NCBI GenBank assembly: GCA_945877815.1
Contig: CAMDWJ010000013.1
Location: 1 to 64,000, forward strand
Reading direction: 5' to 3'
DNA: 64,000 bases
Source: Caenispirillum bisanense
GTDB lineage: Bacteria > Pseudomonadota > Alphaproteobacteria > Rhodospirillales > UBA2165
In this document: in pieces, positions 1 to 64,000 of the stretch
Layout of the letters: each line of letters begins with the position of its first letter
How positions within the stretch are numbered: position 1 is the first letter of the stretch
Program-made: the position numbers and the translations under genes
Notes under the pieces: model-generated
Told to the model about the DNA's origin: nothing
Database searches by the model: none
Seen by the model: the letters and a program-made list of their open reading frames with translations, nothing else

Positions 1-15
1 GGCTCCTCGACGTTT
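1..15. repeat. IS terminal inverted repeat (left end)
   Basis: ggctcctcgacgttt is identical to the reverse complement of 1338-1352. It begins at the first base of the window, so this end of the IS and the window edge coincide. Confidence 0.9.
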
Positions 16-1259
16 CAAGTGGATTTGAGGATCTCGGGCAGCGGAGCGGCTATTAGGTAGATGACGGTTATGAATGTGGCGGTTTTCCGGTAACCGCGGG
101 CGCGAGCCCTTGCCGCCTTGAAGATGGCATTGAGGCCCTCAAGACGAGCGCTGGAGTGCGATGAGGTCCATCTCTGAACGATGCGCTCGACGTGGGTTGC
201 GAACGTCCGCAATGCCCGGCGTACGGGATCGAGGAGCGGCGTGGGATCGAGCCGGAGGCCAATATGGTTGATGAAGCGTGTGATGCGCCAGCGAGCAGCT
301 TGCGGGGTCATGGCTTGGCGGATCCAGCGCAACATTTCCTTGGCGCGATAGGCTGCCGCAGTAGCGAAGCCACCGTTTTCCAATTCGGCGAGGGCGAGGC
401 GTTGATCGTCGGTGAGGTTACGCTCCCCAGCCTTGAGCACCGCCCAGCGGACGGATTTGGGCAGCTTGCGGTCGCGCCCTTCGGCTTTGCGTACTTCGTC
501 GACAGCTGTGGTGAAGAGCTGGACGACGTGGAACCAATCGACGGTGACAGCCGCGTTCGAGAAGTTCTCAGCGAGCGCCGCCAGGAAGGCTGGCGACATG
601 TCGCAAACGACCTCAGAGACGCGGGTGGGCTCGCCCCCATGGCCGAGCATGAATGCGCGGAACGCCGCCACACAGGCCTTTCCCTTGCCAGGGGTGACGA
701 AGATGACCGGCTTGGTACGGCGGTCCATGTCGATGAACACGGTCACATAGTTATGGCCGCGTTTGGACGCGGTCTCATCCAGTCCGACCGCCCGCACCGA
801 GCGGAGATCAAGGGCCGCGACAGCCCGCCGGACATAGTGTTCAACAATCCGCCACAGCCGCTTATCGGTGATGCCCATGAAGCGCGCAGCTGCCAACACC
901 GGCATTTCGCGCACTAGGATCAATGCGGCTTGCTCGAACAGCAGCGTGAACCGACTGCCCGGCCGCGCCCAAGGCACCGTTGCCCGCTTGACCCCGTGAT
1001 CCGGGCAATCCACCCGTGGCACACGCGCCGTAATGAAGCAGTGGTGTTGGAAGAAGTTCAGATGCTGCCAGGTGAAACTTTCGAAGTCGTGGGCCCGACA
1101 GGCGCGCTTGCAGTCCGGGCAGGGGAAAAGCGCACCACGATCCGCGATAACTTCAAGGTGCAGTTCATGCGGTTGCTTTGCGATATCCAGCCGTTGCCCG
1201 GAAAGTTTCCACGGAGATTCCAAGCCAAGCCCAAGGGCCAAAACGTCCCCAGCTTCCAT
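15..1259 (-). CDS. ISL3-family transposase
   Basis: DDE transposase of about 414 residues that moves the surrounding IS. The N-terminal part holds a CPDCxRxCRAH zinc-binding motif typical of ISL3 transposases. The catalytic core shows GLDETASKRGH (first Asp), VVCDMSPAF (second Asp) and ARLEGLNAIFKAARARARGYR (Glu), all in the expected order. I chose the ATG at 1259 because GGGAGG lies 7 nt upstream; an ATG at 1304 would add 15 residues with no better signal. The frame is intact from start to stop, so the element may still be active. Confidence 0.9.
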   Translation of the reverse strand: MEAGDVLALGLGLESPWKLSGQRLDIAKQPHELHLEVIADRGALFPCPDCKRACRAHDFESFTWQHLNFFQHHCFITARVPRVDCPDHGVKRATVPWARPGSRFTLLFEQAALILVREMPVLAAARFMGITDKRLWRIVEHYVRRAVAALDLRSVRAVGLDETASKRGHNYVTVFIDMDRRTKPVIFVTPGKGKACVAAFRAFMLGHGGEPTRVSEVVCDMSPAFLAALAENFSNAAVTVDWFHVVQLFTTAVDEVRKAEGRDRKLPKSVRWAVLKAGERNLTDDQRLALAELENGGFATAAAYRAKEMLRWIRQAMTPQAARWRITRFINHIGLRLDPTPLLDPVRRALRTFATHVERIVQRWTSSHSSARLEGLNAIFKAARARARGYRKTATFITVIYLIAAPLPEILKST

Positions 1260-1337
1260 CGACCAACCTCCCATGCTGAAACCAACCCAGCATGAAAGGC
1301 GCAAAACCCACTTTCAACAGTTCTTCAATTCCATTCC

Positions 1338-1352
1338 AAACGTCGAGGAGCC
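1338..1352. repeat. IS terminal inverted repeat (right end)
   Basis: aaacgtcgaggagcc, the perfect inverted partner of 1-15. The host M48 reading frame is entered by the IS here: the last host codons read GIS before the IS sequence takes over. Confidence 0.9.
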
Positions 1353-1752
1353 GTGAAATTCCGATCCCAAGGCCGGTATTGAGAAGCTCCTGATGCTGGA
1401 CATGGCCGAGATCGGCGTGAGCCACCTCATGTGCCATGATCGAACGGAGTTGATGGTCATTGGCGCGCTGCAAAAATCCTGTGGTTACCAAGAAGTCGCC
1501 GCCCCCGGCATTGCCAGCATTGATATTCGGGTCCTCGGCAATGCTCACCTTCACTTCGTTGAGCGGGATCGGGTTGTTCATCTTTTCGAGCAACGGAACC
1601 ATGACGCCCTTGAGGCGGGCCGTCAGCGCCGGGCTGACTTGTTTTTGTAGGGATTGCGCCTCGGCGTCATCGGGAATTAGGGGGACAAGGCTTAAGGCCA
1701 GACATGCTGCGAGCGCGACGCGCGGCCGCCAAGCCTTCGTCTTCGACGCCAT
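1353..1752 (-). pseudogene. M48-family metalloprotease, 5' part, interrupted by the IS
   Basis: The start at 1752 has AAGGAC upstream and is followed by a Sec-type signal peptide (residues 1 to about 33, ending DDAEAQS). About 133 residues remain. They include the zinc motif HEVAH (residues 108-112) in the context SIMAHEVAHADLGH, which identifies an exported M48 (BepA/LoiP/HtpX-like) peptidase. After residue 133 the frame runs into the IS, so the third zinc ligand and the C-terminal half are separated and would lie left of the window. What remains should be inactive. A hybrid protein of 212 codons reading into the IS (to 1165) is possible but unlikely to work. Confidence 0.85.
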
Positions 1753-1911
1753 GATTATTGTCCTTATCGTGCCGATGCGGTGATCAAACCTACAGCATCG
1801 CACGACGCAACGGATGTGTCCAATTTGAGCACCAGTGACCTTTAAGTGTCACTCACGCGGCGGATTACAAGGCCCTTGGAGAACCCTGGCTTTCAGAGAT
1901 TATTGATTCAC

Positions 1912-2088
1912 CTAGTCGGAAGGTCCGACCTCGATCTGTGCTTTGGCTTCGCCATTTTCTTCGACGATGGTGATCGTCATGCGCTCGCCAGGAGTCAGGA
2001 ACCCAATGCGACGGGTGATCGATGCTATCTCGCGTTTCGAGAGGAATTTTCCGCCTGTATATTTGCTCTGCCGAAGGTTGAAGGCCAT
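1912..2088 (-). CDS. Small hypothetical protein, 58 aa
   Basis: An ORF of 58 residues starting MAFNLRQSKYTGGKFLSKRE and ending QIEVGPSD. It has a basic N-terminal half and an acidic C-terminal half (TITIVEENGEAKAQIEV, likely a beta strand). I do not recognise a family. Its ATG follows the TGA of the 29-codon ORF upstream by three bases (TGA GCG ATG), which suggests translational coupling. No convincing separate ribosome-binding site is visible. It could be a remnant rather than a working gene. Confidence 0.4.
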   Translation of the reverse strand: MAFNLRQSKYTGGKFLSKREIASITRRIGFLTPGERMTITIVEENGEAKAQIEVGPSD

Positions 2089-2091
2089 CGC

Positions 2092-2181
2092 TCAGGCCAC
2101 GACCGGCGTCGGGATATTCTTCATCACGGCAACCAATTCCTTTTCCGCCTTCGCATCGATCAAATTCGATCGCAGCTCCAT
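2092..2181 (-). CDS. Very short ORF, 29 aa, upstream of the 58-aa ORF
   Basis: Reads MELRSNLIDAKAEKELVAVM and ends IPTPVVA. A purine-rich GCGAGG directly precedes the ATG. Its stop is three bases before the next start. Too short for a family call; it could be a leader peptide or the degenerate end of a longer gene. Confidence 0.25.
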   Translation of the reverse strand: MELRSNLIDAKAEKELVAVMKNIPTPVVA

Positions 2182-2235
2182 CCTCGCTACATCATAGCAC
2201 GAAGCATCCTATCGCGTTGGAAATAGCGGAAATAT

Positions 2236-2312
2236 TGGCGACCCCGGCAGGACTTGAACCTGCGACCAACGGTTTAGAAAACCGTTGCTCTATCCAGCTG
2301 AGCTACGGGGTC
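2236..2312 (-). tRNA. tRNA-Arg (anticodon TCT)
   Basis: A 77-nt cloverleaf with encoded CCA. The acceptor stem GACCCCG pairs with CGGGGTC, the D arm is GCTCAGCTGGATAGAGC, the anticodon stem ACGGT/ACCGT encloses the loop TTTCTAA (anticodon TCT), and the T arm is GCAGG-TTCAAGT-CCTGC. It decodes AGA, and AGG by wobble, both rare codons in this G+C-rich genome. Confidence 0.97.
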
Positions 2313-2330
2313 GTGTTGGACGCGCGCCTT

Positions 2331-2633
2331 CTACTCGATCCGATCAAACTTGAAATTGTCGGCATAAGATTTCGGGCGGATGGCCCGCTGTTTGGGCTCG
2401 GTGACCGTATAGGGGATCGCATGTCGCTCGGCATAGGCGATCGCCTCCTCCTTGGTCGCGAATCTCAGGCGGAGCTGACCGCGCATATCGCCGGACCCGG
2501 TCCAGCCCATCAGGGGCTCGGTGACCTTTTTTTCGGCTATCTTGTATTCAAGCAGCCATTTCTTGGTATTGCCGCGCCCGGACTGCATTGCGGTCTTGGT
2601 CGGCTGGTAGATGCGGGCGTCCATGTCACTCAT
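2331..2633 (-). CDS. NADH:ubiquinone oxidoreductase accessory subunit (NDUFS4-like, ETC complex I subunit)
   Basis: A 100-residue protein of the 'ETC complex I subunit conserved region' family, the alphaproteobacterial counterpart of mitochondrial NDUFS4, a peripheral-arm subunit of complex I. Family features visible are the N-terminal ARIYQPTKTAMQSG, the core WLLEYK, the PLMGWTGSGD turn and the C-terminal KSYADNFKF. The length fits the bacterial members. I took the ATG at 2633; a longer upstream frame would run antisense into the next gene. It lies just downstream of tRNA-Arg on the same strand and is probably a single-gene unit. Confidence 0.85.
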   Translation of the reverse strand: MSDMDARIYQPTKTAMQSGRGNTKKWLLEYKIAEKKVTEPLMGWTGSGDMRGQLRLRFATKEEAIAYAERHAIPYTVTEPKQRAIRPKSYADNFKFDRIE

Positions 2634-2767
2634 ACCGTTATTGTCGCACCTGTCGCGCCGTTCCGATACGCCAAAACCGCGTAAACTGTCAAATTCACCT
2701 GCGTCGCCTTGCCTTGCCCAGTCGACACCGCCAGCATGGGACCATAAGAAACCCAGCGGAGGACAGC

Positions 2768-3856
2768 TTGAAATTCGCCCATTTCGCCCATGTCTGGGCC
2801 AAAGCCGGCATGACGCCGGCCGAACGTTACCGCCAACTTTGGCGCGAGCTACAACTTTGCGATGAACTGGGCTTCGATTACGGCTTCTGCGTCGAGCACC
2901 ATTTCCGCCCAGATGAGAGCCTGAGTTCGTCTCCCAATCTGTATGCTGTCGGCGCGGGCGCCCGTACAAAGCATATTCGCTTGGGCGGCATGGGCAACGT
3001 GGTGCCGCTGCACGATCCCCTTCGACTGATCGAGGAAATTGCCGTTACCGATCAAATGCTCGACGGGCGTATCGAAGTCGGTTTGGTGCCCGGCATCTCG
3101 GATAGCTATTTCCATCCCTTCAAGGTCGATTTCCAATCGCGCCACGAGGTGACCTTGGACTTCGTCGGCTTCCTGAAGGCAGCTTACGGAACCCCACATC
3201 CCTTTAGCTACGAGGGCAAGCATCACCACTTCAAGGACATCACCCTCGCCGTCAATCCGATCCAAAAACCCCATCCGCCGCTGTGGATCGAGACGCGCGA
3301 TCCCGCGACACTCGCCTTCTGCGCCCGCGAGGGAATCAATGCCGGATATTTCCTTCTGTTTCCGCGTGCCGAGGCGGCGGTGCGGTACCGCACTTATTTG
3401 AACGAATGGAAAACCGCCGGTTGGACGCAGAAGCCGAATATCGGCTACTCGACCGTCGTCTATGTCGACGAGACCGACGCGAAAGCACGTAAGGTCGCCC
3501 TTGCGGACGCCGGACGCGCCTATCAAGGTTTCTTCACCCCCGCGGTAACCCCGGAGGACATCAAACGCGAGCAAATCAAACGCGCCGCATTTTTCGACGA
3601 ACGCGGCGAACCGGGTGCGGCCGAGATCATGCGCAACCTGCTCGATCCCGATTATCTCGAAGCCAACAATCTGATCCTGATCGGTTCGCCCGATACCGTC
3701 GCCGCCAAGCTGAAAGCCTACGCAACGGAAGGCCTGTTCAACGCCTTCTTCGGCGAATTCAATTTCGGCAATATGGCCGAAACCGACCTCATGCGATCGA
3801 TTCGGCTGTTCGGTACCGAGGTCATACCAAAACTGAGGGATTTCGAGCCTTTCTGA
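2768..3856 (+). CDS. LLM-class flavin-dependent oxidoreductase
   Basis: A luciferase-like monooxygenase of about 362 residues with a TIM-barrel fold using FMNH2 or F420. It starts KFAHFAHVWAK, has the barrel segment YGFCVEHHFRPDES (residues about 35-50) and the IEVGLVPG strand near residue 100, as in bacterial alkanal-monooxygenase-type proteins. The start is a TTG at 2768: GGAGGA lies 4 nt before it and homology begins exactly there. The Rieske oxygenase gene follows after 74 nt, so the two probably act in one oxidative catabolic route. The substrate is not predictable. Confidence 0.85.
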   Translation: MKFAHFAHVWAKAGMTPAERYRQLWRELQLCDELGFDYGFCVEHHFRPDESLSSSPNLYAVGAGARTKHIRLGGMGNVVPLHDPLRLIEEIAVTDQMLDGRIEVGLVPGISDSYFHPFKVDFQSRHEVTLDFVGFLKAAYGTPHPFSYEGKHHHFKDITLAVNPIQKPHPPLWIETRDPATLAFCAREGINAGYFLLFPRAEAAVRYRTYLNEWKTAGWTQKPNIGYSTVVYVDETDAKARKVALADAGRAYQGFFTPAVTPEDIKREQIKRAAFFDERGEPGAAEIMRNLLDPDYLEANNLILIGSPDTVAAKLKAYATEGLFNAFFGEFNFGNMAETDLMRSIRLFGTEVIPKLRDFEPF

Positions 3857-3930
3857 GGCTAGCGGACCGCAGAGCGAGCCTCTAAGATCGGTTCCGATAT
3901 CGATGCCGGACAACGGCACGGGAGGCGCAC

Positions 3931-5127
3931 ATGGACGACATCACGCAATCGGTCTTCAAGGGCGATGTGGCGAGCAATCCGCGCCGGGTGGCGGTGGCCG
4001 AACGACTGACCCCAGAATTCTTCGCGCTCGAACGCGATGAGGTTTTCCGCAAATCCTGGCTGCCGGTGGCCCGCGCCTCCGAGGTTCCCGAGCGCGGCAG
4101 CTATGTCGTCAAGGATCTGCCGACCTTCAAGACATCGCTGATCGTCATCCGCAGCACCGACGATCAGGTGCGCGCCTTTTATAACGTCTGCACCCATCGC
4201 GGCAACAAACTGGTACGTGGCGGCGAAGGGTGTCATCAGCGCTTCGCCTGCGGCTTCCACGGGTGGATCTTCTCACCTGAAGGCGAGCTATTGAGCGTCA
4301 CCGACGAGCAATCTTTCCTCGATCTCGACAAATCCAAACTGGCCTTGCGTGCCGTCAATACCGAGGTGTGGGAGGATTTCGTCTTCGTCCATCTCGATCC
4401 GTACCCGAAAGAATCGCTGAAGGAGTGGCTCGCCGAATTCTGGGACGGCTATCAAGGTTATTTCGACAATTACACTCAGGTGACCGGTTACAAGCTGACG
4501 GTGAACTGTAACTGGAACCTCGCCATCAATTCCTTCACCGAGGGCTATCACACGCTTTATATCCACCGCAATACGATGCCGGATTACCAGGGCGGCAAGA
4601 TCAATCCGCAGCGCCACCGCCCTTTCCTCGAATTGCTCAAGCGCCATCATCGCTATTCGGCGCCCGCCAACCCGGATCACCATGTGCGCGATACCGAGGC
4701 GCTTGCCTGGCGTCACGGCCGCAAGCTGATCCCTGCGTTCGACGACGACATGACTGGCATGCCGCCCGGCGTGAATCCGTCGCGCCACAAGAATTGGGCC
4801 TTCGACGTCGTGCAGTTCTTCCCCAATATGCTGCTGCTGTTCGGCAATTCCTGGTATGTCGAAATGCATTTCTGGCCGCTCGACGAAAACCGCTGCAATG
4901 CCGAGCTGAGCGTGCATCACTACAAGGCCAAGACGCTGGGCGAGAAACTGTCGCAGGAATGGTCGCTGTCGCGCGGCCGCTCGGTCATCCTCGAAGATTT
5001 GAATACGCTTGAGGCGCAACAGCAGATGCTGTCGTCGGGAGCGCTGACCCACGTGCAGCTGTCGCAGCAGGAGATGTCGCTACAGCACCATTATAAGGTC
5101 ATGAACGAAATGCTGGGGATCGCGTAA
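3931..5127 (+). CDS. Rieske aromatic-ring-hydroxylating oxygenase, alpha subunit
   Basis: A 398-residue terminal oxygenase. The N-terminal Rieske domain binds a [2Fe-2S] cluster through C87-x-H89 and C107-x2-H110. The catalytic domain carries the mononuclear iron site in NSFTEGYHTLYIHRN (H207 and H212, with E204 in the place of the usual bridging acid). The start has GGGAGG upstream. Its stop overlaps the start of the 116-residue ORF by one base (TAATG), so the two are translationally coupled. No ferredoxin or reductase gene lies next to it, so electrons must come from elsewhere. The substrate is unknown; monooxygenase or demethylase activity is equally possible. Confidence 0.9.
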   Translation: MDDITQSVFKGDVASNPRRVAVAERLTPEFFALERDEVFRKSWLPVARASEVPERGSYVVKDLPTFKTSLIVIRSTDDQVRAFYNVCTHRGNKLVRGGEGCHQRFACGFHGWIFSPEGELLSVTDEQSFLDLDKSKLALRAVNTEVWEDFVFVHLDPYPKESLKEWLAEFWDGYQGYFDNYTQVTGYKLTVNCNWNLAINSFTEGYHTLYIHRNTMPDYQGGKINPQRHRPFLELLKRHHRYSAPANPDHHVRDTEALAWRHGRKLIPAFDDDMTGMPPGVNPSRHKNWAFDVVQFFPNMLLLFGNSWYVEMHFWPLDENRCNAELSVHHYKAKTLGEKLSQEWSLSRGRSVILEDLNTLEAQQQMLSSGALTHVQLSQQEMSLQHHYKVMNEMLGIA

Positions 5128-5477
5128 TGGCCGCGCTCGAACTTCCCACGCAATTCAAGGACCTCGCCCATTGGGGAGCGGAATGGTGTCTCGACAGCGA
5201 GAAGGCGCGCCACTTCAAGCGCGTCTATAGCGACCTCGATACCGTGCGTGGCTTTTTCGATTCCGTGAACCCACGCATGGACGAGATCATCGGCTATCTC
5301 AATACGCTCAACACGCTCAATCCCAAGCAATTGGCGCCGGCCGACCGCAATCTCTATTATCTCGCGGCGACCTGTATCGAGATGTCGCACCCCATCGACA
5401 TGAAATGGCGGGGCACCGATATCGACGACAAGTTCCCTTCCGAGCGGCTGATTTTCGCCGATATTCCTGGGCGCTAG
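5127..5477 (+). CDS. Hypothetical protein coupled to the Rieske oxygenase
   Basis: A 116-residue soluble protein I cannot place in a family. It has no signal peptide, is rich in Asp, Glu and aromatic residues, and contains an internal tandem (LNTLNTLNPKQL). The start codon overlaps the Rieske stop by one base, which argues that it is made in proportion to the oxygenase. It is far too short and has the wrong motifs to be a ring-hydroxylating beta subunit (usually about 170-190 residues of NTF2-like fold). A structural or regulatory partner of the oxygenase is an inference from coupling alone. Confidence 0.7.
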   Translation: MAALELPTQFKDLAHWGAEWCLDSEKARHFKRVYSDLDTVRGFFDSVNPRMDEIIGYLNTLNTLNPKQLAPADRNLYYLAATCIEMSHPIDMKWRGTDIDDKFPSERLIFADIPGR

Positions 5478-5518
5478 GGAATAATGTCGATGTCACATTC
5501 GGCGTGATATAAGGCCCG

Positions 5519-6589
5519 ATGGCGCGATTGATCCCCATCTGCGGCGTCGCCGAAAAAGCCCCCGCGTGTTTCCTGGTCGAGAGCGGCGAAACACGCCTGC
5601 TGCTCGATTTCGGCGAAGGTCCGCCACCCGGCCGGATGCCGGATTTGGCTGCCATCGGCCAAGTCGACGCGATCCTGTTCTCGCATCAACATGCCGATCA
5701 TATCGGCGCGGTTGGGCTGAGCGACGAGATCGGAGCGCCGCAATTGTTTGCGACCGAAATCGCCGCCCGCGCCCTGCCCGCCGAACAACCCGTCACGTCG
5801 TTTCTGCCGCTATCCGGCACCAAGACAATCCTTGGTATTTCAGTACGCACAGGACGGTCCGGTCATGCGCCGGGTGGGGTTTGGATACACCTCGATATCG
5901 GCGACGGGCTTCTTTACATGGGCGACAATTGCACCTCGTCGCTGATCTATGCTCATGACGCACCGCCGCAGGCCGGAACCATCATCCTCGATGCCTCCTA
6001 CGGTATCGACGACACGCGGTTGACGGTCGGCCAGAAGACGCTCGACGAAATTGCCGCCGCCGGTCCGCTTTTGCTTCCCGTTGTTACGCAGGGACGCGGG
6101 CCCGAAATCGCGCTGCACTTTGCGCGGGCGGGCATTATGCCGAGCCTCGACGATGCCATGCGTGCCGCCATCATCGGGCTGCGTTCGGAATGTGTCCTGC
6201 CCGAGGTGCGCGCGGAATTGGCTGAGCTGGCCAAGGCTCCGTCGATCCCGAGCGAGCCTGCCGGCGTCATGATCGCGACACCGGCCACCGCCGAGCATGG
6301 CGCGGTTAAGACGCTAATCGAAAAATGGAAATTCAATTACGAGCCCCAGATCGTTTTCACCGGCTATCTGCATCCCAGCTCGCCCGCGGCGACTCTCGTG
6401 GCTGAAAAACGCGCGCGCCAGGTGCGCTGGAAGATTCATCCGTCACTGTCGGAGAATGTCGCCACGGTGCGCGCTGCGGGCGCGCACACTGTGCTGCCCT
6501 GCTTCGGCGGCAATGCCGAGATGTTGAGCGCTTGGCAGGACGCCTTCGGACCGGCGCGCGTCACCCTTGATCGCGAGATCGCGCTTTAA
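5519..6589 (+). CDS. Metallo-beta-lactamase-fold hydrolase
   Basis: A 356-residue MBL-fold protein. The signature SHQHADHIG (H56, H58, D60, H61) binds the dinuclear metal site. Later parts (GRSGHAPGGVWIHL, MGDNCTSS, ILDASYG) give the third His and bridging Asp positions. The C-terminal section (QIVFTGYLHPSSPA to CFGGNAEM) resembles the beta-CASP-like end of the RNase J/CPSF group, but I would not call it a nuclease. It follows the Rieske pair after 41 nt and may belong to the same operon. It ends one base before the convergent transporter permease gene. Confidence 0.8.
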   Translation: MARLIPICGVAEKAPACFLVESGETRLLLDFGEGPPPGRMPDLAAIGQVDAILFSHQHADHIGAVGLSDEIGAPQLFATEIAARALPAEQPVTSFLPLSGTKTILGISVRTGRSGHAPGGVWIHLDIGDGLLYMGDNCTSSLIYAHDAPPQAGTIILDASYGIDDTRLTVGQKTLDEIAAAGPLLLPVVTQGRGPEIALHFARAGIMPSLDDAMRAAIIGLRSECVLPEVRAELAELAKAPSIPSEPAGVMIATPATAEHGAVKTLIEKWKFNYEPQIVFTGYLHPSSPAATLVAEKRARQVRWKIHPSLSENVATVRAAGAHTVLPCFGGNAEMLSAWQDAFGPARVTLDREIAL

Positions 6590-8254
6590 TCAACCGTCGA
6601 GCGAAGTTTGGGAGACGCGGGCCAGGACCACCAGGATCGCTGTCGAGGAAAAGATCGCGAGCACGCTCAAGGCCATGCCGACACCCGGCGAGCCTTGGGC
6701 GAATTGATTGAAGACGAAAGTTGCCACTGTCTTCATGCCCGATGGCGCCAGCATCACCGAGGCCACCAGCTCACGCGACGCGATGGCGAAGACCAGCAAG
6801 GTCGCGACCAGCAGGTTCGGGGCGATTAACGGCAACAGAATGCGCCACAAGGTCAATCCCATCCCGGCCCCGCTGACCCGCGCGGCCGCATCGAGATTGG
6901 GCCCGATCTGGCGCAACGCCGCGCCGACATAACGCACGGGATAGGGCAGCAAGATGCAGATATAGGCGAACAGCAGGACGATCGGCGTATTATAGACCGG
7001 GAACGGCCACCAGCTTCGGTTCCAGGCCAGGATCAATCCGACAGCAAGCACCATGCCCGGCACCGCATTCGGCAGAACCGACAATGCGTCGACCACCGAT
7101 CGGCCGCGCAAGGTCGAGCGCACGGCGATATAGGACGCGAGCGCGCCCAGCAGCCCCGCGCCGAGTGCCGCCGCCGCCGCGAGCCACAAGCTGTTCATCA
7201 GCGCATCCATCGCGCCTGTGCGGTTGTTGAGGACGGTCGCGAAATGCTGAAGGCCAAAATTGTCCCAGGCGAGACCGCCGGACAGCGTTCGGCTCACCGA
7301 GGTTGCAACTATGCTGGCGATGGGCCCGCCGATGGCAAGCACCGCGATCGAGACGAAGAACAAGATCGCCGGAATTTTCCAGCGGCCGAGCAGGATTAGC
7401 GGCGATTGGCCGTATTTGCCGGCGACAACCACTGTTGAGCGCCGCTCCACCAGCCAACGCTGTAGGAAGAACGCGGCAAGCGCCAAGGCCATCAACATGA
7501 CCGCCATGAGGGCAGCCCCGGGCAGGTCGATCGGCCATTCGGCGAAGCGTTCCTCGATGCCGGTTACCAGGACGATCAACCCGCTTTGCCGGCCGAGCGT
7601 CGCCGGTGTGCCGTATTCCTCGATGGTCAACGCGAAGACCAGCAATAGACTTCCGGCCAGCGCCGGCACCGATAGAGGCAAGGTGATGCGCCCGAATGCG
7701 TAAAGCTGCGATGCCCCGCAGACTCGTCCGACATCGGCAAAACGCGACCCCACCACCGCGAGCGTGCGCGATAACGCGAAATAAACGACGGGAAACAGAT
7801 GCAGGACCATCACCGCGACGACACCGGCAAAGGAGAACAGGAACCCGCCGCCATTCAGGCCGAACAATTGGGTCGTGAACCCGCCGGGCTGTAAAGCCAT
7901 CACCCAGGCGAAGGCGCCGACATAGGGCGGGATCATGAAGGGAATGAGAAACAACACATCCCATAGGGTTGCGGCCGGCAGATCGGTCAAGCCGCGCAGG
8001 ATGGCGAGCGGAAGTGCCACGACAAGACATCCGAGCGCCACACAGATACCAAGCGAAATTGTGCCGAACAACATTTCCGGCAGACGCGCATCCGACAGTG
8101 CCGAGACGACCGTCGAAAACGGTCCGCGCAAAGACCCATCGGCGAGATGCGGAAAGATACTTTGCAGGAGAACGAACAGGATCGGCAGGGCGACGATAAT
8201 GCCGAGGGCCGTCACCGACAGCCCGAGGATCATCGCTCCACCCCGCCCTTCCAT
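6590..8254 (-). CDS. Iron(III)-type ABC transporter permease (FbpB-like, two fused domains)
   Basis: A polytopic inner-membrane protein of about 554 residues with two copies of the binding-protein-dependent permease domain, each of about six helices, as in FbpB/AfuB. An EAA-type loop is visible in each half (GASQLYAFGRITLPLSVPAL and VSGAGMGLTLWRILLPLIAP). It is the last gene of the ATPase, binding protein, permease operon and starts two bases after the binding-protein stop. I used the ATG at 8254; an ATG at 8233 with GGTGGAG just upstream is a fair alternative. Confidence 0.88.
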   Translation of the reverse strand: MEGRGGAMILGLSVTALGIIVALPILFVLLQSIFPHLADGSLRGPFSTVVSALSDARLPEMLFGTISLGICVALGCLVVALPLAILRGLTDLPAATLWDVLFLIPFMIPPYVGAFAWVMALQPGGFTTQLFGLNGGGFLFSFAGVVAVMVLHLFPVVYFALSRTLAVVGSRFADVGRVCGASQLYAFGRITLPLSVPALAGSLLLVFALTIEEYGTPATLGRQSGLIVLVTGIEERFAEWPIDLPGAALMAVMLMALALAAFFLQRWLVERRSTVVVAGKYGQSPLILLGRWKIPAILFFVSIAVLAIGGPIASIVATSVSRTLSGGLAWDNFGLQHFATVLNNRTGAMDALMNSLWLAAAAALGAGLLGALASYIAVRSTLRGRSVVDALSVLPNAVPGMVLAVGLILAWNRSWWPFPVYNTPIVLLFAYICILLPYPVRYVGAALRQIGPNLDAAARVSGAGMGLTLWRILLPLIAPNLLVATLLVFAIASRELVASVMLAPSGMKTVATFVFNQFAQGSPGVGMALSVLAIFSSTAILVVLARVSQTSLDG

Positions 8255-8256
8255 GA

Positions 8257-9243
8257 TTATTTTACGCCCATGACCGTCTTGAATTGGGCCAGGGTCTCGG
8301 AGCGCTTCTGCGCCGAGGCGCTCGCATCGGCAGGCAGCAGCTTGATGTCTTTCCATCCCGGCCGCTTGGCGGCGATATCGGTGCGTGACGGTAGCAGATA
8401 GACGTCGGCCACCAGTTTCTGGCCTTCGTCGGACAGGACATAGTCGATGAACTTCTTGGCGTTATCGACATTTTTCGACGATTTCAGGATCATCATCGGC
8501 CGCGCTTCGAGCACGGTGCCGGTTTTGGGATAGATCACCTCGATAGCTTCGCCCTGCTGCTTCGCTTCGATCGAGATGTAGTCGACCGCGCCGAAGACGG
8601 CGGATTTGGCACCCTGCATAACCGGATTGAGCGCGGCGGCATTGGCGCCGGCCACGACCGTGCCGTTCGTCTTGAGGCCCTCGAAGAATTTCCAGCCAAG
8701 GTCTTTATTAGCGACGAGTCCACTCACCAATCCATAGGCCGAGCCCGATGCCGCCGGATCCGGCATGGTGACCGCGTCCTTATAATCCGGCTTCGCCAGA
8801 TCGGCCCAGTCGGCCGGTTTCGGCTTGCCCGTTTTGCTGTTCCACACGATGGCGAGTGCGGCGGCTCCTTGCGCTACGTAGGCGGCATCCTTCAAATTAT
8901 CGGGAACATTTTTCGCGTTGGGCGAGCTATAGGCCAACAAATCGCCCTTGGCCTTGAGATCGATCGCGGTATCCCACGAAGCCGAAATCAACACATCGCA
9001 TTGCGGGTTGGCGTTCTCGGCCGCCAAACGCGCCATTACCTGGCCGGTGGTGCCCTGGAACAGATTCACCTTGGCGCCGCTTTTCGCAGTGAAGCCCTTG
9101 GACAGCGCTTCGGCCAAACCTTGCGGACCGGCGGTATAGACGGTCACCGATTGCGCGGCGGCAACGCCCGTCCAAAATAGGACGGCGCCGACCGCAACGG
9201 CGATACCGGCGACAATCGCGCCAATTGTGTCTGAATGTTTCAT
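8257..9243 (-). CDS. Iron(III)-type ABC transporter periplasmic binding protein (FbpA-like)
   Basis: A 328-residue exported protein. The signal peptide ends near VAAAQS (about residue 30); the mature protein starts VTVYTAGPQGLAEALSKGF, typical of the FbpA/AfuA family of iron(III) or small oxyanion/amine-complex binders. The start at 9243 has AGAGGAG 9 nt upstream and its ATG overlaps the TAA of the ATPase gene by one base. Iron is the most likely ligand by family; putrescine or 2-aminoethylphosphonate are alternatives, because related proteins bind these. Confidence 0.88.
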   Translation of the reverse strand: MKHSDTIGAIVAGIAVAVGAVLFWTGVAAAQSVTVYTAGPQGLAEALSKGFTAKSGAKVNLFQGTTGQVMARLAAENANPQCDVLISASWDTAIDLKAKGDLLAYSSPNAKNVPDNLKDAAYVAQGAAALAIVWNSKTGKPKPADWADLAKPDYKDAVTMPDPAASGSAYGLVSGLVANKDLGWKFFEGLKTNGTVVAGANAAALNPVMQGAKSAVFGAVDYISIEAKQQGEAIEVIYPKTGTVLEARPMMILKSSKNVDNAKKFIDYVLSDEGQKLVADVYLLPSRTDIAAKRPGWKDIKLLPADASASAQKRSETLAQFKTVMGVK

Positions 9244-10331
9244 TACTTCGGCTCCTCTTGAAAAAGTCTGAGACGCGACCGCTCGATGCTCGCAAACACC
9301 CGATCGCCGGGCTTGAACATATGCTCGTGCCAAAAATGGACGATGGGGCTCGCGTCGGTCTCACCCCACCGCGCGGCAACCTCGTAGCGATCGCCGCGGA
9401 ATTGTGCCGCGATCACACGCAGATTGAACTCGGCCGGATCGGCGCCGATGCGAAAGGCATTGCCCGGGATCATCAAGGTGAACGGACCCGCGTGGCCATT
9501 GATGAGTTCTGGCAGCCGGAGCGGTTCGACCAATCCGGCGTGGCTGAATGTACCGTTGGCGGCGAGACCGGAGATCAAATTGCCGGTCTTAAGAAACCGC
9601 GCCATCCACAGATCGTTGGGCTGATGATAAAGCTCGTGCGGCGTTCCCTCTTGAACGATGTGGCCATCGCGCATCACCGCGACTCGGTCGGCGAGCCCGA
9701 GCGCCTCGCCCTGATCGTGCGTGACATAGAGCGCAGTCGATCCAATCTCATGCACGAGGTCGGTAATCTCGCGGCCCAGGCTTTCGCGTAGGCTTGCATC
9801 GAGATTCGACAAGGGCTCGTCAAACAGCAGCAGGCGGGGCTGATCCACGGTCGCACGGGCAAGTGCGACGCGTTGTTGCTGCCCGCCCGACAATTCGGCC
9901 GGAAATCGTTCAGCGAGATGCAAAAGGCCGACGCGCGCCAACGCGGCCTCGATCATCGCAGCATGGCGATCCTTGGGCACATTGCGGGCGCGCAGGGGAA
10001 AGCCCACATTGTCGCGTACCCGCAGATGCGGCCACAGTGCATAATCCTGGAAAACCATGCCGACATTGCGTCGCTCCGCCGGCATGAACACACCGCTCGC
10101 GGCATCCACGATCACGGCATCGTCGAAACAGATCGTGCCGCGATCCGGAGCCGCGAGACCGGCAATCATGCGCAATAGCGTGGTTTTTCCGCAGCCCGAT
10201 GGTCCGAGCAATGCTACGAATTCCCCTGCTGCAACCCGCAAGGTTACATCCGCGATGGCGGGCGTCCCTTTGAAACTCTTCGCGAGACGCAAAATCTCAA
10301 CGCCGTTTCCGTGCCGTGCCCCCAAATCCAT
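9243..10331 (-). CDS. Iron(III)-type ABC transporter ATP-binding protein (FbpC-like)
   Basis: A 362-residue ATPase. Walker A is GPSGCGKTT (residues 43-51), the Q-loop VFQDYALWPHL, the signature LSGGQQQRVALARA, Walker B LLLFDEPLSNLDA and the switch His in YVTHDQGEALGLADRVAVM. The C-terminal 110 residues form a TOBE-like domain usual in FbpC, PotA and MalK types. It is the first gene of the operon, which is unusual, since the binding protein more often leads. The start has only a weak ribosome-binding site; no Fur box could be identified with confidence upstream. Confidence 0.9.
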   Translation of the reverse strand: MDLGARHGNGVEILRLAKSFKGTPAIADVTLRVAAGEFVALLGPSGCGKTTLLRMIAGLAAPDRGTICFDDAVIVDAASGVFMPAERRNVGMVFQDYALWPHLRVRDNVGFPLRARNVPKDRHAAMIEAALARVGLLHLAERFPAELSGGQQQRVALARATVDQPRLLLFDEPLSNLDASLRESLGREITDLVHEIGSTALYVTHDQGEALGLADRVAVMRDGHIVQEGTPHELYHQPNDLWMARFLKTGNLISGLAANGTFSHAGLVEPLRLPELINGHAGPFTLMIPGNAFRIGADPAEFNLRVIAAQFRGDRYEVAARWGETDASPIVHFWHEHMFKPGDRVFASIERSRLRLFQEEPK

Positions 10332-10429
10332 GCCGCGTTATCGGTCGGCATCGGCGGCAGAAAGATGTCCGTTTTATGACTCTTTCGTTACACACGGCTT
10401 GGCGATTGGCAGCGGACCCTTGGTAGGCT

Positions 10430-11452
10430 CTATTTCAGCGGCGCCTTCAGTTTCAACAAGCGCGCGGCGTTGCCATAATAGATCTTTTCTTTCACGTCGG
10501 CAGGAAGATTAAGATCCTCGACCGAGCGAATGCCTTCACGGATAAACATCGGGCCGCCTTCCGGATCGAAGGGGCAGTCGCTGGCGAAGACGACATGGTC
10601 CGGCCCGAAGAAATCGAGTCCACAGCGCAGCGCCGAGGCCGAACCGCCGAGCACCGTATCGCCGTAGAACATCTTGAAATAGTCGATCAAGGGCTTCGAC
10701 ATGCGTTTCAGGACGTCGCCGTAATCGTCGCCATCAGAGCGCGAGCCGAGCTGTGCCCAGAGGGTTTCGGCGCGGCCCGCGAAGAAGGGCAGCATGCCGC
10801 CGCAGTGATGCGTGACCAACCGCATGTTGGGCAGTTTTTCAAAGAAGCCCGCGAACACCATGCGGGCCATCGCGACGCTTGTCTCGTAGGGCCAGCCAAG
10901 TACCTGCCAGACCTCGTATTTCGACTTATCCTCGGTCTTGTAGTCAGAGAACGAGATCGGCCGAACCGGATGCATGAAGATCGGTAGGTCATGGTGTTTG
11001 GTGATGCGCTCGAAAACCGCGAAGAACTCGGGTTCGTCGAGCGGGCGGCCCGCAACATTGGTACAGATCTGAATTCCGCGCGCGCCCAGCTTAGTGATTG
11101 CACGGTCCATCTCGGCAATGGCTGCGTCCGGATTGTTCATAGCCACGGTAGCGACAAAAACCGGGAACTTGTCCGGCCACTTCTTGCAGATCTCGTACAT
11201 TTCGTCGTTGGCAAGGCGTGCTGCATCCGGTGACTTGTCAGGCCCAAACAGCACTTCGGGCGGCGGGACGGCGAGGGTCAGCACTTGCTGGAGGTCGGGC
11301 CATTGCTTGTTGAGCATCTCGACGCGCGCTTCCATGTCCCACAGCACGCGGATGCCGGTCATACGCTTCACTATGCCCTGGTCCTTCGAATTCTCCTTGA
11401 GGAGATTTAGGTATCCGGGGGTCATCACGTGATTGTAGATGTCGATTTTCAT
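10430..11452 (-). CDS. Amidohydrolase of the ACMSD / gamma-resorcylate decarboxylase type
   Basis: A 340-residue metal-dependent TIM-barrel enzyme of the amidohydrolase-2 family. Landmarks are the N-terminal DIYNHVMTPGY, where the usual HxH of the family reads NHVM, the strand end LPIFMHPVRP, the second-shell THHCGGMLPFF and the catalytic-Asp segment FASDCPFDPEGG near the C terminus. Relatives decarboxylate or hydrolyse ring-cleavage products. It is transcribed after the solute-binding protein gene (29-nt gap) and away from the Rieske oxygenase, which fits uptake and breakdown of an aromatic acid. AGGGAAGA precedes the start. Confidence 0.82.
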   Translation of the reverse strand: MKIDIYNHVMTPGYLNLLKENSKDQGIVKRMTGIRVLWDMEARVEMLNKQWPDLQQVLTLAVPPPEVLFGPDKSPDAARLANDEMYEICKKWPDKFPVFVATVAMNNPDAAIAEMDRAITKLGARGIQICTNVAGRPLDEPEFFAVFERITKHHDLPIFMHPVRPISFSDYKTEDKSKYEVWQVLGWPYETSVAMARMVFAGFFEKLPNMRLVTHHCGGMLPFFAGRAETLWAQLGSRSDGDDYGDVLKRMSKPLIDYFKMFYGDTVLGGSASALRCGLDFFGPDHVVFASDCPFDPEGGPMFIREGIRSVEDLNLPADVKEKIYYGNAARLLKLKAPLK

Positions 11453-11480
11453 GCGGTCTTCCCTCGTTCGATATGTCCGG

Positions 11481-13028
11481 CTATTTCCACCGGAAATCCT
11501 GCATGTCCGCGCCATAGGGATTGAACGAGCTCGGATTGATGGACAGCTCCTTCGACTGAACAAAGGTCTGTGGCGTGCGCACCAACGGCATAACGTAGAC
11601 CTGTTCGGTCATGCGATCGAACAGGCGCGCGACCTGTTCGCGTCGTTTAGCATCATCGACGATACCATTGACCTCGCCGCCGAGCTTTGCGATCAGAGCA
11701 TCGCCAAAATAATCATCCGTATCGCCAGGCGGCTGGGCGAAGAGCCGGACGGTTCCTTGCGGATCGGGCAACCCGCCCTGCGACCAGCCGGCCACGAGCA
11801 ATTGTATCTTGCCCTCCGATATTTTCTTGCGCGCGGTCGCAAGCGTTCGGATATCGACGCTGGTCTTGATGCCGACCTGACGGAGCTGCCCGGCCACGGC
11901 CTTGCCGAAATCGGCAGTCGGTCCCTGATAGGTCGTCACTTCCAGATCGAAGCCGTCTGCATAGCCGGCCTCGGCCAACAGCTTCTTAGCTCCCGCCGGG
12001 TCGAAGCCCGGCTGCTCGGCGCTATAGCCGCATCCCTGCTGCGATGTGAAACACAGACCGCCAAGTTGCTGCGAACTATCCTCAGCTCCGCTAAATGCCA
12101 TCAATTCCTTGCGGTTGATCGCCATCATGATTGCCCGGCGCACCCGCAGATCCTTCAAGGCCTCGTTACCCGACCGCCCCTTCGCATCGAACAAGGCATA
12201 GGTATAGTTGAGACCATAAACACCGGTCAACGAACCGCCGAGCTTTTGCGACAGATCCTTCGCCTGTTCGCGATCGACGCCACGCATGTAATCGAGATTG
12301 CCGACCAGGAACTGCGCGGTCTGTGTGCCGGTATCAGGCATCGGCACGATCGACCAGCGCCCGATATTCGATTTCACTTTGTAGTCGCCGCCATGTGCGA
12401 AACCATCGAAGCGTTCCGCTGCAATTCCCTTGTTCTTATCGACCTGGGTAATGCGGTAGTGGCCCGTGCCAACGGGTGCCCGGCCGAAATCGGATTTTTC
12501 CTTTAAGCCGGCATGAACATGTTCCGGATATATAAGCAGCGAATAAGCCGCGCGCACCAACGCCGGGGCGAACGGCTCCTTCGCGAAGATACGGACCTTA
12601 TCGGACGCCAGCTTCTCGATACGCTCGATCCAGGCGAAATCGGCAGGATTGCGGTATTTGGATTTCGAATCGATCAACCAGTTGACGGTATAAACCACAT
12701 CGTCGGCATCGAAGAATTCGCCGTCGTGCCATTTAATATCGCCGCGCAGATCGAACTCATAGACAAGCGGTTCTGGTTGTCGCCAAGCCTTGGCGAGCAG
12801 CGGCTTGAACATGCTCTGGCGCTCGTCGAAGAAGACCATACCATCGTAAACCGTCCGCGTGAGCAACGCGTTCTCGGGGCCGGGCTCAAGATACAGATCG
12901 ATGGTTTCGATGGGGCTCTGAAAGGCCGTACGCAGAGTATCCTTCGATTTCTGCGCGGTGGCCGGCCCCACCGTCAGCAAGGCGGCCAGTCCGCACAGTA
13001 GGGTGGTATGCAAAACCCGTCTCGTCAT
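11481..13028 (-). CDS. ABC transporter solute-binding protein, family 5 (peptide/opine/nickel type)
   Basis: A 515-residue periplasmic protein. The signal peptide MTRRVLHTTLLCGLAALL is cleaved near GPATAQKS. Family-5 marks include SPIETIDLYLEPGPENALL, the PLLAKAWR strand, WHDGEFFDADDVVYT and the C-terminal domain repeat AGAKKLLAEAGY. No permease or ATPase genes lie beside it, so it must use a transporter encoded elsewhere. It is the paralogue of the protein at 49743-51272 and, with the amidohydrolase and the divergent Rieske oxygenase, suggests capture of an aromatic or amide substrate. GGGAGAGG precedes the start. Confidence 0.88.
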   Translation of the reverse strand: MTRRVLHTTLLCGLAALLTVGPATAQKSKDTLRTAFQSPIETIDLYLEPGPENALLTRTVYDGMVFFDERQSMFKPLLAKAWRQPEPLVYEFDLRGDIKWHDGEFFDADDVVYTVNWLIDSKSKYRNPADFAWIERIEKLASDKVRIFAKEPFAPALVRAAYSLLIYPEHVHAGLKEKSDFGRAPVGTGHYRITQVDKNKGIAAERFDGFAHGGDYKVKSNIGRWSIVPMPDTGTQTAQFLVGNLDYMRGVDREQAKDLSQKLGGSLTGVYGLNYTYALFDAKGRSGNEALKDLRVRRAIMMAINRKELMAFSGAEDSSQQLGGLCFTSQQGCGYSAEQPGFDPAGAKKLLAEAGYADGFDLEVTTYQGPTADFGKAVAGQLRQVGIKTSVDIRTLATARKKISEGKIQLLVAGWSQGGLPDPQGTVRLFAQPPGDTDDYFGDALIAKLGGEVNGIVDDAKRREQVARLFDRMTEQVYVMPLVRTPQTFVQSKELSINPSSFNPYGADMQDFRWK

Positions 13029-13215
13029 TTGCCTCTCCCTAGAGTCGGCCCGCGCATTCAGCCGCGCTGGTCGCGGATTGTCGTCACCGATTGCCCGCCT
13101 TTTCAAGTCCTTAAGGACATTCGAACGGACACCGGGAATGAAAAAAATGGTGGGCTTCGGCGCGTCGGATTGGATAAGGTTACGCCCAAGAGGCCAAATC
13201 TGGAGAGACTAAGGG

Positions 13216-14493
13216 ATGCTCGATCAAGAACGCAGCAAAAGCCTGATGCAAGTCGGTCCGGGCACCTCCATGGGGAATGTGCTCCGCCGCTATTGGACGC
13301 CGATCGCAGCCGTTGCGGAATTCGACGACAAGAACACTAAGGCGATCCGACTGTTCGGCGAAAATCTAGTTCTCTACAAAGATCTAAGCGGCGATTTCGG
13401 CGTGCTCGACCGCCACTGCCCGCACCGGCGCGCCGATCTCTCCTACGGCTATGTCGAGGAACACGGGCTGCGTTGCAATTATCACGGCTGGCTGTTTAGC
13501 GCCGACGGATCGTGCCTCGCCCAACCCTACGAAGATGTTGAAGACCCGACAGGCAAGCTGCGCAAGACCATCCAGGTGAAGAACTACCAGGTCCAGGCCA
13601 AGGCCGGCCTATTGTGGGTCTATATGGGCCCCCTTCCCGCCCCCGAACTGCCGGTTTGGGAGCCCTTCGCGTGGAAGAACGGATTCGTGCAGATCAGCTT
13701 TTCCGAAATCCCCTGCAACTGGCTCCAATGCCAGGAGAATTCGATCGATCCCGTGCATTTCGAGTGGATGCACTCCAACTGGTCGATTCGGCTGGGCGGC
13801 CAAACCGGCCCTTATATTCCGACGCACATTAAGGTCGGGTTCGAGGAATTCGAATACGGCTATACCTATAAGCGCATCCGCGAGGATACCAGCGACAAAG
13901 ATCCTCTGTGGACGATCGGCCGCGTTTGCCTCTGGCCGAACTGCCTGTTCACCGGAGATCATTTCGAATGGCGCGTCCCCATCGACGACAACAACACCTT
14001 GAGCGTCGGTTGGTTCTTCACGCGCGTCCCCACGGACAAGGAACCCTACGTTCAGAACACGATTCCTTATTGGTACGCGCCGATCAAAGATGAGAATACG
14101 GGGCGCTGGATCACCAGCCACGTCATGAACCAGGATTTCGTCGCCTGGGTCGGACAGGGAACCATGTCCGACCGGGAGAACGAACATCTCGGGCGCAGCG
14201 ACCGTGGCGTCGCTATGATCCGTCAACGTTTGTTGGAGGATATGAAAGCCGTCGAACGCGGCGAAGATCCGAAGGCCATCGTGCGCGACCCGGAGGTCGC
14301 CAAATATATTGAAATGCCGATCGTCGGAAAGGAATACCACAAGAACGGCAAATCGACGGAAGAGTTGCGCGGGTCCAACGCGCAGAACGCGCAGGGCCTG
14401 AAGCGCTTTCCGTTCCTCGTCGGCCAGCCGGTGGAAATTCAGCGTGCCTTCGAGGCGGCGACGGGATTCAAACTGTTGGACGCCAAATATTAG
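13216..14493 (+). CDS. Rieske non-heme iron oxygenase (phthalate-4,5-dioxygenase-like)
   Basis: A 425-residue oxygenase of the phthalate/vanillate group. The Rieske cluster ligands are C68-x-H70 (HCPHRRADLSYGY) and C87-x2-H90 (RCNYHGW). The mononuclear iron site is CQENSIDPVHFEWMH (H181, H186; bridging acid D178). The long insert of type-I phthalate-like oxygenases follows. The gene is divergent from the binding protein/amidohydrolase pair across 187 nt, which probably holds both promoters. No reductase gene is adjacent. It shares only fold-level features with the Rieske protein at 3931. Confidence 0.9.
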   Translation: MLDQERSKSLMQVGPGTSMGNVLRRYWTPIAAVAEFDDKNTKAIRLFGENLVLYKDLSGDFGVLDRHCPHRRADLSYGYVEEHGLRCNYHGWLFSADGSCLAQPYEDVEDPTGKLRKTIQVKNYQVQAKAGLLWVYMGPLPAPELPVWEPFAWKNGFVQISFSEIPCNWLQCQENSIDPVHFEWMHSNWSIRLGGQTGPYIPTHIKVGFEEFEYGYTYKRIREDTSDKDPLWTIGRVCLWPNCLFTGDHFEWRVPIDDNNTLSVGWFFTRVPTDKEPYVQNTIPYWYAPIKDENTGRWITSHVMNQDFVAWVGQGTMSDRENEHLGRSDRGVAMIRQRLLEDMKAVERGEDPKAIVRDPEVAKYIEMPIVGKEYHKNGKSTEELRGSNAQNAQGLKRFPFLVGQPVEIQRAFEAATGFKLLDAKY

Positions 14494-15008
14494 GCCGACA
14501 GCCGCAAGCGCTCGGACCCAGCGACCCGGCGCCGGATAAAGGCGGCAGGAATCGCGTGCATGAGGCCCGCATTTTCGGCGACTTCGGCCGCGCGTAACCG
14601 CGAACCGACAGAGCGCGCGTGCAGCAGAAAGACCGCGATTTCGTCGTCGCTGTAACCCAACAACTGACCTATCGCGATATGATCGTTCTCGCCGGCGGAG
14701 CGTCCGTCGACAAAAAGTTCCTTGTGGATGCTTATCAGGCATTCGATGCGCCATTTCTCGCCTACGCGCGCGAAATAGAGATATCGATTTGGAGCGCTGC
14801 CATCCGGACCGGGATAAATCTTCTCACGCCCGACTATGAGGCCGTAGTCCACGTATAGGGCGAACTCCGATTCGACGAGCCAGTTTGCATTGACGAGCGA
14901 ACCGGAAAACATCGCGAGGGGCTTTTTACCTGACAGCATCAAGTTCAACTCGCGCCCCGCATGAGGGCCGACACCTTTGGGGATAAGCAACGCCTCGGCA
15001 TTTCGCAT
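14490..15008 (-). CDS. Hypothetical protein, 172 aa
   Basis: A soluble protein of 172 residues without a recognised domain. The N-terminal part alternates hydrophobic strands (LALMFSG-type, ESEFALYVDYGLIVG) and the C-terminal third is helical and basic (RRRVAGSERLRLSA). GGGAGA lies upstream of the ATG, supporting a real gene. It overlaps the end of the Rieske gene tail to tail by four bases. The function is unknown; there is no sign that it is co-regulated with its neighbours. Confidence 0.65.
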   Translation of the reverse strand: MRNAEALLIPKGVGPHAGRELNLMLSGKKPLAMFSGSLVNANWLVESEFALYVDYGLIVGREKIYPGPDGSAPNRYLYFARVGEKWRIECLISIHKELFVDGRSAGENDHIAIGQLLGYSDDEIAVFLLHARSVGSRLRAAEVAENAGLMHAIPAAFIRRRVAGSERLRLSA

Positions 15009-15164
15009 CGAACTCTCCCGGCAGCAGTGAAGCTGTCGTGATCAGATCAGGTTACGTGGTCATGAGGGGGTGGCAATACATGGCCGGGCCGGGTCAAATA
15101 AGGCACAAGCGTGACTCTTCCCCGCCTCACTGCGTTAAAGCTCGTATATCGTTGGATGATGAAC

Positions 15165-15241
15165 TGGTCGGGGAGACAGGATTTGAACATGCGACCCCCG
15201 CGTCCCAAACGCGGTGCTCTACCAGGCTGAGCTACTCCCCG
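15165..15241 (-). tRNA. tRNA-Pro (anticodon TGG)
   Basis: A 77-nt cloverleaf with encoded CCA. The acceptor CGGGGAG pairs with CTCCCCG, the D arm is GCTCAGCCTGGTAGAGC, the anticodon arm CCGCG-TTTGGGA-CGCGG gives TGG, and the T loop is TTCAAAT. The T stem reads GCATG against CCTGT, leaving one T-C mismatch where most bacterial tRNAs have a G-C pair. It decodes CCA and, by wobble, other Pro codons. Confidence 0.95.
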
Positions 15242-15299
15242 ACGCGGGTCTTCTAGGCGTTTTAACGCCTTCCGGCAATGGGTTACTCGAAAGGGCCGC

Positions 15300-15611
15300 T
15301 CACCCGCAGCCGACGCAGCGCGCCGCATAAGGAACGGCGTCCAGGCGCGCAGCCGCAATATCGTTGCCGCAGACCGTGCAAACGCCGTAGGTCCCTGCAT
15401 CGATCCGGGTCAAGGCAGACTTGATCTGCGCCATTTCATCAAGCGCGACGTTTCCGAGGCCCTCGAGGACCTCCTCGCCTTCGATCTCGATCGCGCGTTC
15501 CTCGAAATCCGGATTACCGGGCTCGTGCAGCTCGGCGTCGATCGCACGGGTTTCTCGGTTCAGCTCGGCGAGACGTTTTTCGAGCCGTCGCTTCATGGCA
15601 TCGATGTTCAT
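15300..15611 (-). CDS. DksA/TraR-family zinc-finger protein
   Basis: A 103-residue protein with an N-terminal coiled-coil (residues 1-70, rich in Arg, Glu and Leu) followed by a C4 zinc finger (C78-x2-C81 and C99-x2-C102). This is the short TraR-like form. Relatives bind the secondary channel of RNA polymerase and modulate initiation; whether this one does is inferred. The coil-tip DxxDxA motif of DksA is not clearly conserved. It ends about 60 nt before the tRNA-Pro gene on the same strand. Confidence 0.85.
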   Translation of the reverse strand: MNIDAMKRRLEKRLAELNRETRAIDAELHEPGNPDFEERAIEIEGEEVLEGLGNVALDEMAQIKSALTRIDAGTYGVCTVCGNDIAAARLDAVPYAARCVGCG

Positions 15612-15681
15612 CGCTCCTCCGGCAAAGTCACTTGTTGTATATCAATCCTACGGACTTCGCGTGTTCACCGCAAACCGGGGC

Positions 15682-16626
15682 TCATTCGAAGATCGAGTAA
15701 CCGGTCGCCGCTGTGAATTGTTCCAAGGCTCGCGTTCCGGCAACAGAATTTCCCTGCGGACTCAAGGCCGGCGACCAAACGGCAATGCCCATGCGGCCCG
15801 GGACGACGGCAACAATGCCGCCGCCTACGCCGCTTTTCGCCGGCACGCCGACGCGGAACGCAAAATCCCCGGATGCGTCGTAATGGCCGCACGTCAACAT
15901 GATGGCATTGATACGCCGTGCACCCTGTTCGGAGATGATCTTCTCGCCGCTCAACGGATCGGTTCCGCCGTTGGCCAGATACAGGATGGCGCGCGACAAA
16001 TCGGCGCAGCTCATCACGATCGAACATTGGCTGAAATAAGTATCCAGCACCTCGTTCACCGGGCTCTTCATATTGCCGAAGGCTTTCATCAAATTGGCAA
16101 GTGCGGAGTTGCGATAGCCCCAGGCCTTCTCGGACTGCGCAACCTCGCCGTCGATGCGCACGCCGGGATTCGCGGCGCGCACCCGGATGAAATCGAGGAT
16201 CGCCTTGATCGGCGGATTGCTCGCGGTCGCGGCCACAATCGCATCGGTGACGACGAGGGCCCCGGCATTGATCAAGGGATTGCGCGGTATGCCGCGCTCG
16301 TATTCAAGCTGCACGAGCGAATTGAATGGCGTTCCAGACGGCTCGCGGCCGACGCGCTGCCACAGATCGTCGCCCACCAGTTCGAGCGCCATGGTCAGGG
16401 TAAAGACCTTGCTGATGCTTTGGATCGAGAACGTTTCACGCGCATCGCCGGCGACGAATTGGCGTCCATCGACAGTGGTGACGGCGATGCCGAGTTTATT
16501 GGGATCGACAGCGGCCAGAGCCGGGATGTAATCGGCGACCTTGCCTTGGCCCAAGGTTGGGAGCACGGCCGCGACGATGCGGTCCAACAGCGCGCCTAAT
16601 TCCGCGTCGTCGAACGGCTGCGTCAC
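15682..16626 (-). CDS. glsA: Glutaminase
   Basis: A 314-residue serine-dependent glutaminase (beta-lactamase-like fold) hydrolysing glutamine to glutamate and ammonia. The catalytic S70-x-x-K73 is in FSIQSISKVF. Other family blocks are GREPSGTPFNSL, RNPLINAGAL, the NSALANLMKAFGNM segment, QCSIVMSCADLSRA and the C-terminal KSGVGGGIVAVVPG. The start lies 4 nt after the stop of the Anbu gene, so it is the last gene of the ATP-grasp/alpha-E/transglutaminase/Anbu operon. That placement is not usual for a general glutaminase. Confidence 0.93.
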   Translation of the reverse strand: MTQPFDDAELGALLDRIVAAVLPTLGQGKVADYIPALAAVDPNKLGIAVTTVDGRQFVAGDARETFSIQSISKVFTLTMALELVGDDLWQRVGREPSGTPFNSLVQLEYERGIPRNPLINAGALVVTDAIVAATASNPPIKAILDFIRVRAANPGVRIDGEVAQSEKAWGYRNSALANLMKAFGNMKSPVNEVLDTYFSQCSIVMSCADLSRAILYLANGGTDPLSGEKIISEQGARRINAIMLTCGHYDASGDFAFRVGVPAKSGVGGGIVAVVPGRMGIAVWSPALSPQGNSVAGTRALEQFTAATGYSIFE

Positions 16627-16630
16627 GGGA

Positions 16631-17365
16631 TTAAGAGAGCCAGGGCGGAGTCGGCAACGACCTGAACAGTTCGATCAAACCGGAATTGTAGTTGCGCCGG
16701 ATTTCCGCGTGATATTGATCGGCTTCGGTTACCACGACGTGCCTATCGACCTTGAGCTTGCCTTCGCGATAGGTCGCGATATCCATCGGCAGACCGACGG
16801 ACAGATTGCTTCGCATCGTCGCGTCGAACGACAGGAACGTCACCTTCACGGCATTTTCAAGCGCAAGATTATGCGTGATGACGCGGTCGAGGATTGGCTT
16901 GCCATATTTGGTTTCGCCGATCTGCAGGCAGGGCGTTTCGGGCGAGGCCTCGATGAAATTACCTGCCGAATAGATATGGAACAGGCGATGCTTACCGCCC
17001 TTGACCTGGCCGCCGAACAGGAAATCGGCGCCGGGATCGGCGTGGGCCGCGCGTACGTGATCGCCGTGCTTGGCATGCACATCGCGCAAGACGTCGCCGA
17101 TCATTTCCGCCGCCTCGAACATGTTCTTGGTGGCATAGAGATTGATGCTGCTGGTCTTGTCGCCAAGATTGCGCGTCAGGTGATTGACGACCGCCTGACT
17201 GGTTCCGAGATTGCCCGCCGACAGCAAAAAATACACGCGCTGGCCGACTTTCTCGAAGATCGTCATTTTGCGGAAGGTTGCAATATGATCGACGCCCGCA
17301 TTGGTGCGGGAATCCGAGGCAAAAACCAGCCCCTCTTTCAGATAGATGCCCAGACAATAGGTCAT
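16631..17365 (-). CDS. anbu: Anbu-type proteasome homologue (Ntn hydrolase)
   Basis: A 244-residue Ntn-hydrolase of the Anbu family, the bacterial relative of proteasome beta subunits. After Met removal Thr is N-terminal (MTYCLGIYLK); the catalytic Asp and Lys are in FASDSRTNAG and ATFRKM. It ends with the long C-terminal tail typical of Anbu. GGGAGGGAGCC precedes the start. Published Anbu structures form a helical lock-washer assembly; peptidase activity has been hard to show. Here it sits in the characteristic operon with transglutaminase, alpha-E and ATP-grasp genes. Confidence 0.93.
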   Translation of the reverse strand: MTYCLGIYLKEGLVFASDSRTNAGVDHIATFRKMTIFEKVGQRVYFLLSAGNLGTSQAVVNHLTRNLGDKTSSINLYATKNMFEAAEMIGDVLRDVHAKHGDHVRAAHADPGADFLFGGQVKGGKHRLFHIYSAGNFIEASPETPCLQIGETKYGKPILDRVITHNLALENAVKVTFLSFDATMRSNLSVGLPMDIATYREGKLKVDRHVVVTEADQYHAEIRRNYNSGLIELFRSLPTPPWLS

Positions 17366-17451
17366 GGCTTAGGGCTCCCTCCCTGCCGGACTCGATATTC
17401 ACTATCTAATGTGGTTCGAGACGCAATGGCAACTGGCGTTGAATCGCGCGG

Positions 17452-18255
17452 TTAGGCCTGCGTCACCATGACCTGGACATCCATCCTCTCGCTTTCGCTG
17501 CCGCCCTCGCGCACACCGCGCAACGGGGCACTGCTGGCGTAGTCCAGGCCGACCGCCAGCCCGATATGGCGTTCCGTCCCGCAGGTCTTGTTGGCCAAAT
17601 CGAAACTGACCCAACCCAGGCCTTCGATCCAGACGGCGGCCCAGGCATGACTCGCAACCTGCGGCGTAGCCTCGTCGCCGGTATAGAGATAGCCGCTCAC
17701 ATAGCGGGCGGGCATGCCCAATTCGCGCGCGCAGGCGATGAAGACATGCGCCATATCCTGGCAAACGCCCCGCCCGTTCTTGAGCGCGTCGGATGCGGTC
17801 GAATGGACGTGGCTGCTCCCTTCTGTATAGACGATCCGCTCGGTCAGCGCCTGGGAGAGCTCATGGGCGGCATCGAGCGGATTGCTGCGCGCGGTTTCCA
17901 CGTACGGTACGACGAAATCGCGAATTTCCGAGTCAATTTGTGTGAGCTGCGTAGGACGCAGGAATACCTTGATCGGCAAAATGCCATCGTCGGGCAACAC
18001 ACCGTTGAGTTCCGTGGTTTCGACGATGCCGTTCGCCGAGACCGAGATCTGATTGACGATTTCGTCGCATACCAAGGTATGGCACAAATTGCCGAAACCG
18101 TCGGTCCACGGCGAAAGACGCCCCTGCCCTTCGACGTTCCATCGAATAACGCGCTGACTGGGATTGTTACGCGGAGTCAGGCGCAGATATTGCGTGCTGT
18201 ACCGGATCGCGTGGTCATAATTATAAACGGTGCGATGGCGGACAACGATACGCAA
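17452..18255 (-). CDS. Transglutaminase-like cysteine protease/ligase of the Anbu operon
   Basis: A 267-residue protein. The N-terminal beta-sandwich (Bact_transglu_N; HRTVYNYDHAIRYSTQYLRL) is followed by a transglutaminase core with the triad C165 (GRGVCQDMAH), H203 (ASHAWAAVWI) and D219 (FDLAN). There is no signal peptide, so it acts in the cytoplasm, probably cleaving or forming isopeptide or amide bonds in the peptide made or modified by the ATP-grasp/alpha-E pair (published genomic inference, not proven). It starts 12 nt after the alpha-E stop with a G-rich ribosome-binding site (GGGGGGTGA). Confidence 0.93.
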   Translation of the reverse strand: MRIVVRHRTVYNYDHAIRYSTQYLRLTPRNNPSQRVIRWNVEGQGRLSPWTDGFGNLCHTLVCDEIVNQISVSANGIVETTELNGVLPDDGILPIKVFLRPTQLTQIDSEIRDFVVPYVETARSNPLDAAHELSQALTERIVYTEGSSHVHSTASDALKNGRGVCQDMAHVFIACARELGMPARYVSGYLYTGDEATPQVASHAWAAVWIEGLGWVSFDLANKTCGTERHIGLAVGLDYASSAPLRGVREGGSESERMDVQVMVTQA

Positions 18256-18267
18256 CGCTCACCCCCC

Positions 18268-19209
18268 TTAGGCGATCATCAGAAAATCGCGCTGCATCTG
18301 CACCGCGAAAGATCCTTGGCTTTTCAAGAAATCGGTCAAAAATTCGTGCAGGCCGGATTTGAATATATCCGACATGCGCCCGAAATGAAGTCGCGCATGA
18401 ATTTCGCCCGCCTGGCGCCGGCATTCGTAGATACGCGTCCCGCATAAAAGATCCAACGTATCGGTGATCCGGTTGAAACTAGCGTGGAGCGAACGCGGCA
18501 TGTCGGCGCGCAGAATCAAAAGTTGTGCGACGCGTTCCGGCGTGATTACGTTGCGATAGATGCGATGATAGGATCGGAAGGCGCTGACCGCGCGAAGAAC
18601 CGCACCCCACTGATAATAATCGAGCACGCCGCCGACATCTTCGACCGACGGCAAAAGTATGTGATATTTGCCGTCGAGCAACCGCGCCGTATTGTCCGCG
18701 CGCTCGATGGCATCGCCGAGATCGATAAAATGATGACTTTCATCGCGCAACAACGTGCTGTCGATAACGCCGCGGAACAGATGCGAGCGTTCCTTCACCC
18801 AATCGAAGAAATTCTGATAACCCTGGGCCGCCAGCCTCGGTTCGTCGATCCCGCTTAATTCAATCCACGTTGCGTTCAAGCTTTCGAACATTTCCGTGGT
18901 GATCGATCCACGAAGCGCTCGGGCATTTTCGCGCGCCACCTGAATGCAGGAATAGATGCTGGACGTATTGTTGCTGTCGAGCGCCAGATGGCGGATGACG
19001 TTCTGCCGATTGACCGTCCCATAAGCGGCGTCGAATTCGTCCCAATTTCCGCCGATTTGCACGGCCGATCCCCAGATCGACAAGCCTTCGCGCGTTTCCT
19101 CCGGCATGAGAGACATGCGATAGCTGACTTCGAGGATGCGCGCGATATTCTCGGCCCGTTCGACGTAACGTGCCATCCAATACAGCTGATCGGCAGTACG
19201 GCTCAGCAT
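18268..19209 (-). CDS. Alpha-E domain protein of the Anbu operon
   Basis: A 313-residue all-helical protein of the alpha-E family. Diagnostic features are the start MLSRTADQLYWMARYVERAEN, the central ERADNTARLLDGKYH and the C-terminal LCGTRIYECRRQAGE helix. Alpha-E proteins are found almost only with circularly permuted ATP-grasp and transglutaminase proteins. The start at 19209 is chosen because the upstream TGA is one base away (TGACATG) and homology begins there. Its biochemical role is unknown; an adaptor or conserved acid-rich helical enzyme has been proposed. Confidence 0.92.
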   Translation of the reverse strand: MLSRTADQLYWMARYVERAENIARILEVSYRMSLMPEETREGLSIWGSAVQIGGNWDEFDAAYGTVNRQNVIRHLALDSNNTSSIYSCIQVARENARALRGSITTEMFESLNATWIELSGIDEPRLAAQGYQNFFDWVKERSHLFRGVIDSTLLRDESHHFIDLGDAIERADNTARLLDGKYHILLPSVEDVGGVLDYYQWGAVLRAVSAFRSYHRIYRNVITPERVAQLLILRADMPRSLHASFNRITDTLDLLCGTRIYECRRQAGEIHARLHFGRMSDIFKSGLHEFLTDFLKSQGSFAVQMQRDFLMIA

Positions 19210-19210
19210 G

Positions 19211-20626
19211 TCACTCTTCCAGGATCCAAGTGTCCTTGGTGCCGCCGCCCTGCGACGAATTGACGACCAGAGAACCTTCAACGAGTGCGACCCGCGTGAG
19301 TCCGCCCGGCATCACCACGGTTTCCTCGCCGCTCAGCACATAAGGACGCAGATCGACGTGGCGCGGAGCGATACCCTGTTCGACCAGTGTCGGACAGGTG
19401 GACAGAGCCAAAGTCGGCTGGGCGATATAATTCGAGGGATTGGCCAAAATCTTATGACGGAAGATTTCGATTTGCGCCGCCGTGCTGGCGGGCCCCACGA
19501 GCATGCCGTAACCACCCGAGCCGTGCACCTCCTTGACCACCAATTCGTCAAGATGTTCGAGCGTATAGGCGAGGTCGTCTTTTTCGCGCAGCAGATATGT
19601 AGGCACGTTCGCGAGGAGCGGCTCCTCGCCCAGATAAAAGCGCACCAAGGCCGGCACGTAAGGATAGATCGATTTATCGTCGGCAACCCCGGTCCCCATC
19701 GCGTTCGCGATGGTCACACGCCCCGAGCGATAAACCGACAACAGCCCCGGAACGCCCAGGCTCGAATCGTGGCGGAAGGCCAGGGGATCGATGAAATCGT
19801 CGTCGATCCGGCGATAGATGACGTCGACCCTGCGTGGCCCTTCGGTCGTGCGCATGAAGACCGCATTGTCGGCCACGAACAGATCGGCACCTTCGACCAG
19901 TTCGATGCCCATTTCGTCGGCCAGAAAGGCATGCTCGTAATAAGCGCTGTTATAGGCGCCGGGCGTTAGCAGGACGACGGTGGGGTCCTGCGCGCCGCCG
20001 GGGGCGACGCCACGCAAGGTGCGCAACAAGACATCCGGATAATGATCGACCGGTGCGATGCGCATCTCGGAGAACAACTCCGGAAACAGGCGCATCATCA
20101 CTTGGCGGTTTTCCAGCATATAGGCGACGCCGGAGGGCGAACGCAGATTATCCTCGAGCACGTAGAACTCGTTCTCGCTCACGCGCACAATATCGATCCC
20201 GGCGATATGGGTATAGATCCCACCGGGCACGGTGAACCCCTGCATCTGTGGCTGATACTGCGCGTTGGCAAGGATCACGTCTTCCGGAATGATACCAGCC
20301 CGCATCACGTTGCGATCGTGATACAGATCGTGCAGGAACATATTGAGCGCGCGAACACGCTGGATGCTGCCGTCCGATAACCGCTTCCATTCGTCGGCGC
20401 TGAAGACACGCGGGATGACGTCGAACGGGATTAGCCGTTCCGTTCCACCATCGTCGCCGTAGACGATAAAAGTGATGCCCAGGCGGCGGAACAAGACTTC
20501 GGCTTCCGTGCTGCGTTGCCGCAGACGATCCAGGGTCGACCACTTGAGCCAGTCAGATATGTGACGGTACGCCGGACGGGCCGACCCGTCCGGAGAAGTC
20601 ATTTCATCGAATAAACGGCGCTGCAT
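19211..20626 (-). CDS. Circularly permuted ATP-grasp protein of the Anbu operon
   Basis: A 471-residue CP-ATP-grasp (type 2) protein, probably forming amide bonds between a carboxylate and an amine with ATP. Typical blocks are IPFDVIPRVF, YHDRNVMRAGIIPEDVI, the ATP-grasp segment YVLEDNLRSPSGVAYMLENR, VVLLTPGAYNSAYYEHAFLA and LVVKEVHGSGGYGMLVG. It is the first gene of a five-gene operon read leftward, so its upstream region (20627-20805) should hold the operon promoter. The real substrate is unknown; family context suggests peptide tagging or small-peptide synthesis. Confidence 0.93.
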   Translation of the reverse strand: MQRRLFDEMTSPDGSARPAYRHISDWLKWSTLDRLRQRSTEAEVLFRRLGITFIVYGDDGGTERLIPFDVIPRVFSADEWKRLSDGSIQRVRALNMFLHDLYHDRNVMRAGIIPEDVILANAQYQPQMQGFTVPGGIYTHIAGIDIVRVSENEFYVLEDNLRSPSGVAYMLENRQVMMRLFPELFSEMRIAPVDHYPDVLLRTLRGVAPGGAQDPTVVLLTPGAYNSAYYEHAFLADEMGIELVEGADLFVADNAVFMRTTEGPRRVDVIYRRIDDDFIDPLAFRHDSSLGVPGLLSVYRSGRVTIANAMGTGVADDKSIYPYVPALVRFYLGEEPLLANVPTYLLREKDDLAYTLEHLDELVVKEVHGSGGYGMLVGPASTAAQIEIFRHKILANPSNYIAQPTLALSTCPTLVEQGIAPRHVDLRPYVLSGEETVVMPGGLTRVALVEGSLVVNSSQGGGTKDTWILEE

Positions 20627-20805
20627 ATCCAGACCAAGTTGGTCTACCTCACAAAATACTCAACGCCACGCTATTTGAACCCTAGAGCATTTCGTGGGCG
20701 TTGGTCCACAAGCTTCGACAAGCCGCCGACGCTTTACCCTCAATCCCTGGCATGCTCTAAAAAGCGCCCACGCCATCGACACGCTCAATAAGGGAGGAAC
20801 AGACA
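20627..20805. promoter_or_regulatory. Divergent intergenic region with split inverted repeat
   Basis: The stretch separates the Anbu operon from the enoyl-CoA hydratase gene and must serve both directions. It holds tagagcat at 20683-20690 and its exact complement atgctcta at 20752-20759, 61 bases apart, in the CTAGAGCATTT context that recurs in many alphaproteobacterial intergenic regions. No promoter hexamers could be assigned with confidence. Confidence 0.35.
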
Positions 20806-21528
20806 TTGCCCGACAATTTCATCGTTACCCGCGACGGCGACGTCACCACGATCGTCACTAACAAGGCCGACGACGGAAACCGTTTTTCCGATGCCATGGC
20901 GATCGAGATGGCCGGCTTGCTCGATGCGGAATCGAAGTCCGCCCGCCTGGTCCTGTTCAAGGGTGCCGGCAGGGATTTCTGCACCGGCCGCTCGGGCGGC
21001 ATGCCGCCGGTCTCGACCGAGGCTTACGAATTCCGCGACGGCTTCGAGGCGGTCTTCAATTGCTATGACTCCTTCCGGCGCTGCAAGGCCCCTGTCATCG
21101 GCGTCATTCAGGGCAAGGCGCTCGGCTTCGGCTGTTCGCTGGCCTCGTTGTGCGACATTACTATCGCCGCCGACAACGCAACCTTCGCGCTCCCCGAGAC
21201 TTCGCATAAAATCATGCCGACGGCGGCCATGTCGGCGCTGATAGACCGCGTGTCGCGCAAGGCGCTCATGCATATCGCATACACAGCCGAGGAAATATCG
21301 GCCGAGCATGCGATGATTGCAGGCATCGTCAGCTCGGTCGTTCCGGCGGCCCAGTTGGAAGCCTCCGCCACCGCGCTGGTCGAAAAGATGAAGAAAATTC
21401 CGAAACCCGCTGTCCTTGCGGTGAAAGAATTCACCATGAACGGCATCGGTCTGTCCAATAACGCAATGCTCGCCTTCGCGAAGAACCTGCACGCGACGGT
21501 CAATTCCTATTCCAAGATGCGGTCCTAA
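20806..21528 (+). CDS. Enoyl-CoA hydratase/isomerase family protein
   Basis: A 240-residue crotonase-fold protein acting on acyl-CoA thioesters. The oxyanion-hole segments are FTGRDF-like KGAGRDFCTGRSGG and VIGVIQGKALGFGCSLASLCD; the usual catalytic Glu positions read differently (DITIAADNATFALPETSHKI), so the reaction may be isomerisation or ring chemistry instead of plain hydration. The start is TTG, with AGGGAGGA 7 nt before it. The O-methyltransferase gene follows after 9 nt, so they form an operon. Confidence 0.85.
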   Translation: MPDNFIVTRDGDVTTIVTNKADDGNRFSDAMAIEMAGLLDAESKSARLVLFKGAGRDFCTGRSGGMPPVSTEAYEFRDGFEAVFNCYDSFRRCKAPVIGVIQGKALGFGCSLASLCDITIAADNATFALPETSHKIMPTAAMSALIDRVSRKALMHIAYTAEEISAEHAMIAGIVSSVVPAAQLEASATALVEKMKKIPKPAVLAVKEFTMNGIGLSNNAMLAFAKNLHATVNSYSKMRS

Positions 21529-21537
21529 GAAACCGCC

Positions 21538-22191
21538 ATGGTGCAGATGACTCGCAAGCTCGCGGATTATGTGCGCCAGGTCAGCTTGCGTGAGCCGGAC
21601 GTCCTGCGCCGCCTGCGCGTCGCGACTGACGCCCATCCTCACGCCGAATGGGCGAGCGATCCCCAGCAAACCCAATTCCTCACACTGCTCGCACAGATGA
21701 TCGGCGCGAAGAATGTCGTCGAGGTCGGCACTTTCACGGGCTATACAACCTGCGCCCTGGCGCTGGCATTGCCAGCTGGAGGGCGCATCGTCACCCTAGA
21801 TTTGGAGCCGAGCTTTCCAGCGGTTGGGCTTCCCTTCTGGCTTGAAGCCGGAATGTCCGAACGCATAGAACTGAAACTCGGCGAAGCCATCGCCTCGCTG
21901 GATGCGCTGCTTGAATCGCCGGGTCCCGACAGCTTCGACATGGCCTATATCGACTGCAACAAGAAGGACTATGACGCCTACTACGAACGCTGCCTCGGCC
22001 TCGTGCGACCAGGCGGCGTGATCGCCATCGACAATGTCTTATGGGGCGGCAGCGTCATCGATTCCGACGACCGCCGGAAATCGGCCGTGGCAATCCGCGC
22101 GTTGAACCGGAAACTCCATGGCGACAGCCGGGTCAATTTAGCCCTTCTGTCCATTGGCGATGGCCTGACGCTGGCCTGGAAACGGCCCTAG
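21538..22191 (+). CDS. Class I SAM-dependent O-methyltransferase (caffeoyl-CoA type)
   Basis: A 217-residue methyltransferase of the catechol/caffeoyl-CoA O-methyltransferase family. The SAM-binding motif I is VVEVGTFTGYTTCALALALP, motif II GRIVTLDLEPSF, and the metal-binding acids are in MAYIDCNKKDYDAYYE and VIAIDNVLWGG. It methylates hydroxyl groups of small aromatic acceptors, the exact one unknown. It is co-transcribed with the crotonase-type gene. An ATG three codons in (21547) is an equally good start. Confidence 0.88.
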   Translation: MVQMTRKLADYVRQVSLREPDVLRRLRVATDAHPHAEWASDPQQTQFLTLLAQMIGAKNVVEVGTFTGYTTCALALALPAGGRIVTLDLEPSFPAVGLPFWLEAGMSERIELKLGEAIASLDALLESPGPDSFDMAYIDCNKKDYDAYYERCLGLVRPGGVIAIDNVLWGGSVIDSDDRRKSAVAIRALNRKLHGDSRVNLALLSIGDGLTLAWKRP

Positions 22192-22221
22192 CCGTCGGGC
22201 GTGGGCGCCACCGCCGGATGT

Positions 22222-22458
22222 TTACGCCGCGCGCTGGTGAAACATCCGGTAATGCCCATCCTTGGAGATCGGCGCCAGACCCTCGGCGATCTTCGTCCAA
22301 GACGCCCCCTTATTCTCAGAGGCATAAATCGCGCCGGTCTAGGTGCGTTCCAACCGGATCACACCTTTGATCGATGCGATCAGCAAGCGGGTCGCCGGGG
22401 CCGTGCCCTCCGTCTCTCGCGTTCCATTTGGCGACAAACAAGCGACGATCTTGTCCAT
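22222..22458 (-). pseudogene. BNR/Asp-box-type protein remnant with internal stop
   Basis: A frame of 79 codons that starts with a good ribosome-binding site (GGAGG 7 nt before ATG) but has TAG at codon 40 (22339-22341). The first half (ATRLLIASIKGVIRLERT) resembles the N terminus and the second half (GAIYASENKGASWTKIAEGL) the Asp-box C terminus of sialidase-like repeat proteins of about 300 residues, so the middle appears deleted. The family call rests on the SxNKGxSW Asp-box motif. It lies between convergent genes and is probably dead. Confidence 0.6.
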
Positions 22459-22484
22459 AGGCAGCCTCCGGCAAAAATTATTGT

Positions 22485-22967
22485 TTACGGTTTCGAGTCG
22501 AGCGCCTCACTCTCCACCTTGTCGCCCACCTTGATCCCGAGACGCTGTGCCGTTCCGCCGTTGACCTCAAGCACCGCGCGCGCCGGCTTCCGCGTCGGAA
22601 TGATTTCCTCCGATTGCGGCACCGCGCGTTCGGCAATATCGACGACCGTGCCGTCAGCACCGATGAAGATCATATCGAGCGGAATGAAGGTGTTCTTCAT
22701 CCACATGGTGATGCGCGTCGGCGTCCGGTAGTCGAACAGCATACCGGCATCGGGCGCCAGGCTGCGCCGATACATAAGCCCCTGTATCTGCTGGCGATCG
22801 CTCAAAGCCAGTTCAACCGTGAACACGTTGCGTTTGGCGCCGCTCACGATGGCAAGCTTGGCGGTCTTGAAGGTTTCGAGTCCTTGCGCGCGCACCAACC
22901 CCGGCGCTGCGGCCAATAAGGTCACCAACGTCCCGAGCAAAGTACGGCGAGTCAGAAACATGTGCAT
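22485..22967 (-). CDS. DUF192 family exported protein
   Basis: A 160-residue protein. The N terminus FLTRRTLLGTLVTLLAAAPGLVRAQ is a signal peptide with a twin-Arg pair but not a full Tat consensus. The DUF192 core is seen as FTVELALSDRQQIQGLMYRRSL, MLFDYRTPTRITMWMKNTFIPLDMIF and the C-terminal RAVLEVNGGTAQRLGIKVGD. The family is widespread and its function is unknown. It is divergent from the thiamine-precursor transporter operon. An ATG two codons in is possible as the start. Confidence 0.88.
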   Translation of the reverse strand: MHMFLTRRTLLGTLVTLLAAAPGLVRAQGLETFKTAKLAIVSGAKRNVFTVELALSDRQQIQGLMYRRSLAPDAGMLFDYRTPTRITMWMKNTFIPLDMIFIGADGTVVDIAERAVPQSEEIIPTRKPARAVLEVNGGTAQRLGIKVGDKVESEALDSKP

Positions 22968-23044
22968 AGCTCGATTAATGCGCGTTTCTCAGGCCGTGCC
23001 AAGGGGCCTTGCCGACACCGCGGCACCCGGTCATAGTCCCCGCG

Positions 23045-23141
23045 TTCACTGGGGGGAGCCGGGTTGTCCGGCTGAGAGGTTTCTAAGGCGAAACGACCCC
23101 ACGAACCTGATCCGGATTATGCCGGCGTAGGGAACAGTGCG
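23045..23141 (+). promoter_or_regulatory. TPP riboswitch (Thi box)
   Basis: The conserved blocks appear in order: GGGGGGAGCC, GGCTGAGAGG, ACCCC, GAACCTGATCCGG, CCGGCGTAGGGAA. The closing stem can form between CACTG (23047-23051) and CAGTG (23135-23139). The only Shine-Dalgarno-like sequence before the ATG at 23145 is TAGGGAA, which is part of the conserved 3' aptamer strand, so thiamine pyrophosphate binding should block translation initiation directly. It controls the transporter operon that follows. Confidence 0.96.
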
Positions 23142-23144
23142 CTT

Positions 23145-23903
23145 ATGAATGACCTCGCTTCCCAGAGTTTCGCTGTTTCCATCGACGCGGCCCGCGTGGC
23201 CTACGATGGCGTGGCGCTGTTCGAGGATCTGCACCTCACCCTGCCTGCACGCCAATGGACCTGCCTACTGGGCGAAAGCGGCGTCGGCAAATCGACCCTG
23301 GTGCGCCTGATCGCCGGTCTCCTGCCGCCCGATTCCGACGTCACAGTCTCGTGCGACGATGGCCTCCCCCTGCCCGGGCGCGTCGCCTATATGGCGCAAC
23401 AAGATCTGCTGCTGCCATGGGCCAACGTGCTCGACAATGTGACCCTCGGTGCTCGATTGCGCGAGGGACGCGCGAATAAGGAAACCCAAGAACGCGCCCG
23501 CGCCCTGCTCGCCCGCGTTGGCTTGACCGAGTCGGCGCGCGCCCTCCCGGCCACACTTTCAGGCGGCATGCGCCAACGCGCGGCTCTTGTGCGCACGCTG
23601 ATGGAAAACCGTCCGGTCGTCGTCATGGACGAACCTTTCTCGGCGTTGGATGCCATCACGCGCGTGCGCCTTCAGGAATTGGCCGCCGACCTGCTGCGTG
23701 AGCGCACCGTTCTGTTGGTCACCCACGATCCGCTCGAAGCGCTGCGACTCGGCGATCGCATCCATGTGCTGATCGGCCGGCCCGCTCGCCTCGCCGAGCC
23801 GATGGAACTGACCGGCCCTACGCCGCGTTCGCTGCGCGATCCGGCCGTGCTCTCCGGGCAAGCCGATCTGCTCGAACGCCTCGCCGGGAGTGCCGCGCCT
23901 TGA
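23145..23903 (+). CDS. thiZ: Thiamine-precursor ABC transporter ATP-binding protein
   Basis: A 252-residue ATPase of the nitrate/taurine/HMP-type importers. Walker A is GESGVGKST (residues 43-51), the Q-loop MAQQDLLLPWANV, the signature LSGGMRQRAALVRT, Walker B VVVMDEPFSALDA, and the switch His LVTHDPLEAL. The TPP riboswitch immediately upstream, together with the ThiX- and ThiY-like genes downstream, identifies the pathway: uptake of a thiamine pyrimidine precursor (HMP or formyl-aminomethyl-pyrimidine). Confidence 0.9.
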   Translation: MNDLASQSFAVSIDAARVAYDGVALFEDLHLTLPARQWTCLLGESGVGKSTLVRLIAGLLPPDSDVTVSCDDGLPLPGRVAYMAQQDLLLPWANVLDNVTLGARLREGRANKETQERARALLARVGLTESARALPATLSGGMRQRAALVRTLMENRPVVVMDEPFSALDAITRVRLQELAADLLRERTVLLVTHDPLEALRLGDRIHVLIGRPARLAEPMELTGPTPRSLRDPAVLSGQADLLERLAGSAAP

Positions 23904-24655
23904 AATTCGCGCGACCGGTCATCGTCCTTATTGGGCTCATCGTCGTCTGGCAGATCGTCGTAACCTTAACCGGCGTACAGCCCTTCATCCTGCCGCCACC
24001 GATGAAGGTCGCCGAGACTCTAGTCCATCGCTTCGACGTGATCTGGCCGCACGCGCAGATCACCGCTTTGGAAATCGTGCTCGGTATCGTGACGGGGACC
24101 CTCGTCGGTACGATGAGCGCCCTGCTGATGACCTACTTCGCCCCGGCGCGTCGCTGGCTGTTGCCGGTGCTGGTCATCAGCCAGGCCGTGCCGGTTTTCG
24201 CGCTCGCCCCGCTGCTCGTGCTGTGGCTCGGCTACGGCCTGATCTCCAAGATCGCAATGGCGACACTGATCATCTATTTCCCGGTCACTGCATCGTTTTT
24301 CGACGGGCTGCGGCGAACCGATCCGGGGTTCTTGGATCTCGCGCGCACCATGAATGCCTCGCGTTGGACCACGCTGACGCGCATCCGCATCCCGGCCGCC
24401 ATGCCCGCACTAGCCTCGGGCCTGCGCGTCGCTGCCGCGGTCGCACCGATCGGCGCCATCATCGGCGAATGGGTCGGCTCCTCGGCCGGGCTCGGTTATC
24501 TCATGCTGCATGCCAACGGCCGCATGCAAATTGATCTGTTGTTCGCGGCGCTGGCCGTGCTCGCGACCTTGGCCATCGTTCTCTATTTCGCCGTCGATAT
24601 CGCTCTCAAACGCGCCCTCAACTGGCTGCCCGATACAAACCCCAGTTCTGACTGA
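23900..24655 (+). CDS. thiX: Thiamine-precursor ABC transporter permease
   Basis: A 251-residue inner-membrane protein with about six helices and the permease EAA loop at ARTMNASRWTTLTRIRIPAAMPAL. It starts at a TTG that overlaps the ATPase stop (TTGA at 23900-23903), so translation is coupled. The sequence of the C-terminal half (AVAPIGAIIGEWVGSSAGLGYL) is typical of the SsuC/ThiX group. It is the second gene of the riboswitch-controlled operon. Confidence 0.9.
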   Translation: MKFARPVIVLIGLIVVWQIVVTLTGVQPFILPPPMKVAETLVHRFDVIWPHAQITALEIVLGIVTGTLVGTMSALLMTYFAPARRWLLPVLVISQAVPVFALAPLLVLWLGYGLISKIAMATLIIYFPVTASFFDGLRRTDPGFLDLARTMNASRWTTLTRIRIPAAMPALASGLRVAAAVAPIGAIIGEWVGSSAGLGYLMLHANGRMQIDLLFAALAVLATLAIVLYFAVDIALKRALNWLPDTNPSSD

Positions 24656-24665
24656 AGGAGTCACC

Positions 24666-25604
24666 ATGAAACGCCTCGCCTCACTTTCACTCGTTGGCGC
24701 GCTGTTGCTGGCAACGCCCGCGCAGGCCGCCGAGAAACTGACAGTCATGCTCGACTGGTTCGTGAATCCAGATCATGCGCCGCTGATCGTCGCGAAGGAA
24801 AAAGGCTTCTTCCGCGAGGCCGGACTCGACGTCGAACTAATCGCACCGGCCGATCCCAACGATCCACCCAAGATGGTCGCGGCCGGCAAGGCCGACATCG
24901 CGGTCAGTTATCAACCGCAACAACACGTCCAGGTCGGCGAAGGCCTGCCACTGGTGCGCATCGGCACCTTGGTCTCAACTCCGCTCAATTCCCTGGTCGT
25001 GCTCAAAAGCGGACCGATCCAGTCGATCAAGGACTTGAAGGGCAAAAAGATCGGCTTCTCGGTCGGCGGCTTCGAAAGCGCGTTGCTCAACGCCATGCTG
25101 CAACGCCACGGCCTGACCGTCAAAGATGTGACCCTCGTCAACGTCAACTTCTCGCTTTCGCCGTCGCTGATCACCGGGCAGGTCGATGCCGTCATCGGGG
25201 CGTTTCGCAATTTCGAACTCAACCAGATGGATATCGCGGGCCATCCGGGACGCGCGTTCTATCCGGAAGAAGAAGGTGTTCCCTCCTATGACGAGTTGAT
25301 CCTGGTCGCCAACAAGGCCAAGGCAAACGACAAGCGTTTTCGTCCCTTCATCGATGCGCTGGAGCGCGGCGCCCAGTTCCTGCTCAACCATCCCGACGAA
25401 TCGTGGAAGCTTTTCGTCGGCGCGCACAAGGAACTGGACGACGAGCTCAACAAGCGCGCGTGGCGCGACACGCTGCCGCGCTTCACCCATTCGCCGGCGG
25501 CACTCGACACACAGCGCTACAGCCGCTTCGCAGCCTTCCTGCTCAAGGAAGGATTGATCAAGCAGGCGCAGAAGGTAGGCGACGTCGCGGTGGAGTTGCC
25601 GTAA
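24666..25604 (+). CDS. thiY: Thiamine-pyrimidine-precursor binding protein
   Basis: A 312-residue NMT1/THI5-like periplasmic protein. The signal peptide MKRLASLSLVGALLLATPAQA ends before AEKLTVML. The mature N terminus (DWFVNPDHAPLIVAKEKGFF) carries the NMT1 signature residues that stack on the pyrimidine ring. In Bacillus and relatives ThiY binds N-formyl-4-amino-5-aminomethyl-2-methylpyrimidine. GAAGGAG precedes the ATG. It is the last gene of the riboswitch operon. Confidence 0.92.
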   Translation: MKRLASLSLVGALLLATPAQAAEKLTVMLDWFVNPDHAPLIVAKEKGFFREAGLDVELIAPADPNDPPKMVAAGKADIAVSYQPQQHVQVGEGLPLVRIGTLVSTPLNSLVVLKSGPIQSIKDLKGKKIGFSVGGFESALLNAMLQRHGLTVKDVTLVNVNFSLSPSLITGQVDAVIGAFRNFELNQMDIAGHPGRAFYPEEEGVPSYDELILVANKAKANDKRFRPFIDALERGAQFLLNHPDESWKLFVGAHKELDDELNKRAWRDTLPRFTHSPAALDTQRYSRFAAFLLKEGLIKQAQKVGDVAVELP

Positions 25605-25620
25605 CGCCTCGATCCTTGCA

Positions 25621-25653
25621 CACTGCCTTCCAATCGAAATACGGGAGGCAGTG
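25621..25653 (+). promoter_or_regulatory. Hairpin enclosing the ribosome-binding site and start of the next gene
   Basis: cactgccttcc (25621-25631) pairs with gggaggcagtg (25643-25653) over 11 base pairs with a single T-G wobble, leaving an 11-base loop (aatcgaaatac). The 3' arm contains the Shine-Dalgarno GGGAGG and the first base of the GTG start. Translation of the transporter gene should therefore depend on opening this stem. It has no U-tract, so it is not a standard terminator. Confidence 0.55.
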
Positions 25654-27008
25654 TGAGCGAACATCATCTAGACGGCGCAACGCTGTCGCTCGTCTGGTCG
25701 CTGCCCTTCGCCGGCATCCTGCTGTCGATCGCGCTGCTCCCGCTTTTCGCGCCTAAATTCTGGGAACATCATTTCGGCAAGGTGTCCGCCGCCTGGGCTG
25801 GCGCCTTCCTGATCCCCAGCGCGCTTGCCTTCGGATTCGAGACTGCGGTTGCCGAAGTCCTGCATACGCTGGCGTTGGAGTATATTCCCTTCATCATCCT
25901 GCTCCTGGCGCTGTTCATCGTCGCGGGCGGCATCCGTCTCGTCGGCAATCTCGTCGGCACGCCGGAAACCAATACCGGCATGCTCGCCATCGGCGCGGGG
26001 CTTGCTAGTTTCCTCGGCACCACCGGCGCCTCCATGCTGCTGATCCGGCCGATGATCGCCGCCAATTCGGATCGCCGTCACAAGATTCATGTCTTCGTCT
26101 TTTTTATCTTCCTCGTTTCCAATATCGGCGGCTCGCTGACCCCGCTCGGCGATCCGCCTCTGTTCCTGGGATTCCTCAAGGGCGTCGATTTTCTCTGGAC
26201 CGTGGAGACCATGTTCCCGCCGATGGCGACGGCTTGCGTCATCCTGCTCGTACTCTTCTATGCAATCGACTCACATTACTGGAAGCGCGAGACGCGCGAG
26301 GTGACGGCGGGAAGCCGGTTGCCGCGTCGCTTGCGCATCGAAGGCGGGCACAACTTCATTTATCTCGCCTGCATCGTTGGGGCCGTAATGATGAGCGGAC
26401 TCATCGAAAACGACGAAATCGTTTCGATCGGCTACGGGATCGAAGTCGATGTCGTCGGGCTCGTGCGCGACGCGATCCTGTTGGCGCTGGCAGGAATGTC
26501 ACTGGCCACGACCAAACGTGCGACGCGCATCGAGAACGCTTTCACCTGGATACCCATTCAAGAAGTCGCGATCCTGTTCGTCGCCATCTTCCTCACCATG
26601 ATCCCGACACTCGCCGTGCTGCGCGCGGGCGCCGACGGCGCCTTCGCTCCATTGCTTGGGTTCGTTTCCACGGCCGATGGCCAACCGGTCGATATCGCCT
26701 ATTTTTGGCTGACAGGTATCTTGTCGAGTTTCCTCGACAACGCGCCCACCTATCTCGTCTTCTTCAATCTTGCGGGCGGCGACGCCGAAACCCTGATGGG
26801 CCCGCTGCATGGGACACTGCTCGCGATCTCGGCCGGCGCGGTCTTCATGGGCGCCAATACCTATATCGGCAACGCGCCCAACTTCATGGTCAAATCGATC
26901 TGCGAGGAACGTGGCATCCGCATGCCGAGCTTCTTCGGCTATATGGCATGGTCCGGCCTCATCTTGATTCCATTGTTCGTCCTCCTAAGCGTCTTGTTCT
27001 TCGTCTAG
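25653..27008 (+). CDS. CitMHS/NhaD-like membrane transporter
   Basis: A 451-residue protein with about 11-12 hydrophobic helices, of the ion-transporter superfamily that holds NhaD sodium/proton antiporters and citrate transporters. The two re-entrant motifs are SFLGTTGASMLL / GGSLTPLGDPPLFLGFLKG and SSFLDNAPTYLVFF / GANTYIGNAPNFMVKSI, the usual inverted pair. Annotated relatives are called sodium:proton antiporters or putative citrate transporters; the substrate cannot be told. The GTG start is preceded by GGGAGG inside a stable hairpin. Confidence 0.85.
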   Translation: MSEHHLDGATLSLVWSLPFAGILLSIALLPLFAPKFWEHHFGKVSAAWAGAFLIPSALAFGFETAVAEVLHTLALEYIPFIILLLALFIVAGGIRLVGNLVGTPETNTGMLAIGAGLASFLGTTGASMLLIRPMIAANSDRRHKIHVFVFFIFLVSNIGGSLTPLGDPPLFLGFLKGVDFLWTVETMFPPMATACVILLVLFYAIDSHYWKRETREVTAGSRLPRRLRIEGGHNFIYLACIVGAVMMSGLIENDEIVSIGYGIEVDVVGLVRDAILLALAGMSLATTKRATRIENAFTWIPIQEVAILFVAIFLTMIPTLAVLRAGADGAFAPLLGFVSTADGQPVDIAYFWLTGILSSFLDNAPTYLVFFNLAGGDAETLMGPLHGTLLAISAGAVFMGANTYIGNAPNFMVKSICEERGIRMPSFFGYMAWSGLILIPLFVLLSVLFFV

Positions 27009-27010
27009 CC

Positions 27011-27631
27011 ATGCCGCTGCAAAACCGCGTCACGCCTTTGGGCGAAATTGTGGCAGTCCAAGCGCGCGGCACCTTCATGGGAAATCGCGGCGTCTTGCAT
27101 GACGCCGACAAAAATCTGGGTGCTACACATTGGCGTCACACCCATTGGGTGACCTGCCTGCTGTCCTTTCACCAACGGCGCCGCGCAGTCATGACGCCCC
27201 ATCGTTACACCGAACTGTTTTTCCTCGACGAGGCCGTGGCGCTCGCCGCCGGCCATCGCCCGTGCGGCGAATGCCGGCGCGAACGCTACCGCGCCTATAT
27301 GGGCCTGTGGGAAGCGCAGTGCGGCGATCTCGCGCCCGCCCGTCCGAAAGACATCGACCGCGCCCTGCACGCCGCCCGCATCGATGCCAAAACCAAACGA
27401 CAAGTGCGCTTTGAAGCCGCTATCGTCACCCTGCCCGACGGAACCTTCATCATCCGCAACGAAACGCCGATGCTGGTGCGCGATGACAAGCTTTTCGTCT
27501 ATACCCCTGCCGGTTACACAGCGCCACAAACGCGTCCGGCACGCGAAACAGTCACGGTTCTCACTCCCGAACCGAACGTGCGGATCCTGCGCGCGGGCTA
27601 TGTGCCGCAAATCCATCCTTCGGCGTGTTAG
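27011..27631 (+). CDS. Conserved protein of unknown function with CxxC motif
   Basis: A 206-residue soluble protein starting two bases after the transporter stop, so the two form an operon. It contains NRVTPLGEIVAVQARGTFMGNRG at the N terminus, FLDEAVALAAGHRPCGECRRERY (a Cys-x2-Cys in a helical setting near residue 75, reminiscent of an Ada-type metal site) and a C-terminal beta-rich part. I know similar alphaproteobacterial proteins only as hypothetical. A metal or nucleic-acid role is conceivable but not shown. Confidence 0.75.
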   Translation: MPLQNRVTPLGEIVAVQARGTFMGNRGVLHDADKNLGATHWRHTHWVTCLLSFHQRRRAVMTPHRYTELFFLDEAVALAAGHRPCGECRRERYRAYMGLWEAQCGDLAPARPKDIDRALHAARIDAKTKRQVRFEAAIVTLPDGTFIIRNETPMLVRDDKLFVYTPAGYTAPQTRPARETVTVLTPEPNVRILRAGYVPQIHPSAC

Positions 27632-27682
27632 CGATCCCCCCACCAAATCGCGAAATCTCGACATGACAATGCGGCGGAGTCT

Positions 27683-28405
27683 TCAATACCCCGAAAGCAA
27701 CCCCGCACCGCCCTCGAGCATCATCGTGGTTCCGGTCATGAAATGATTGGTCATAGCCGAAAGGATCGCCTCAGCGACGTCTTCCGGCTGACCGATATTC
27801 CCCGTGAGTAGCGTCGCGGCCTGCTTTGCATATAGAGCCTTTTTGGCATCCGGCGGCAATTGATCCCACAGCGGCGTATCGATCACGCCGGGACAAATCG
27901 TGTTCACCCTTGTCGGCGCCAAATCGAGCGCGAGGCCACGTGTCATACCCTCGATCGCAGCATTGATCGCGGACACGAGTGTCGCGCCACGCGATGGGAT
28001 TTGACTGAGCTGACCGGAGACGAAAGTGAGTGAACCGTCCGGCGGCAGTTGCACTGCGCGCGCGATCCGGAAATAAGCCCAGAACTTCGCATCCATCGCC
28101 GCGAACGCTTTGTCCATCGCCAGGTCGGGCAGGAAACCGCGCCCGCCGGCACCCGCGCTGCACACGACATGATCCCAGGAGGGATCAGCCTTGAAAAATG
28201 CATCCACTGCCGACTGGTTCGTGGCGTCGAGCACACGTGCGTCGGCGCGCGCGCCGAGTTTCTTGACCGCATCGTCAAGTCGTCCGTTGTCGCGGCTGGC
28301 GATCGTCACCCTGGCGCGGGCCTCGGTCGCCAGTTTCGCCGTGGCAAGCCCGATCCCAGACGAGCCACCGATCACCAGGACCCTTTTGTTTTCCAAAGAC
28401 TGCAT
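27683..28405 (-). CDS. Atypical short-chain dehydrogenase/reductase lacking the Tyr-Lys dyad
   Basis: A 240-residue SDR. The nucleotide-binding turn is GGSSGIG (residues 13-19) with D59-type DATNQSAVD following, and the active-site Ser lies in TFVSGQLSQ. Where YxxxK should be, the protein reads VSAIN (in TLVSAINAAIEGM), so both catalytic Tyr and Lys are missing. A known SDR subgroup (Lin1944-like) has the same loss. It may be a binding protein or use other chemistry. It is read toward the CxxC gene and is probably a single-gene unit with the small membrane protein upstream. Confidence 0.85.
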   Translation of the reverse strand: MQSLENKRVLVIGGSSGIGLATAKLATEARARVTIASRDNGRLDDAVKKLGARADARVLDATNQSAVDAFFKADPSWDHVVCSAGAGGRGFLPDLAMDKAFAAMDAKFWAYFRIARAVQLPPDGSLTFVSGQLSQIPSRGATLVSAINAAIEGMTRGLALDLAPTRVNTICPGVIDTPLWDQLPPDAKKALYAKQAATLLTGNIGQPEDVAEAILSAMTNHFMTGTTMMLEGGAGLLSGY

Positions 28406-28444
28406 TCTAGTCCCTCCTCGTTATTATGTGCCCACTTAATTCCC

Positions 28445-28630
28445 TCAGCGGCGTGCCAGCACAATCAGCAAAAAACCGACCAACGCAATACCACCGCCGT
28501 AATAGGCCCACTTGATCTCGGCAATCATGAAGCTGCTGGATGGCCAACTCACATATCCCGTCCCCTGTCCGATAAATAGAAGTCCGAAGGCGACCGCGAC
28601 GGAACCGATCAGCGTGAGTAAACTTTTCAT
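28445..28630 (-). CDS. Small membrane protein, 61 aa
   Basis: A 61-residue protein with two hydrophobic helices (LLTLIGSVAVAFGLLFIG and YGGGIALVGFLLIVLA) and a short basic end (RR). GGAGGG lies 6 nt before the ATG. It sits between the TPR-OGT gene and the SDR on the same strand. No function can be proposed beyond membrane insertion. Confidence 0.7.
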   Translation of the reverse strand: MKSLLTLIGSVAVAFGLLFIGQGTGYVSWPSSSFMIAEIKWAYYGGGIALVGFLLIVLARR

Positions 28631-28672
28631 TAAATCCCTCCGGCGGGCATGAACCAGAATATTTCTCGATCT

Positions 28673-31066
28673 TCAACGAGCGACGTGCAGGTCAATGGGC
28701 GGCAAATTCTGATGATAGCGATCGTATATCTGTGTGAACGCCTGTTCGAGATTCCTAGTATAAAGCCCGCTATCGAATAGGGGAGCCGTCGCGAGAGATT
28801 GCGTCAGCTTGTTTTTGACGATGCGCAGCCGCTCGGGATCATTCGCCAGATCGACGGCCAGAGACTCGTATTTATTTTGACTCGCCGCAATCAGTTCAGG
28901 CAAACCAAGTGCGTTCAACAAACTTGAGGCCACCCTGCTGGCGAAGCTTTCGCCTGGGAGAGTTAGCAAAGGCAGTCCAGTCCAAAGAGCGTCACTCGCC
29001 GTCGTGTGCGCATTGTAAGGATAAGTGTCGAGAAACAAATCGGCTGCCCGATGCCGGGCCAAATGCAAATCCAACGGCATTCGCTTCGCGAATATCAGGC
29101 GACCGCTATCGATGCCGCGTCGCGCGGCCTCGGCACGCAAATTGCGCGCGGCGAAGGCGTTGTCTTCCAGCAGCCAAATCACGCTCCCTTCGACCCTAGC
29201 GAGAATACGCATCCAACCGTCGAAGGTCGCGGGCGTAATCTTGTAGTTGTTGTTGAAACAGCAAAATACAAATCCCGCATCCGGCAGAGCCAGTTCCGCG
29301 CGCGTGAAAACTCTGTCGGCAATATGCCTCTTGCTATCGTTGGGCTGATAGCTGTAGGGCAAATAGATAATTTTCTCGGTATAATAGTCCCGGCTCGAAT
29401 TCGGAATCAGCGTCGCGTCCGCGACGATATAATCCATATAGGACGCACCCATGGTTACCGGATAGCCAAGATAATTCACCTGAACCGGCGCCGCGCGTGC
29501 CGCGAAGATTCCCGCCCGACCGTATTGGGTAAAACCTTTCATGTCGACCGCGATATCGATCTGCATATCGCGCGAAAGTTGCGCAATCTCGGCGTCAGAC
29601 TTGGCACGAACGTCGATAAAATTATCGAACGCCGCGACCAGGCGATTCTTTACGTTCCCATGACTTTCCGGGCCGAACGAAAAGGCGATTATTTCCGTTT
29701 TCGATTTGTCGTGCCGTTCGAATAACTCTGCCGCGAGGTAAACAGTTGCGTGATCGTGAAAATCTGCCGAAAAATAGCCAACGCGGATTTTATCGCGCCG
29801 AACAATCGTCGGGCGGCTCGGCACGATGTCGCGCGGCGGGTGTTTATCCCTCACCCAAACATCCGTGACTTTTATTTGCGCAGACGGTGAATCGGACATC
29901 GAAATGAATATAAATGGCTGGCACGCCTTTTCATTGCGCTCGATTTTTTCATTCAATCGCGCAATACCCTCGTCCAGCCCATTCCAATCACAAATTTTCA
30001 TTTTGGTATGCAATCGCTCGCCGAACAGGAAATCGAGGTTCGGATTCAAGGCAACGGCCTTGTCGTAGCTCGCGAGCGCGTCCTCGAAACGTTTCATCTC
30101 GATCAACGTTTCGGCGCGATTGACGTAAGCCTCAGCGTAGTCCGGGTTCAACACGATGGCAGTGTCGTAATTCGCGAGCGCGTACTCGAAGCGGCCAAGA
30201 TCGTTCAATGTGGCCGCTCGATTAACGTAGGCCTCGACATAATCCGGCCTCAGGGAAATTGCTTTTTCATAATTCGCGAGCGCTTCTTCGCGACGCCGGA
30301 GATCGTTCAGCATGAGGGCGCGCGTGACATAGCCTTCAGCATCATCGGGCTGCAAATCGATGGCCGTGTCGTAGCTCGCCAACGCCTCGTCGAAGCGGCC
30401 CAGGCTCCGCAGCGCGTTGCCGCGATTGCCGTGCGCTCCGGCGTGTTTCGGATGCAACGCAACGGCCGTGTCGTAGCTCGCCAGCGCCTCATCGAATCGT
30501 TTGAGTTGCCGCAGCGCATTGCCGCGATTGCAGTACGAAACCAAGTGTTTGGGATTCAGCGCGATGGCTTTATCGCAGCTTGCAAGCGCCTCCTCCGGAC
30601 GTTCGAGCAGCAACAAAAGGTTACCTTTGTTGCAGTAGGCATTCGCATAACGCGGACTGAGTTCAATTGCCTGGTCGTAGCTCGCCAGAGCTTCGTCGAG
30701 GCGGTTTAGATCGTGCAGCGCAATGCCGCGATTGTTGAAGGCCTCGGCATCGTTCGGCGTCAAGGTGATCGCTTTGTCGTAACTTGTCAGCGCCTCGTCG
30801 AAACGTCTGAGCTTCGATAAGGCGTAGCCCAAGTTGTTGTGGACCGGCCCGATCGATGCGTTGATCGCGATCGCAGCGCGGATTAGTTCGACAGCACGCT
30901 CGAACCGCTCAGTTTGAAGCGCAATGACGCCGAGCAGCTGGAGCGCGTCGAAGTTTTTCGGCTGACTGCGGAGGACGTCCAGATAGGCGCGCTCAGCTTC
31001 AATGAGCTTTCCTTTTTGGTGAAGCGCGAGACCCGCTTTGAATATTTCTTGGGGAGTCATGGCCAT
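28673..31066 (-). CDS. TPR-containing O-GlcNAc-transferase-like protein (GT41/SPINDLY type)
   Basis: A 797-residue protein with ten tandem TPR units (about residues 3-342, 34 residues each) followed by a GT41 domain (about 420-790). In the catalytic part, the N-lobe DFHDHATVYLAAELFERHD aligns with the catalytic-His region of OGT, and CCFNNNYKITPATFDGWMRIL supplies the UDP-sugar-binding Lys. It would transfer a sugar to Ser/Thr of cytoplasmic proteins; targets are unknown. The TPR part shows strong repeat identity at DNA level, which favours copy-number change. Confidence 0.9.
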   Translation of the reverse strand: MAMTPQEIFKAGLALHQKGKLIEAERAYLDVLRSQPKNFDALQLLGVIALQTERFERAVELIRAAIAINASIGPVHNNLGYALSKLRRFDEALTSYDKAITLTPNDAEAFNNRGIALHDLNRLDEALASYDQAIELSPRYANAYCNKGNLLLLLERPEEALASCDKAIALNPKHLVSYCNRGNALRQLKRFDEALASYDTAVALHPKHAGAHGNRGNALRSLGRFDEALASYDTAIDLQPDDAEGYVTRALMLNDLRRREEALANYEKAISLRPDYVEAYVNRAATLNDLGRFEYALANYDTAIVLNPDYAEAYVNRAETLIEMKRFEDALASYDKAVALNPNLDFLFGERLHTKMKICDWNGLDEGIARLNEKIERNEKACQPFIFISMSDSPSAQIKVTDVWVRDKHPPRDIVPSRPTIVRRDKIRVGYFSADFHDHATVYLAAELFERHDKSKTEIIAFSFGPESHGNVKNRLVAAFDNFIDVRAKSDAEIAQLSRDMQIDIAVDMKGFTQYGRAGIFAARAAPVQVNYLGYPVTMGASYMDYIVADATLIPNSSRDYYTEKIIYLPYSYQPNDSKRHIADRVFTRAELALPDAGFVFCCFNNNYKITPATFDGWMRILARVEGSVIWLLEDNAFAARNLRAEAARRGIDSGRLIFAKRMPLDLHLARHRAADLFLDTYPYNAHTTASDALWTGLPLLTLPGESFASRVASSLLNALGLPELIAASQNKYESLAVDLANDPERLRIVKNKLTQSLATAPLFDSGLYTRNLEQAFTQIYDRYHQNLPPIDLHVAR
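30041..31060 (-). repeat. Ten tandem 102-bp TPR-coding repeats
   Basis: The section encoding residues 3-342 of the TPR-OGT protein repeats in 102-bp steps. Units 4-10 share the phrases RFDEALASYD and similar and are the most alike; units 1-2 are diverged. The repeats explain the direct-repeat signal here; there is no CRISPR structure. Confidence 0.85.
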
Positions 31067-31106
31067 TTTTAAGGATCAAGAGGAACGAGCGAAGCAGGCG
31101 CGCGCG

Positions 31107-31655
31107 TCACTTCCCCTTAACCTCGCGCGGCTTCCACGCGTTCACCGCAACCGCCTTGCCGGTCTGGTCGCGCAGAACCTTGGGCTTCATCACCTGAGTG
31201 AGCGCCGGGGCTTCGGCCTTTTCGACGGCGGCGACGAAACTTTTGCGAATCTCGTCGAGCGGAATTTCGGCACGCCGACCGCGCAGCAGCGCCGCCTTGT
31301 AGGCCGGGTTGCGGTGGCACAGCTTGGAGAGATATTCGGTCGAATGATGACCGAAGCGGCGCCAGATGCTGTCGACGAAGGAAGCCGTATCTTCGTCGAG
31401 GCGTGTATCGATGGTGAGGTTCGGACGGCCCTTATTATAGGCCGCGTAGATCGAGGGTTCGATCGGGCCCATTACCTCGTCGGCGACGAAAATCGCCGGC
31501 ACCAGCCGTTTGCCGTCATAAGCCAACGCATAGTAGGCCTGGGCCAGGAACAGCATAGATTGCAGCTTGGTCGGCTGAATATATTCGTTGTCGTTCAAGG
31601 CCCGGTCGTTGAGCCAGAAGGCAACTTCGAAGACGGAATCGACGGCGGATGGCAT
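31107..31655 (-). CDS. Panacea/SocA-like (DUF4065) protein
   Basis: A protein of about 182 residues. The core (IQPTKLQSMLFLAQAYYAL, then VADEVMGPIEPSIYAAY) matches the start of the Panacea domain (formerly DUF4065), found in the SocA proteolytic adaptor/antitoxin and in many antitoxins. The C terminus (KVLRDQTGKAVAVNAWKPREVKGK) is basic. No partner toxin lies beside it, so a toxin-antitoxin role is unlikely here. The start at 31655 is chosen from homology; no clear ribosome-binding site is seen and an upstream GTG/ATG (to 31763) is possible. Confidence 0.65.
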   Translation of the reverse strand: MPSAVDSVFEVAFWLNDRALNDNEYIQPTKLQSMLFLAQAYYALAYDGKRLVPAIFVADEVMGPIEPSIYAAYNKGRPNLTIDTRLDEDTASFVDSIWRRFGHHSTEYLSKLCHRNPAYKAALLRGRRAEIPLDEIRKSFVAAVEKAEAPALTQVMKPKVLRDQTGKAVAVNAWKPREVKGK

Positions 31656-31884
31656 GGGGCAGAGCGTAAGGCGGGTCGCATCGCGGATCAAGCGACGCGG
31701 CAGCCCGTCGATCAACCGCAAATATCCCGGAAAGGCGAGGAAATCGAAGCCTTTGCATGGCATTTTCCCAACGAACTCGGCATTGCGCCCGCCCCGCCCG
31801 GGATGCTATGCGTTAATGTCTCACGATCAACGTCCACCGGGGCACAAAACGGGTCGGGGGCGTTGAGAAGCCTAGGGAGGTTCC

Positions 31885-32352
31885 ATGCCAGCGGTAAAAA
31901 TGACTGTCAACGGTAAGAAAGTGAGCGGCAACGTCGAGGGCCGCACGCTTCTCGTTCAATTCCTGCGCGAGCATCTGGGCCTGACCGGTACCCATGTAGG
32001 GTGCGATACCTCGCAATGCGGCGCCTGCACGGTCCATGTGAACGGCCGCGCCATGAAATCGTGCACCCTGCTTGCCCTTCATCTCGAAGGCGCGGATGTG
32101 CTGACCATCGAAGGCCTCGCAGAGGGCGATAAGCTGCACCCGATGCAGGAAGCCTTCCGCGAACATCACGCCTTGCAATGCGGCTTCTGCACGCCCGGTA
32201 TGGTGATGAGCGCCATCGGTATCGTGAACGACCACAAAGATCTCGACGAAAAGACGATCCGCCATCAGCTCGAAGGCAACATCTGCCGCTGCACCGGCTA
32301 TCACAATATCGTCGAGGCCATCGCCGCGGCGCACAAGACGATGCGGGGGTAA
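31885..32352 (+). CDS. coxS: Molybdenum hydroxylase [2Fe-2S] subunit (CoxS-like)
   Basis: A 155-residue iron-sulphur subunit of an aerobic CO-dehydrogenase/xanthine-dehydrogenase-type enzyme. The plant-type cluster is in [21 protein letters not shown] and the second in [14 protein letters not shown] / [18 protein letters not shown] precedes the start. The FAD subunit gene follows after 6 nt. Substrate choice would be set by the large molybdenum subunit, which is not present in this window, so CO is only one possibility. Confidence 0.9.
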
Positions 32353-32358
32353 CGAGCC

Positions 32359-33147
32359 ATGTACGATTTCACATATCAGCGCGCTTCATCCGTCGCCGAT
32401 GCGACCACCAAGTATAAAGCCGCCTCCGACGCCCGTTTCCTGGCCGGCGGCATGACACTCCTTGCCGTGCTCAAGCAGCGCCTCGATCAGCCGTCCGACG
32501 TCGTCGACCTGGCCGATGTGAAGGATCTGGTCGGCATCGCCGAAGAAGGCGGCGCCATCGTCATCAGGGCAATGACCACGCACAACACTGTCGCCACATC
32601 CGATATCGTGAAGAAGCGCATTCCGGCGCTGGCCGAACTGGCCGGCACCATTGGCGATCCCATGGTCCGCAACCGCGGCACCATCGGCGGCAGCCTCGCC
32701 AATTCTGATCCAGCGGCCTCCTATCCGTCGGCCGTGCTGGCGCTGAACGCGACCATCCATACCGACAAGCGCACCATCAAGGCAGACGACTTCTTCCAGG
32801 GCATGTTCACCACCGCGCTGGAAGCGGGCGAATTGATCACGAAGGTCTCGTTTCCGATCCCCGAACAGGCCGGCTATGAATATTTCCCGAACCCGGCCTC
32901 GCGCTATCCCATCGTAGGCGCCTTCGTCGCCAAAGGTAAGGACGGCGTGCGCGTCGCCATTACCGGCGCCGGCCCCTGCGCCTTCCGCCTGCCCGAATAT
33001 GAAAAGGCACTCGCGGGCGGCCTCGATCCAAAAAAGCTCGAAGGGCTCAAAGCATCGGCCGAAGGGCTCAATACTGATATTCATGCATCGGCGGAATATC
33101 GCGCCCACCTCATCAACGTCATGGCGCGGCGCGCCATCGGCGGATAA
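32359..33147 (+). CDS. coxM: Molybdenum hydroxylase FAD subunit (CoxM-like)
   Basis: A 262-residue FAD-binding subunit. The flavin motifs are FLAGGMTLLAVLKQRL (residues about 29-43) and the TIGGSLANSDPAASYP segment that contacts the pyrophosphate. The C terminus ends in the CO-DH flavoprotein domain. It is transcribed with coxS and is followed directly by an intrinsic terminator, so the unit is closed without a coxL gene. It should pass electrons from the Fe-S subunit to a quinone or other acceptor. Confidence 0.9.
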   Translation: MYDFTYQRASSVADATTKYKAASDARFLAGGMTLLAVLKQRLDQPSDVVDLADVKDLVGIAEEGGAIVIRAMTTHNTVATSDIVKKRIPALAELAGTIGDPMVRNRGTIGGSLANSDPAASYPSAVLALNATIHTDKRTIKADDFFQGMFTTALEAGELITKVSFPIPEQAGYEYFPNPASRYPIVGAFVAKGKDGVRVAITGAGPCAFRLPEYEKALAGGLDPKKLEGLKASAEGLNTDIHASAEYRAHLINVMARRAIGG

Positions 33148-33180
33148 CAGCGGTTTCACCCTCCTCGGAGGGGCCCGGAA

Positions 33181-33209
33181 ACACCCTCCATGCCGGAGGG
33201 TGTTTTTTT
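33181..33209 (+). terminator. Rho-independent terminator after coxSM
   Basis: Stem acaccctcc (33181-33189), loop atgcc, stem ggagggtgt (33195-33203), followed by a run of Ts to 33209. It is a perfect 9-bp stem just downstream of the coxM stop and ends the coxSM transcript. Confidence 0.93.
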
Positions 33210-33272
33210 GCCCGCAGCGGGCCTATATTATGACGGATATATTCTGCTAGATATAACGGTGTGGTGGGCGCA

Positions 33273-34295
33273 ATGGCGGATGTGGATACCGATGACGTCA
33301 TCGGACAGGCGAGCGACTGGGTGAAAGCCGGCAAAGGCGTGGCACTCGCCACCGTCATCGGCACCTGGGGCTCCTCGCCGCGCCCCGTCGGCAGCCAGCT
33401 CGCCATCGACGGCGACGGCGCCTTCGTCGGCTCAGTTTCGGGCGGCTGCATCGAAGGCGCAGTGATCGGCGAAGCGCTACAGACCATCAAGGACGGCAAG
33501 GTCCGTACCCTCGATTTCGGCGTCTCCGACGAGCAGGCCTGGGAAGTCGGGCTCGCCTGCGGCGGCAACATCAAGATATTCGTCGAACAAGCCGCCGATC
33601 CGGCGACCATGAAGCGGTTGCAGACTGAACGTCCAATCGCTCAGGTGACCGACCTTGCTACCGGCACCTATGCCATCGTGACGCCCAACGATGTCTCGGG
33701 CTCGCTGAAACTATCCGATGCCGTGATCGCGCGTGCGCGCGACACCATTCGCGACGATGTCAGCCGTTCGGTTAAGGACGAGGCCGGCGATGGCACCGAA
33801 TATTTCATCCGCGTGTTCAACACGCCGCTACGCATGATCGTGGTCGGCGCTGTCCACATCTCCCAAGCCCTCGTCCCGATGGCGCAACTTGCCGGTTATG
33901 CCTGCACCGTCGTCGATCCCCGTGGTGCCTTCGCCACCAAGGAACGCTTCCCCGGTGTGACGCTATCGGAAGACTGGACCGACGACGCGCTCAACCAGCT
34001 CAAGCCAGATGCGCGCACGGCCATCATAACCCTCACCCACGACCCCAAGCTCGACGACCCGGCGCTCGAGGTCGCGCTCCAATCCAACGCCTTCTATATT
34101 GGCGCATTGGGATCGTCGCGCACGCACGCCAAACGCGTCGCGCGCCTCAAGGAAGCAGGTCTTACAGACACGCAGATCGCACGTATCGGATCGCCGGTCG
34201 GGCTCGATATCGGCGCGAAGTCGCCGGCCGAAATCGCGATCTCGATTCTGGCCGAGGTCGTCGCGGCGAAACACGGCAAGGCCAAGGTAAAATGA
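33273..34295 (+). CDS. XdhC/CoxI-family molybdenum-enzyme maturation protein
   Basis: A 340-residue protein needed to load or sulphurate the molybdenum cofactor of xanthine-dehydrogenase-type enzymes. The N-terminal XdhC/CoxI domain has GTWGSSPRPVGSQLAI and SGGCIEGAV; the C-terminal Rossmann domain has VVGAVHISQALVPMAQLAGY and TLTHDPKLDDPAL. I took the ATG at 33273; a GTG at 33261 would add four residues. Its stop overlaps the next start (ATGA), so it is co-translated with the MoeA/MobA-like gene. Confidence 0.9.
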   Translation: MADVDTDDVIGQASDWVKAGKGVALATVIGTWGSSPRPVGSQLAIDGDGAFVGSVSGGCIEGAVIGEALQTIKDGKVRTLDFGVSDEQAWEVGLACGGNIKIFVEQAADPATMKRLQTERPIAQVTDLATGTYAIVTPNDVSGSLKLSDAVIARARDTIRDDVSRSVKDEAGDGTEYFIRVFNTPLRMIVVGAVHISQALVPMAQLAGYACTVVDPRGAFATKERFPGVTLSEDWTDDALNQLKPDARTAIITLTHDPKLDDPALEVALQSNAFYIGALGSSRTHAKRVARLKEAGLTDTQIARIGSPVGLDIGAKSPAEIAISILAEVVAAKHGKAKVK

Positions 34296-35932
34296 AATTC
34301 GGCGCGATTGCGATCGCATCGGCCGAGGGCGCGATCCTAGCCCACAGCGCGCGATTGCCCGGACGCGTCGTCAAGAAAGGTACGCCGTTAACGGCCGACG
34401 ATATTGACGCCCTCACGGAAGCCGGCATCCGAGACGTTATCGCCCTGCGGCTCGATCCAGGCGACATCGGAGAAGACGCCGCCGCCGAACAGCTCGCGCG
34501 CACCCTGGCCGGGTCCCATGTGAGAATCGGCGAAGCCTTCACCGGACGCGCCAATCTGTTCGCGACCGAACCCGGCCTGGTGTTGTTTGACCGCGCGCGT
34601 CTCGATCGCATCAATCTGGTGGACGAGGCGGTGACCGTTGCCGCGATCCCGCCATTCGAGCCGGTCGAGCCCGGCCAGATGATCGCCACCGTCAAGATCA
34701 TTCCCTTCGCCGTCGAACGCACGGTGCTGGACACCGTCCTCACGATGAGCGCCGAGGGATCGCCGTTGATCTCGGTCGCGCCCTTCGCGCACAAGAAAAT
34801 CGGCCTCATCCTCACCCGCCTGCCGGGCATGAAGGAATCGATCCTCGACAAGACTGTCGAGACCGCCATGGCGCGCGTCGAGGGCTATGGCAGCGCCATC
34901 ACCCACATCGAACGCGCAGGTCACGACGAGGCAGAAGTGGTCGCCGCGATCGCGCGCACGCACCAAGCAGACTGCGACATTGTTTTGATCTTCGGCGCCT
35001 CGGCCGTTGTCGACCGCAACGATGTTCTGCCCGCGGCGGTCGTCGCGGCCGGCGGCGAGGTGCATCATTTCGGCATGCCGGTCGATCCCGGCAATCTCCT
35101 GTTTATCGGTGCGCTGGGCACCACCCCGGTCGTCGGCATGCCAGGCTGTGCGCGTTCGCCCAAGCTTAACGGTTTCGACTGGGTCCTGTGGCGCCTGCTC
35201 GCCGATTTGAAGGTCACACGGCGCGACATCATGTTGATGGGCGCGGGCGGATTGCTGATCGAAATCGCCGAACGCGGACAACCGCGTCAGCCGAAAGTCA
35301 AAAAGACCAGACCGGACTCCAAAACGGCAAAGACGGCGGGCCCGCGAGTCGCCGCACTCATTCTCGCGGCGGGTGCTTCGAGCCGCATGGGGTCCAACAA
35401 GCTGATCGAGGATGTCGCCGGCACGCCGATGGTGGCCCGTGTCGCGCGCGCGGTTGCCGCCTCGAAGGCGAAACCGATCGTTGTCGTAACCGGCAATCAG
35501 GCCGACCAGGTGAAAGCCGCATTGGCCAGCATCAATGCAACGTTCGCGCACAATCCTGATTTCCGGCAAGGCCTATCGACCTCGCTCAAGGCCGGACTCA
35601 AGGCCCTGCCCGACGATATCGACGGCGTAGTCGTGTGCTTGGGCGATATGCCTCTAGTGGATGCAGCGACGATCGACAAACTGATCGACGCGTTCAATCC
35701 TCTGGAGGGTCGCGCCATCGTCGTGCCGATGCATGGCGGCAAGCGTGGCAATCCGGTTTTGTGGGGCAAGCAGTTCATCGCGGATATGCAGGCGCTCGAC
35801 GGCGATCAAGGGGCGCGGACGCTCCTCGACGCCCATAGCGAAATGCTCAGCGAAATCGCGATCGAGGATGACGGGGTTCTGTTCGACGTCGATACGCCGG
35901 ACAAGCTCGCAGACGTTCGCGCCCGCGTCTAA
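34292..35932 (+). CDS. Molybdopterin-binding / MobA-like nucleotidyltransferase fusion
   Basis: A 546-residue two-domain protein. Residues 1 to about 335 form a MoeA/MogA-like molybdopterin-binding domain (IFGASAVVDRNDVLPAAVVAAGG). After a basic linker (residues about 330-350) the C-terminal part is a MobA/MocA-type NTP transferase: LILAAGASSRMGSNKLIEDVAG is the nucleotide-binding loop and CLGDMPLVD supplies the metal-binding Asp. The fusion would bind molybdopterin and add CMP or GMP to give the dinucleotide cofactor used by molybdenum hydroxylases, in keeping with coxSM and xdhC beside it. Confidence 0.88.
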   Translation: MKFGAIAIASAEGAILAHSARLPGRVVKKGTPLTADDIDALTEAGIRDVIALRLDPGDIGEDAAAEQLARTLAGSHVRIGEAFTGRANLFATEPGLVLFDRARLDRINLVDEAVTVAAIPPFEPVEPGQMIATVKIIPFAVERTVLDTVLTMSAEGSPLISVAPFAHKKIGLILTRLPGMKESILDKTVETAMARVEGYGSAITHIERAGHDEAEVVAAIARTHQADCDIVLIFGASAVVDRNDVLPAAVVAAGGEVHHFGMPVDPGNLLFIGALGTTPVVGMPGCARSPKLNGFDWVLWRLLADLKVTRRDIMLMGAGGLLIEIAERGQPRQPKVKKTRPDSKTAKTAGPRVAALILAAGASSRMGSNKLIEDVAGTPMVARVARAVAASKAKPIVVVTGNQADQVKAALASINATFAHNPDFRQGLSTSLKAGLKALPDDIDGVVVCLGDMPLVDAATIDKLIDAFNPLEGRAIVVPMHGGKRGNPVLWGKQFIADMQALDGDQGARTLLDAHSEMLSEIAIEDDGVLFDVDTPDKLADVRARV

Positions 35933-36366
35933 AGCGTCAGGCTGACGTTTTCGCCGCGCGGCGCCAGATCGCGATGGATAACGGCCGAGATCATTTCGTA
36001 AGTGCTGATCCCATGGCGGATCGTGGCTTTGCTGGAGGAACTTCCGGGCATGTTGGGTGCCGATGAGAATTGCGCATTTTGCGCAAACGCGAGCGAAAAA
36101 CCTTCGGTCGAAGTCGAGAATAGGTTGCCGATCGTACCGCCAATCTCGGAGCGCATATAATCAGCGAGGGACTGCCCGGACTGGGCATGTTCCTGTTCGG
36201 GTGCGAAATCGGAATAACGAAGGTCATCGCGCGTAAGCGCCGTATTCAGCTCAAGCTCAACGAACGGCGCGGCCGGAATCTCTTCGACGGCCGCTCGATA
36301 CGGGTAACCACCCGCATAGGCCTGAGCTACGCTCGCAGCCCGCGTTATGCCTGGCGAAATCGCCAT
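35929..36366 (-). CDS. Hypothetical protein, 145 aa
   Basis: A soluble protein with no signal peptide, few Cys and a Ser/Ala/Pro-rich stretch (SSAPNMPGSSSSKAT) before a helical C terminus (GISTYEMISAVIHRDL). I do not recognise it. It overlaps the end of the molybdopterin fusion gene tail to tail by four bases. ACGGGAA before the start is a possible ribosome-binding site. Confidence 0.55.
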   Translation of the reverse strand: MAISPGITRAASVAQAYAGGYPYRAAVEEIPAAPFVELELNTALTRDDLRYSDFAPEQEHAQSGQSLADYMRSEIGGTIGNLFSTSTEGFSLAFAQNAQFSSAPNMPGSSSSKATIRHGISTYEMISAVIHRDLAPRGENVSLTL

Positions 36367-36486
36367 TATATTCCCGTTCTTTACGATCCGAGCTTATATG
36401 CACGGTCTCTTAGTATTTGGCCGGGCTTGCAACAGAGTCAATCTGCGGCCACCCGTAAAACGAGAACATGACGTATTTACAATAGT

Positions 36487-37002
36487 TTAGACGTTGCTGT
36501 CGTTGAGCCCGTAGACGTACCAATTGCCGTCCGCCGCACGGCAGGCCGTCCCCGCACCACGCCCGACCCCATCCTTGGCCGCTACCGATGCCTCGAATGA
36601 GCGGCACTGCAGCCCTCCTCGGCCGACGAAACTCCGTGTCGGTGTCACCGACCCGGCTACCTGCGTTTCCGGATTGGCCCAGGTTATAACCTGGCCGTCG
36701 CGGGCCGTTTCCATCGCTTTTTGCGTCGTGGAGCGGAATGCCTCGCGATCGGATGGCATCAGGGTGCCGCCCTCGGCCCAGCCGGCCATGGCGCCGAGAG
36801 CACCGCCGAAGATCATCATTATGATATTGCCGGCCCCACCGCCGAACTGGCCGCCGATATAGGATCCGATCGAAGCACCGCCGACGGCCGTGACGGCACT
36901 GGCGACGAACTGATCGTGAGTTTGCGGCTTTTGCACACCGCAGGCGGCAAGGCCCATAGGGGCCAAGAGAGCCGTCAAAAGGAACGCGGATTTCCTCATC
37001 AT
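36487..37002 (-). CDS. Outer-membrane lipoprotein, glycine-zipper / 17-kDa antigen type
   Basis: A 171-residue lipoprotein. The signal peptide MMRKSAFLLTALLAPMG runs into the lipobox LAAC. Two Gly-rich zipper-like segments (GGASIGSYIGGQFGGGAGN and GGALGAMAGWAEGG) are typical of Rickettsia 17-kDa-antigen and RT0821-type surface proteins. The C-terminal half (GSVTPTRSF to GRGAGTACRAADGNWY) is the surface-antigen domain. Its role is probably envelope structure or stability. Confidence 0.8.
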   Translation of the reverse strand: MMRKSAFLLTALLAPMGLAACGVQKPQTHDQFVASAVTAVGGASIGSYIGGQFGGGAGNIIMMIFGGALGAMAGWAEGGTLMPSDREAFRSTTQKAMETARDGQVITWANPETQVAGSVTPTRSFVGRGGLQCRSFEASVAAKDGVGRGAGTACRAADGNWYVYGLNDSNV

Positions 37003-37062
37003 CGGTGTCTCCTTAGGGTCAAAAAGGATAGCCGAAATTTCCCTAATTTTGTATGGACGCTA

Positions 37063-37377
37063 TCAGCGACGCTCGCACACAAAACTGGCGAGTGTAGGTG
37101 TCCCAATCGGACATTCGCCGACCTGGGAATTCAAATAACGGGCTGATTTATTGAACTTCTCGCATTCGGCTTCGGCCATCGCCAGAATATCTTGCGGTGT
37201 CGTATTGCGGGTCAGATAGCAGATCTTAAGCTCGGTTCGATCCTTGAGGTCCCGGCCATAATTAGCCTGCTCGCGATTGTACTCCTGCGGATCGTAGATA
37301 TAGGGTTTCTCGCAGGCGGACAGGGAAACGCCAGCAAGGGCGAGCAGCAGGACAAGACGGATCGAACCAATTAACAT
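37063..37377 (-). CDS. Small lipoprotein, 104 aa
   Basis: Starts MLIGSIRLVLLLALAGVSLSAC, a lipoprotein signal peptide. The mature part is polar with four Cys in addition to the lipid Cys and no recognised domain (DPQEYNREQANYGRDL; ECEKFNKSARYLN). It lies 60 nt upstream of the other lipoprotein gene on the same strand and may be co-transcribed with it. Function unknown. Confidence 0.65.
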   Translation of the reverse strand: MLIGSIRLVLLLALAGVSLSACEKPYIYDPQEYNREQANYGRDLKDRTELKICYLTRNTTPQDILAMAEAECEKFNKSARYLNSQVGECPIGTPTLASFVCERR

Positions 37378-37420
37378 GGTAGATCTATAGCGTCGATAGG
37401 CCCGACGCACAATAATCCCA

Positions 37421-37786
37421 TCAAGGGCTACGTCCGGCGAACAGACTCGCATTTCCGCCAATCGCCGCCGTATTGACCGACAACCTCTCCCCGCCCAAAG
37501 GCTATACACCGACAACCGCACCAATGATATTGCGGTTCGCATAGGTTTTGCCGACGCGCAGCCTTTTGTGAAGCCGACAAGCAAAAGCCTCGATCCGGCT
37601 ATGAATATCTCGGGTCAGCCCATAGCCCAGGGCATTGATCGCATCGATAACCTCGTCGATATCCCCCGACGTGTAGCGCACCACATGCAAGATCGGACCG
37701 AAGACCTCGCGTTCGAGCTGCGCAATGCAAGCGATTTCATAGATGCGCGGCGCGGATAGCACCGCGAAGGGATTTGTCTTTATCCA
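37421..37786 (-). pseudogene. Remnant of putA (proline/P5C dehydrogenase) C-terminal part
   Basis: The frame reads APRIYEIACIAQLEREVFGP, then GYGLTRDIHSRIEA and NRNIIGAVVGV, which matches the aldehyde-dehydrogenase part of PutA. There the usual Gln codon is TAG (37502-37504), followed in frame by PLGGERLSVNTAAIGGNASL; in intact PutA about 25 residues lie between these last two phrases, so there is also a deletion. No N-terminal part is found nearby. It is a dead fragment. Confidence 0.85.
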
Positions 37787-37839
37787 TCAGGCCCCTTTGT
37801 GCATGAAGGAGATCAATTTTAGCGGTTATACTGCGCACC

Positions 37840-38862
37840 ATGGATATCACCAGCATGCAACTGAAGCTCTCGGCGCTCGATCAGTCGCCGATCCGATCCG
37901 GTGGAACCGCAGCGGATACCTTGCGCGAAACCATCGCGCTGGCCCAGGCCTGCGAAGCCGCCGGCTATCACCGCTATTGGGTAGCCGAACACCATGCCTC
38001 CCATTCTCTGGCAGGCCCGGCGCCCGAAATCCTGATCGGCCATATCGCGTCGGCGACGAAATCGATCCGTGTCGGCTCGGGCGGCGTCATGCTCAGTCAC
38101 TACAGCCCGCTCAAGGTCGCCGAAACTTTCGCCGTGTTGGAAACGCTGCATCCCGGCCGCATCGATCTCGGCATCGGCCGCGCGCCCGGCAGCGATCAAT
38201 TGACGGCGTTGGCGCTCGCTTATGGGAGCCAGGTCGGCATCGAATATTTCCCGACCCGCGTCGCCGACCTGATGGCGTTTCTGGGCGATAGCGAACCGCC
38301 AACGCAACTGTTCAAGCGCATAAAATTGTCGCCGAAGCCCGACCATCCGCCCGAGATGTGGCTGCTCGGCTCATCGGACCAGAGCGCTTTACTAGCCGCT
38401 CAGCTCGGCCTCGCCTTTTCCTTCGCGCAATTCATCACGCCCGAGGGTGGCGAATACGTGCTCGATACCTATCGCAATCGCTTCGAGCCGTCGGATTTCT
38501 ATCAAGCGCCCGAAACCAATATCTGCACCTTCGTTATATGCGCGGAAACCCAAGCCGAGGCCGAACGCCTTCTGAAAAGCCGAGAGCTTTCTCTGCTGCG
38601 GCGCGAGAAAGGCGAATTCGGACCTTATCCATCGGTCGAGGAAGCTCTTGCCTATCCATATACCGATGCCGACCGCGCCATCATCGCGCGTTCGCACCGC
38701 CGCGGCATATTCGGCGATCCCGCGCATTGCCGCGCGCAGCTGGTCGCGCTGGCGGCGCGCTATAGCGTGGACGAAATCGTGATCCTGACCATTACCCACG
38801 ATCCGGCCGCACGACGCCGTTCGTACGAATTGTTGGGCGAGGTGTTCCAACTCGTCGGCTGA
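37840..38862 (+). CDS. LLM-class flavin-dependent oxidoreductase (MsnO8 type)
   Basis: A 340-residue luciferase-like monooxygenase. Family blocks are LSALDQSPIRSGG at the N terminus, YHRYWVAEHHASHSLAG, GSGGVMLSHYSPLKVAETFAVL and GIGRAPGSDQ. It belongs to the bacterial 'MsnO8/alkane-sulphonate-like' subgroup with no defined substrate. It is not closely related to the gene at 2768. The upstream gene on the same side is the putA remnant, so it is likely a single-gene unit. Confidence 0.85.
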   Translation: MDITSMQLKLSALDQSPIRSGGTAADTLRETIALAQACEAAGYHRYWVAEHHASHSLAGPAPEILIGHIASATKSIRVGSGGVMLSHYSPLKVAETFAVLETLHPGRIDLGIGRAPGSDQLTALALAYGSQVGIEYFPTRVADLMAFLGDSEPPTQLFKRIKLSPKPDHPPEMWLLGSSDQSALLAAQLGLAFSFAQFITPEGGEYVLDTYRNRFEPSDFYQAPETNICTFVICAETQAEAERLLKSRELSLLRREKGEFGPYPSVEEALAYPYTDADRAIIARSHRRGIFGDPAHCRAQLVALAARYSVDEIVILTITHDPAARRRSYELLGEVFQLVG

Positions 38863-39248
38863 ACCAACCGTGACCTCCGAACTCGTCCGTCCTAACTTTC
38901 GGCGCGCCCATTCAAATTTGCTAACATATGAATTATCCGGCCAGGAATTCCGACGCGCAGAACAATTGTGCGCAATACGCAACAACGTCGGTATCAGCCG
39001 CAAAAGCGTTTTTGGAGTGGCACTCCCGAAAATAATACAATAAATACTTGGACACCGATTATCGACGATTTCACTGCCGATCCATACAGATGACGACAGC
39101 TTGCGCCCCGGTTCTTCGGGCGATTTCAAAAATAAAGCGACCGCCAGAACTTGTTGGATATCGGGAGATGACATTCTCCTAAAAATTTTATCCACACGCA
39201 GGTCGCAACACTGGAGTGGCGTATCCACACTCTCAGAAGGGAATCTCC
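38863..39248. other. Intergenic stretch without a supported gene
   Basis: About 386 bases, A+T-richer than the flanks. A 35-codon ATG frame from 38928 has no ribosome-binding site, and a long antisense frame overlaps the flavin oxidoreductase gene and is a shadow. The last bases hold the ribosome-binding site of the next gene. No repeat, tRNA or terminator was found. Confidence 0.6.
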
Positions 39249-39518
39249 ATGCATATTCTGAACGTCACGATCGCCGGATTGACCGTGCTATTCCTGTTCG
39301 TCCTGGTCTCGCGCCTCGCGAATCGGGCGGGCGGCGGGGCCGGCGGGGCCCGCATATTCATATGGGCCTGGCTCGTCGCAGCGTCTGTGAACGGGATCGT
39401 TGGGGTCGTGCGCGCGGGCATATCGCCCCTGGTCGAGATCGGCGTATTTGTGGTGGTTTTCGGCGTCCCCGCGGGCGCAGCCTGGCTGGCGGCCCGCAAT
39501 CTCGGCGCCAAAGCCTAG
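39249..39518 (+). CDS. Small membrane protein, 89 aa
   Basis: Three hydrophobic stretches (MHILNVTIAGLTVLFLFVLV, FIWAWLVAASVNGIVGVV and IGVFVVVFGVPAGAAWLA). GAAGGGAATCTCC precedes the ATG. No family recognised. It resembles small inner-membrane proteins common in alphaproteobacteria. Confidence 0.65.
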   Translation: MHILNVTIAGLTVLFLFVLVSRLANRAGGGAGGARIFIWAWLVAASVNGIVGVVRAGISPLVEIGVFVVVFGVPAGAAWLAARNLGAKA

Positions 39519-39593
39519 GGCCCTTCCAGCCAGCGCTTGGGTTCATCGCGAAATAGGGGTTACACTCAACTACTCATCGGCGGAGCCTATCCG

Positions 39594-40478
39594 GTGGCGC
39601 ATTTCAGAACGACAATTTCGATCCGAACCATGGCCGCAGCCCTTTTGGCGGCGGTCGCCATGATATTCGGCATCGCGTCCGCCCAAGCGGCGGAACTGGT
39701 CGATCTCGCCCTCGTCATTGCAACCGACACCTCGCGCAGCGTCGATGAGGTCGAGGCCCGCCTGCAACGCGACGGAGTATCGTCGGCGCTCCGCCATCCC
39801 CAAGTCATCGAAGCAATCCGCTCCGGTTATCACGGCAAGATCGCCATCGCCTATATCGATTGGTCGAGCGGCCCCTATACGACGGTAATCGTGCCGTGGC
39901 GCATCGTCAGCGACGCCTTGAGCGCCGATGCCTATGCGCGAATCCTGGCCGATGTTCCTATCACGCTCGGCCAACGCACCTCGATTAGCGAGGGATTGGA
40001 ACTGGCCTACAAGCTGATCAGCGACGGCACGGTTGAAGCGCCACGCAAAGTCATTGATGTTTCCGGCGACGGACCCAACAATCATGGGCGCATGGTGGTC
40101 CAGGCGCGCGACGAGGTCGTCTCCAAAGGCATCACGATCAACGGCCTGCCCATCATCAATGCGCGCGACCAATTCGGCCCTGGCTTTTTCCTCGACGATC
40201 TCGACAATTACTTTCGCGGTTGCGTCATCGGCGGCTCTGGCGCCTTCATCATCGTCGCCAAGGATTTCCAGGATTTCGCACAGGCCATGCGGCGCAAATT
40301 GATTTACGAAATATCGGGACTGATGCCGCCGCAAAACGGCCCGCGCAACGGAATCGTGCCGGTCGCGGCGAACAACGATCCGCAACGCTTCGGCTCGGGC
40401 TATACCTACGAGCGTGGTTGCGATATCGGCGAACGGGCCTGGCGGCGTCAGCTCGACTATGCGCCTGGATTTCGCTGA
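39594..40478 (+). CDS. DUF1194 (VWA-like) exported protein
   Basis: A protein of about 294 residues. A signal peptide ends near IASAQAAE. The mature part starts LVDLALVIATDTSRSVDEVE, where DTSRSVD is a MIDAS-like metal site (DxSxS variant DTSRS) of a von Willebrand A fold, then follows DUF1194 (IDWSSGPYTTVIVPW, FIIVAKDFQDFA). I chose a GTG at 39594 with GGCGGAG 7 nt upstream; an ATG at 39630 is also possible. Its role is unknown. Confidence 0.8.
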   Translation: MAHFRTTISIRTMAAALLAAVAMIFGIASAQAAELVDLALVIATDTSRSVDEVEARLQRDGVSSALRHPQVIEAIRSGYHGKIAIAYIDWSSGPYTTVIVPWRIVSDALSADAYARILADVPITLGQRTSISEGLELAYKLISDGTVEAPRKVIDVSGDGPNNHGRMVVQARDEVVSKGITINGLPIINARDQFGPGFFLDDLDNYFRGCVIGGSGAFIIVAKDFQDFAQAMRRKLIYEISGLMPPQNGPRNGIVPVAANNDPQRFGSGYTYERGCDIGERAWRRQLDYAPGFR

Positions 40479-40481
40479 ACC

Positions 40482-40778
40482 GTGCCCATCCGCGAACGCA
40501 ATCAGCCCGATCCATCGCAGGCACGCGCGCGCGAAAACGCCGAAACCATGGCTTTGCTCATGGTTCAGTTCCTTCTGGGCGATGACGAGCGAATTGACGG
40601 ATTTTTCGATACCAGCGGGCTTTCACCTGACGATTTGCGCGCAGGCGTCACCGACCCCGCCTTTCTCGGCGGCGTGATGGATTATCTCCTGAGCCGCGAG
40701 GATCTTTTGGTCGTCTTTTGCGAGGAGCAGCAGATCGATCCGATGATGCCGCTGCGGGTAAGGCAGGCGCTTCCCTAA
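40482..40778 (+). CDS. DUF3572 family protein
   Basis: A 98-residue protein of the alphaproteobacterial DUF3572 family (RARENAETMALLMVQFLL near the start, FCEEQQIDPMMPLRVRQAL at the end). It begins with GTG, 3 nt after the DUF1194 stop, so these two are co-transcribed. It is helical and cytoplasmic; function unknown. Its stop overlaps the convergent heparinase-like gene by four bases. Confidence 0.85.
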   Translation: MPIRERNQPDPSQARARENAETMALLMVQFLLGDDERIDGFFDTSGLSPDDLRAGVTDPAFLGGVMDYLLSREDLLVVFCEEQQIDPMMPLRVRQALP

Positions 40779-42586
40779 ACTGGACCGATCGTAAACGTAA
40801 TCGGCATCAATGCGCCGCTGCGGCTGAATTCCAACGCTGGGCGTTCCCGCATCACGCCATAACTCGGCGATTCATGCGTCGTCACTTCGCGCGCCTGCCA
40901 GCCCTCCCCCTCGACAATCAAAGCGAAGGCGATACCATCCTTGAGCAGCCCCCAATGCCCGTCGCCCGCCTCATCGACCACAACGCCGTAGGCGAAATGC
41001 AATGTCGTGACAACTCGGTGATCGCCCGCCCCTTCGAATGTATCGCGCACGGTCAAGCGATGCGCGCGCTTATCGAGTTCGATGCTACGGATCGGGCGCA
41101 CCGGACGCACGAGACGCAGGTAGCCCGAATGACTTCCGACGAAGGTGTCGTGCTCGGCCTCGCGGCGCCAAGTTTCGAGTTTCGGCTTGGCATCGTCATG
41201 CAGCAAGAACAGCTCGTTCGGTCCGACGAAACGGTTGGGTTCCTCGCCGTCGATCACCGGTGCATTGTGGGCAAGCGCCGAGCGGAACTTGTCGCGCCAG
41301 CTTGGCGAGGCCGTATAAATGTAGCTGCCGGAATCGGTGATCAGGCGCACGCCGGTCAAAACGGCCTCGAAGGCAAGCACATCGTTATGGCCGTGTCCGC
41401 CGCGTCCACCCTGGCCGATCGGCCCACAATCGATGAACACATGATCGCGCTCATGCGCCATGATATAGACGCCGGACGCATGGAAGGCGCGCGAATCGGG
41501 CTCGACCGGAGAGGTGCGTGCCGCAAGATTGATGGGTAGGACGTGGCCGTCGTCATTGTCGCCCCAAAGCGGCAGCGCCCCGTCGGGGCCGGTCGCGGCG
41601 GCGGAGAAGTCGTCCATCGCGCTCAAGCGCGCACGATAGCTTTCCGGAATAGGAAGCCCCAACGAGGCCCGCGCGCGCGCCGGCCAATCGAACATTTCGA
41701 AGACGAACCCGTGATAGGCCATTGAGGCTTCGTAATCGACGCCATCGGCACCGACTTGGCGTTCGATCTCGCGCGTCAGAATCGACCAACCGGTCTCGGC
41801 CCAGGCACGCGCGCCGCGATTGTCCCCGAAAAAATGCCCGGCCATGACGAGCCCCGCTGCGTCTGCCACCAGATGATTGCCGCCGCTGCCGAAATCCTCC
41901 ATGTAACGCTGCACGAATTCGGCGTGGCGATAGAGCGTCGCCAGAAATTGCCTGCGGAAGATGATTTCCTGCCACGCCTCGGACCCGCCGAACACCTGGA
42001 ACAGCCAGGTCCAGGAGAAGATGCGTATCGCCGGTTCCATGGCGATGCCCCAATTGACGCTTCGGGCGAACGGATTGGCTTCCATCCAGCTCAGCAACAC
42101 ATTGCGCACGAAGACGGCGTGAGTGGGATCTCCGCCCAATTGATAATCCTGACCGACTGGGATTAGCCATTGTAGACGCGATAGTTCCCAGGGCACCTTG
42201 ACGTCGCTGTCGCGCCCGAGGTCGTTGAGGTCGAGATCACGGAAATAGGCTGGAGGCCAGCGATGGCCGCTTTTGAAATCCACATGCCAATCGATTGGAT
42301 TGGCCAGCTTGACCGGACCGGAGCCGAGAAGATCGACTTCATAGGCGCGCGCGCGCGCGGCAGCCGCACGAATGCGCGCGCGATCCTCGTTCGAGACGTT
42401 CGACAAAACCGAATAAGGCAGCCAGACCAATTTGGATTCGGAAATCGCGGCATCCGGCGAGATCGCGGTACGATCCAGCATCGCACGCGCCTCGAAGCTG
42501 ATACGCCGCGCGATCTCGCCCGGCGGGCGGCTCAACCCCCGGCGAACACGCTTCATCCACATTCCGATAGTTCGACCCTCGCCCAT
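40775..42586 (-). CDS. Heparinase II/III-like polysaccharide lyase family protein
   Basis: A 603-residue protein. The N-terminal part is an alpha/alpha toroid (NPIDWHVDFKSGHRW, NWGIAMEPAIRIFSWTW, GGNHLVADAAGLVMAG) and the C-terminal part the beta-sandwich with GGRGGHGHNDVLAFEA and LAHNAPVIDGEEPNRF, typical of heparinase II/III-type proteins. Alphaproteobacterial relatives lie in surface-polysaccharide or housekeeping loci; the substrate may be an acidic exopolysaccharide. There is no signal peptide in the chosen start. Confidence 0.85.
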   Translation of the reverse strand: MGEGRTIGMWMKRVRRGLSRPPGEIARRISFEARAMLDRTAISPDAAISESKLVWLPYSVLSNVSNEDRARIRAAAARARAYEVDLLGSGPVKLANPIDWHVDFKSGHRWPPAYFRDLDLNDLGRDSDVKVPWELSRLQWLIPVGQDYQLGGDPTHAVFVRNVLLSWMEANPFARSVNWGIAMEPAIRIFSWTWLFQVFGGSEAWQEIIFRRQFLATLYRHAEFVQRYMEDFGSGGNHLVADAAGLVMAGHFFGDNRGARAWAETGWSILTREIERQVGADGVDYEASMAYHGFVFEMFDWPARARASLGLPIPESYRARLSAMDDFSAAATGPDGALPLWGDNDDGHVLPINLAARTSPVEPDSRAFHASGVYIMAHERDHVFIDCGPIGQGGRGGHGHNDVLAFEAVLTGVRLITDSGSYIYTASPSWRDKFRSALAHNAPVIDGEEPNRFVGPNELFLLHDDAKPKLETWRREAEHDTFVGSHSGYLRLVRPVRPIRSIELDKRAHRLTVRDTFEGAGDHRVVTTLHFAYGVVVDEAGDGHWGLLKDGIAFALIVEGEGWQAREVTTHESPSYGVMRERPALEFSRSGALMPITFTIGPV

Positions 42587-42660
42587 GCTTCTTCATAGAC
42601 GAATTACCCCCCCCTGAGAAAGGATTGCGGCGGCCGGAGTCGCCCGATACCGTGCCCGCC

Positions 42661-43491
42661 ATGCAAACGCGTCCCATTCCCCATAGCGCAGAGAACCTTC
42701 CGGTCATCGGACTCGGCACCTTCCGCGCCTTCGACACGTCCTTGACCGCCACTCCGATCCGCGACGCCCTGGCCGACGTCATTCGTCAGTTGACCGAAGC
42801 GGGCGGCACCATGATCGATTCTTCGCCCATGTATGGCCGCGCCGAGGCCGTCGTCGGTGAATTGCTCGAGACCGAACCGGCGCGGGCGAAAGCTTTCATC
42901 GCCACCAAGGTTTGGACGCGCGGCAAGCACGAAGGGATCGCAGCGATGGACGAATCCCTGCGCCTGCTGCGGACCTCATCTATCGCGCTCATGCAGGTGC
43001 ACAATCTCATTGACACTGAAACCCACCTCGCGACCTTGCGCGAATGGAAGGCCCAGGGCCGTGTCCGTTATATCGGCATCACCCACTATACGGCGAGCGC
43101 GTTCGACGCCTTGAAGAAGACCATCGCGGCGCATCCCGAAGTGGATTTCTGCCAATTTCCCTATTCGCTGATCGAGCGCGCGGCAGAACGTGATCTCCTG
43201 TCCTTTTGCGCCGATCACGGCGTCGCCACCCTCATCAACCGGCCGTTTGGACAGGACGAATTGTTCGCCAAGGTCGCCGACCGCGCTCTGCCTGACTGGG
43301 CCGCCGAGATCGGCTGCACGAGTTGGGCCCAGATCGCGCTCAAATATCTGATCGCGGACGCGCGCGTGACCTGCATCATTCCGGCGACCAGCAAGCCGCA
43401 TCATATGCGCGACAATCTCAAGGCGGTCGCCGGCGCCATGCCCGATGCAGCCCTTCGCACGCGCATGGCGGCATTTTTCGACAATCTCTGA
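42661..43491 (+). CDS. Aldo/keto reductase
   Basis: A protein of 276 residues with the AKR TIM-barrel. Landmarks are IGLGTFRAFD, MIDSSPMYGRAEAVVGEL (catalytic Asp/Tyr), a Lys in ATKVWTRG and the His-bearing IALMQVHNLID; the nucleotide end is CIIPATSKPHHMRDNLKA. It reduces carbonyl groups with NADPH. I took the ATG at 42661, although upstream TTG/GTG codons are open in frame. The MATE gene starts five bases after its stop. Confidence 0.85.
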   Translation: MQTRPIPHSAENLPVIGLGTFRAFDTSLTATPIRDALADVIRQLTEAGGTMIDSSPMYGRAEAVVGELLETEPARAKAFIATKVWTRGKHEGIAAMDESLRLLRTSSIALMQVHNLIDTETHLATLREWKAQGRVRYIGITHYTASAFDALKKTIAAHPEVDFCQFPYSLIERAAERDLLSFCADHGVATLINRPFGQDELFAKVADRALPDWAAEIGCTSWAQIALKYLIADARVTCIIPATSKPHHMRDNLKAVAGAMPDAALRTRMAAFFDNL

Positions 43492-43496
43492 CCCTC

Positions 43497-44816
43497 ATGA
43501 ACGCGCAACTCGAAGCTCCGTCGCACGCGCTTGCGTGGCGACTCGCCGGGCCGATCATACTCGCGAATCTGTCGGTGCCATTGCTGGGCGCCGTCGATAC
43601 CGCCGTCATGGGGCATCTGCCTAACCCCGCCTATCTCGGCGGCGTCGCGGTCGGTTCGGTCGTTTTTTCATTCATCTATTGGGGCTTCGGCTTCCTGCGC
43701 ATGGGCACGACCGGATTGGTCGCGCAGGCCTATGGCGCGGGCGACAATGCCGAAGTGCGCTCGACCTTGCTGCGCGGCCTGATGATCGCCGCCGGGTTTG
43801 GCGTGGTACTATGGATTTTGCAGATACCGATCATCGCGCTGGCGCGGAATTTCTTCGATGCAAGCCCAGAGGTCGAAGGTTTCGCCCACGACTATTTCCG
43901 CATCCGCATCTGGAGCGCGCCCGCCACACTCGCCAATTACTGCCTGGTCGGCTGGTTCATCGGCATGCGCAATACGCGCGCCGCCCTTGTCCTCCAACTC
44001 TGGATGAACGGGCTCAACATCGTACTGTCGCTGAGCTTCGTGGTCGGTATGGGATGGGGCGTGCCGGGCGTTGCCGCCGCGACCGCGATTGCCGAATATG
44101 CTGCCGTCGCCATGGCACTGATCTTGTGGCGGCGCGCGGCGAACGCGCCGATCACTTTCAATGGCATCCTCGATCCGGCGAAACTGCGCCGTCTGTTCGG
44201 CCTCAATTTCGATATCTTCGTGCGCACCTTGTGCCTGATCACGGCCTTCGCGCTGTTCACTCGCCAGGGGGCGACGGCGGGCGACGCCATGCTCGCCGCC
44301 AACGCCATACTCATGCAGCTTCAACACTTCCTGTCGTATGGGCTGGACGGATTCGCCCATGCGGCGGAGGCGATGATCGGCGGTGCGGCGGGGGCGCGCG
44401 ACCGCGAAGCCCTGCGTCGTGCGGTCCGCATCACCGGTCAATGGGCCGTGATCGTCGCGGTCGGCTATTCAATCATCTATGCGGCAGCGGGACCGATCAT
44501 CGTCGGATGGCTCACCGATATCGCCGAGGTGAGGGATCTGGCCGGCGAATTCCTGATCTGGCTCGCGATTTCGCCGCTCGTCTCGGTCTGGTCCTTCATG
44601 CTCGACGGCATTTTCATCGGCGCCACGCGCACACGCGATATGCGCAATGCGATGATCGTCTCATTCGGCGTATTCCTCATTGCGCTATTGAGTCTGCAGC
44701 CGGAATTCGGAAATCACGGGCTCTGGGCGGCGCTGATGATCTTCATGGTCGCGCGTGCCGCAACGCTGGCGTGCCTCTATCCGAGCATCGCGCGCGGCCT
44801 GCGGAGTCCGTTGTGA
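43497..44816 (+). CDS. MATE-family multidrug efflux transporter (DinF-like)
   Basis: A 439-residue inner-membrane antiporter with 12 predicted helices in two bundles. N-lobe motif AGPIILANLSVPLLGAVDTAVMGHL and GTTGLVAQAYGAGDNAEVR are typical of the DinF subgroup. It exports cationic or organic compounds in exchange for Na+ or H+. It is co-transcribed with the aldo/keto reductase and with the MFS gene, whose GTG start overlaps its stop. Confidence 0.88.
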   Translation: MNAQLEAPSHALAWRLAGPIILANLSVPLLGAVDTAVMGHLPNPAYLGGVAVGSVVFSFIYWGFGFLRMGTTGLVAQAYGAGDNAEVRSTLLRGLMIAAGFGVVLWILQIPIIALARNFFDASPEVEGFAHDYFRIRIWSAPATLANYCLVGWFIGMRNTRAALVLQLWMNGLNIVLSLSFVVGMGWGVPGVAAATAIAEYAAVAMALILWRRAANAPITFNGILDPAKLRRLFGLNFDIFVRTLCLITAFALFTRQGATAGDAMLAANAILMQLQHFLSYGLDGFAHAAEAMIGGAAGARDREALRRAVRITGQWAVIVAVGYSIIYAAAGPIIVGWLTDIAEVRDLAGEFLIWLAISPLVSVWSFMLDGIFIGATRTRDMRNAMIVSFGVFLIALLSLQPEFGNHGLWAALMIFMVARAATLACLYPSIARGLRSPL

Positions 44817-45985
44817 GCCCGGTGACCATCCTCGGCATCTGCCAGATTCTGGGCTGGGGCTCATCCTTCTACCTGCTCGCCGTATTGGCCAAACCCATCG
44901 CCGAGGATACCGGCTGGACCTTTTCCTGGGTCGTCGGCGGCGTGTCGGTCGGCCTGCTCGTCGCCGGATTAGTGTCGCGCCATGTCGGGCGCGCCATCCA
45001 CCGCCACGGTGGGCGCCCCATCTTGATCGGAAGTTCGTTGCTGCTGGCCGTCGGTCTCGCGGTTCTATCCCAAGCCTCGAATTTCGCGATCTATGTCCTC
45101 GCCTGGGCAATCATCGGACTCGGCATGGGCTCCGGCCTCTACGATGCCGCCTTCTCGACGCTCGGGCGACTCTATGGCGAGGCAGCGCGGCGCCCGATCA
45201 CCGCGCTCACCCTGTGGGGCGGCTTCGCGAGCACGGTCTGTTGGCCGCTAAGCGCGCACCTCGTGGAAAGCATCGGCTGGCGCGATACCTGCCTCGTCTA
45301 TACCGCGCTTCACCTACTGGTAGGGCTTCCCCTGCACGCTTTCGCGGTGCCGCGCGAATTGAAAGCGTCCGATCGCGTCAAGCCCACCGAGGCCGAGGCC
45401 CCCGCCGCCGCTGACGCCCCGCCCAAACGAAGTGCTTGGTTGTTTCCAGTGTTGGCGACGCTGATCACGACCGGATCGTCCATCGTCTCGATCATCGGCG
45501 TACATCTGCTGACCATCCTGCAAGCGCGCGATCTGGCGCTCGCCACCGCGGTGGCGCTGGGCGCACTCGTCGGCCCGTCGCAGGTGGGTGCGCGTGTCGT
45601 CGAAATCTTGTTCGGCAACCGTTACCACCCGATCTGGACCATGGCGGCTTCGGCCGCGCTGATGGCCACCGGGCTCGCGGTCCTGTCGGCATCGATCCCG
45701 CTCGTCGCTTTCGGGCTGATCGTCTATGCCTCCGGCGTCGGCATCCAATCGATCGCGCGCGGCACCTTGCCGCTGGCGCTCTATGGGCAGACCGGCTACG
45801 CCGTGGCGATGGGACGCCTCGCCATGCCGGCCCTGATCGCCCAATCGATCTCGCCGACACTCGCCGCCATGATGCTGCAGGCGGCGGGGGTATCGGCGAC
45901 GCTCGCGACCCTCACAGGACTCGCCGCCGCCAATATCGCCCTGGTCGCCCTACTCTGGCGGATCAAAAATCGAAGCGGAGATTAG
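44813..45985 (+). CDS. MFS transporter
   Basis: A 390-residue major-facilitator protein with 12 hydrophobic segments split by a central loop rich in Glu, Ala and Pro (about residues 185-210). The motif-A-like loop is in RHVGRAIHRHGGRPILIG. It starts at GTG overlapping the MATE stop (GTGA). Substrate unknown; probably a paired exporter with the MATE protein. Confidence 0.85.
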   Translation: MSPVTILGICQILGWGSSFYLLAVLAKPIAEDTGWTFSWVVGGVSVGLLVAGLVSRHVGRAIHRHGGRPILIGSSLLLAVGLAVLSQASNFAIYVLAWAIIGLGMGSGLYDAAFSTLGRLYGEAARRPITALTLWGGFASTVCWPLSAHLVESIGWRDTCLVYTALHLLVGLPLHAFAVPRELKASDRVKPTEAEAPAAADAPPKRSAWLFPVLATLITTGSSIVSIIGVHLLTILQARDLALATAVALGALVGPSQVGARVVEILFGNRYHPIWTMAASAALMATGLAVLSASIPLVAFGLIVYASGVGIQSIARGTLPLALYGQTGYAVAMGRLAMPALIAQSISPTLAAMMLQAAGVSATLATLTGLAAANIALVALLWRIKNRSGD

Positions 45986-46413
45986 CCTTCGAGCGGCTTG
46001 CCGCTCAGATTCTCGGCACGCTCGATCTTAACCAGCACGGCATGGCCCTTCTTTTCCGGGTCCTTGTCGCGCTCGGGCTGTACCATGGTGGTCCAGACCT
46101 GCTCGTACATCGGGCCCGAGGTGTGGATCGTCGCCGTGCCGTAGAAACGCGCGATGCCGCCGCCGGGCAGGATGTCGCGGATCTCGGTGTTGCGGAAGAA
46201 CACGGTGACCTTGCCGCCGTCCGACATATTCTTTGCGGTCGTGCCGCCGCCGCGGTTCCAATAGCCGAGCGTGGTGTCGTCGACGACCACGACGCTGCCG
46301 CGCGGGGTGACCTGTGCGAAACCGTCGGGCTGGACCGACGCAATCAGGCAGGGGTTGGGGCCGGGGTAGGCCGAATTGATATGAGGCTGAAGTTTTGCGG
46401 GTATGCGTGCCAT
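45982..46413 (-). CDS. Pyridoxamine-5'-phosphate-oxidase-like FMN-binding protein
   Basis: A 143-residue split-barrel flavin protein. The fold is seen in NPCLIASVQPDGFAQVTPRGSV (strand 1-2 with the FMN-binding region), VVVDDTTLGYWN and the GKVTVFFRN strand. Members bind FMN, F420 or heme and reduce or detoxify small molecules. It overlaps the MFS gene end by four bases, tail to tail, and is likely monocistronic. Confidence 0.82.
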   Translation of the reverse strand: MARIPAKLQPHINSAYPGPNPCLIASVQPDGFAQVTPRGSVVVVDDTTLGYWNRGGGTTAKNMSDGGKVTVFFRNTEIRDILPGGGIARFYGTATIHTSGPMYEQVWTTMVQPERDKDPEKKGHAVLVKIERAENLSGKPLEG

Positions 46414-46550
46414 GAAAGATAGCCCCTGACTCAATTGAGGTTGTTCGTTTGCGGCGCGGAGTTTAGGGCGCGCGATGGCGCTTTTCAAACCGGCTCGGCA
46501 ACGATATTCCTGAACGATTAAAGACAGGCACTATCGGGAGGCTAACGGCC

Positions 46551-47180
46551 ATGATCTACGAAGTCCGCACCTACGATCTTTATCCGCGCACCCAGCCGGA
46601 AACCATCAAGCGTTTCGGCGAAGCCTATGAGAAGCGCAAGCAATTCTCTGAACTGGCCGGCTTTTTCTATACCGACGTCGGGCCACTCAATCAGATCATC
46701 CATATCTGGCCCTACAAGGATTTGGCCGAACGCGCTCGTATCCGCAAGGAAGCCGCCGCGTCGGGCGTTTGGCCGCCGGATATCTCGAAATTCATCAAGA
46801 ACATGTCGCTCGAAATCTACGAGCCGTGCCCCTTCTCGCCCGAACTCAAGCCCGGCAAGTGGGGACCGTGTTACGAAATGCGCAGCTATATCCTGACGCC
46901 GGGTCTCATCATGGAAAACCGCAAGCGCTGGGAAAAGGCGCTGCCCAAACGGCTCGAATATTCGAACCTCTCCGTCGCCATGGAATGCGATCTCGGCACC
47001 GGCAACAAGTTCGTCCATATCTGGCCCTACAAGGACCCGAACCAGCGCTATGACGTGCGCGCCAAAACCGAGCATGAGGGCGTTTGGCCACCCAAGGGCG
47101 ACACGCCGGACGCGCCGGTCACCGTGTTCAATCAGGAAAACAAACTGATGTACCCGGCCTCGTTCTCGCCGATGCAATAA
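46551..47180 (+). CDS. NIPSNAP-family protein, two tandem domains
   Basis: A 209-residue protein of two ferredoxin-like NIPSNAP domains. The first begins MIYEVRTYDLYPRTQPETI with IIHIWPYKDLAERARIRKEA, the second starts CYEMRSYILTPGLIMENRKRWE with FVHIWPYKDPNQRYDVRAKT. The duplicated HIWPYKD motif marks the repeat. The bacterial family is of unknown function and often accompanies catabolic genes. Confidence 0.88.
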   Translation: MIYEVRTYDLYPRTQPETIKRFGEAYEKRKQFSELAGFFYTDVGPLNQIIHIWPYKDLAERARIRKEAAASGVWPPDISKFIKNMSLEIYEPCPFSPELKPGKWGPCYEMRSYILTPGLIMENRKRWEKALPKRLEYSNLSVAMECDLGTGNKFVHIWPYKDPNQRYDVRAKTEHEGVWPPKGDTPDAPVTVFNQENKLMYPASFSPMQ

Positions 47181-47196
47181 GGACATTTTTCGGCTA

Positions 47197-47225
47197 GTCA
47201 CGGCCGCATTTGTTGCGGCCGTGAC
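47197..47225. other. Perfect 12-bp hairpin between convergent genes, no U-tract
   Basis: gtcacggccgca (47197-47208), loop tttgt, tgcggccgtgac (47214-47225). It lies between the stops of the NIPSNAP gene and the 82-residue gene. The absence of a T run on either strand argues against a classic terminator; it may be a Rho-related or RNA-protective structure. Confidence 0.6.
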
Positions 47226-47259
47226 AAACTAACTGATAAGCGTCAGAGAAAAGCCCAGG

Positions 47260-47508
47260 TCAGGACGAGCGGACGAGATCCTTGGGATCCTTGCGGAATC
47301 GTTCCGTCACCAGTGTGCGCGGCATGGCATCGCGTACACGCTTGAAATAGTCCGCTTCGGTATCTGAATTTCCACCCTGCTGGGCAGCGAGAGCTTGGGC
47401 ATACGCCGCCGATTTGGTGGCATGAACGCCCACGATTTGATTGTCATTCCCGACATCGGCGACGACCCAGTTTTTCTCTTCCACCCGATATCGAACGCAG
47501 TAGCGCAT
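47260..47508 (-). CDS. Hypothetical protein, 82 aa
   Basis: Small basic and Gln-rich protein (MRYCVRYRVEEKNWVVADVG; YAQALAAQQGGNSDTEADYF). No domain recognised. The ATG at 47508 lacks a strong ribosome-binding site, and a GTG six codons upstream (47526) is possible. The coding pattern and amino-acid composition look genuine but support is modest. Confidence 0.5.
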   Translation of the reverse strand: MRYCVRYRVEEKNWVVADVGNDNQIVGVHATKSAAYAQALAAQQGGNSDTEADYFKRVRDAMPRTLVTERFRKDPKDLVRSS

Positions 47509-47622
47509 ACCAACGGACTCCACCAACCACGATCAGCAGACACTAGCGGCGATCTCTTAGTTTTTTATGAATAAAAATATGGACCGCGATTGCGGCGTTT
47601 CCAGTGGCGGAATGTGGACATT

Positions 47623-48210
47623 TCAGGGCTCCGGAACCACGAAGCAATCGCGCCCGCCGCCCCGGAAGGCGGCGCAGAAATCGCCCGCTTTGCGCGAATC
47701 GGAGAAGCCCGCGATGCGAATCCGGTAATAGGTCCCCTTCGCCCCAAGATCCGCGATGACGATATTGGGCGCCACGACGCCCTGGAACATCGCCGGCACC
47801 GCGCCACGCCACTCGGCCAGGGCCTTCTCCGCCACGTCCGGGTCACGGAATGCGCCGAGTTGAACGACCTTGCCGCTGACCTGCAGCGAGGGCGCGGCCT
47901 CCGGCCCGGGCCGCGCGACGACTGGGGGCGGCGGCGGATTGGCCCTCGGACTGCTTCTGGCAAACAGCGGGGGAAACGACGGAGCGGGCATCGACCGATG
48001 TGCTAAAGCAGGGCGCACCCGCAAAACGTCTGGCGCCGGGCCGACGTCGAGATTGCGCGGCGTCAAAGGCATCGGCCCGCGCGACGCAGATGCAGGAACC
48101 GCCATCTCCTCGAAGGACGGCACGGCTCCGACGACCTCCGCGAAGGCAGGCGTCGCCATCAGCCAGGGCGCAAGCAGGATCGCCAGTATATTGGTACGAC
48201 ACTCGTTCAG
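47623..48210 (-). CDS. SPOR-domain exported protein with a likely CTG start
   Basis: The C-terminal part (QLGAFRDPDVAEKALAEW to TYYRIRIAGFSDSRKAGDFC and RDCFVV) is a SPOR domain, which binds denuded peptidoglycan at the septum. If read from the first ATG (48159) the protein has no signal peptide, but from the CTG at 48210 it gains NECRTNILAILLAPWLMATPAFA, a good Sec signal, with GGGGGAG 6 nt before the CTG and no ATG, GTG or TTG upstream in frame. So a rare CTG start is likely. The middle is Pro-rich. Confidence 0.7.
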   Translation of the reverse strand: MNECRTNILAILLAPWLMATPAFAEVVGAVPSFEEMAVPASASRGPMPLTPRNLDVGPAPDVLRVRPALAHRSMPAPSFPPLFARSSPRANPPPPPVVARPGPEAAPSLQVSGKVVQLGAFRDPDVAEKALAEWRGAVPAMFQGVVAPNIVIADLGAKGTYYRIRIAGFSDSRKAGDFCAAFRGGGRDCFVVPEP

Positions 48211-48320
48211 GGCAGTCTCCCCCGACCATGTTCTTCCGTATGACGATTCGAAACGCTATCGCCAGTGGAAATCGGTCACTCTCCCTTTCCTCCCCCCAGG
48301 ACGGTGGATTAGGGTGCGTC

Positions 48321-49637
48321 ATGGACACAAATATTCCCAACGACCTCGGCGCCTATTGGATGCCCTTTACGGCCAACCGCCAGTTCAAGGCGAAGCCCCG
48401 CCTGCTGGTCGGCGCCAAGGGCATGTTTTACTCGACCCACGACGGACGGCGGCTATTGGACGGCACGGCCGGGCTGTGGTGCGTCAATGCCGGCCATGGC
48501 CGTGCCGAGATCGTCGCCGCCATCGCCGCCCAGGCGGGCGAGATGGATTACGCCCCGCCCTTCCAGATGGCTCACCCCAAGGCGTTTGAGCTGGCGAGCC
48601 GGGTTGCCGACCTCATGCCCGGCGATCTCGATCACGTGTTCTTCGCCAATTCGGGCTCCGAGGCGGTCGATACAGCGCTCAAGATCGCGCTCAACTATCA
48701 TGCGCTGCGTGGCCAGGCCGGACGGCGCAAGCTGATCGGACGCGCGCGCGGCTATCACGGCGTCGGCTTCGGCGGCATCTCGGTCGGCGGCATCAGCCCG
48801 AACCGGAGAGCCTTTGGCGGATTGCTGACCGAGATCGATCATCTGCCCCACACCCATAGTCTGGAGAAGAATGCCTTCTCGAAGGGCCAGCCGGATTGGG
48901 GCGTGCACCTCGCCGATGCGCTCGAAGACTTGGTCGCCCTGCACGGCGCCGAAACCATCGCCGCCGTGATTGTGGAGCCGATGGCCGGATCGACCGGCGT
49001 ACTGGTGCCGCCCAAGGGCTATCTCGAACGCCTACGTTCGATCTGCGACATATACGGCATTGTTCTGATCTTCGACGAGGTCATCACCGGCTTCGGGCGA
49101 TTGGGTGCGGCGAGTGCCGCCGAACGGTTCGACGTCGTGCCGGATATCATGACGCTCGCCAAAGGCATCACCAACGCCGCCGTACCGATGGGTGCGGCCG
49201 TCGTGCGCAAACATATCTTCGAGACCTTCATGCAGGGTCCCGACGGGATCGAGCTGTTCCACGGCTATACCTATTCCGGCCATCCACTTGCCTGCGCCGC
49301 CGGCCTCGCCACGCTCGATCTCTACCGCAAGGACAATCTGTTCGCGCGCGCGTTGTCGCTCGAACCCTATTGGGCCGAAGCCGCCCACAAATTGCGCGAG
49401 CTGCCCAACGTCATCGATATTCGCACCATCGGCCTGGTCGCCGGTATCGAGCTGGCTCCGCGCGCCAACGCCCCAGGTGCACGCGGCTACGACGTGCTGG
49501 TCAAATGTTATGAGAGTGGTGCCCTGGTCCGCACGACCGGCGATATCATCGCGCTGTCGCCGCCACTGATCATCGAGAACAAACAGATCGACGAGCTGTT
49601 GGCAATCGTGGGCGCGGCCATAAAAACCACACCCTAG
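48321..49637 (+). CDS. Class III aminotransferase (beta-alanine/omega-amino acid:pyruvate type)
   Basis: A 438-residue PLP enzyme. Segments: YWMPFTANRQFKAKPRLL, the SGSEAVDTALKIALNYH phosphate-binding part, LIGRARGYHGVGFGG, LIFDEVITGFGRLG (Asp to PLP nitrogen) and the Schiff-base Lys in MTLAKGITNAAVPMGAA. The MPFTANR N terminus is typical of omega-amino-acid:pyruvate transaminases. It makes 3-oxo acids plus alanine from amines or beta-alanine. A solute-binding protein gene follows after 105 nt. Confidence 0.9.
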   Translation: MDTNIPNDLGAYWMPFTANRQFKAKPRLLVGAKGMFYSTHDGRRLLDGTAGLWCVNAGHGRAEIVAAIAAQAGEMDYAPPFQMAHPKAFELASRVADLMPGDLDHVFFANSGSEAVDTALKIALNYHALRGQAGRRKLIGRARGYHGVGFGGISVGGISPNRRAFGGLLTEIDHLPHTHSLEKNAFSKGQPDWGVHLADALEDLVALHGAETIAAVIVEPMAGSTGVLVPPKGYLERLRSICDIYGIVLIFDEVITGFGRLGAASAAERFDVVPDIMTLAKGITNAAVPMGAAVVRKHIFETFMQGPDGIELFHGYTYSGHPLACAAGLATLDLYRKDNLFARALSLEPYWAEAAHKLRELPNVIDIRTIGLVAGIELAPRANAPGARGYDVLVKCYESGALVRTTGDIIALSPPLIIENKQIDELLAIVGAAIKTTP

Positions 49638-49742
49638 AACCAAGAATTAGCCGATCAGGGTTTTCCGGACAGCGGAATGAGGATCAACCGACTTGTCCGG
49701 CAGGATAGCCAATTCGATAATGACGCCAACAGGAGGGCATCC

Positions 49743-51272
49743 ATGAAACGCACACTCGCAGTCGCCGCCATCGCAATCGCCGCGATAAGCTGGCAGGCAT
49801 CCGACGCCGTCGCGCAAAAGGCCAAGGACACGCTCCGCGTCGCCGCGACAGAGCCATTCAAATATGTCGATCCCTATTACTTCCCGACACCGGAAGGCAA
49901 TTTCGTCACCGACGCGGTGTTCGACGGGCTGCTCACCTACGACGCCAACAAAAAAGATTATGTATCGGTGATCGCGAAATCCTGGAAGCGAGTCGATGAC
50001 GTAACGATCGAATTCGAACTGCGCGACGACGTCAAATTCCACAACGGCAATGCAGTGACCGCGGACGATGTAGTTTATGTCGCGACCTGGCTGCTCGATC
50101 CAGCAACGAAGCTCCCGTTCCCATCGCGTTTCCGTTTCCTCAAATCGGTGGAAAAGACCGGTCCGCATTCAGTGCGATTCACGTCCAAGTCGGTTTATGC
50201 GCTGGACGTCGCCTTCATCTCACTGAACATGTGGATTCTCGACAGCTCCATCCACAAGCCGCTCGAGGACAAATCGATCTATGGCCGCCGCACACCGGTC
50301 GGCACCGGCGCCATGAAAGTCACGAGCTTCGATGCCGACGGCACCGTCGTCGTCGATCGTCATGATGCTTATAACATCGGCGAAAAGGTAAACATCAAGA
50401 CACTGCGCATGTTGCCGATTCCCGAAGCGCAGACGCAAATCGCCCAGATGCTGGTCGATGGCATCGACGTGATGCGGGCGCCTCAGCCCGATCAGCTTAA
50501 GGAACTGCAAGCCAATTCGAAATTCAAGACAACCGCCACAAACGACCTGACGATGGCAAGCTTCACGCTCGATTCAATCAATCGCAGCGGCGAAGGCGAA
50601 ATGCTTAAAGACAAGCGCGTGCGCCGCGCAATTGCCATGGCCATCGATCGCAAGGGGCTGGTCAAGGAATTCATGGTCAAAGGCGCAACATCCGACGATG
50701 CGGTGTGCTTCCGCGTGATGATCGGCTGCGACTACACGATCTCGGCTCCCGCTTACGATCCTGCGGCTGCGAAAAAGCTTCTCGCTGAGGCGGGCTGGAA
50801 AGACGGATTCCCGCTCAAGATTTTCACCCGCCCGCCGATGACCGACGTCACTATCGCGATCGCCGGCATGCTGCGGCAGGTCGGCATCAAGGCCGAGGTG
50901 GCCGATATGCCGCTCAGCGTGTATCGCAAGCTGCGCGACGAAGGCAAAGTCACCGCGCGCATCGGTGAATCGCCTTACGGCGATATCCCGGATTCGGGAA
51001 CCATTCTCGACCGTTGGTTCGGCGTGGATTTGCGCGATTATTGGCGCGATCAAGACATCAATACCTGGATGGCCGAAACCGAAAAGACCCACGACACAGC
51101 AAAACGCACCGATGCCTTCCGAAAGATCTTCAACAAGATCAACGAAGAATCCTACATCATCCCGATCACCAGTGTGCCGATCAGCTGGGTCTTCCAGAAG
51201 GATGTCGTGGTGCGTGAGGACGGCCGCCCCACCATCGGCATGACCATGCGCGACTTCAGCTGGGCAAAGTAG
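49743..51272 (+). CDS. ABC transporter solute-binding protein, family 5
   Basis: A 509-residue periplasmic protein with signal peptide MKRTLAVAAIAIAAISW cleaved near DAVAQKA. Family-5 marks: NFVTDAVFDGLLTYD, DDVKFHNGNAVTADDVVY, the C-lobe AAAKKLLAEAGWKDGFPL and TMRDFSWAK at the end, very close to the end of the protein at 11481-13028 (DMQDFRWK). So the two are paralogues. No permease lies nearby. AGGAGGG precedes the ATG. Confidence 0.9.
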   Translation: MKRTLAVAAIAIAAISWQASDAVAQKAKDTLRVAATEPFKYVDPYYFPTPEGNFVTDAVFDGLLTYDANKKDYVSVIAKSWKRVDDVTIEFELRDDVKFHNGNAVTADDVVYVATWLLDPATKLPFPSRFRFLKSVEKTGPHSVRFTSKSVYALDVAFISLNMWILDSSIHKPLEDKSIYGRRTPVGTGAMKVTSFDADGTVVVDRHDAYNIGEKVNIKTLRMLPIPEAQTQIAQMLVDGIDVMRAPQPDQLKELQANSKFKTTATNDLTMASFTLDSINRSGEGEMLKDKRVRRAIAMAIDRKGLVKEFMVKGATSDDAVCFRVMIGCDYTISAPAYDPAAAKKLLAEAGWKDGFPLKIFTRPPMTDVTIAIAGMLRQVGIKAEVADMPLSVYRKLRDEGKVTARIGESPYGDIPDSGTILDRWFGVDLRDYWRDQDINTWMAETEKTHDTAKRTDAFRKIFNKINEESYIIPITSVPISWVFQKDVVVREDGRPTIGMTMRDFSWAK

Positions 51273-51290
51273 AAATATGCCCACGATGAA

Positions 51291-51647
51291 ATGATAAGCG
51301 TCGAACGCCTCGCGCGCCTTGTCCTCAACGTGCGCGACGTTGACGCATCCAAAGCGTTCTACATGACCATGCTCGGCCTCAAGGTCGCGAACGAAAATCC
51401 CGCGCGCGGCGTGGTCTTCCTCAGCAATGGGTCCGACCATCATCAGCTTGCTTTGTTCGAGCGCGCGACCGGCCCCGCACCGGACGCGACGCAGCCCGGC
51501 CTCATCCATATGGCCTGGCGCCTCCCCGATCTCGATTCCTTTCGTGCCGTGCACGGCGAACTCAAGGGCGCGGGCATTGCGATCGAATCGACCATGCCGA
51601 ACCAGAACGATCCGTTTGATCTGGCGACGGGTGAGCTCGTCGTGTGA
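51291..51647 (+). CDS. VOC-family protein, C-terminally short
   Basis: A 118-residue glyoxalase-fold protein (ERLARLVLNVRDVDASKAFYMTMLGLKV; SDHHQLALFERATG). The usual last strand, which carries the metal-binding Glu in DPDGN-type motifs, is absent: it ends MPNQNDPFDLATGELVV. Whether this is a natural short form or a frameshifted end cannot be told. Its TGA overlaps the start of the M23 peptidase gene by one base. Confidence 0.7.
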   Translation: MISVERLARLVLNVRDVDASKAFYMTMLGLKVANENPARGVVFLSNGSDHHQLALFERATGPAPDATQPGLIHMAWRLPDLDSFRAVHGELKGAGIAIESTMPNQNDPFDLATGELVV

Positions 51648-52456
51648 TGGGCCGGCAAGCACTCATCATCCTTCTTGCCGCAATAATGTCGGTGGGAACA
51701 GCCGAGCCCTCGGCCGCGCAGGGTAAAGGCGGCGGCAAAAGCGGCAAACCCGCGCCCGCGCAATCGCAGGAAAATTACGAACAGCTTGGGCAGGTTCCAG
51801 TGGGCCTGCTCGCGGTTTTCCCGACCGGCGCGCGCTGCTCCGAGGTCGCCTCTCCGTTTGGTTCGCCGGTCCGTTTTGACGGCAGCCCGCGCGTCAACGA
51901 TCATTTTGGATTCCATAACGGCATGGACATCGCCGCCAAGGAAGGCACACCGCTACTGTCAATTGCCGGCGGCGATGTTATCCATTCCGGCGAAGGCGGA
52001 CTACTCGTCGGCAATTACGTGTGGTTGCGTTATGCTCCGAATGATACCGGTCTGCCGGTCTACCTCTTCGCGCGCTACCAACATCTCGATAAACCGAGCC
52101 CGTTGAAAATCGGTGCGCGCGTCACGCTCGGCGAAATTGTCGGGCCGGTGGGGAAAACCGGAACCATCGGCCCTTATTTTGGCCCGGCCGGATTTTCCCA
52201 TCTCCATCTGTTGGTGTTTGCCGGCGACGGACCGGATTTCACGATCCGCGACGCCGTCGTCGAAGCCAGCGTCTATCGACGTTATTTGGATCCCCTGGCG
52301 GTTTTCATGAAGCCGACAACGACCTTCGACAATCACGTATTGAGCACTCTCCCAGATTCCGAAAAGCGGATCGCAATCCCTTACCAAACCGCCGATGGCA
52401 GGCGCGAACCGGCCGATACCAAGATGGTCTGGCCTATCGCGTGCGCTCGTTCCTAG
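51647..52456 (+). CDS. M23-family (LysM-less) metallopeptidase
   Basis: A 269-residue exported protein with signal peptide (MGRQALIILLAAIMSVGTAEPSAAQ). The M23 zinc ligands are H and D in FGFHNGMDIAAKEG and the HLH in FSHLHLLVFAG. Between them are the Gly-rich strands (GGDVIHSGEGGLL; VGKTGTIGPY). It should cleave peptidoglycan cross-links. A basic Gly/Lys linker (GKGGGKSGKPAPAQ) follows the signal. It is translationally coupled to the VOC gene. Confidence 0.88.
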   Translation: MGRQALIILLAAIMSVGTAEPSAAQGKGGGKSGKPAPAQSQENYEQLGQVPVGLLAVFPTGARCSEVASPFGSPVRFDGSPRVNDHFGFHNGMDIAAKEGTPLLSIAGGDVIHSGEGGLLVGNYVWLRYAPNDTGLPVYLFARYQHLDKPSPLKIGARVTLGEIVGPVGKTGTIGPYFGPAGFSHLHLLVFAGDGPDFTIRDAVVEASVYRRYLDPLAVFMKPTTTFDNHVLSTLPDSEKRIAIPYQTADGRREPADTKMVWPIACARS

Positions 52457-52496
52457 CCGTTTGACCGCGCGCCGCAGCACGCCCTAGACTCCCCCG

Positions 52497-52718
52497 ATGG
52501 CCGATCAAACCGACCAAGAATTGGAATCCGCAACCGCAATCTGCCCCTGCACCGGGATCACGGTTGCGCAGGCGCGAAAGGCTATAGCCGAGGATGCCCG
52601 ATCCACCGAGGAAATCTTCGAACGCTGCAACGAGATCGTCTATTGCTCTCAATGCCTGGTGACCATAGATGACATGGTGTTCGCATTCCTGCGGCGTAAA
52701 AAAGCGGCCACCTTCTGA
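52497..52718 (+). CDS. Bfd-like [2Fe-2S] protein
   Basis: A 73-residue protein. Four Cys (C16, C18, C50, C53) have the spacing of bacterioferritin-associated ferredoxin: CPC near residue 16 and YCSQC near 50, with 32 residues between C18 and C50. Bfd-type proteins receive electrons or release iron; here a role in feeding electrons to a nearby oxidase is possible but not shown. It is co-oriented with the genes around it. Confidence 0.85.
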   Translation: MADQTDQELESATAICPCTGITVAQARKAIAEDARSTEEIFERCNEIVYCSQCLVTIDDMVFAFLRRKKAATF

Positions 52719-52801
52719 TGGAACAGACCGGCCCGTCCGGCGTTAATGTAGACACCAACCTCGTGAAAGGATGGCCGCGCAATCGGCCGAGACGCGAAAC
52801 C

Positions 52802-53320
52802 ATGAAAAAAATCATCGTGGCTGTGGCATCTCTTCTGGCTTTGGCTGCCTGCGCAGCGGCCCCCAATCCCAATGTGGCGGCGGCGCGCACCATCTGCGCC
52901 GGCGCCTATGCAGATCCGGCACTCGATCCGATCCGCGCCCGCATCCCGTTCGATGACGACGTCGCCGCCAAAGCCTCGATGGAATATCTCGCCGATCCCG
53001 GCAAGCCGAACAGCTTCGAACGTTCGGTATTGCAGCAATACGACGCGGCCAACCGCCGCTGCTGGGACGCTTGGGATCGAGTCGGAACCTCGCCCTTCGT
53101 GCAGCAATCGCGCACCAGCGTCAGCGCCGCCCTGGCCGAGCTTCACGGCGGCAACGCGACCTACGGTGAATTCAACCGTCGCCGCGCGTCCGCCATTGCC
53201 GACATGCAGGCCCGCCTGCGCGAGGCCGAGGAACGCGCCCGCGCCCAATACCGTGGGTCCGGCGTCATGTTCTGCGACGGCTGGGGCCGCGGCCCGTTCA
53301 CGACGTTGCATTGTTTCTAG
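52802..53320 (+). CDS. Lipoprotein of unknown function, 172 aa
   Basis: The N terminus MKKIIVAVASLLALAAC is a lipoprotein signal. Mature part holds helical and basic stretches (TAASM-type SMEYLADPGKPNSFERSVL; FNRRRASAIADMQARLREAE) and three Cys. No domain recognised. The start is placed by the signal peptide; a purine-rich GAGACG precedes the ATG. Confidence 0.7.
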   Translation: MKKIIVAVASLLALAACAAAPNPNVAAARTICAGAYADPALDPIRARIPFDDDVAAKASMEYLADPGKPNSFERSVLQQYDAANRRCWDAWDRVGTSPFVQQSRTSVSAALAELHGGNATYGEFNRRRASAIADMQARLREAEERARAQYRGSGVMFCDGWGRGPFTTLHCF

Positions 53321-53364
53321 ACCGGCGCGACACTGAGGGAATCGCTCGCCCCTTGGAGGTCTGC

Positions 53365-53937
53365 ATGCCCTACGTCCCCTATGCCCGCCTGAGCCATGTC
53401 GGCATCACCGTGCGCGATCTCGACCGGATGATCACGTTCTACCGCCGGGTTCTGGGCTTTTTGGTTTCGGACCGTGGGCATGCGCCGCGCGGCGACGGCG
53501 AATACGCATTCCTGTCGCGCGATCCCAACGAACATCACCAGATCGTGCTGCGCACTGGCCGGCCCGAAGGCGTGCCGTCGCAGATCGTGCAATTGTCGCT
53601 CGAACTCGGCAGCCTCGCCGATCTGCGCACCATGCATGCCATCCTCAACGCCGACAATGAGGTGACGGACATCCAGACACGCGCGCACGGGATTGCCTGG
53701 AGCATGTATTTCAAGGATCCCGAGGACAATATCGTCGAGACGTTTGTTTCGTCGCCCTGGTACGTGCCCGCACCCTCAGCAGTGCCGTTCGATTTCACCA
53801 TGAGCGATCAGGAAATTTTCGAGAATGTGCGGGACGCGGTGACGCAGCGTCCCGGTTACAAGCCCTACCAAGACTGGAAAGACGAAGCGGCCGTCCGCAT
53901 GCTCGATTCCGGCGTGTGGCCGGGGCCGAAGAATTGA
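53365..53937 (+). CDS. VOC-family (extradiol dioxygenase-like) protein
   Basis: A 190-residue protein with a complete metal triad: His in LSHVGITVRDLDR, His in HHQIVLRTG and Glu in NIVETFVSS. Metapyrocatechase-like proteins cleave catechols; the short form could be a one-domain type. A C-terminal extension (DFTMSDQEIFENVRDAVTQ) follows. TTGGAGG precedes the start, and a strong terminator follows. Confidence 0.85.
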   Translation: MPYVPYARLSHVGITVRDLDRMITFYRRVLGFLVSDRGHAPRGDGEYAFLSRDPNEHHQIVLRTGRPEGVPSQIVQLSLELGSLADLRTMHAILNADNEVTDIQTRAHGIAWSMYFKDPEDNIVETFVSSPWYVPAPSAVPFDFTMSDQEIFENVRDAVTQRPGYKPYQDWKDEAAVRMLDSGVWPGPKN

Positions 53938-53943
53938 TCCAAT

Positions 53944-53973
53944 AAAAAAGCCCGCAACGTGCGGGCTTTTTTA
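53944..53973. terminator. Bidirectional Rho-independent terminator
   Basis: aaaaaagcccgca / acg / tgcgggctttttt: an extended stem with A run on one side and T run on the other, between the VOC gene (+) and the MetE-like gene (-). It can end both transcripts. Confidence 0.93.
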
Positions 53974-54029
53974 TTTTGACCTAAGCCGGCCGCGCGGCCG
54001 ACTCTACCGTCGCCGCGCGGCCGGCGTCC

Positions 54030-55175
54030 TTAAGCGTGGCCCCAGACCTGCTGGGCCATCTCGACCACCAACTCCAGTTTCTTCTTCTGCTGATCTTCCG
54101 ACAGAAGATTGCCGCCGGTGTGCGAGGCAAACCCGCACTGGCCGCTGATGCACATCTGATCCAACGGCATATATTTCGCCGCTTCGTCGATGCGGCGCTT
54201 GAGATCGTCCTTGCTCTCAAGCTCGCCGAACTTCGTCGTAATGATGCCGAGCACGATCTTCAACCCTTTCGGGACGAAACGCAGCGGCTTGAAGTCACCC
54301 GAGCGCGCATCGTCGTATTCGAGGAAGAATCCGTCGATCTTGGTCTCATTGAACATCGCCTCGGCGACGGGTTCGTAGCCGCCCTTGGCATGCCCCCGCG
54401 ACAGCGAATTGCCGCGGCACAGATGCACCGAGATCGCCATGTCCTTCGGACGATCCTTGATCGATTCATTGATCAGCTTGGCGTAGAGCGAGGGCAGTTG
54501 GTCCGGGTTTTCGCCCAGCCCTTTGACGCGCTCGCGCAGTTCGGGATCGCACAGATAGGCGAGGTTGGTATCGTCGAGCTGCACGTATTTGCAGCCCTGC
54601 GCGGCCAGATCCTTGATCTCAGCGGCCCAGACCTTGGCGAGATCGGAGAAGAACTCGTCCATGTCCGGATAGGCCTTCGCATCGACGCCGCCGCGGCCGC
54701 CGCGGAAATGCAACATGCTGGGCGACGGGATCATGACCTTCGGGGTTTCCTTGGTCACGCTCTTGAGGAAGTTGAAGCTCTCGCGCTGGATGCCGCCGGT
54801 CGGCCATTTGAGCTTGCCGACCGTCTTCGGGGTCGGCGGCTGCCAGTTCTGCACCACGCCGCCGACCGGGGTCGACTTCTGCTGCTCGTTCGCGGCGGCC
54901 GGATCGGCGCTTACGTTGCCGCCGGTGGTCACGCCTTCGATGGCATTCAGGAAGTCGCCCGACCAGGAATTGCGGCGGAAGTCGCCGTCGGTCACGGCAT
55001 GGATGCCCACACTTTCCTGCATCTTCACGGCCGCGCGGATCAGGCGATCCTCGACCTCTTTCAATTGCGCTTGCGTGATGGCGCCGGTGCGCTTCTTCTC
55101 GCGCGCTTCCTTCAATTCGGCCGGACGCAGCAGGCTTCCCACTTGATCGGCGCGGAACGGCATTTTATCGGACAT
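54030..55175 (-). CDS. MetE C-terminal-domain-like methyltransferase (methionine synthase II family)
   Basis: A 381-residue protein of the cobalamin-independent methionine synthase C-terminal family without the N-terminal half. The substrate and zinc-binding parts are ADQVGSLLRPAELK, YVQLDDTNLAYLCD, HLCRGNS (His, Cys) and SGQCGFASHTGGN (third zinc Cys). Such short MetE proteins transfer methyl groups from non-folate donors such as plant or organosulphur compounds. GGGGAGAGAG precedes the ATG. It lies in a cluster with VOC, UGSC-type and TrxR-like genes on the same strand. Confidence 0.88.
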   Translation of the reverse strand: MSDKMPFRADQVGSLLRPAELKEAREKKRTGAITQAQLKEVEDRLIRAAVKMQESVGIHAVTDGDFRRNSWSGDFLNAIEGVTTGGNVSADPAAANEQQKSTPVGGVVQNWQPPTPKTVGKLKWPTGGIQRESFNFLKSVTKETPKVMIPSPSMLHFRGGRGGVDAKAYPDMDEFFSDLAKVWAAEIKDLAAQGCKYVQLDDTNLAYLCDPELRERVKGLGENPDQLPSLYAKLINESIKDRPKDMAISVHLCRGNSLSRGHAKGGYEPVAEAMFNETKIDGFFLEYDDARSGDFKPLRFVPKGLKIVLGIITTKFGELESKDDLKRRIDEAAKYMPLDQMCISGQCGFASHTGGNLLSEDQQKKKLELVVEMAQQVWGHA

Positions 55176-55227
55176 ACGAAACTCTCTCCCCTCTACGTTG
55201 TGTGTCGATGTTGAGCCGCCCCGAAAC

Positions 55228-55704
55228 CTATTCGGCGGCGACTTTCTTGTGGCTGCGGCCCTGTTCGGCCGCGGTAGGTTGAACATCAGGTGCGGGCGTG
55301 CCGTCGAGTGCGGTGCTGCCCGGCCAGGCGACATCGGTGATATCGAAGACGATGTCGCTCGGACCCTGGAATTTGATCTCGAATTGCGCGTTGGGTGGAA
55401 TCTCATGCGCCTCGACGACGCAAGCAACGCCCATCGCTTCGAGGCGCGCGCGCACGCTTTCCACATCGTCCACCACCACACCCATATGATGGAAGCCCTC
55501 GTAGTCGAGGCCCTTGCCGATCTGGTCGGTGGCGAAGCGCAGGATGGTGACGTTGATCGAACCGTCGCTGAGGATCACACCGGCCGGGTCGGACATATTC
55601 TTGCCCATGCGCGAAACCTCACGCCAGCCGAAGGCATTCTTGTAGAACTCGGCAGCCTCGCCGGGTTTCTTGCTGGCTAAGGCGATATGGCGGATTTTAA
55701 GCAT
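55228..55704 (-). CDS. VOC-family protein
   Basis: A 158-residue glyoxalase-fold protein. Metal ligands are plausible at His in RHIALASKKPGEA, His in FHHMGVVV and Glu/Asp in the last strand (FDITDVAW). The C-terminal tail (PTAAEQGRSHKKVAAE) is basic and disordered. GGGAGG precedes the start. It precedes the MetE-like gene in the same direction with a 52-nt gap. Confidence 0.82.
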   Translation of the reverse strand: MLKIRHIALASKKPGEAAEFYKNAFGWREVSRMGKNMSDPAGVILSDGSINVTILRFATDQIGKGLDYEGFHHMGVVVDDVESVRARLEAMGVACVVEAHEIPPNAQFEIKFQGPSDIVFDITDVAWPGSTALDGTPAPDVQPTAAEQGRSHKKVAAE

Positions 55705-55826
55705 CGCGGCCTCCCTGCCCGATGATCCGGATTTACTTGGACGTCAGCATAAGGGGGGGCAACGGTCCCGCCAAACGGATTCGATAACATGGGCAACAAG
55801 TTGGGCAGCGTTCCACCTTTGGGCAG

Positions 55827-55854
55827 AAAAAAGGCCGCCGAATGGCGGCCTTTT
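55827..55854 (-). terminator. Rho-independent terminator for the UGSC/TrxR operon
   Basis: aaaaggccgcc / gaat / ggcggcctttt, with the A run at 55827-55832 giving the U-tract on the minus strand. It lies 25 nt after the UGSC-type gene stop and separates this unit from the VOC/MetE-like genes. Confidence 0.9.
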
Positions 55855-55878
55855 ACGCGGTATATGAACTAAAAAGAG

Positions 55879-57543
55879 CTAGCGCCACTCGTCGATGGAG
55901 ATCGTTTTGTTGTAGCGCGTGCCCTGGATCGACCAATAGCCGTTGGTCTCCCCGCCGACCACCACGACGTTGATCTCATCCTCGACGAAGGTATTGATCA
56001 GCTCGTCCGGTTTGGCCTTAAGCTTCGAGGCAAAGGGCTCCTCACCGAAGGTCGCGCGCGGATAGATATAATTCTGCACCAATTGCAGATCCCAATAGAC
56101 GCCGGCCTTCATCTGGGCATTTTCCCACGCCCAGCGGATCAGCTTTTCCTTGGTATCGAAGCCGCCACGCCCAACGAACTGGCGTGCGGTGATGGGATCA
56201 AGCACGAAGCACGGCGGCAGGTTGGGATCGATGCCCGTCAGCATGTCGCGCACATGGTCTTTCCAATGGGTTTCGCGCAGGCCGAGGCAGAAGCTCGACG
56301 AGCGCATGCCCCAGAAGACGCTGACCGTGCTGTCCTCGAGCTTGAAGCCTTTCTGCACATGCAGCGGCGCCCACGGGCTGCGTTCCTCGTTCTCGGCGAA
56401 GGTGCAACTGTTGTAGGCCATATTGTGACCCTGCGAGCCCATATAGGTTTCACCCACCACCGAACCGCCCTGCCCGTTCTGCGACAGCAAGCCGTAAGCA
56501 CGGCCGATGGTCGCATTCGCGTGGTTGTAGGGGCCCATCGCGCCGATGCCGCAATTCATCTCGATCTCATGACGGATCGGACCATTGACGACGACCATCG
56601 CGGCCGAGGACGACGAGGTCGACCCGCGCGCCGAAACTTCGGAGGCCGCGAGCGCCAGGATGACCGGGAAATATTCCGGCCGCGCCCCCGCCATGACGGC
56701 GTTCACCGCAACCTTCTCGACCGTATATTCCCAGCGGCCGCGATTGTGCGTCGGCTGCATGCGACCGACAACTTCATCAGGCTTGCGGCTGGTGCCGGCC
56801 AGCATCGCCGCGACACGTTCCTCGGTCGGCAGCACGATCGGCAGCTTGTCGGTCCAATTGTTGTTGAGGAACAGCTCGTGCAGGTTTTCCTCGGTATCGG
56901 GATCGACCATGCGCGGGGTCGAGCGATCGACGCCGACCGCCATGTCGCCGGCGAGGCCTTTGGTCAGGCCTTCGACGACTTCCTGCATCACCGGGCGGCC
57001 GGTATTAGGGTTGTTGCCGTCGATATAGGCCTTCAACTCGGCGGCCGATTTACCCATCACCGGCTGCGGCACGAAGACGCAGGGCAGTTCCGGCAGCCCG
57101 CCCATCTTGGTGACCGAGCGCACGACCTTATCGAAGATGTGGGTATGTATCGCCACGGTGGGCACGCCGTATTTGGTATCGACGGTGATGGCGTGGGTCG
57201 CGACCGCGGGCGCGCAGGTGCTGCAATGGCCGACACCGAAGATCGCGGCATCGCCGTTCGCCTTGATCTCCTCCCACAGCTTGGGATCATCCTTCTGATA
57301 CATGTTCGAAAGCGAAACCATCTTGGTCGCAACACTCGGCATATGTTCGGCGAACCAGGCCTGAACCTGCTTCAGCAATTCGATGGAATCATCGAAGCGG
57401 CAATCGACGAGATAGATGGTCCGGCCGTCGAGCGAACCCAAGCGGGCCGCAGCCTGCTTTTTCGCGACCTTGGGCGGATAGCCGACGGGATTGAAGACGG
57501 CGAATTTGACACCCTGCCGCGAAGCAACCTTGATCTCATTCAT
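55879..57543 (-). CDS. UGSC-type redox protein fused to a conserved C-terminal domain
   Basis: A 554-residue cytoplasmic protein. Residues 1 to about 205 resemble UGSC-family proteins, whose redox motif is Sec/Cys-Gly-Ser-Cys; here it reads FGVGHCSTCAPA (C107, C110). Residues about 215-554 form a second conserved domain seen alone or fused in other bacteria (NNWTDKLPIVLPTEERVAAM, VEKVAVNAVMAGARPEYFPV, NHANATIGRAYGLL). The function is unknown. The TrxR-like gene is directly upstream (58-nt gap) and should reduce it. A terminator follows. The UGSC assignment is by motif, not alignment. Confidence 0.75.
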   Translation of the reverse strand: MNEIKVASRQGVKFAVFNPVGYPPKVAKKQAAARLGSLDGRTIYLVDCRFDDSIELLKQVQAWFAEHMPSVATKMVSLSNMYQKDDPKLWEEIKANGDAAIFGVGHCSTCAPAVATHAITVDTKYGVPTVAIHTHIFDKVVRSVTKMGGLPELPCVFVPQPVMGKSAAELKAYIDGNNPNTGRPVMQEVVEGLTKGLAGDMAVGVDRSTPRMVDPDTEENLHELFLNNNWTDKLPIVLPTEERVAAMLAGTSRKPDEVVGRMQPTHNRGRWEYTVEKVAVNAVMAGARPEYFPVILALAASEVSARGSTSSSSAAMVVVNGPIRHEIEMNCGIGAMGPYNHANATIGRAYGLLSQNGQGGSVVGETYMGSQGHNMAYNSCTFAENEERSPWAPLHVQKGFKLEDSTVSVFWGMRSSSFCLGLRETHWKDHVRDMLTGIDPNLPPCFVLDPITARQFVGRGGFDTKEKLIRWAWENAQMKAGVYWDLQLVQNYIYPRATFGEEPFASKLKAKPDELINTFVEDEINVVVVGGETNGYWSIQGTRYNKTISIDEWR

Positions 57544-57601
57544 GGCCCGATCCCCGTCGTTGATTGTGTTAACGTAACGATAGGCGATCCAGGCGGTTTT
57601 C

Positions 57602-58531
57602 TCAATGCGAAGCTGTACGGCCTTTGAGGTAGCGCACCGCCGAAATGGCGGCCGTGGCGCCATCGCCGGCGACCGAAGCCAGCTGCGCCACCGAGTTTTT
57701 GCGGATGTCGCCGGCTGCGAAAACGCCGGCCAGCGAGGTCCGCATCAAAATATCGGTTTCGATGTGCCCAGCCGAATCGAGCGTCATAAGGCCTTGTAAG
57801 AAGGCGCTATTCGGCTCCAGCCCGACATAGACGAAGACGCCGGTCACGTCCTGGGTCCGCGCAGCGCCCGTTTTCGCATCGCGGAGGCGGACCGAACTCA
57901 CCGAGTCCTCACCGCAAATTTCCTCGACCACGATGTCGGTCACGATCTCGATCTTAGGATTGGCCGCGATCCGTTCGAGCAGAACACCTCCTGCCTTCGG
58001 TTTGGGGCCACGAACGAAGATCGTGATCTTCGCGACATAATCGGCGAGCACCAAGGCCTCGTCCAAGGCGGCATCGCCGCCGCCGACGATGCAGACCCCC
58101 TGGCCGTCGAAGAACGGCCCGTCGCACGACGCGCAGTGCGACACGCCCCGCCCGGTCAATTTCTCCTCGCCCGGAATGCCGAGCCCGCGCAAGATCGAAC
58201 CCGCCGCGACGATGATCGCGGGTGCCTGCAAAGCCTCCTCGCCGCCATGGACGATGCGCAAATCGCCCGCGAGTTCGATCCGCTCGACCTGGTCGAGTGC
58301 GAACTCCGCACCCGCCTCCTCCGCCTGCTGATGCAGCAATGGCCCGAGTTCGATTCCGCTGATACCTTGCGGAAAGCCTGGAAAATTCTCGATACGCGGC
58401 GCGTTGTTGATCTGCCCGCCGACCCCCATCTGGTCGAGGACGACGACCTTGACCCCTTGACGCGCGGCGGTCATGGCAGCAGTGAGGCCAGCTATGCCCG
58501 CGCCGATAACGATGAGATCAAATTCGCGCAT
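57602..58531 (-). CDS. Thioredoxin-reductase-like FAD/NAD(P)H disulphide oxidoreductase
   Basis: A 309-residue low-molecular-weight TrxR-type enzyme. FAD loop VIGAGIAGLTAAMTAARQG (residues 8-26), the redox pair C133-A-S-C136 in SHCASCDGPFF, the NAD(P)-binding IVGGGDAALDEALVLA and the C-terminal FAAGDIRKNSVAQLA. It passes electrons to a disulphide partner, probably the UGSC-type protein encoded next. I chose the ATG at 58531; a TTG four codons upstream is open. Confidence 0.9.
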   Translation of the reverse strand: MREFDLIVIGAGIAGLTAAMTAARQGVKVVVLDQMGVGGQINNAPRIENFPGFPQGISGIELGPLLHQQAEEAGAEFALDQVERIELAGDLRIVHGGEEALQAPAIIVAAGSILRGLGIPGEEKLTGRGVSHCASCDGPFFDGQGVCIVGGGDAALDEALVLADYVAKITIFVRGPKPKAGGVLLERIAANPKIEIVTDIVVEEICGEDSVSSVRLRDAKTGAARTQDVTGVFVYVGLEPNSAFLQGLMTLDSAGHIETDILMRTSLAGVFAAGDIRKNSVAQLASVAGDGATAAISAVRYLKGRTASH

Positions 58532-58736
58532 GTGCCTGACCAAATGAGAGAGGAAAAGACCGCAAAGTCGAGCGCGAAGGCTAACAACCGGGAGGGCGCG
58601 TGAACAAGGTACAAATTGCCGCCATATATTAAGCCAAAGTTCGGCAGCTCACTGAATTCAATTATCGAACTGTCATTATTTCCCGATCCGGGAACAACTC
58701 TGCGTGATCGCGAGATTTAGAAGAGGACACCCGCGA

Positions 58737-58787
58737 ATGCTACCTGTTTACTTAAATGAAGCTGTTTGCTTCGTTTTTCTACGATAG
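58737..58787 (+). CDS. Candidate leader ORF, 16 aa, upstream of the universal stress gene
   Basis: Reads MLPVYLNEAVCFVFLR with AAGAGGA 9 nt before the ATG. Its stop lies 11 bases before the stress-protein start. The hairpin at 58755-58778 lies inside the ORF, so ribosome movement could decide whether it forms. Too short to judge from codon use. Confidence 0.35.
   Translation: MLPVYLNEAVCFVFLR
58755..58778 (+). terminator. Candidate attenuator hairpin inside the leader ORF
   Basis: aatgaagc (58755-58762), loop tgttt, gcttcgtt (58768-58775), followed by a T run to 58778. The 8-bp stem includes one T-G pair and is A/T-rich at its base, so it is of moderate strength. Its position 20 nt before the next start supports attenuation rather than simple termination. 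Confidence 0.4.
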
Positions 58788-58798
58788 GACTTTGCACC

Positions 58799-59332
58799 AT
58801 GATCAAGACCGTTCTCGTCGCCACCGACGGCTCCAACCACGCCAAAAAAGCGGTCGCCCTCGCCATTGACATCGCGCAAAAATACAAGGCGCGCCTCGTG
58901 ATCGTTCATTCCATGTTGCGCGACGCCAATTCCGAAACGCTGCGCAAGCTCGTCACCCGCAAGGACCTGACGAAGGAACAGCGCCATCTGCTCGACAATT
59001 ACGAGATCGACATGCAGATGACCCTCGCGGGTTCGGGCATGGAAGGACCGATGGTCGCCTTGCCGGCACCGAAGGAAGTCCTCGAATTCGTCACCCAACA
59101 AGTTCTCGATCGCTCCAAGGCGCTGGCCGCCAAGAGCAAGGTCAAGGATGTGAAGACGCGCGTAATCGGAGTAGATCCGGCCGAAGGCATTCTGGATGCC
59201 GCGCGCAAGGATCGGGCGAACCTGATCGTTATGGGAACGCGCGGGTTCGGCGAGTTGAAGGGTTGGATCGTCGGCAGCGTCTCGCACAAGATCGCCGAAG
59301 AAGCACACTGTCCGGTGCTGACCGTAAAATGA
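58799..59332 (+). CDS. Universal stress protein (UspA family)
   Basis: A 177-residue alpha/beta protein. The N-terminal strand IKTVLVATDGSNHAKKAV and the ATP-binding loop MGTRGFGELKGWIVGSVSHKIAEEAHCPVL (G-2x-G-9x-G-S pattern) place it among ATP-binding USPs. A helical insert (residues about 45-70, RKDLTKEQRHLLDNYE) lengthens it. It lies alone, behind a possible leader and attenuator. Confidence 0.9.
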   Translation: MIKTVLVATDGSNHAKKAVALAIDIAQKYKARLVIVHSMLRDANSETLRKLVTRKDLTKEQRHLLDNYEIDMQMTLAGSGMEGPMVALPAPKEVLEFVTQQVLDRSKALAAKSKVKDVKTRVIGVDPAEGILDAARKDRANLIVMGTRGFGELKGWIVGSVSHKIAEEAHCPVLTVK

Positions 59333-59340
59333 CGGGCTGG

Positions 59341-59367
59341 CGCCGGCCCCGAACATCGGGGCCGGCG
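59341..59367. other. Perfect 11-bp G+C hairpin between convergent genes, no U-tract
   Basis: cgccggccccg (59341-59351), loop aacat, cggggccggcg (59357-59367). It sits between the stops of the stress-protein and RidA genes, as the similar one at 47197. Lack of T runs argues against an intrinsic terminator. Confidence 0.6.
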
Positions 59368-59388
59368 TACAGCGCATCGACCACCGCC

Positions 59389-59772
59389 TTAGATGACGGC
59401 GATGAATTCGATCTGAATGCGGCGATTGCCTTGCAGATCGTTCGGGATCGCGTGGCGAACGGGTGCCTCATCGATGCTTGGGAACACTTCGATCCAACGC
59501 TTGTTCACCGCGTCGCGGTCTGCGCGATCCTTCAGATAAACGGTGACCTTGGCGATATTGGCGACGGTGCCGCCCGCCGTTTCGATGATTGTTTTCATAT
59601 TGGCGAAGCAATTCTTGGCCTGGCCGTCGATGTCGTCCGGAATCTTGTGGGTTTCGGCGTCGTCACCACTGATTCCGGCCGTGAAGACCATATTGCCGAT
59701 CTTCACCACAGCCGGGAAAGGTTGCCCATGCTCGGTGATGCCTTTGCCTTGGATTCGTTCTCTTTTGGCCAT
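59389..59772 (-). CDS. RidA-family enamine/imine deaminase
   Basis: A 127-residue trimeric YjgF/YER057c/UK114-type protein. Family parts: FPAVVKIGNMVFTAGISG, AKVTVYLKDRADRDAVNKRW, the active-site Arg region PVRHAIPNDL and the C-terminal RIQIEFIAVI. RidA removes reactive 2-aminoacrylate-type enamines. The typical Arg of the RidA subgroup (RPYTR or similar) is replaced by VRHAI, so it may be a paralogue (Rid1-7). GGAGGAACGACA precedes the start. Confidence 0.82.
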   Translation of the reverse strand: MAKRERIQGKGITEHGQPFPAVVKIGNMVFTAGISGDDAETHKIPDDIDGQAKNCFANMKTIIETAGGTVANIAKVTVYLKDRADRDAVNKRWIEVFPSIDEAPVRHAIPNDLQGNRRIQIEFIAVI

Positions 59773-60196
59773 TGTCGTTCCTCCATGGATATTGTTCGAC
59801 CGCTACGACGCCGTCGCGGGTTCACCCCTTTTATGCCAGGGTGCCCGCCTGGATGGCCAGACCTAAGAGCCAGATAAATGAGGGTAACGGTCCGTCCTGC
59901 CCGACCAAAGCGGATTTCGAGGGACATGAACTCGGTCGATGTCTATTTTCCGAAGATCGGTTGGGGCTGTCGGGCGTCCACCTCGCCTGTCCGATCGACG
60001 CGGTGGGTTTCGTCAACGAGTAGGGAAAGCGCTTCGGTGCGATCTTGACCGTTAACCGCTTTTGAGTTGGCATTTTCTGCCTGGTTCGCGATCCGCAATG
60101 CGGTGGCCGGTCTCAGGCAACATAAATTTGGTCCGATTCTGGATGCGACGGCGACGGCCGGCGCATCCTCACTGCCATCCAGGATATCCAAAGCCG
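59773..60196. other. Intergenic stretch without a supported gene
   Basis: About 424 bases between the RidA start and the deaminase start. A plus-strand frame of about 57 codons from 59850 and a minus-strand frame 59943-60191 are open, but neither has a recognised family nor a good ribosome-binding site. The sequence looks like decayed coding DNA. Given the sensor-kinase remnant 1 kb further on, both may be the ruins of one acquired segment. Confidence 0.5.
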
Positions 60197-60670
60197 ATGA
60201 CTGACGATCTAAAATTCCTCAACCTCGCCGCCGAGCTGTCGCGCCGCGGTATGGAGAATCTTACAGGGGGGCCGTTCGGTGCCGTGATCGTAAAAGAGGC
60301 TAAGGTCATCGGCGAGGGCTGGAACGAGGTCACGTCCGATTTCGATCCGACCGCGCACGGCGAAGTGAATGCAATCCGCCACGCCTGCAAGGCGCTCAAA
60401 ACCTACTCGCTCCAGGGCGCCACGATCTATTCGAGCTGCGAGCCCTGCCCCATGTGCCTGGGTGCCATCTATTGGGCGCGGCTCGACCGGCTTGTCTTCG
60501 CCAATACGCGCCACGATGCCGCCGCCATCGGCTTCGACGACGACTGGATCTATCTGGAAGTCCCAAAGCCGCTCGCGGATCGGATATTGCCGACCTTTCA
60601 CATGCCGAACGAGGCGGCGAAGGCCGTGTTCACCGAATGGATGAGCCTGCCCAAGAAGACGCCCTATTGA
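60197..60670 (+). CDS. Nucleoside deaminase (guanine/cytosine-type, CDA fold)
   Basis: A 157-residue zinc deaminase. H54-G-E56 (AHGEVNAIRHAC) and C84-x2-C87 (CEPCPMCLGAIYWA) bind zinc and supply the catalytic Glu. The sequence matches guanine deaminase/TadA-like small enzymes (GGPFGAVIVKE). A C-terminal stretch (FHMPNEAAKAVFTEW) fits guanine deaminases of the GuaD/YkbA type. The MliC-like gene follows after 5 nt. Confidence 0.88.
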   Translation: MTDDLKFLNLAAELSRRGMENLTGGPFGAVIVKEAKVIGEGWNEVTSDFDPTAHGEVNAIRHACKALKTYSLQGATIYSSCEPCPMCLGAIYWARLDRLVFANTRHDAAAIGFDDDWIYLEVPKPLADRILPTFHMPNEAAKAVFTEWMSLPKKTPY

Positions 60671-60675
60671 CCCGG

Positions 60676-60987
60676 ATGCGCCAAAACATCTATCGGGTCG
60701 CCGCAGTCGCGATGATGACCGTGGTCTGCGCGTGCGCAGTGGCCGACGCGCCAAGAAATCTGCTCTCCGTCGGCTATCGCTGCGAGGACAACACCTATCT
60801 GTCTGCCGTCCACGATCGCGTCACAGAGACCGCGACAGTCAACAATGCGATTGTATTGAAACAAGTGCGCACCGCATCCGGATTCGGTTACGAAGCGCCG
60901 CCCTATGCCTTACGCGGCAAGGGCGACGAGATCACCTGGACCAGCGGCAGCGCGCCGCCGGTGCGCTGCGCCGTTGTCCGCGGTTAA
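60676..60987 (+). CDS. MliC-like C-type-lysozyme-inhibitor lipoprotein
   Basis: A 103-residue exported protein. The signal peptide MRQNIYRVAAVAMMTVVCAC resembles a lipoprotein signal. Mature part: VGYRCEDNTYLSAVH and the C-terminal Cys-containing ...APPVRCAVVRG form the disulphide; the central VLKQVRTASGFGYEAPPYALRGKGDEITW matches the MliC domain. MliC-type proteins protect the cell wall from host or protist lysozyme. It is coupled to the deaminase gene by position only. Confidence 0.78.
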   Translation: MRQNIYRVAAVAMMTVVCACAVADAPRNLLSVGYRCEDNTYLSAVHDRVTETATVNNAIVLKQVRTASGFGYEAPPYALRGKGDEITWTSGSAPPVRCAVVRG

Positions 60988-61103
60988 CGAACAAGGTCGG
61001 CCGGACGGGGCCGATTGTCCAATTTTGAACAGTACGAGCCGCGAGATCGGCTAAAATCGCCCCTCGACCTGCAGCGCCACGCGGGATCGAGGAGGCGCGG
61101 CGC

Positions 61104-61710
61104 ATACTGAAGGTTCTGATAGTCGAATACGATCTGATGATCGCCAATTTAGCCGACAAAACTATTAACGATCACGGCTACGACCTGTGCGGTATCGCGC
61201 GCACCATCGCCAAAGCGGTTGCCACCACTGTGCGCACGACTGTCCTGCAAACGAAGATAGAGCAGATGCGGGTCCTGGTCGATGACAAGGAGCGATTGCC
61301 GGACCAGAAGGAGGTTCTGGCGGCCACATAAAATCGCTGTGCCTAAGTCTCGCGGACATCCAGGGCAAGGCGGACGGCACCGTGACACCGACGTGCAACA
61401 CCGAACCGGTCACCATCGATCTCTATGTGGTGACGGCATTGGGCATCGTGCTCGCGGAGTTGGTTAGCAACAGCCGCGAACACGCCTCACCCGAGGTACG
61501 GGCGCTATAACGGTGTCGGTGCGGCACAACGCCGACGATGACATGGCAACTATAACCGTCGGCAACGACCGCAAGGGCTCAAAGCCCGAAGCCGGGAGTA
61601 AGCGCCATGGGGTCGGTCTGGTGCGGCGTCTCATCGGACAAGTGCGCGGAACCACGATCATCAATTCCGATCACGGCACGGTTTGAGCCATCAAATTCCC
61701 GGTGGCCTAG
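61104..61710 (+). pseudogene. Receiver domain plus HWE/HisKA_2-type histidine kinase remnant
   Basis: Decayed coding DNA. The first part reads KVLIVEYDLMIANLADKTIN and HGYDLCGIARTIAKAVA, a receiver domain in which the first acidic residue (ED) reads EY. After a stop, the C-terminal ATPase-type part appears in pieces (TALGIVLAELVSNSREHA; then after a frame change TVSVRHNADDDMATITV; SKRHGVGLVRRLIGQVRG), ending DHGTV-stop-AIKFPVA where a Trp codon (TGG) has become TGA. The H-box region is missing. Confidence 0.85.
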
Positions 61711-61717
61711 GGCCGCA

Positions 61718-63136
61718 CTAAGTGCCGCTCTGAAGCGACTTCTTTAAAGCACCTTTCAATTCGGCCGGCAATTTTCCGTTCTTATATTTGCCGACCGGCC
61801 CGCCCTTAATCAGTTTCGAATACCAATGAAACGAATCCTTGGGTGTGCGCTTCAAGGTTTCGAAATCCACATGCACCATGCCGTAGCGCTGCATATAGCC
61901 GAGGCCCCATTCGAAATTATCGAGCAGCGACCAGACGAAATAGCCTTTCACATTGGCGCCCTTGCAGATCGCCTCATGCATCGCGGCGGTATATTGATTG
62001 AGGTAATCGACGCGGTGTGAATCGGCAACGCGCCCCTTCTTGTCCGGCACATCGCTGCCGGTCCCGGTGCCGCAGCCGTTCTCCGCGACGATAACCGGGA
62101 CGCCGTAGCGTTCCGTGAGTTCCAGCAGAGTGTCGGCGAACATCTCAGGGTAAATCGCCCAACCGCACGCGGCATTGGGCGCCTTGTCCGGCGAATCGCC
62201 CCAGGCGAAGCCGTGCAAATAGTCTTCGCTCGCTTTGCAAAAGATCGGCCCGTAGTGATTGAGCCCAAACCAATCGACCGGGCGGCAGATACGCGCCATA
62301 TCGCCCGCCTGAACGTACGGTTCGAGATCGCGCGCGAGGCCGGGCGGATAATAACCCAGAAACTGCGGCTCAGGAAACGCGAGGTTCCAATGTTCGTGCA
62401 GATCGTGGGCGGCACGAACGTTTTCGGGCGTATCCGCCTCAGGCACCGCCGGAGTGTAATTGTGCACCGCGCCGAGGGATGCGTTGGGCACGAGGTCGCG
62501 TAGAACATCGACGCCGGCGCCGTGCGCTAGATTGACGTGATGGATCGATTTGAAATGCGCCTCGCGGTCCTTCAAGCCCGGCGCATGCCAGCCGAAAGCA
62601 TAGCCGAACAAGGTGAAGACAGAGAGTTCGTTGAAGGTGGCGAAATTCCGGATGCGGTCGCCTAAACGGCGCGCCACCACGGTCGCATAATCGGCATACC
62701 AACCGACGCAATCGCGATTGGCCCAGCCGCCGCGATCCTGCAGGGCCTGCGGCAGATCCCAGTGATAGAGACAGGTCCAGGGCTCGATGCCCGCTTCCAA
62801 AATCGTGTCCGTCACCCGGTCGTAGAAATCGAGTCCCTTTTCGTTCACCGCGCCACGCCCCGTCGGCTGGACGCGCGGCCAGGCGATGGAAAAGCGATAG
62901 GCGTTCACGCCGAGTTTTTTCATCAGCGCGATATCGTCGGCATAGCGGTGATAATGATCGCAGGCAACGTCGCCGGTATCGCCGTTGGCGACGCCACCGA
63001 TCCGCTTGCTTTGGGTATCCCAGATGCTTTGGCCGCGCCCGTCTTCGTTGACCGCGCCCTCGATCTGATAGCTCGATGTGGAGGTGCCCCACACGAAGCC
63101 TTTCGGCCAAGCGCCACCTTTCGACTTTGCGACCAT
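61718..63136 (-). CDS. Family GH1 beta-glucosidase
   Basis: A 472-residue TIM-barrel glycosidase. N-terminal signature PKGFVWGTSTSSYQIEGAVNEDG, the acid/base Glu in NFATFNELSVF (usual TFNEP reads TFNEL) and the nucleophile in VIVAENGCG; the substrate-binding WSLLDNFEWGLGY is typical. It splits beta-glucosides or similar plant-derived compounds. No signal peptide, so it acts on imported sugars. AAGGGAGCG precedes the ATG at 63136. It is divergent from the aldolase gene by 124 nt. Confidence 0.9.
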   Translation of the reverse strand: MVAKSKGGAWPKGFVWGTSTSSYQIEGAVNEDGRGQSIWDTQSKRIGGVANGDTGDVACDHYHRYADDIALMKKLGVNAYRFSIAWPRVQPTGRGAVNEKGLDFYDRVTDTILEAGIEPWTCLYHWDLPQALQDRGGWANRDCVGWYADYATVVARRLGDRIRNFATFNELSVFTLFGYAFGWHAPGLKDREAHFKSIHHVNLAHGAGVDVLRDLVPNASLGAVHNYTPAVPEADTPENVRAAHDLHEHWNLAFPEPQFLGYYPPGLARDLEPYVQAGDMARICRPVDWFGLNHYGPIFCKASEDYLHGFAWGDSPDKAPNAACGWAIYPEMFADTLLELTERYGVPVIVAENGCGTGTGSDVPDKKGRVADSHRVDYLNQYTAAMHEAICKGANVKGYFVWSLLDNFEWGLGYMQRYGMVHVDFETLKRTPKDSFHWYSKLIKGGPVGKYKNGKLPAELKGALKKSLQSGT

Positions 63137-63260
63137 CGTCGCTCCCTTGATACGCCCATTTGAGCGAAATGTTGCGCTTTTATGACGGTTCAGAGTAACA
63201 CGGGCAAGCAGCTCAAAACGAAAAACCGAACCAGAAAACCGAGATAGGGAGAACACGACG

Positions 63261-63998
63261 ATGGACAAGAAGCTGGATCAGGCGAAACGCGACCTGGTGA
63301 TCGCCAATCGAATCCTGGCGATGGAGGGCGTCGTCGATGCCTACGGCCATGTCAGCGTACGTCATCCTCACGATCCCACTCGCTTCTTCATTGCGCGTTC
63401 GCTCAGCCCGGAATTGGTGACGCTCGACGATATTGTCGAATATACGCTCGATGGCAAAGCGATAGACGACACACGCCCGCCCTATCTCGAACGTTTCATT
63501 CACGGCGCACTTTACGAGAAGCGCCCCGACGTCATGAACGTCATCCATGCCCACGCCGAGGCGACACTTCCCTTTGGCATCACCAAGACGCCGCTGCGTC
63601 CGGTCACCCATATGGCGGGTGCCATCGGCGCCACCGTTCCAGTTTGGGACATCGAGGATAAATTCGGCGACGCAACCAATTTGCTGGTCACCAACCGCGA
63701 ACAAGGACTCGATCTCGCCGATTGCCTCGGGCCCAACCGCGTCGTGCTCATGCGCGGACACGGCTTCTCGGCCGTTCACTCGTCCTTCATCGGACTCACC
63801 ACCATGTCGGTTTACCTTCCCGCCAACGCGCGCATCCTGCTCGAATCACTACGATTAGGCTAGGTGAAGGGGCTGTCGGCAAACGAGATAAAGGCGCGAG
63901 CCAACAACGATCCGACCGCGCCGGCCGCGCGGCGCGGCTGGCGCATGTGGGCGGCCAAGGCCGGCGTCGCCGAACTGCTGTCGGACGAGGACCGCTGA
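63261..63998 (+). pseudogene. Class II aldolase/adducin-family protein with in-frame amber codon
   Basis: The frame runs for 245 codons. It opens with MDKKLDQAKRDLVIANRIL; the metal-binding His are in VIHAHAEATLPFG and LMRGHGFSAVH, with Ala/Gly-rich loops as in fuculose/ribulose aldolases. At codon 201 (63861-63863) stands TAG where relatives have Glu: RLG-stop-VKGLSANEIKARAN, followed by the normal C terminus ending RGWRMWAAKAGVAELLS and a final TGA. A single G-to-T change (GAG to TAG) explains it. The truncated form lacks the C-terminal 45 residues; it may be dead, or the stop may be read through at low level. Confidence 0.8.
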
Positions 63999-64000
63999 TC

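Follow-up and report, generated by a model that had tools for sequence, protein, structure and literature searches.

A thioredoxin reductase (TrxR)-type flavoprotein and a protein in which a UGSC domain is fused to a second conserved domain (hereafter the C-domain) likely form a unit in the 64,000-nucleotide stretch of Caenispirillum bisanense DNA analyzed in this work (the window). The function that we would assign to this pair, with a confidence only a little above even, is that of a GrdB-like thiol/selenol reductase that has its own dedicated TrxR and acts on a small imported metabolite. An earlier note on this DNA had joined both genes with a VOC and a MetE-like gene in one redox/methyl-transfer system; the pairing of the TrxR with the UGSC dithiol protein stood, on the basis of its recurrence at other loci and of the TrxR tree, and the four-gene unit did not, on the basis of a hairpin and of the MetE distribution.

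Organization of the locus

The four genes all lie on the minus strand at the place claimed, according to the open reading frame coordinates (Table 1), and the families proposed for them were recovered: the TrxR-type flavoprotein carries its C133-x2-C136 pair as CASC, with the first cysteine at residue 133; the FGVGHCSTC motif is present in the UGSC-like protein, where it ends at Cys110; the VOC assignment is confirmed by its Glyoxalase match; and the MetE-like protein scores 425.6 against NF005085/PRK06520 (cut-off 313). The second conserved domain of the fusion is also real, being conserved in several phyla and, at other loci, encoded by a gene of its own adjoining UGSC. The mechanically called open reading frame of the MetE-like gene is longer, starts from GTG and overlaps the VOC gene; the gap between the VOC and MetE-like genes of Table 1 is 52 bp. 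Beyond the TrxR gene, the window holds a universal stress protein gene on the opposite strand.

Table 1. Features of the locus, with positions in the window.
Feature	Position	Strand	Remarks
TrxR-type flavoprotein	57602..58531	-	309 aa, ATG start; redox pair C133-A-S-C136
UGSC/C-domain fusion	55879..57543	-	554 aa; cysteine form of selenoprotein
UGSC (GrdB/PrdB-like) half of fusion	56950..57507	-	Cys107 and Cys110; hhalign to GRDB-family proteins
C-domain, unnamed, residues 206-554 of fusion	55882..56928	-	No Pfam match; confident model
Terminator-type hairpin 3' of UGSC	55826..55854	-	11-bp stem, 4-nt loop, T run
VOC protein	55228..55704	-	Matches Glyoxalase (Pfam)
MetE-like protein, PRK06520 subfamily	54030..55175	-	381 aa counted from ATG

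The UGSC half and its kinship with GrdB/PrdB

The fusion is the sole UGSC match in the genome. The Pfam UGSC model (PF24696) matches its residues 16-172 with 82.2 bits (cut-off 25), and the Pfam search returned zero matches for the rest of the protein; the score against the NCBIfam equivalog NF041046 (57.4 bits) is below the 125-bit threshold. The literal (U/C)GSC is absent and replaced by C-S-T-C, with the UxxC/CxxC spacing preserved, and the two cysteines (Cys107 and Cys110, numbered from the alignment) sit between a predicted strand (99-105) and a predicted helix (110-124). The AlphaFold2 model of the fusion has a mean pLDDT of 87.5 and a pTM of 0.86. Its structure matches (VIA) span residues 36-199 only and are mostly CheY/flavodoxin-like, the best being a designed protein (Z 11.2), followed by rows with Z 9 to 10.5; Foldseek against the PDB gave zero matches at E <= 0.001 for the whole fusion, and the two matches of a PDB sequence search, at E 0.7, were not useful.

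Profile comparison shows remote homology between the UGSC half and GrdB/PrdB. When aligned by hhalign with 11 GRDB-family proteins, it gave a probability of 96.3, an E of 2e-9 and a score of 69.2 over 87 columns, whereas 20 column shuffles never exceeded 23.9 and the reversed control scored 18.3; moreover, the UGSC HMM recovers 4 of 21 GRDB loci (E 5.6e-5 to 2.3e-4). The Pfam GRDB model (PF07355) had zero matches among the 27 UGSC-fusion proteins scanned. As for the partner subunit, the GrdE/PrdA family (PF09338) was found in 2 of the 26 genomes searched, none of which is that of the window or any other of the 15 G-numbered ones, and the hhalign score of the C-domain against it (14.3, the target being two near-identical proteins) lies within the range of five shuffles (11.4-17.3). 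Hence, the glycine-reductase scheme cannot be transferred whole.

Cysteine and selenocysteine forms

The codon at the position of Cys107 is UGA in 31 of the 37 aligned copies, which include the window's own, where it is TGC. In a survey of 43 genomes, in which G530 and G532 were not counted separately because their loci are 100% identical to those of G461 and G511, SelA was present wherever the form was UGA (34 of 34 distinct genomes) and in three of the seven genomes with the cysteine form; it was not found in the genome of the window. Nor was any convincing tRNA-Sec found there: it yields ten RF01852 matches, two of which, over the cut-off, are Ser and Leu tRNAs, and the seven strongest of the ten, which were read by ARAGORN, are ordinary tRNAs. 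The fusion of the window is therefore the cysteine form of a selenoprotein.

A SECIS-like hairpin follows the UGA: when it is compared with the remaining 30-mers of its own gene, the median fraction that is equally stable is 0.038 (0.22 in the cysteine forms); the p of 9e-16 from this within-gene test is optimistic because the 30-nt piece was picked after the structures had been viewed and the sequences are related. The MFE z-scores of the 51-nt pieces after the UGA are mostly near zero. In addition, SelA- and SelB-like genes adjoin the loci L090-L093, and SelB immediately follows the fusion in L017.

The TrxR and its pairing with UGSC

The TrxR of the window is unlike the housekeeping enzyme. 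At E <= 1e-40 the genome has two TrxR matches: one at G000:C58, which is over the TIGR01292 cut-off (343.45), and that of the window, which scores 309.9. At the position of the housekeeping HRRxxxRA it reads VRGPKPKA, and HRRxxxR is absent from 18/18 UGSC-type TrxRs and present in 7/7 housekeeping ones; the GxGxxA motif is mostly retained in the UGSC-type proteins. In the phylogenetic tree, a branch with 100/100 support splits 17 UGSC-linked TrxRs from the seven housekeeping ones; the UGSC-linked label requires two changes, as an unlinked TrxR (that of G461) nests among the linked ones, and L137 forms a long branch.

Homologue matches were obtained in 38 of the 385 genomes of the class sample and in 11 of the 150 of the order sample, and genes in relatives were called with a codon-score script. 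The 44 fusion loci considered are distinct (L130 and L131, the same sites as L001 and L003, were dropped) and include three of one genus (L105, L106 and L140); L095, which holds one fusion and one split site, is counted both among these and among the 17 split loci, i.e., those in which the two domains are separate genes, and the rows L020, L024, L027, L028 and the second copy of L143 stand outside both sets. A TrxR gene lies at most 1.5 kb from UGSC in 16/44 fusion loci (17/45 if L028, which is cut by a contig end, is counted) and in 0/17 split loci (Fisher p 0.003, a rough value, as the loci are related).

Against a two-gene unit stands the lack of an adjoining TrxR at 28 of the 44 fusion loci, within the limits of the available stretches, many of which break off near UGSC; among these loci are all those of Rokubacteria, Acidobacteria, Chloroflexi, Latescibacterota and Eremiobacterota and that of the actinobacterium L015. 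Also in the sister species (L001/G461), UGSC has no adjoining TrxR, and the sole UGSC-type TrxR is encoded on another contig.

The C-domain

UGSC and C-domain occur together in Alpha- and Betaproteobacteria, Rokubacteria, Acidobacteria and others. Within the 29 loci L040-L068 they are fused (L041, L044, L049, L061, L066 and L067) or adjoining in 25, the pairing being absent from L042, L055, L060 and L065. The C-domain is the more conserved of the two, most homologue matches in the class sample spanning the C-domain only; it has no invariant cysteine, and occurs twice in L093, L094, L095, L108 and L109. We take it to be, probably, the domain called 'Unknown_1' in a survey of the GOS selenoproteome.

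The model of the C-domain (pLDDT 91.4, pTM 0.91) gave, alone, zero Foldseek matches in the PDB at E <= 0.001. The best VIA match, a Leishmania fumarate hydratase (Z 4.0, 182 residues, rmsd 5.6), was too weak for a known fold to be assigned, and the absence of a structure match is not proof of a new one.

In 14/17 split loci (the gene calls of L101 and L092 being shortened and L099 having no such stretch), the C-domain protein starts with a CxxC-bearing stretch. This is probably thioredoxin-like: thioredoxin-type profiles match five of the six stand-alone C-domain proteins scanned, weakly and always below the cut-off. The presence of TrxR at fusion loci and of the CxxC stretch at split loci suggests that the two kinds of locus may each encode an electron source of their own.

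The VOC and MetE-like genes

The hairpin that follows UGSC has an MFE z of -3.8, none of 200 shuffles being equally stable, and the sister species (L001) has it at the equivalent site, with its form retained and its stem sequence altered; a simple promoter/terminator scan, whose matches were no more than chance, did not list it. The VOC and MetE-like genes probably constitute a transcription unit separate from that of UGSC. Only the window and the sister species have both of them behind UGSC on the same strand (88% identity for VOC and 91% for MetE). As far as the stretches reach, no MetE lies within 5 kb of UGSC in 40 of the 44 fusion loci. In L135, a divergent MetE is encoded on the strand of UGSC-TrxR, at a distance of 2.3 kb; in L133, a weak one, absent from the MetE-family list of that genome, adjoins UGSC-TrxR on the opposite strand. 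These two cases are weak evidence, because the respective genomes contain 7 and 6 family matches. VOC relatives occur, on the other strand, near L003 and, weakly, near L005.

The co-occurrence of MetE with UGSC that had been envisaged was not borne out. The two are distributed independently, the MetE family being present in 14/14 sampled genomes of the window's family (six with and eight without UGSC), with at least 12 copies in that of the window. On the grounds of the hairpin, of the size of the MetE family and of its distribution, VOC and MetE were rejected as parts of the system, and the MetE-like gene probably stands outside the TrxR-UGSC unit. As to its putative zinc ligands, which in subfamily PRK06520 are His/Cys/Glu/Cys, HLC and QCG strings were seen by eye in the protein.

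Proposed mechanism and alternatives

On the reading that we favor, the dedicated TrxR would take electrons from a reduced donor, which may be NADH, NADPH or another, and carry them through its FAD and its CASC pair; from there they would move, directly or via a cell thioredoxin, to Cys107 and Cys110 of the UGSC domain, a relative of the catalytic half of GrdB/PrdB. The reduced Cys107 (selenocysteine in most relatives) would then be the nucleophile in the reduction of a small organic compound taken up by the cell, which might be bound in or beside the C-domain, a putative substrate or partner site. A catabolic role would fit the transporters of small organic solutes found near many loci (TctC/TctA, TRAP, OpuAC and NMT1); a point against the reading is that both transporters and enzymes near UGSC vary between loci. 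A wider proposal, which we regard as possible and put forward tentatively, is that UGSC and C-domain represent a new class of GrdB-type reductases, in which half a GrdB, in its Sec or Cys form, works with a partner of undescribed fold that replaces the pyruvoyl GrdE/PrdA subunit. The electrons would come either from the thioredoxin-like stretch of the system itself or from a private TrxR of non-NADPH type, and the enzyme would reductively break bonds such as C-N or C-S in metabolites that the cell imports, for instance betaine-like or carboxylate compounds.

It might be argued that UGSC serves redox defence or repair, as a thiol/selenol peroxidase or a disulfide, persulfide or selenenylsulfide reductase kept reduced by its private TrxR, with no catabolic substrate. 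The AhpD-like (L091/L092) and peroxiredoxin-like (L091) neighbors, both with an in-frame TGA, the DUF2249 protein after TrxR in L137 and the universal stress protein gene of the window agree with this idea. However, the clustered neighbors include TctC, amidohydrolase and CoA-transferase III at 5 to 7 loci each, and the AhpD-like protein at 2; several genomes hold divergent UGSC copies (five matches in G511, three in L021, five in L023), which suggests many substrates; and the homology is to GrdB and not to a peroxidase. We consider a defensive role unlikely. Less probable still is that UGSC is an electron carrier substituting for thioredoxin and that the C-domain is the real catalyst, with a chemistry unrelated to glycine reductase. 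The CxxC stretch of the split layout does sit N-terminally, where the fusion has UGSC, and the stronger conservation and occasional duplication of the C-domain point the same way; yet split loci possess both the CxxC stretch and UGSC, so that the latter is not merely its replacement, the selenocysteine and the GrdB-like site point to a catalytic nucleophile, and an invariant cysteine is missing from the C-domain. As to a four-gene system in which TrxR, UGSC, VOC and MetE act on one compound, the shared gene order of the window and its sister species and the scattered MetE and VOC neighbors elsewhere speak for it; these are outweighed, in our opinion, by the conserved hairpin between UGSC and VOC, by the many MetE copies present regardless of UGSC and by the loci without a nearby MetE, which make it very improbable.

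The UGSC protein of the window has no selenocysteine and its own TrxR adjoins it, so that it could be expressed in ordinary E. coli, and both what UGSC reduces and what reduces UGSC become testable. UGSC accounts for 8.2% of selenoprotein genes in ocean-sampling metagenomes and is among the commonest there, according to the excerpted text of PMC9402790, and a 2026 review, in the portion available, lists it among proteins with largely uncharacterised functions (PMC13188914). If true, the proposal of a GrdB-type class would assign a function to a selenoprotein that ranks among the most abundant in aquatic metagenomes.

Comparison with known systems

A fusion of UGSC to the conserved domain 'Unknown_1', which also occurs alone, was reported in 2008 in the GOS selenoproteome; in the available parts of that paper its function is not given, a Trx-like fold is suggested for UGSC and no TrxR partner is named (PMC2398784). 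The fusion described here, likewise UGSC plus a conserved domain also found alone, is probably the same one. It differs from that account, as far as those parts go, in that its UGSC half aligns with GrdB/PrdB and is modelled as a beta-alpha, flavodoxin/CheY-like structure, and in that the form of the window has cysteine, belongs to a genome without SelA and adjoins a TrxR of its own type. Neither the UGSC-GrdB kinship nor the TrxR link was found in print in a literature search mostly at listing or excerpt level.

The ferredoxin-dependent flavin thioredoxin reductases without NAD(P)H motifs, as they appear in the excerpts of PMC10880999, resemble the TrxR of the window in belonging to the TrxR family, with a CxxC and without HRRxxxR; the type of the window, unlike them, mostly keeps GxGxxA and has its genes tied to UGSC. 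Finally, the UGSC system shares with the GrdB/PrdB of glycine, betaine and D-proline reductase (PF07355) a remotely homologous half-domain with the UxxC/CxxC site in the same place, and the proximity of thioredoxin and TrxR genes to the reductase, the grd operon carrying trxA3/trxB3 according to the same excerpts (PMC10880999). Unlike GrdB/PrdB, UGSC has no Pfam GRDB match, its partner is the unnamed C-domain and not GrdE/PrdA (PF09338), and the system occurs in Proteobacteria, Rokubacteria, Acidobacteria and others.

Gene Organization in the Window

The four genes that the earlier note had ascribed to a single redox/methyl-transfer system, coding for a thioredoxin-reductase-type flavoprotein (TrxR), a UGSC fusion, a VOC protein and a MetE-like protein, do lie where it had placed them, on the minus strand.

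Genes of the analyzed region of the window
Gene	Position	Strand	Length
TrxR	57602-58531	-	
UGSC fusion	55879-57543	-	554 aa
VOC	55228-55704	-	
MetE-like	54030-55175	-	

The fusion, which is the sole UGSC match in its genome, consists of a UGSC domain carrying C107-S-T-C110 and a C-domain of about 350 residues without a Pfam match. TrxR and UGSC are 58 bases apart; the UGSC stop is followed by a GC-rich hairpin that has an 11-bp stem and a T run (fold z -3.8, none of 200 shuffles being equally stable), beyond which VOC and then MetE are found, separated by 52 bases. In the sister species a like-shaped hairpin with an altered stem occupies the same site; the gene order there is Rid, UGSC, VOC, MetE, TrxR does not adjoin UGSC, and the UGSC-linked type of TrxR is encoded on a different contig. 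TrxR-UGSC and VOC-MetE are probably two units rather than one. The Rid-family gene 5' of UGSC in the sister species (locus L001, 7460-7846) has a counterpart in the window (59389-59772), farther out than TrxR and a gene for a universal stress protein. About 9 kb from UGSC the window also encodes a NIPSNAP protein (46551-47180), whose relative in L005 (7160-7777; 49% identical) sits directly upstream of UGSC.

The window's genome contains at least 12 members of the PRK06520-type MetE family (12 of 32 candidates were scored), and the family occurs in all 14 sampled genomes of the window's family, six with UGSC and eight without. Among the 44 fusion loci, a MetE gene lies within 5 kb of the fusion in the window, L001, L133 (weak) and L135, and a VOC gene in the window, L001, L003 and L005 (weak). 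The proposed system stands in part: TrxR and the UGSC reductase likely form a unit, whereas the methyl-transfer part is unsupported.

Electron Supply

A TrxR gene accompanies the UGSC/C-domain genes, no more than 1.5 kb away, in 16 of the 44 fusion loci versus none of the 17 loci with the split form, in which a stand-alone C-domain protein is followed by a separate UGSC gene (Fisher p 0.003). In 14 of these 17 the N-terminus of the C-domain protein is a CxxC-bearing stretch; in an NCBIfam scan, five of six stand-alone C-domain proteins gave weak hits to thioredoxin-type models, none reaching the cut-off. Considering matches at E <= 1e-40, seven of eight genomes harbor one (housekeeping) TrxR over the TIGR01292 cut-off, the other one or two being under it and located at UGSC loci; the eighth, that of the sister species, harbors the under-cut-off type alone, away from UGSC. 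In the tree of 25 TrxRs a 100/100 branch separates the seven housekeeping ones from the rest. The HRRxxxR motif, which together with GxGxxA is described in the relevant part of PMC10880999 as the mark of NAD(P)H-dependent enzymes, is present in all seven housekeeping TrxRs and missing from all 18 UGSC-type ones, whose electron donor may thus be NAD(P)H or another compound. The metagenome-assembled genome of L026, labelled Bordetella parapertussis, may be mislabelled, its TrxR grouping with that of an uncultured betaproteobacterium.

Selenocysteine and Cysteine Forms

The position of Cys107 is occupied by TGA in 31 of 37 aligned copies and by TGC in the window, L001, L002, L010, L019 and L024. 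Once duplicate genomes were taken out, SelA was detected in all 34 distinct TGA-form genomes versus three of seven Cys-form ones. It was not found in the window's genome, where the strongest seven of ten tRNA-Sec-like matches are ordinary tRNAs. The 30 bases starting six bases past the TGA form a fold stabler than nearly all other 30-mers of the same gene, the median fraction of these that are as stable being 0.038 for TGA forms (21 distinct sequences) versus 0.22 for Cys forms (seven).

SelB lies directly 3' of the fusion in L017; SelA- and SelB-like genes adjoin L090-L093, and SelD-like ones L090-L092. In L091, Pfam identified SelA, SelB and an AIR-synthase-type protein, the type to which SelD belongs. 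Next to the CxxC/C-domain protein, UGSC and the sel genes of L091 (9190-11202) and L092 (10107-11300), an AhpD-like protein (labelled by eye) with CFYU is encoded, joined in L091 by a peroxiredoxin-like protein with UPYC; both have an in-frame TGA, making this a selenoprotein island.

Distribution and Possible Substrates

A contig scan yielded 29 loci, from Alpha- and Betaproteobacteria, Rokubacteria, Eremiobacterota, Latescibacterota, Chloroflexi, Acidobacteria and one actinobacterium; matches occurred in 38 of 385 genomes of the class sample and in 11 of 150 of the order sample. All 29 loci L040-L068 have the C-domain, and in 25 UGSC is fused to it or adjoins it. This occurrence as a fusion or as neighbors indicates that the two domains work together. 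A second C-domain gene lies 3' of the fusion in L093, L094, L095, L108 and L109. The Acidobacteria loci L021, L023 and L025 harbor tandem or clustered UGSC/C-domain copies (three, five and two, respectively) with differing UxxC motifs.

Genes near UGSC loci include those for TctC/TctA and TRAP transporters, NMT1-type binding proteins, amidohydrolases, one M20 peptidase and CoA-transferases; in one genus an OpuAC betaine-type ABC transporter, identified by Pfam in L105 and by similarity in L106 and L140, immediately precedes the fusion. Because these transporter and enzyme neighbors vary from locus to locus, the comparison suggests that UGSC may be a reductase family acting on many substrates.

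Comparison with Known Systems

A UGSC/Unknown_1 fusion was already reported in 2008 (PMC2398784, in the sections available), and the C-domain described here is likely Unknown_1. In the accessible text of two reviews, that of 2022 lists UGSC without a domain, and that of 2026 places it, with the NCBIfam model NF041046, among families of largely uncharacterised function. Within the portions of the UGSC literature consulted, no mention was found of a relationship to GrdB, of the association with TrxR or of the split form with CxxC.

Modelled alone, the C-domain reached a pLDDT of 91.4 and a pTM of 0.91; Foldseek gave no PDB match at E <= 0.001, and the best Z of a structure search by VIA was 4.0. 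Across 46 sequences 13 columns are invariant, including D27, P34, N138, R143 and E179; none of them is a Cys. AlphaFold2 models the UGSC half as a beta-alpha, flavodoxin/CheY-like fold in which C107 comes after a strand and before the start of a helix, unlike the Trx-like fold guessed in the sections of PMC2398784 available.

The Pfam model of GRDB, the GrdB/PrdB family of glycine, betaine and D-proline reductases, did not match UGSC. When a profile of UGSC N-domains was aligned with one of 11 GRDB-family proteins, 87 columns, the UxxC/CxxC site among them, matched at a probability of 96.3 and E 2e-9 (score 69.2 versus at most 23.9 in twenty column shuffles and 18.3 reversed), and the UGSC HMM matched four of 21 GRDB loci (E 5.6e-5 to 2.3e-4). 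In a sample of 142 genomes, 13 have GRDB proteins, nine of these 13 having UGSC/C-domain matches too, and in L090 a GRDB gene adjoins UGSC and the C-domain. The GRDB-family proteins of L069-L089 are alphaproteobacterial, and in many of them the UxxC site is encoded with TGA. PF09338, the GrdE/PrdA partner family, is present in two of 26 genomes searched and absent from all 13 sampled GRDB-bearing ones; a PF09338 gene occurs in two UGSC-fusion Rokubacteria genomes (L164, L165). The C-domain showed no resemblance to PF09338 (two target sequences). The unit in the window is likely a TrxR with a cysteine-form UGSC reductase akin to GrdB.
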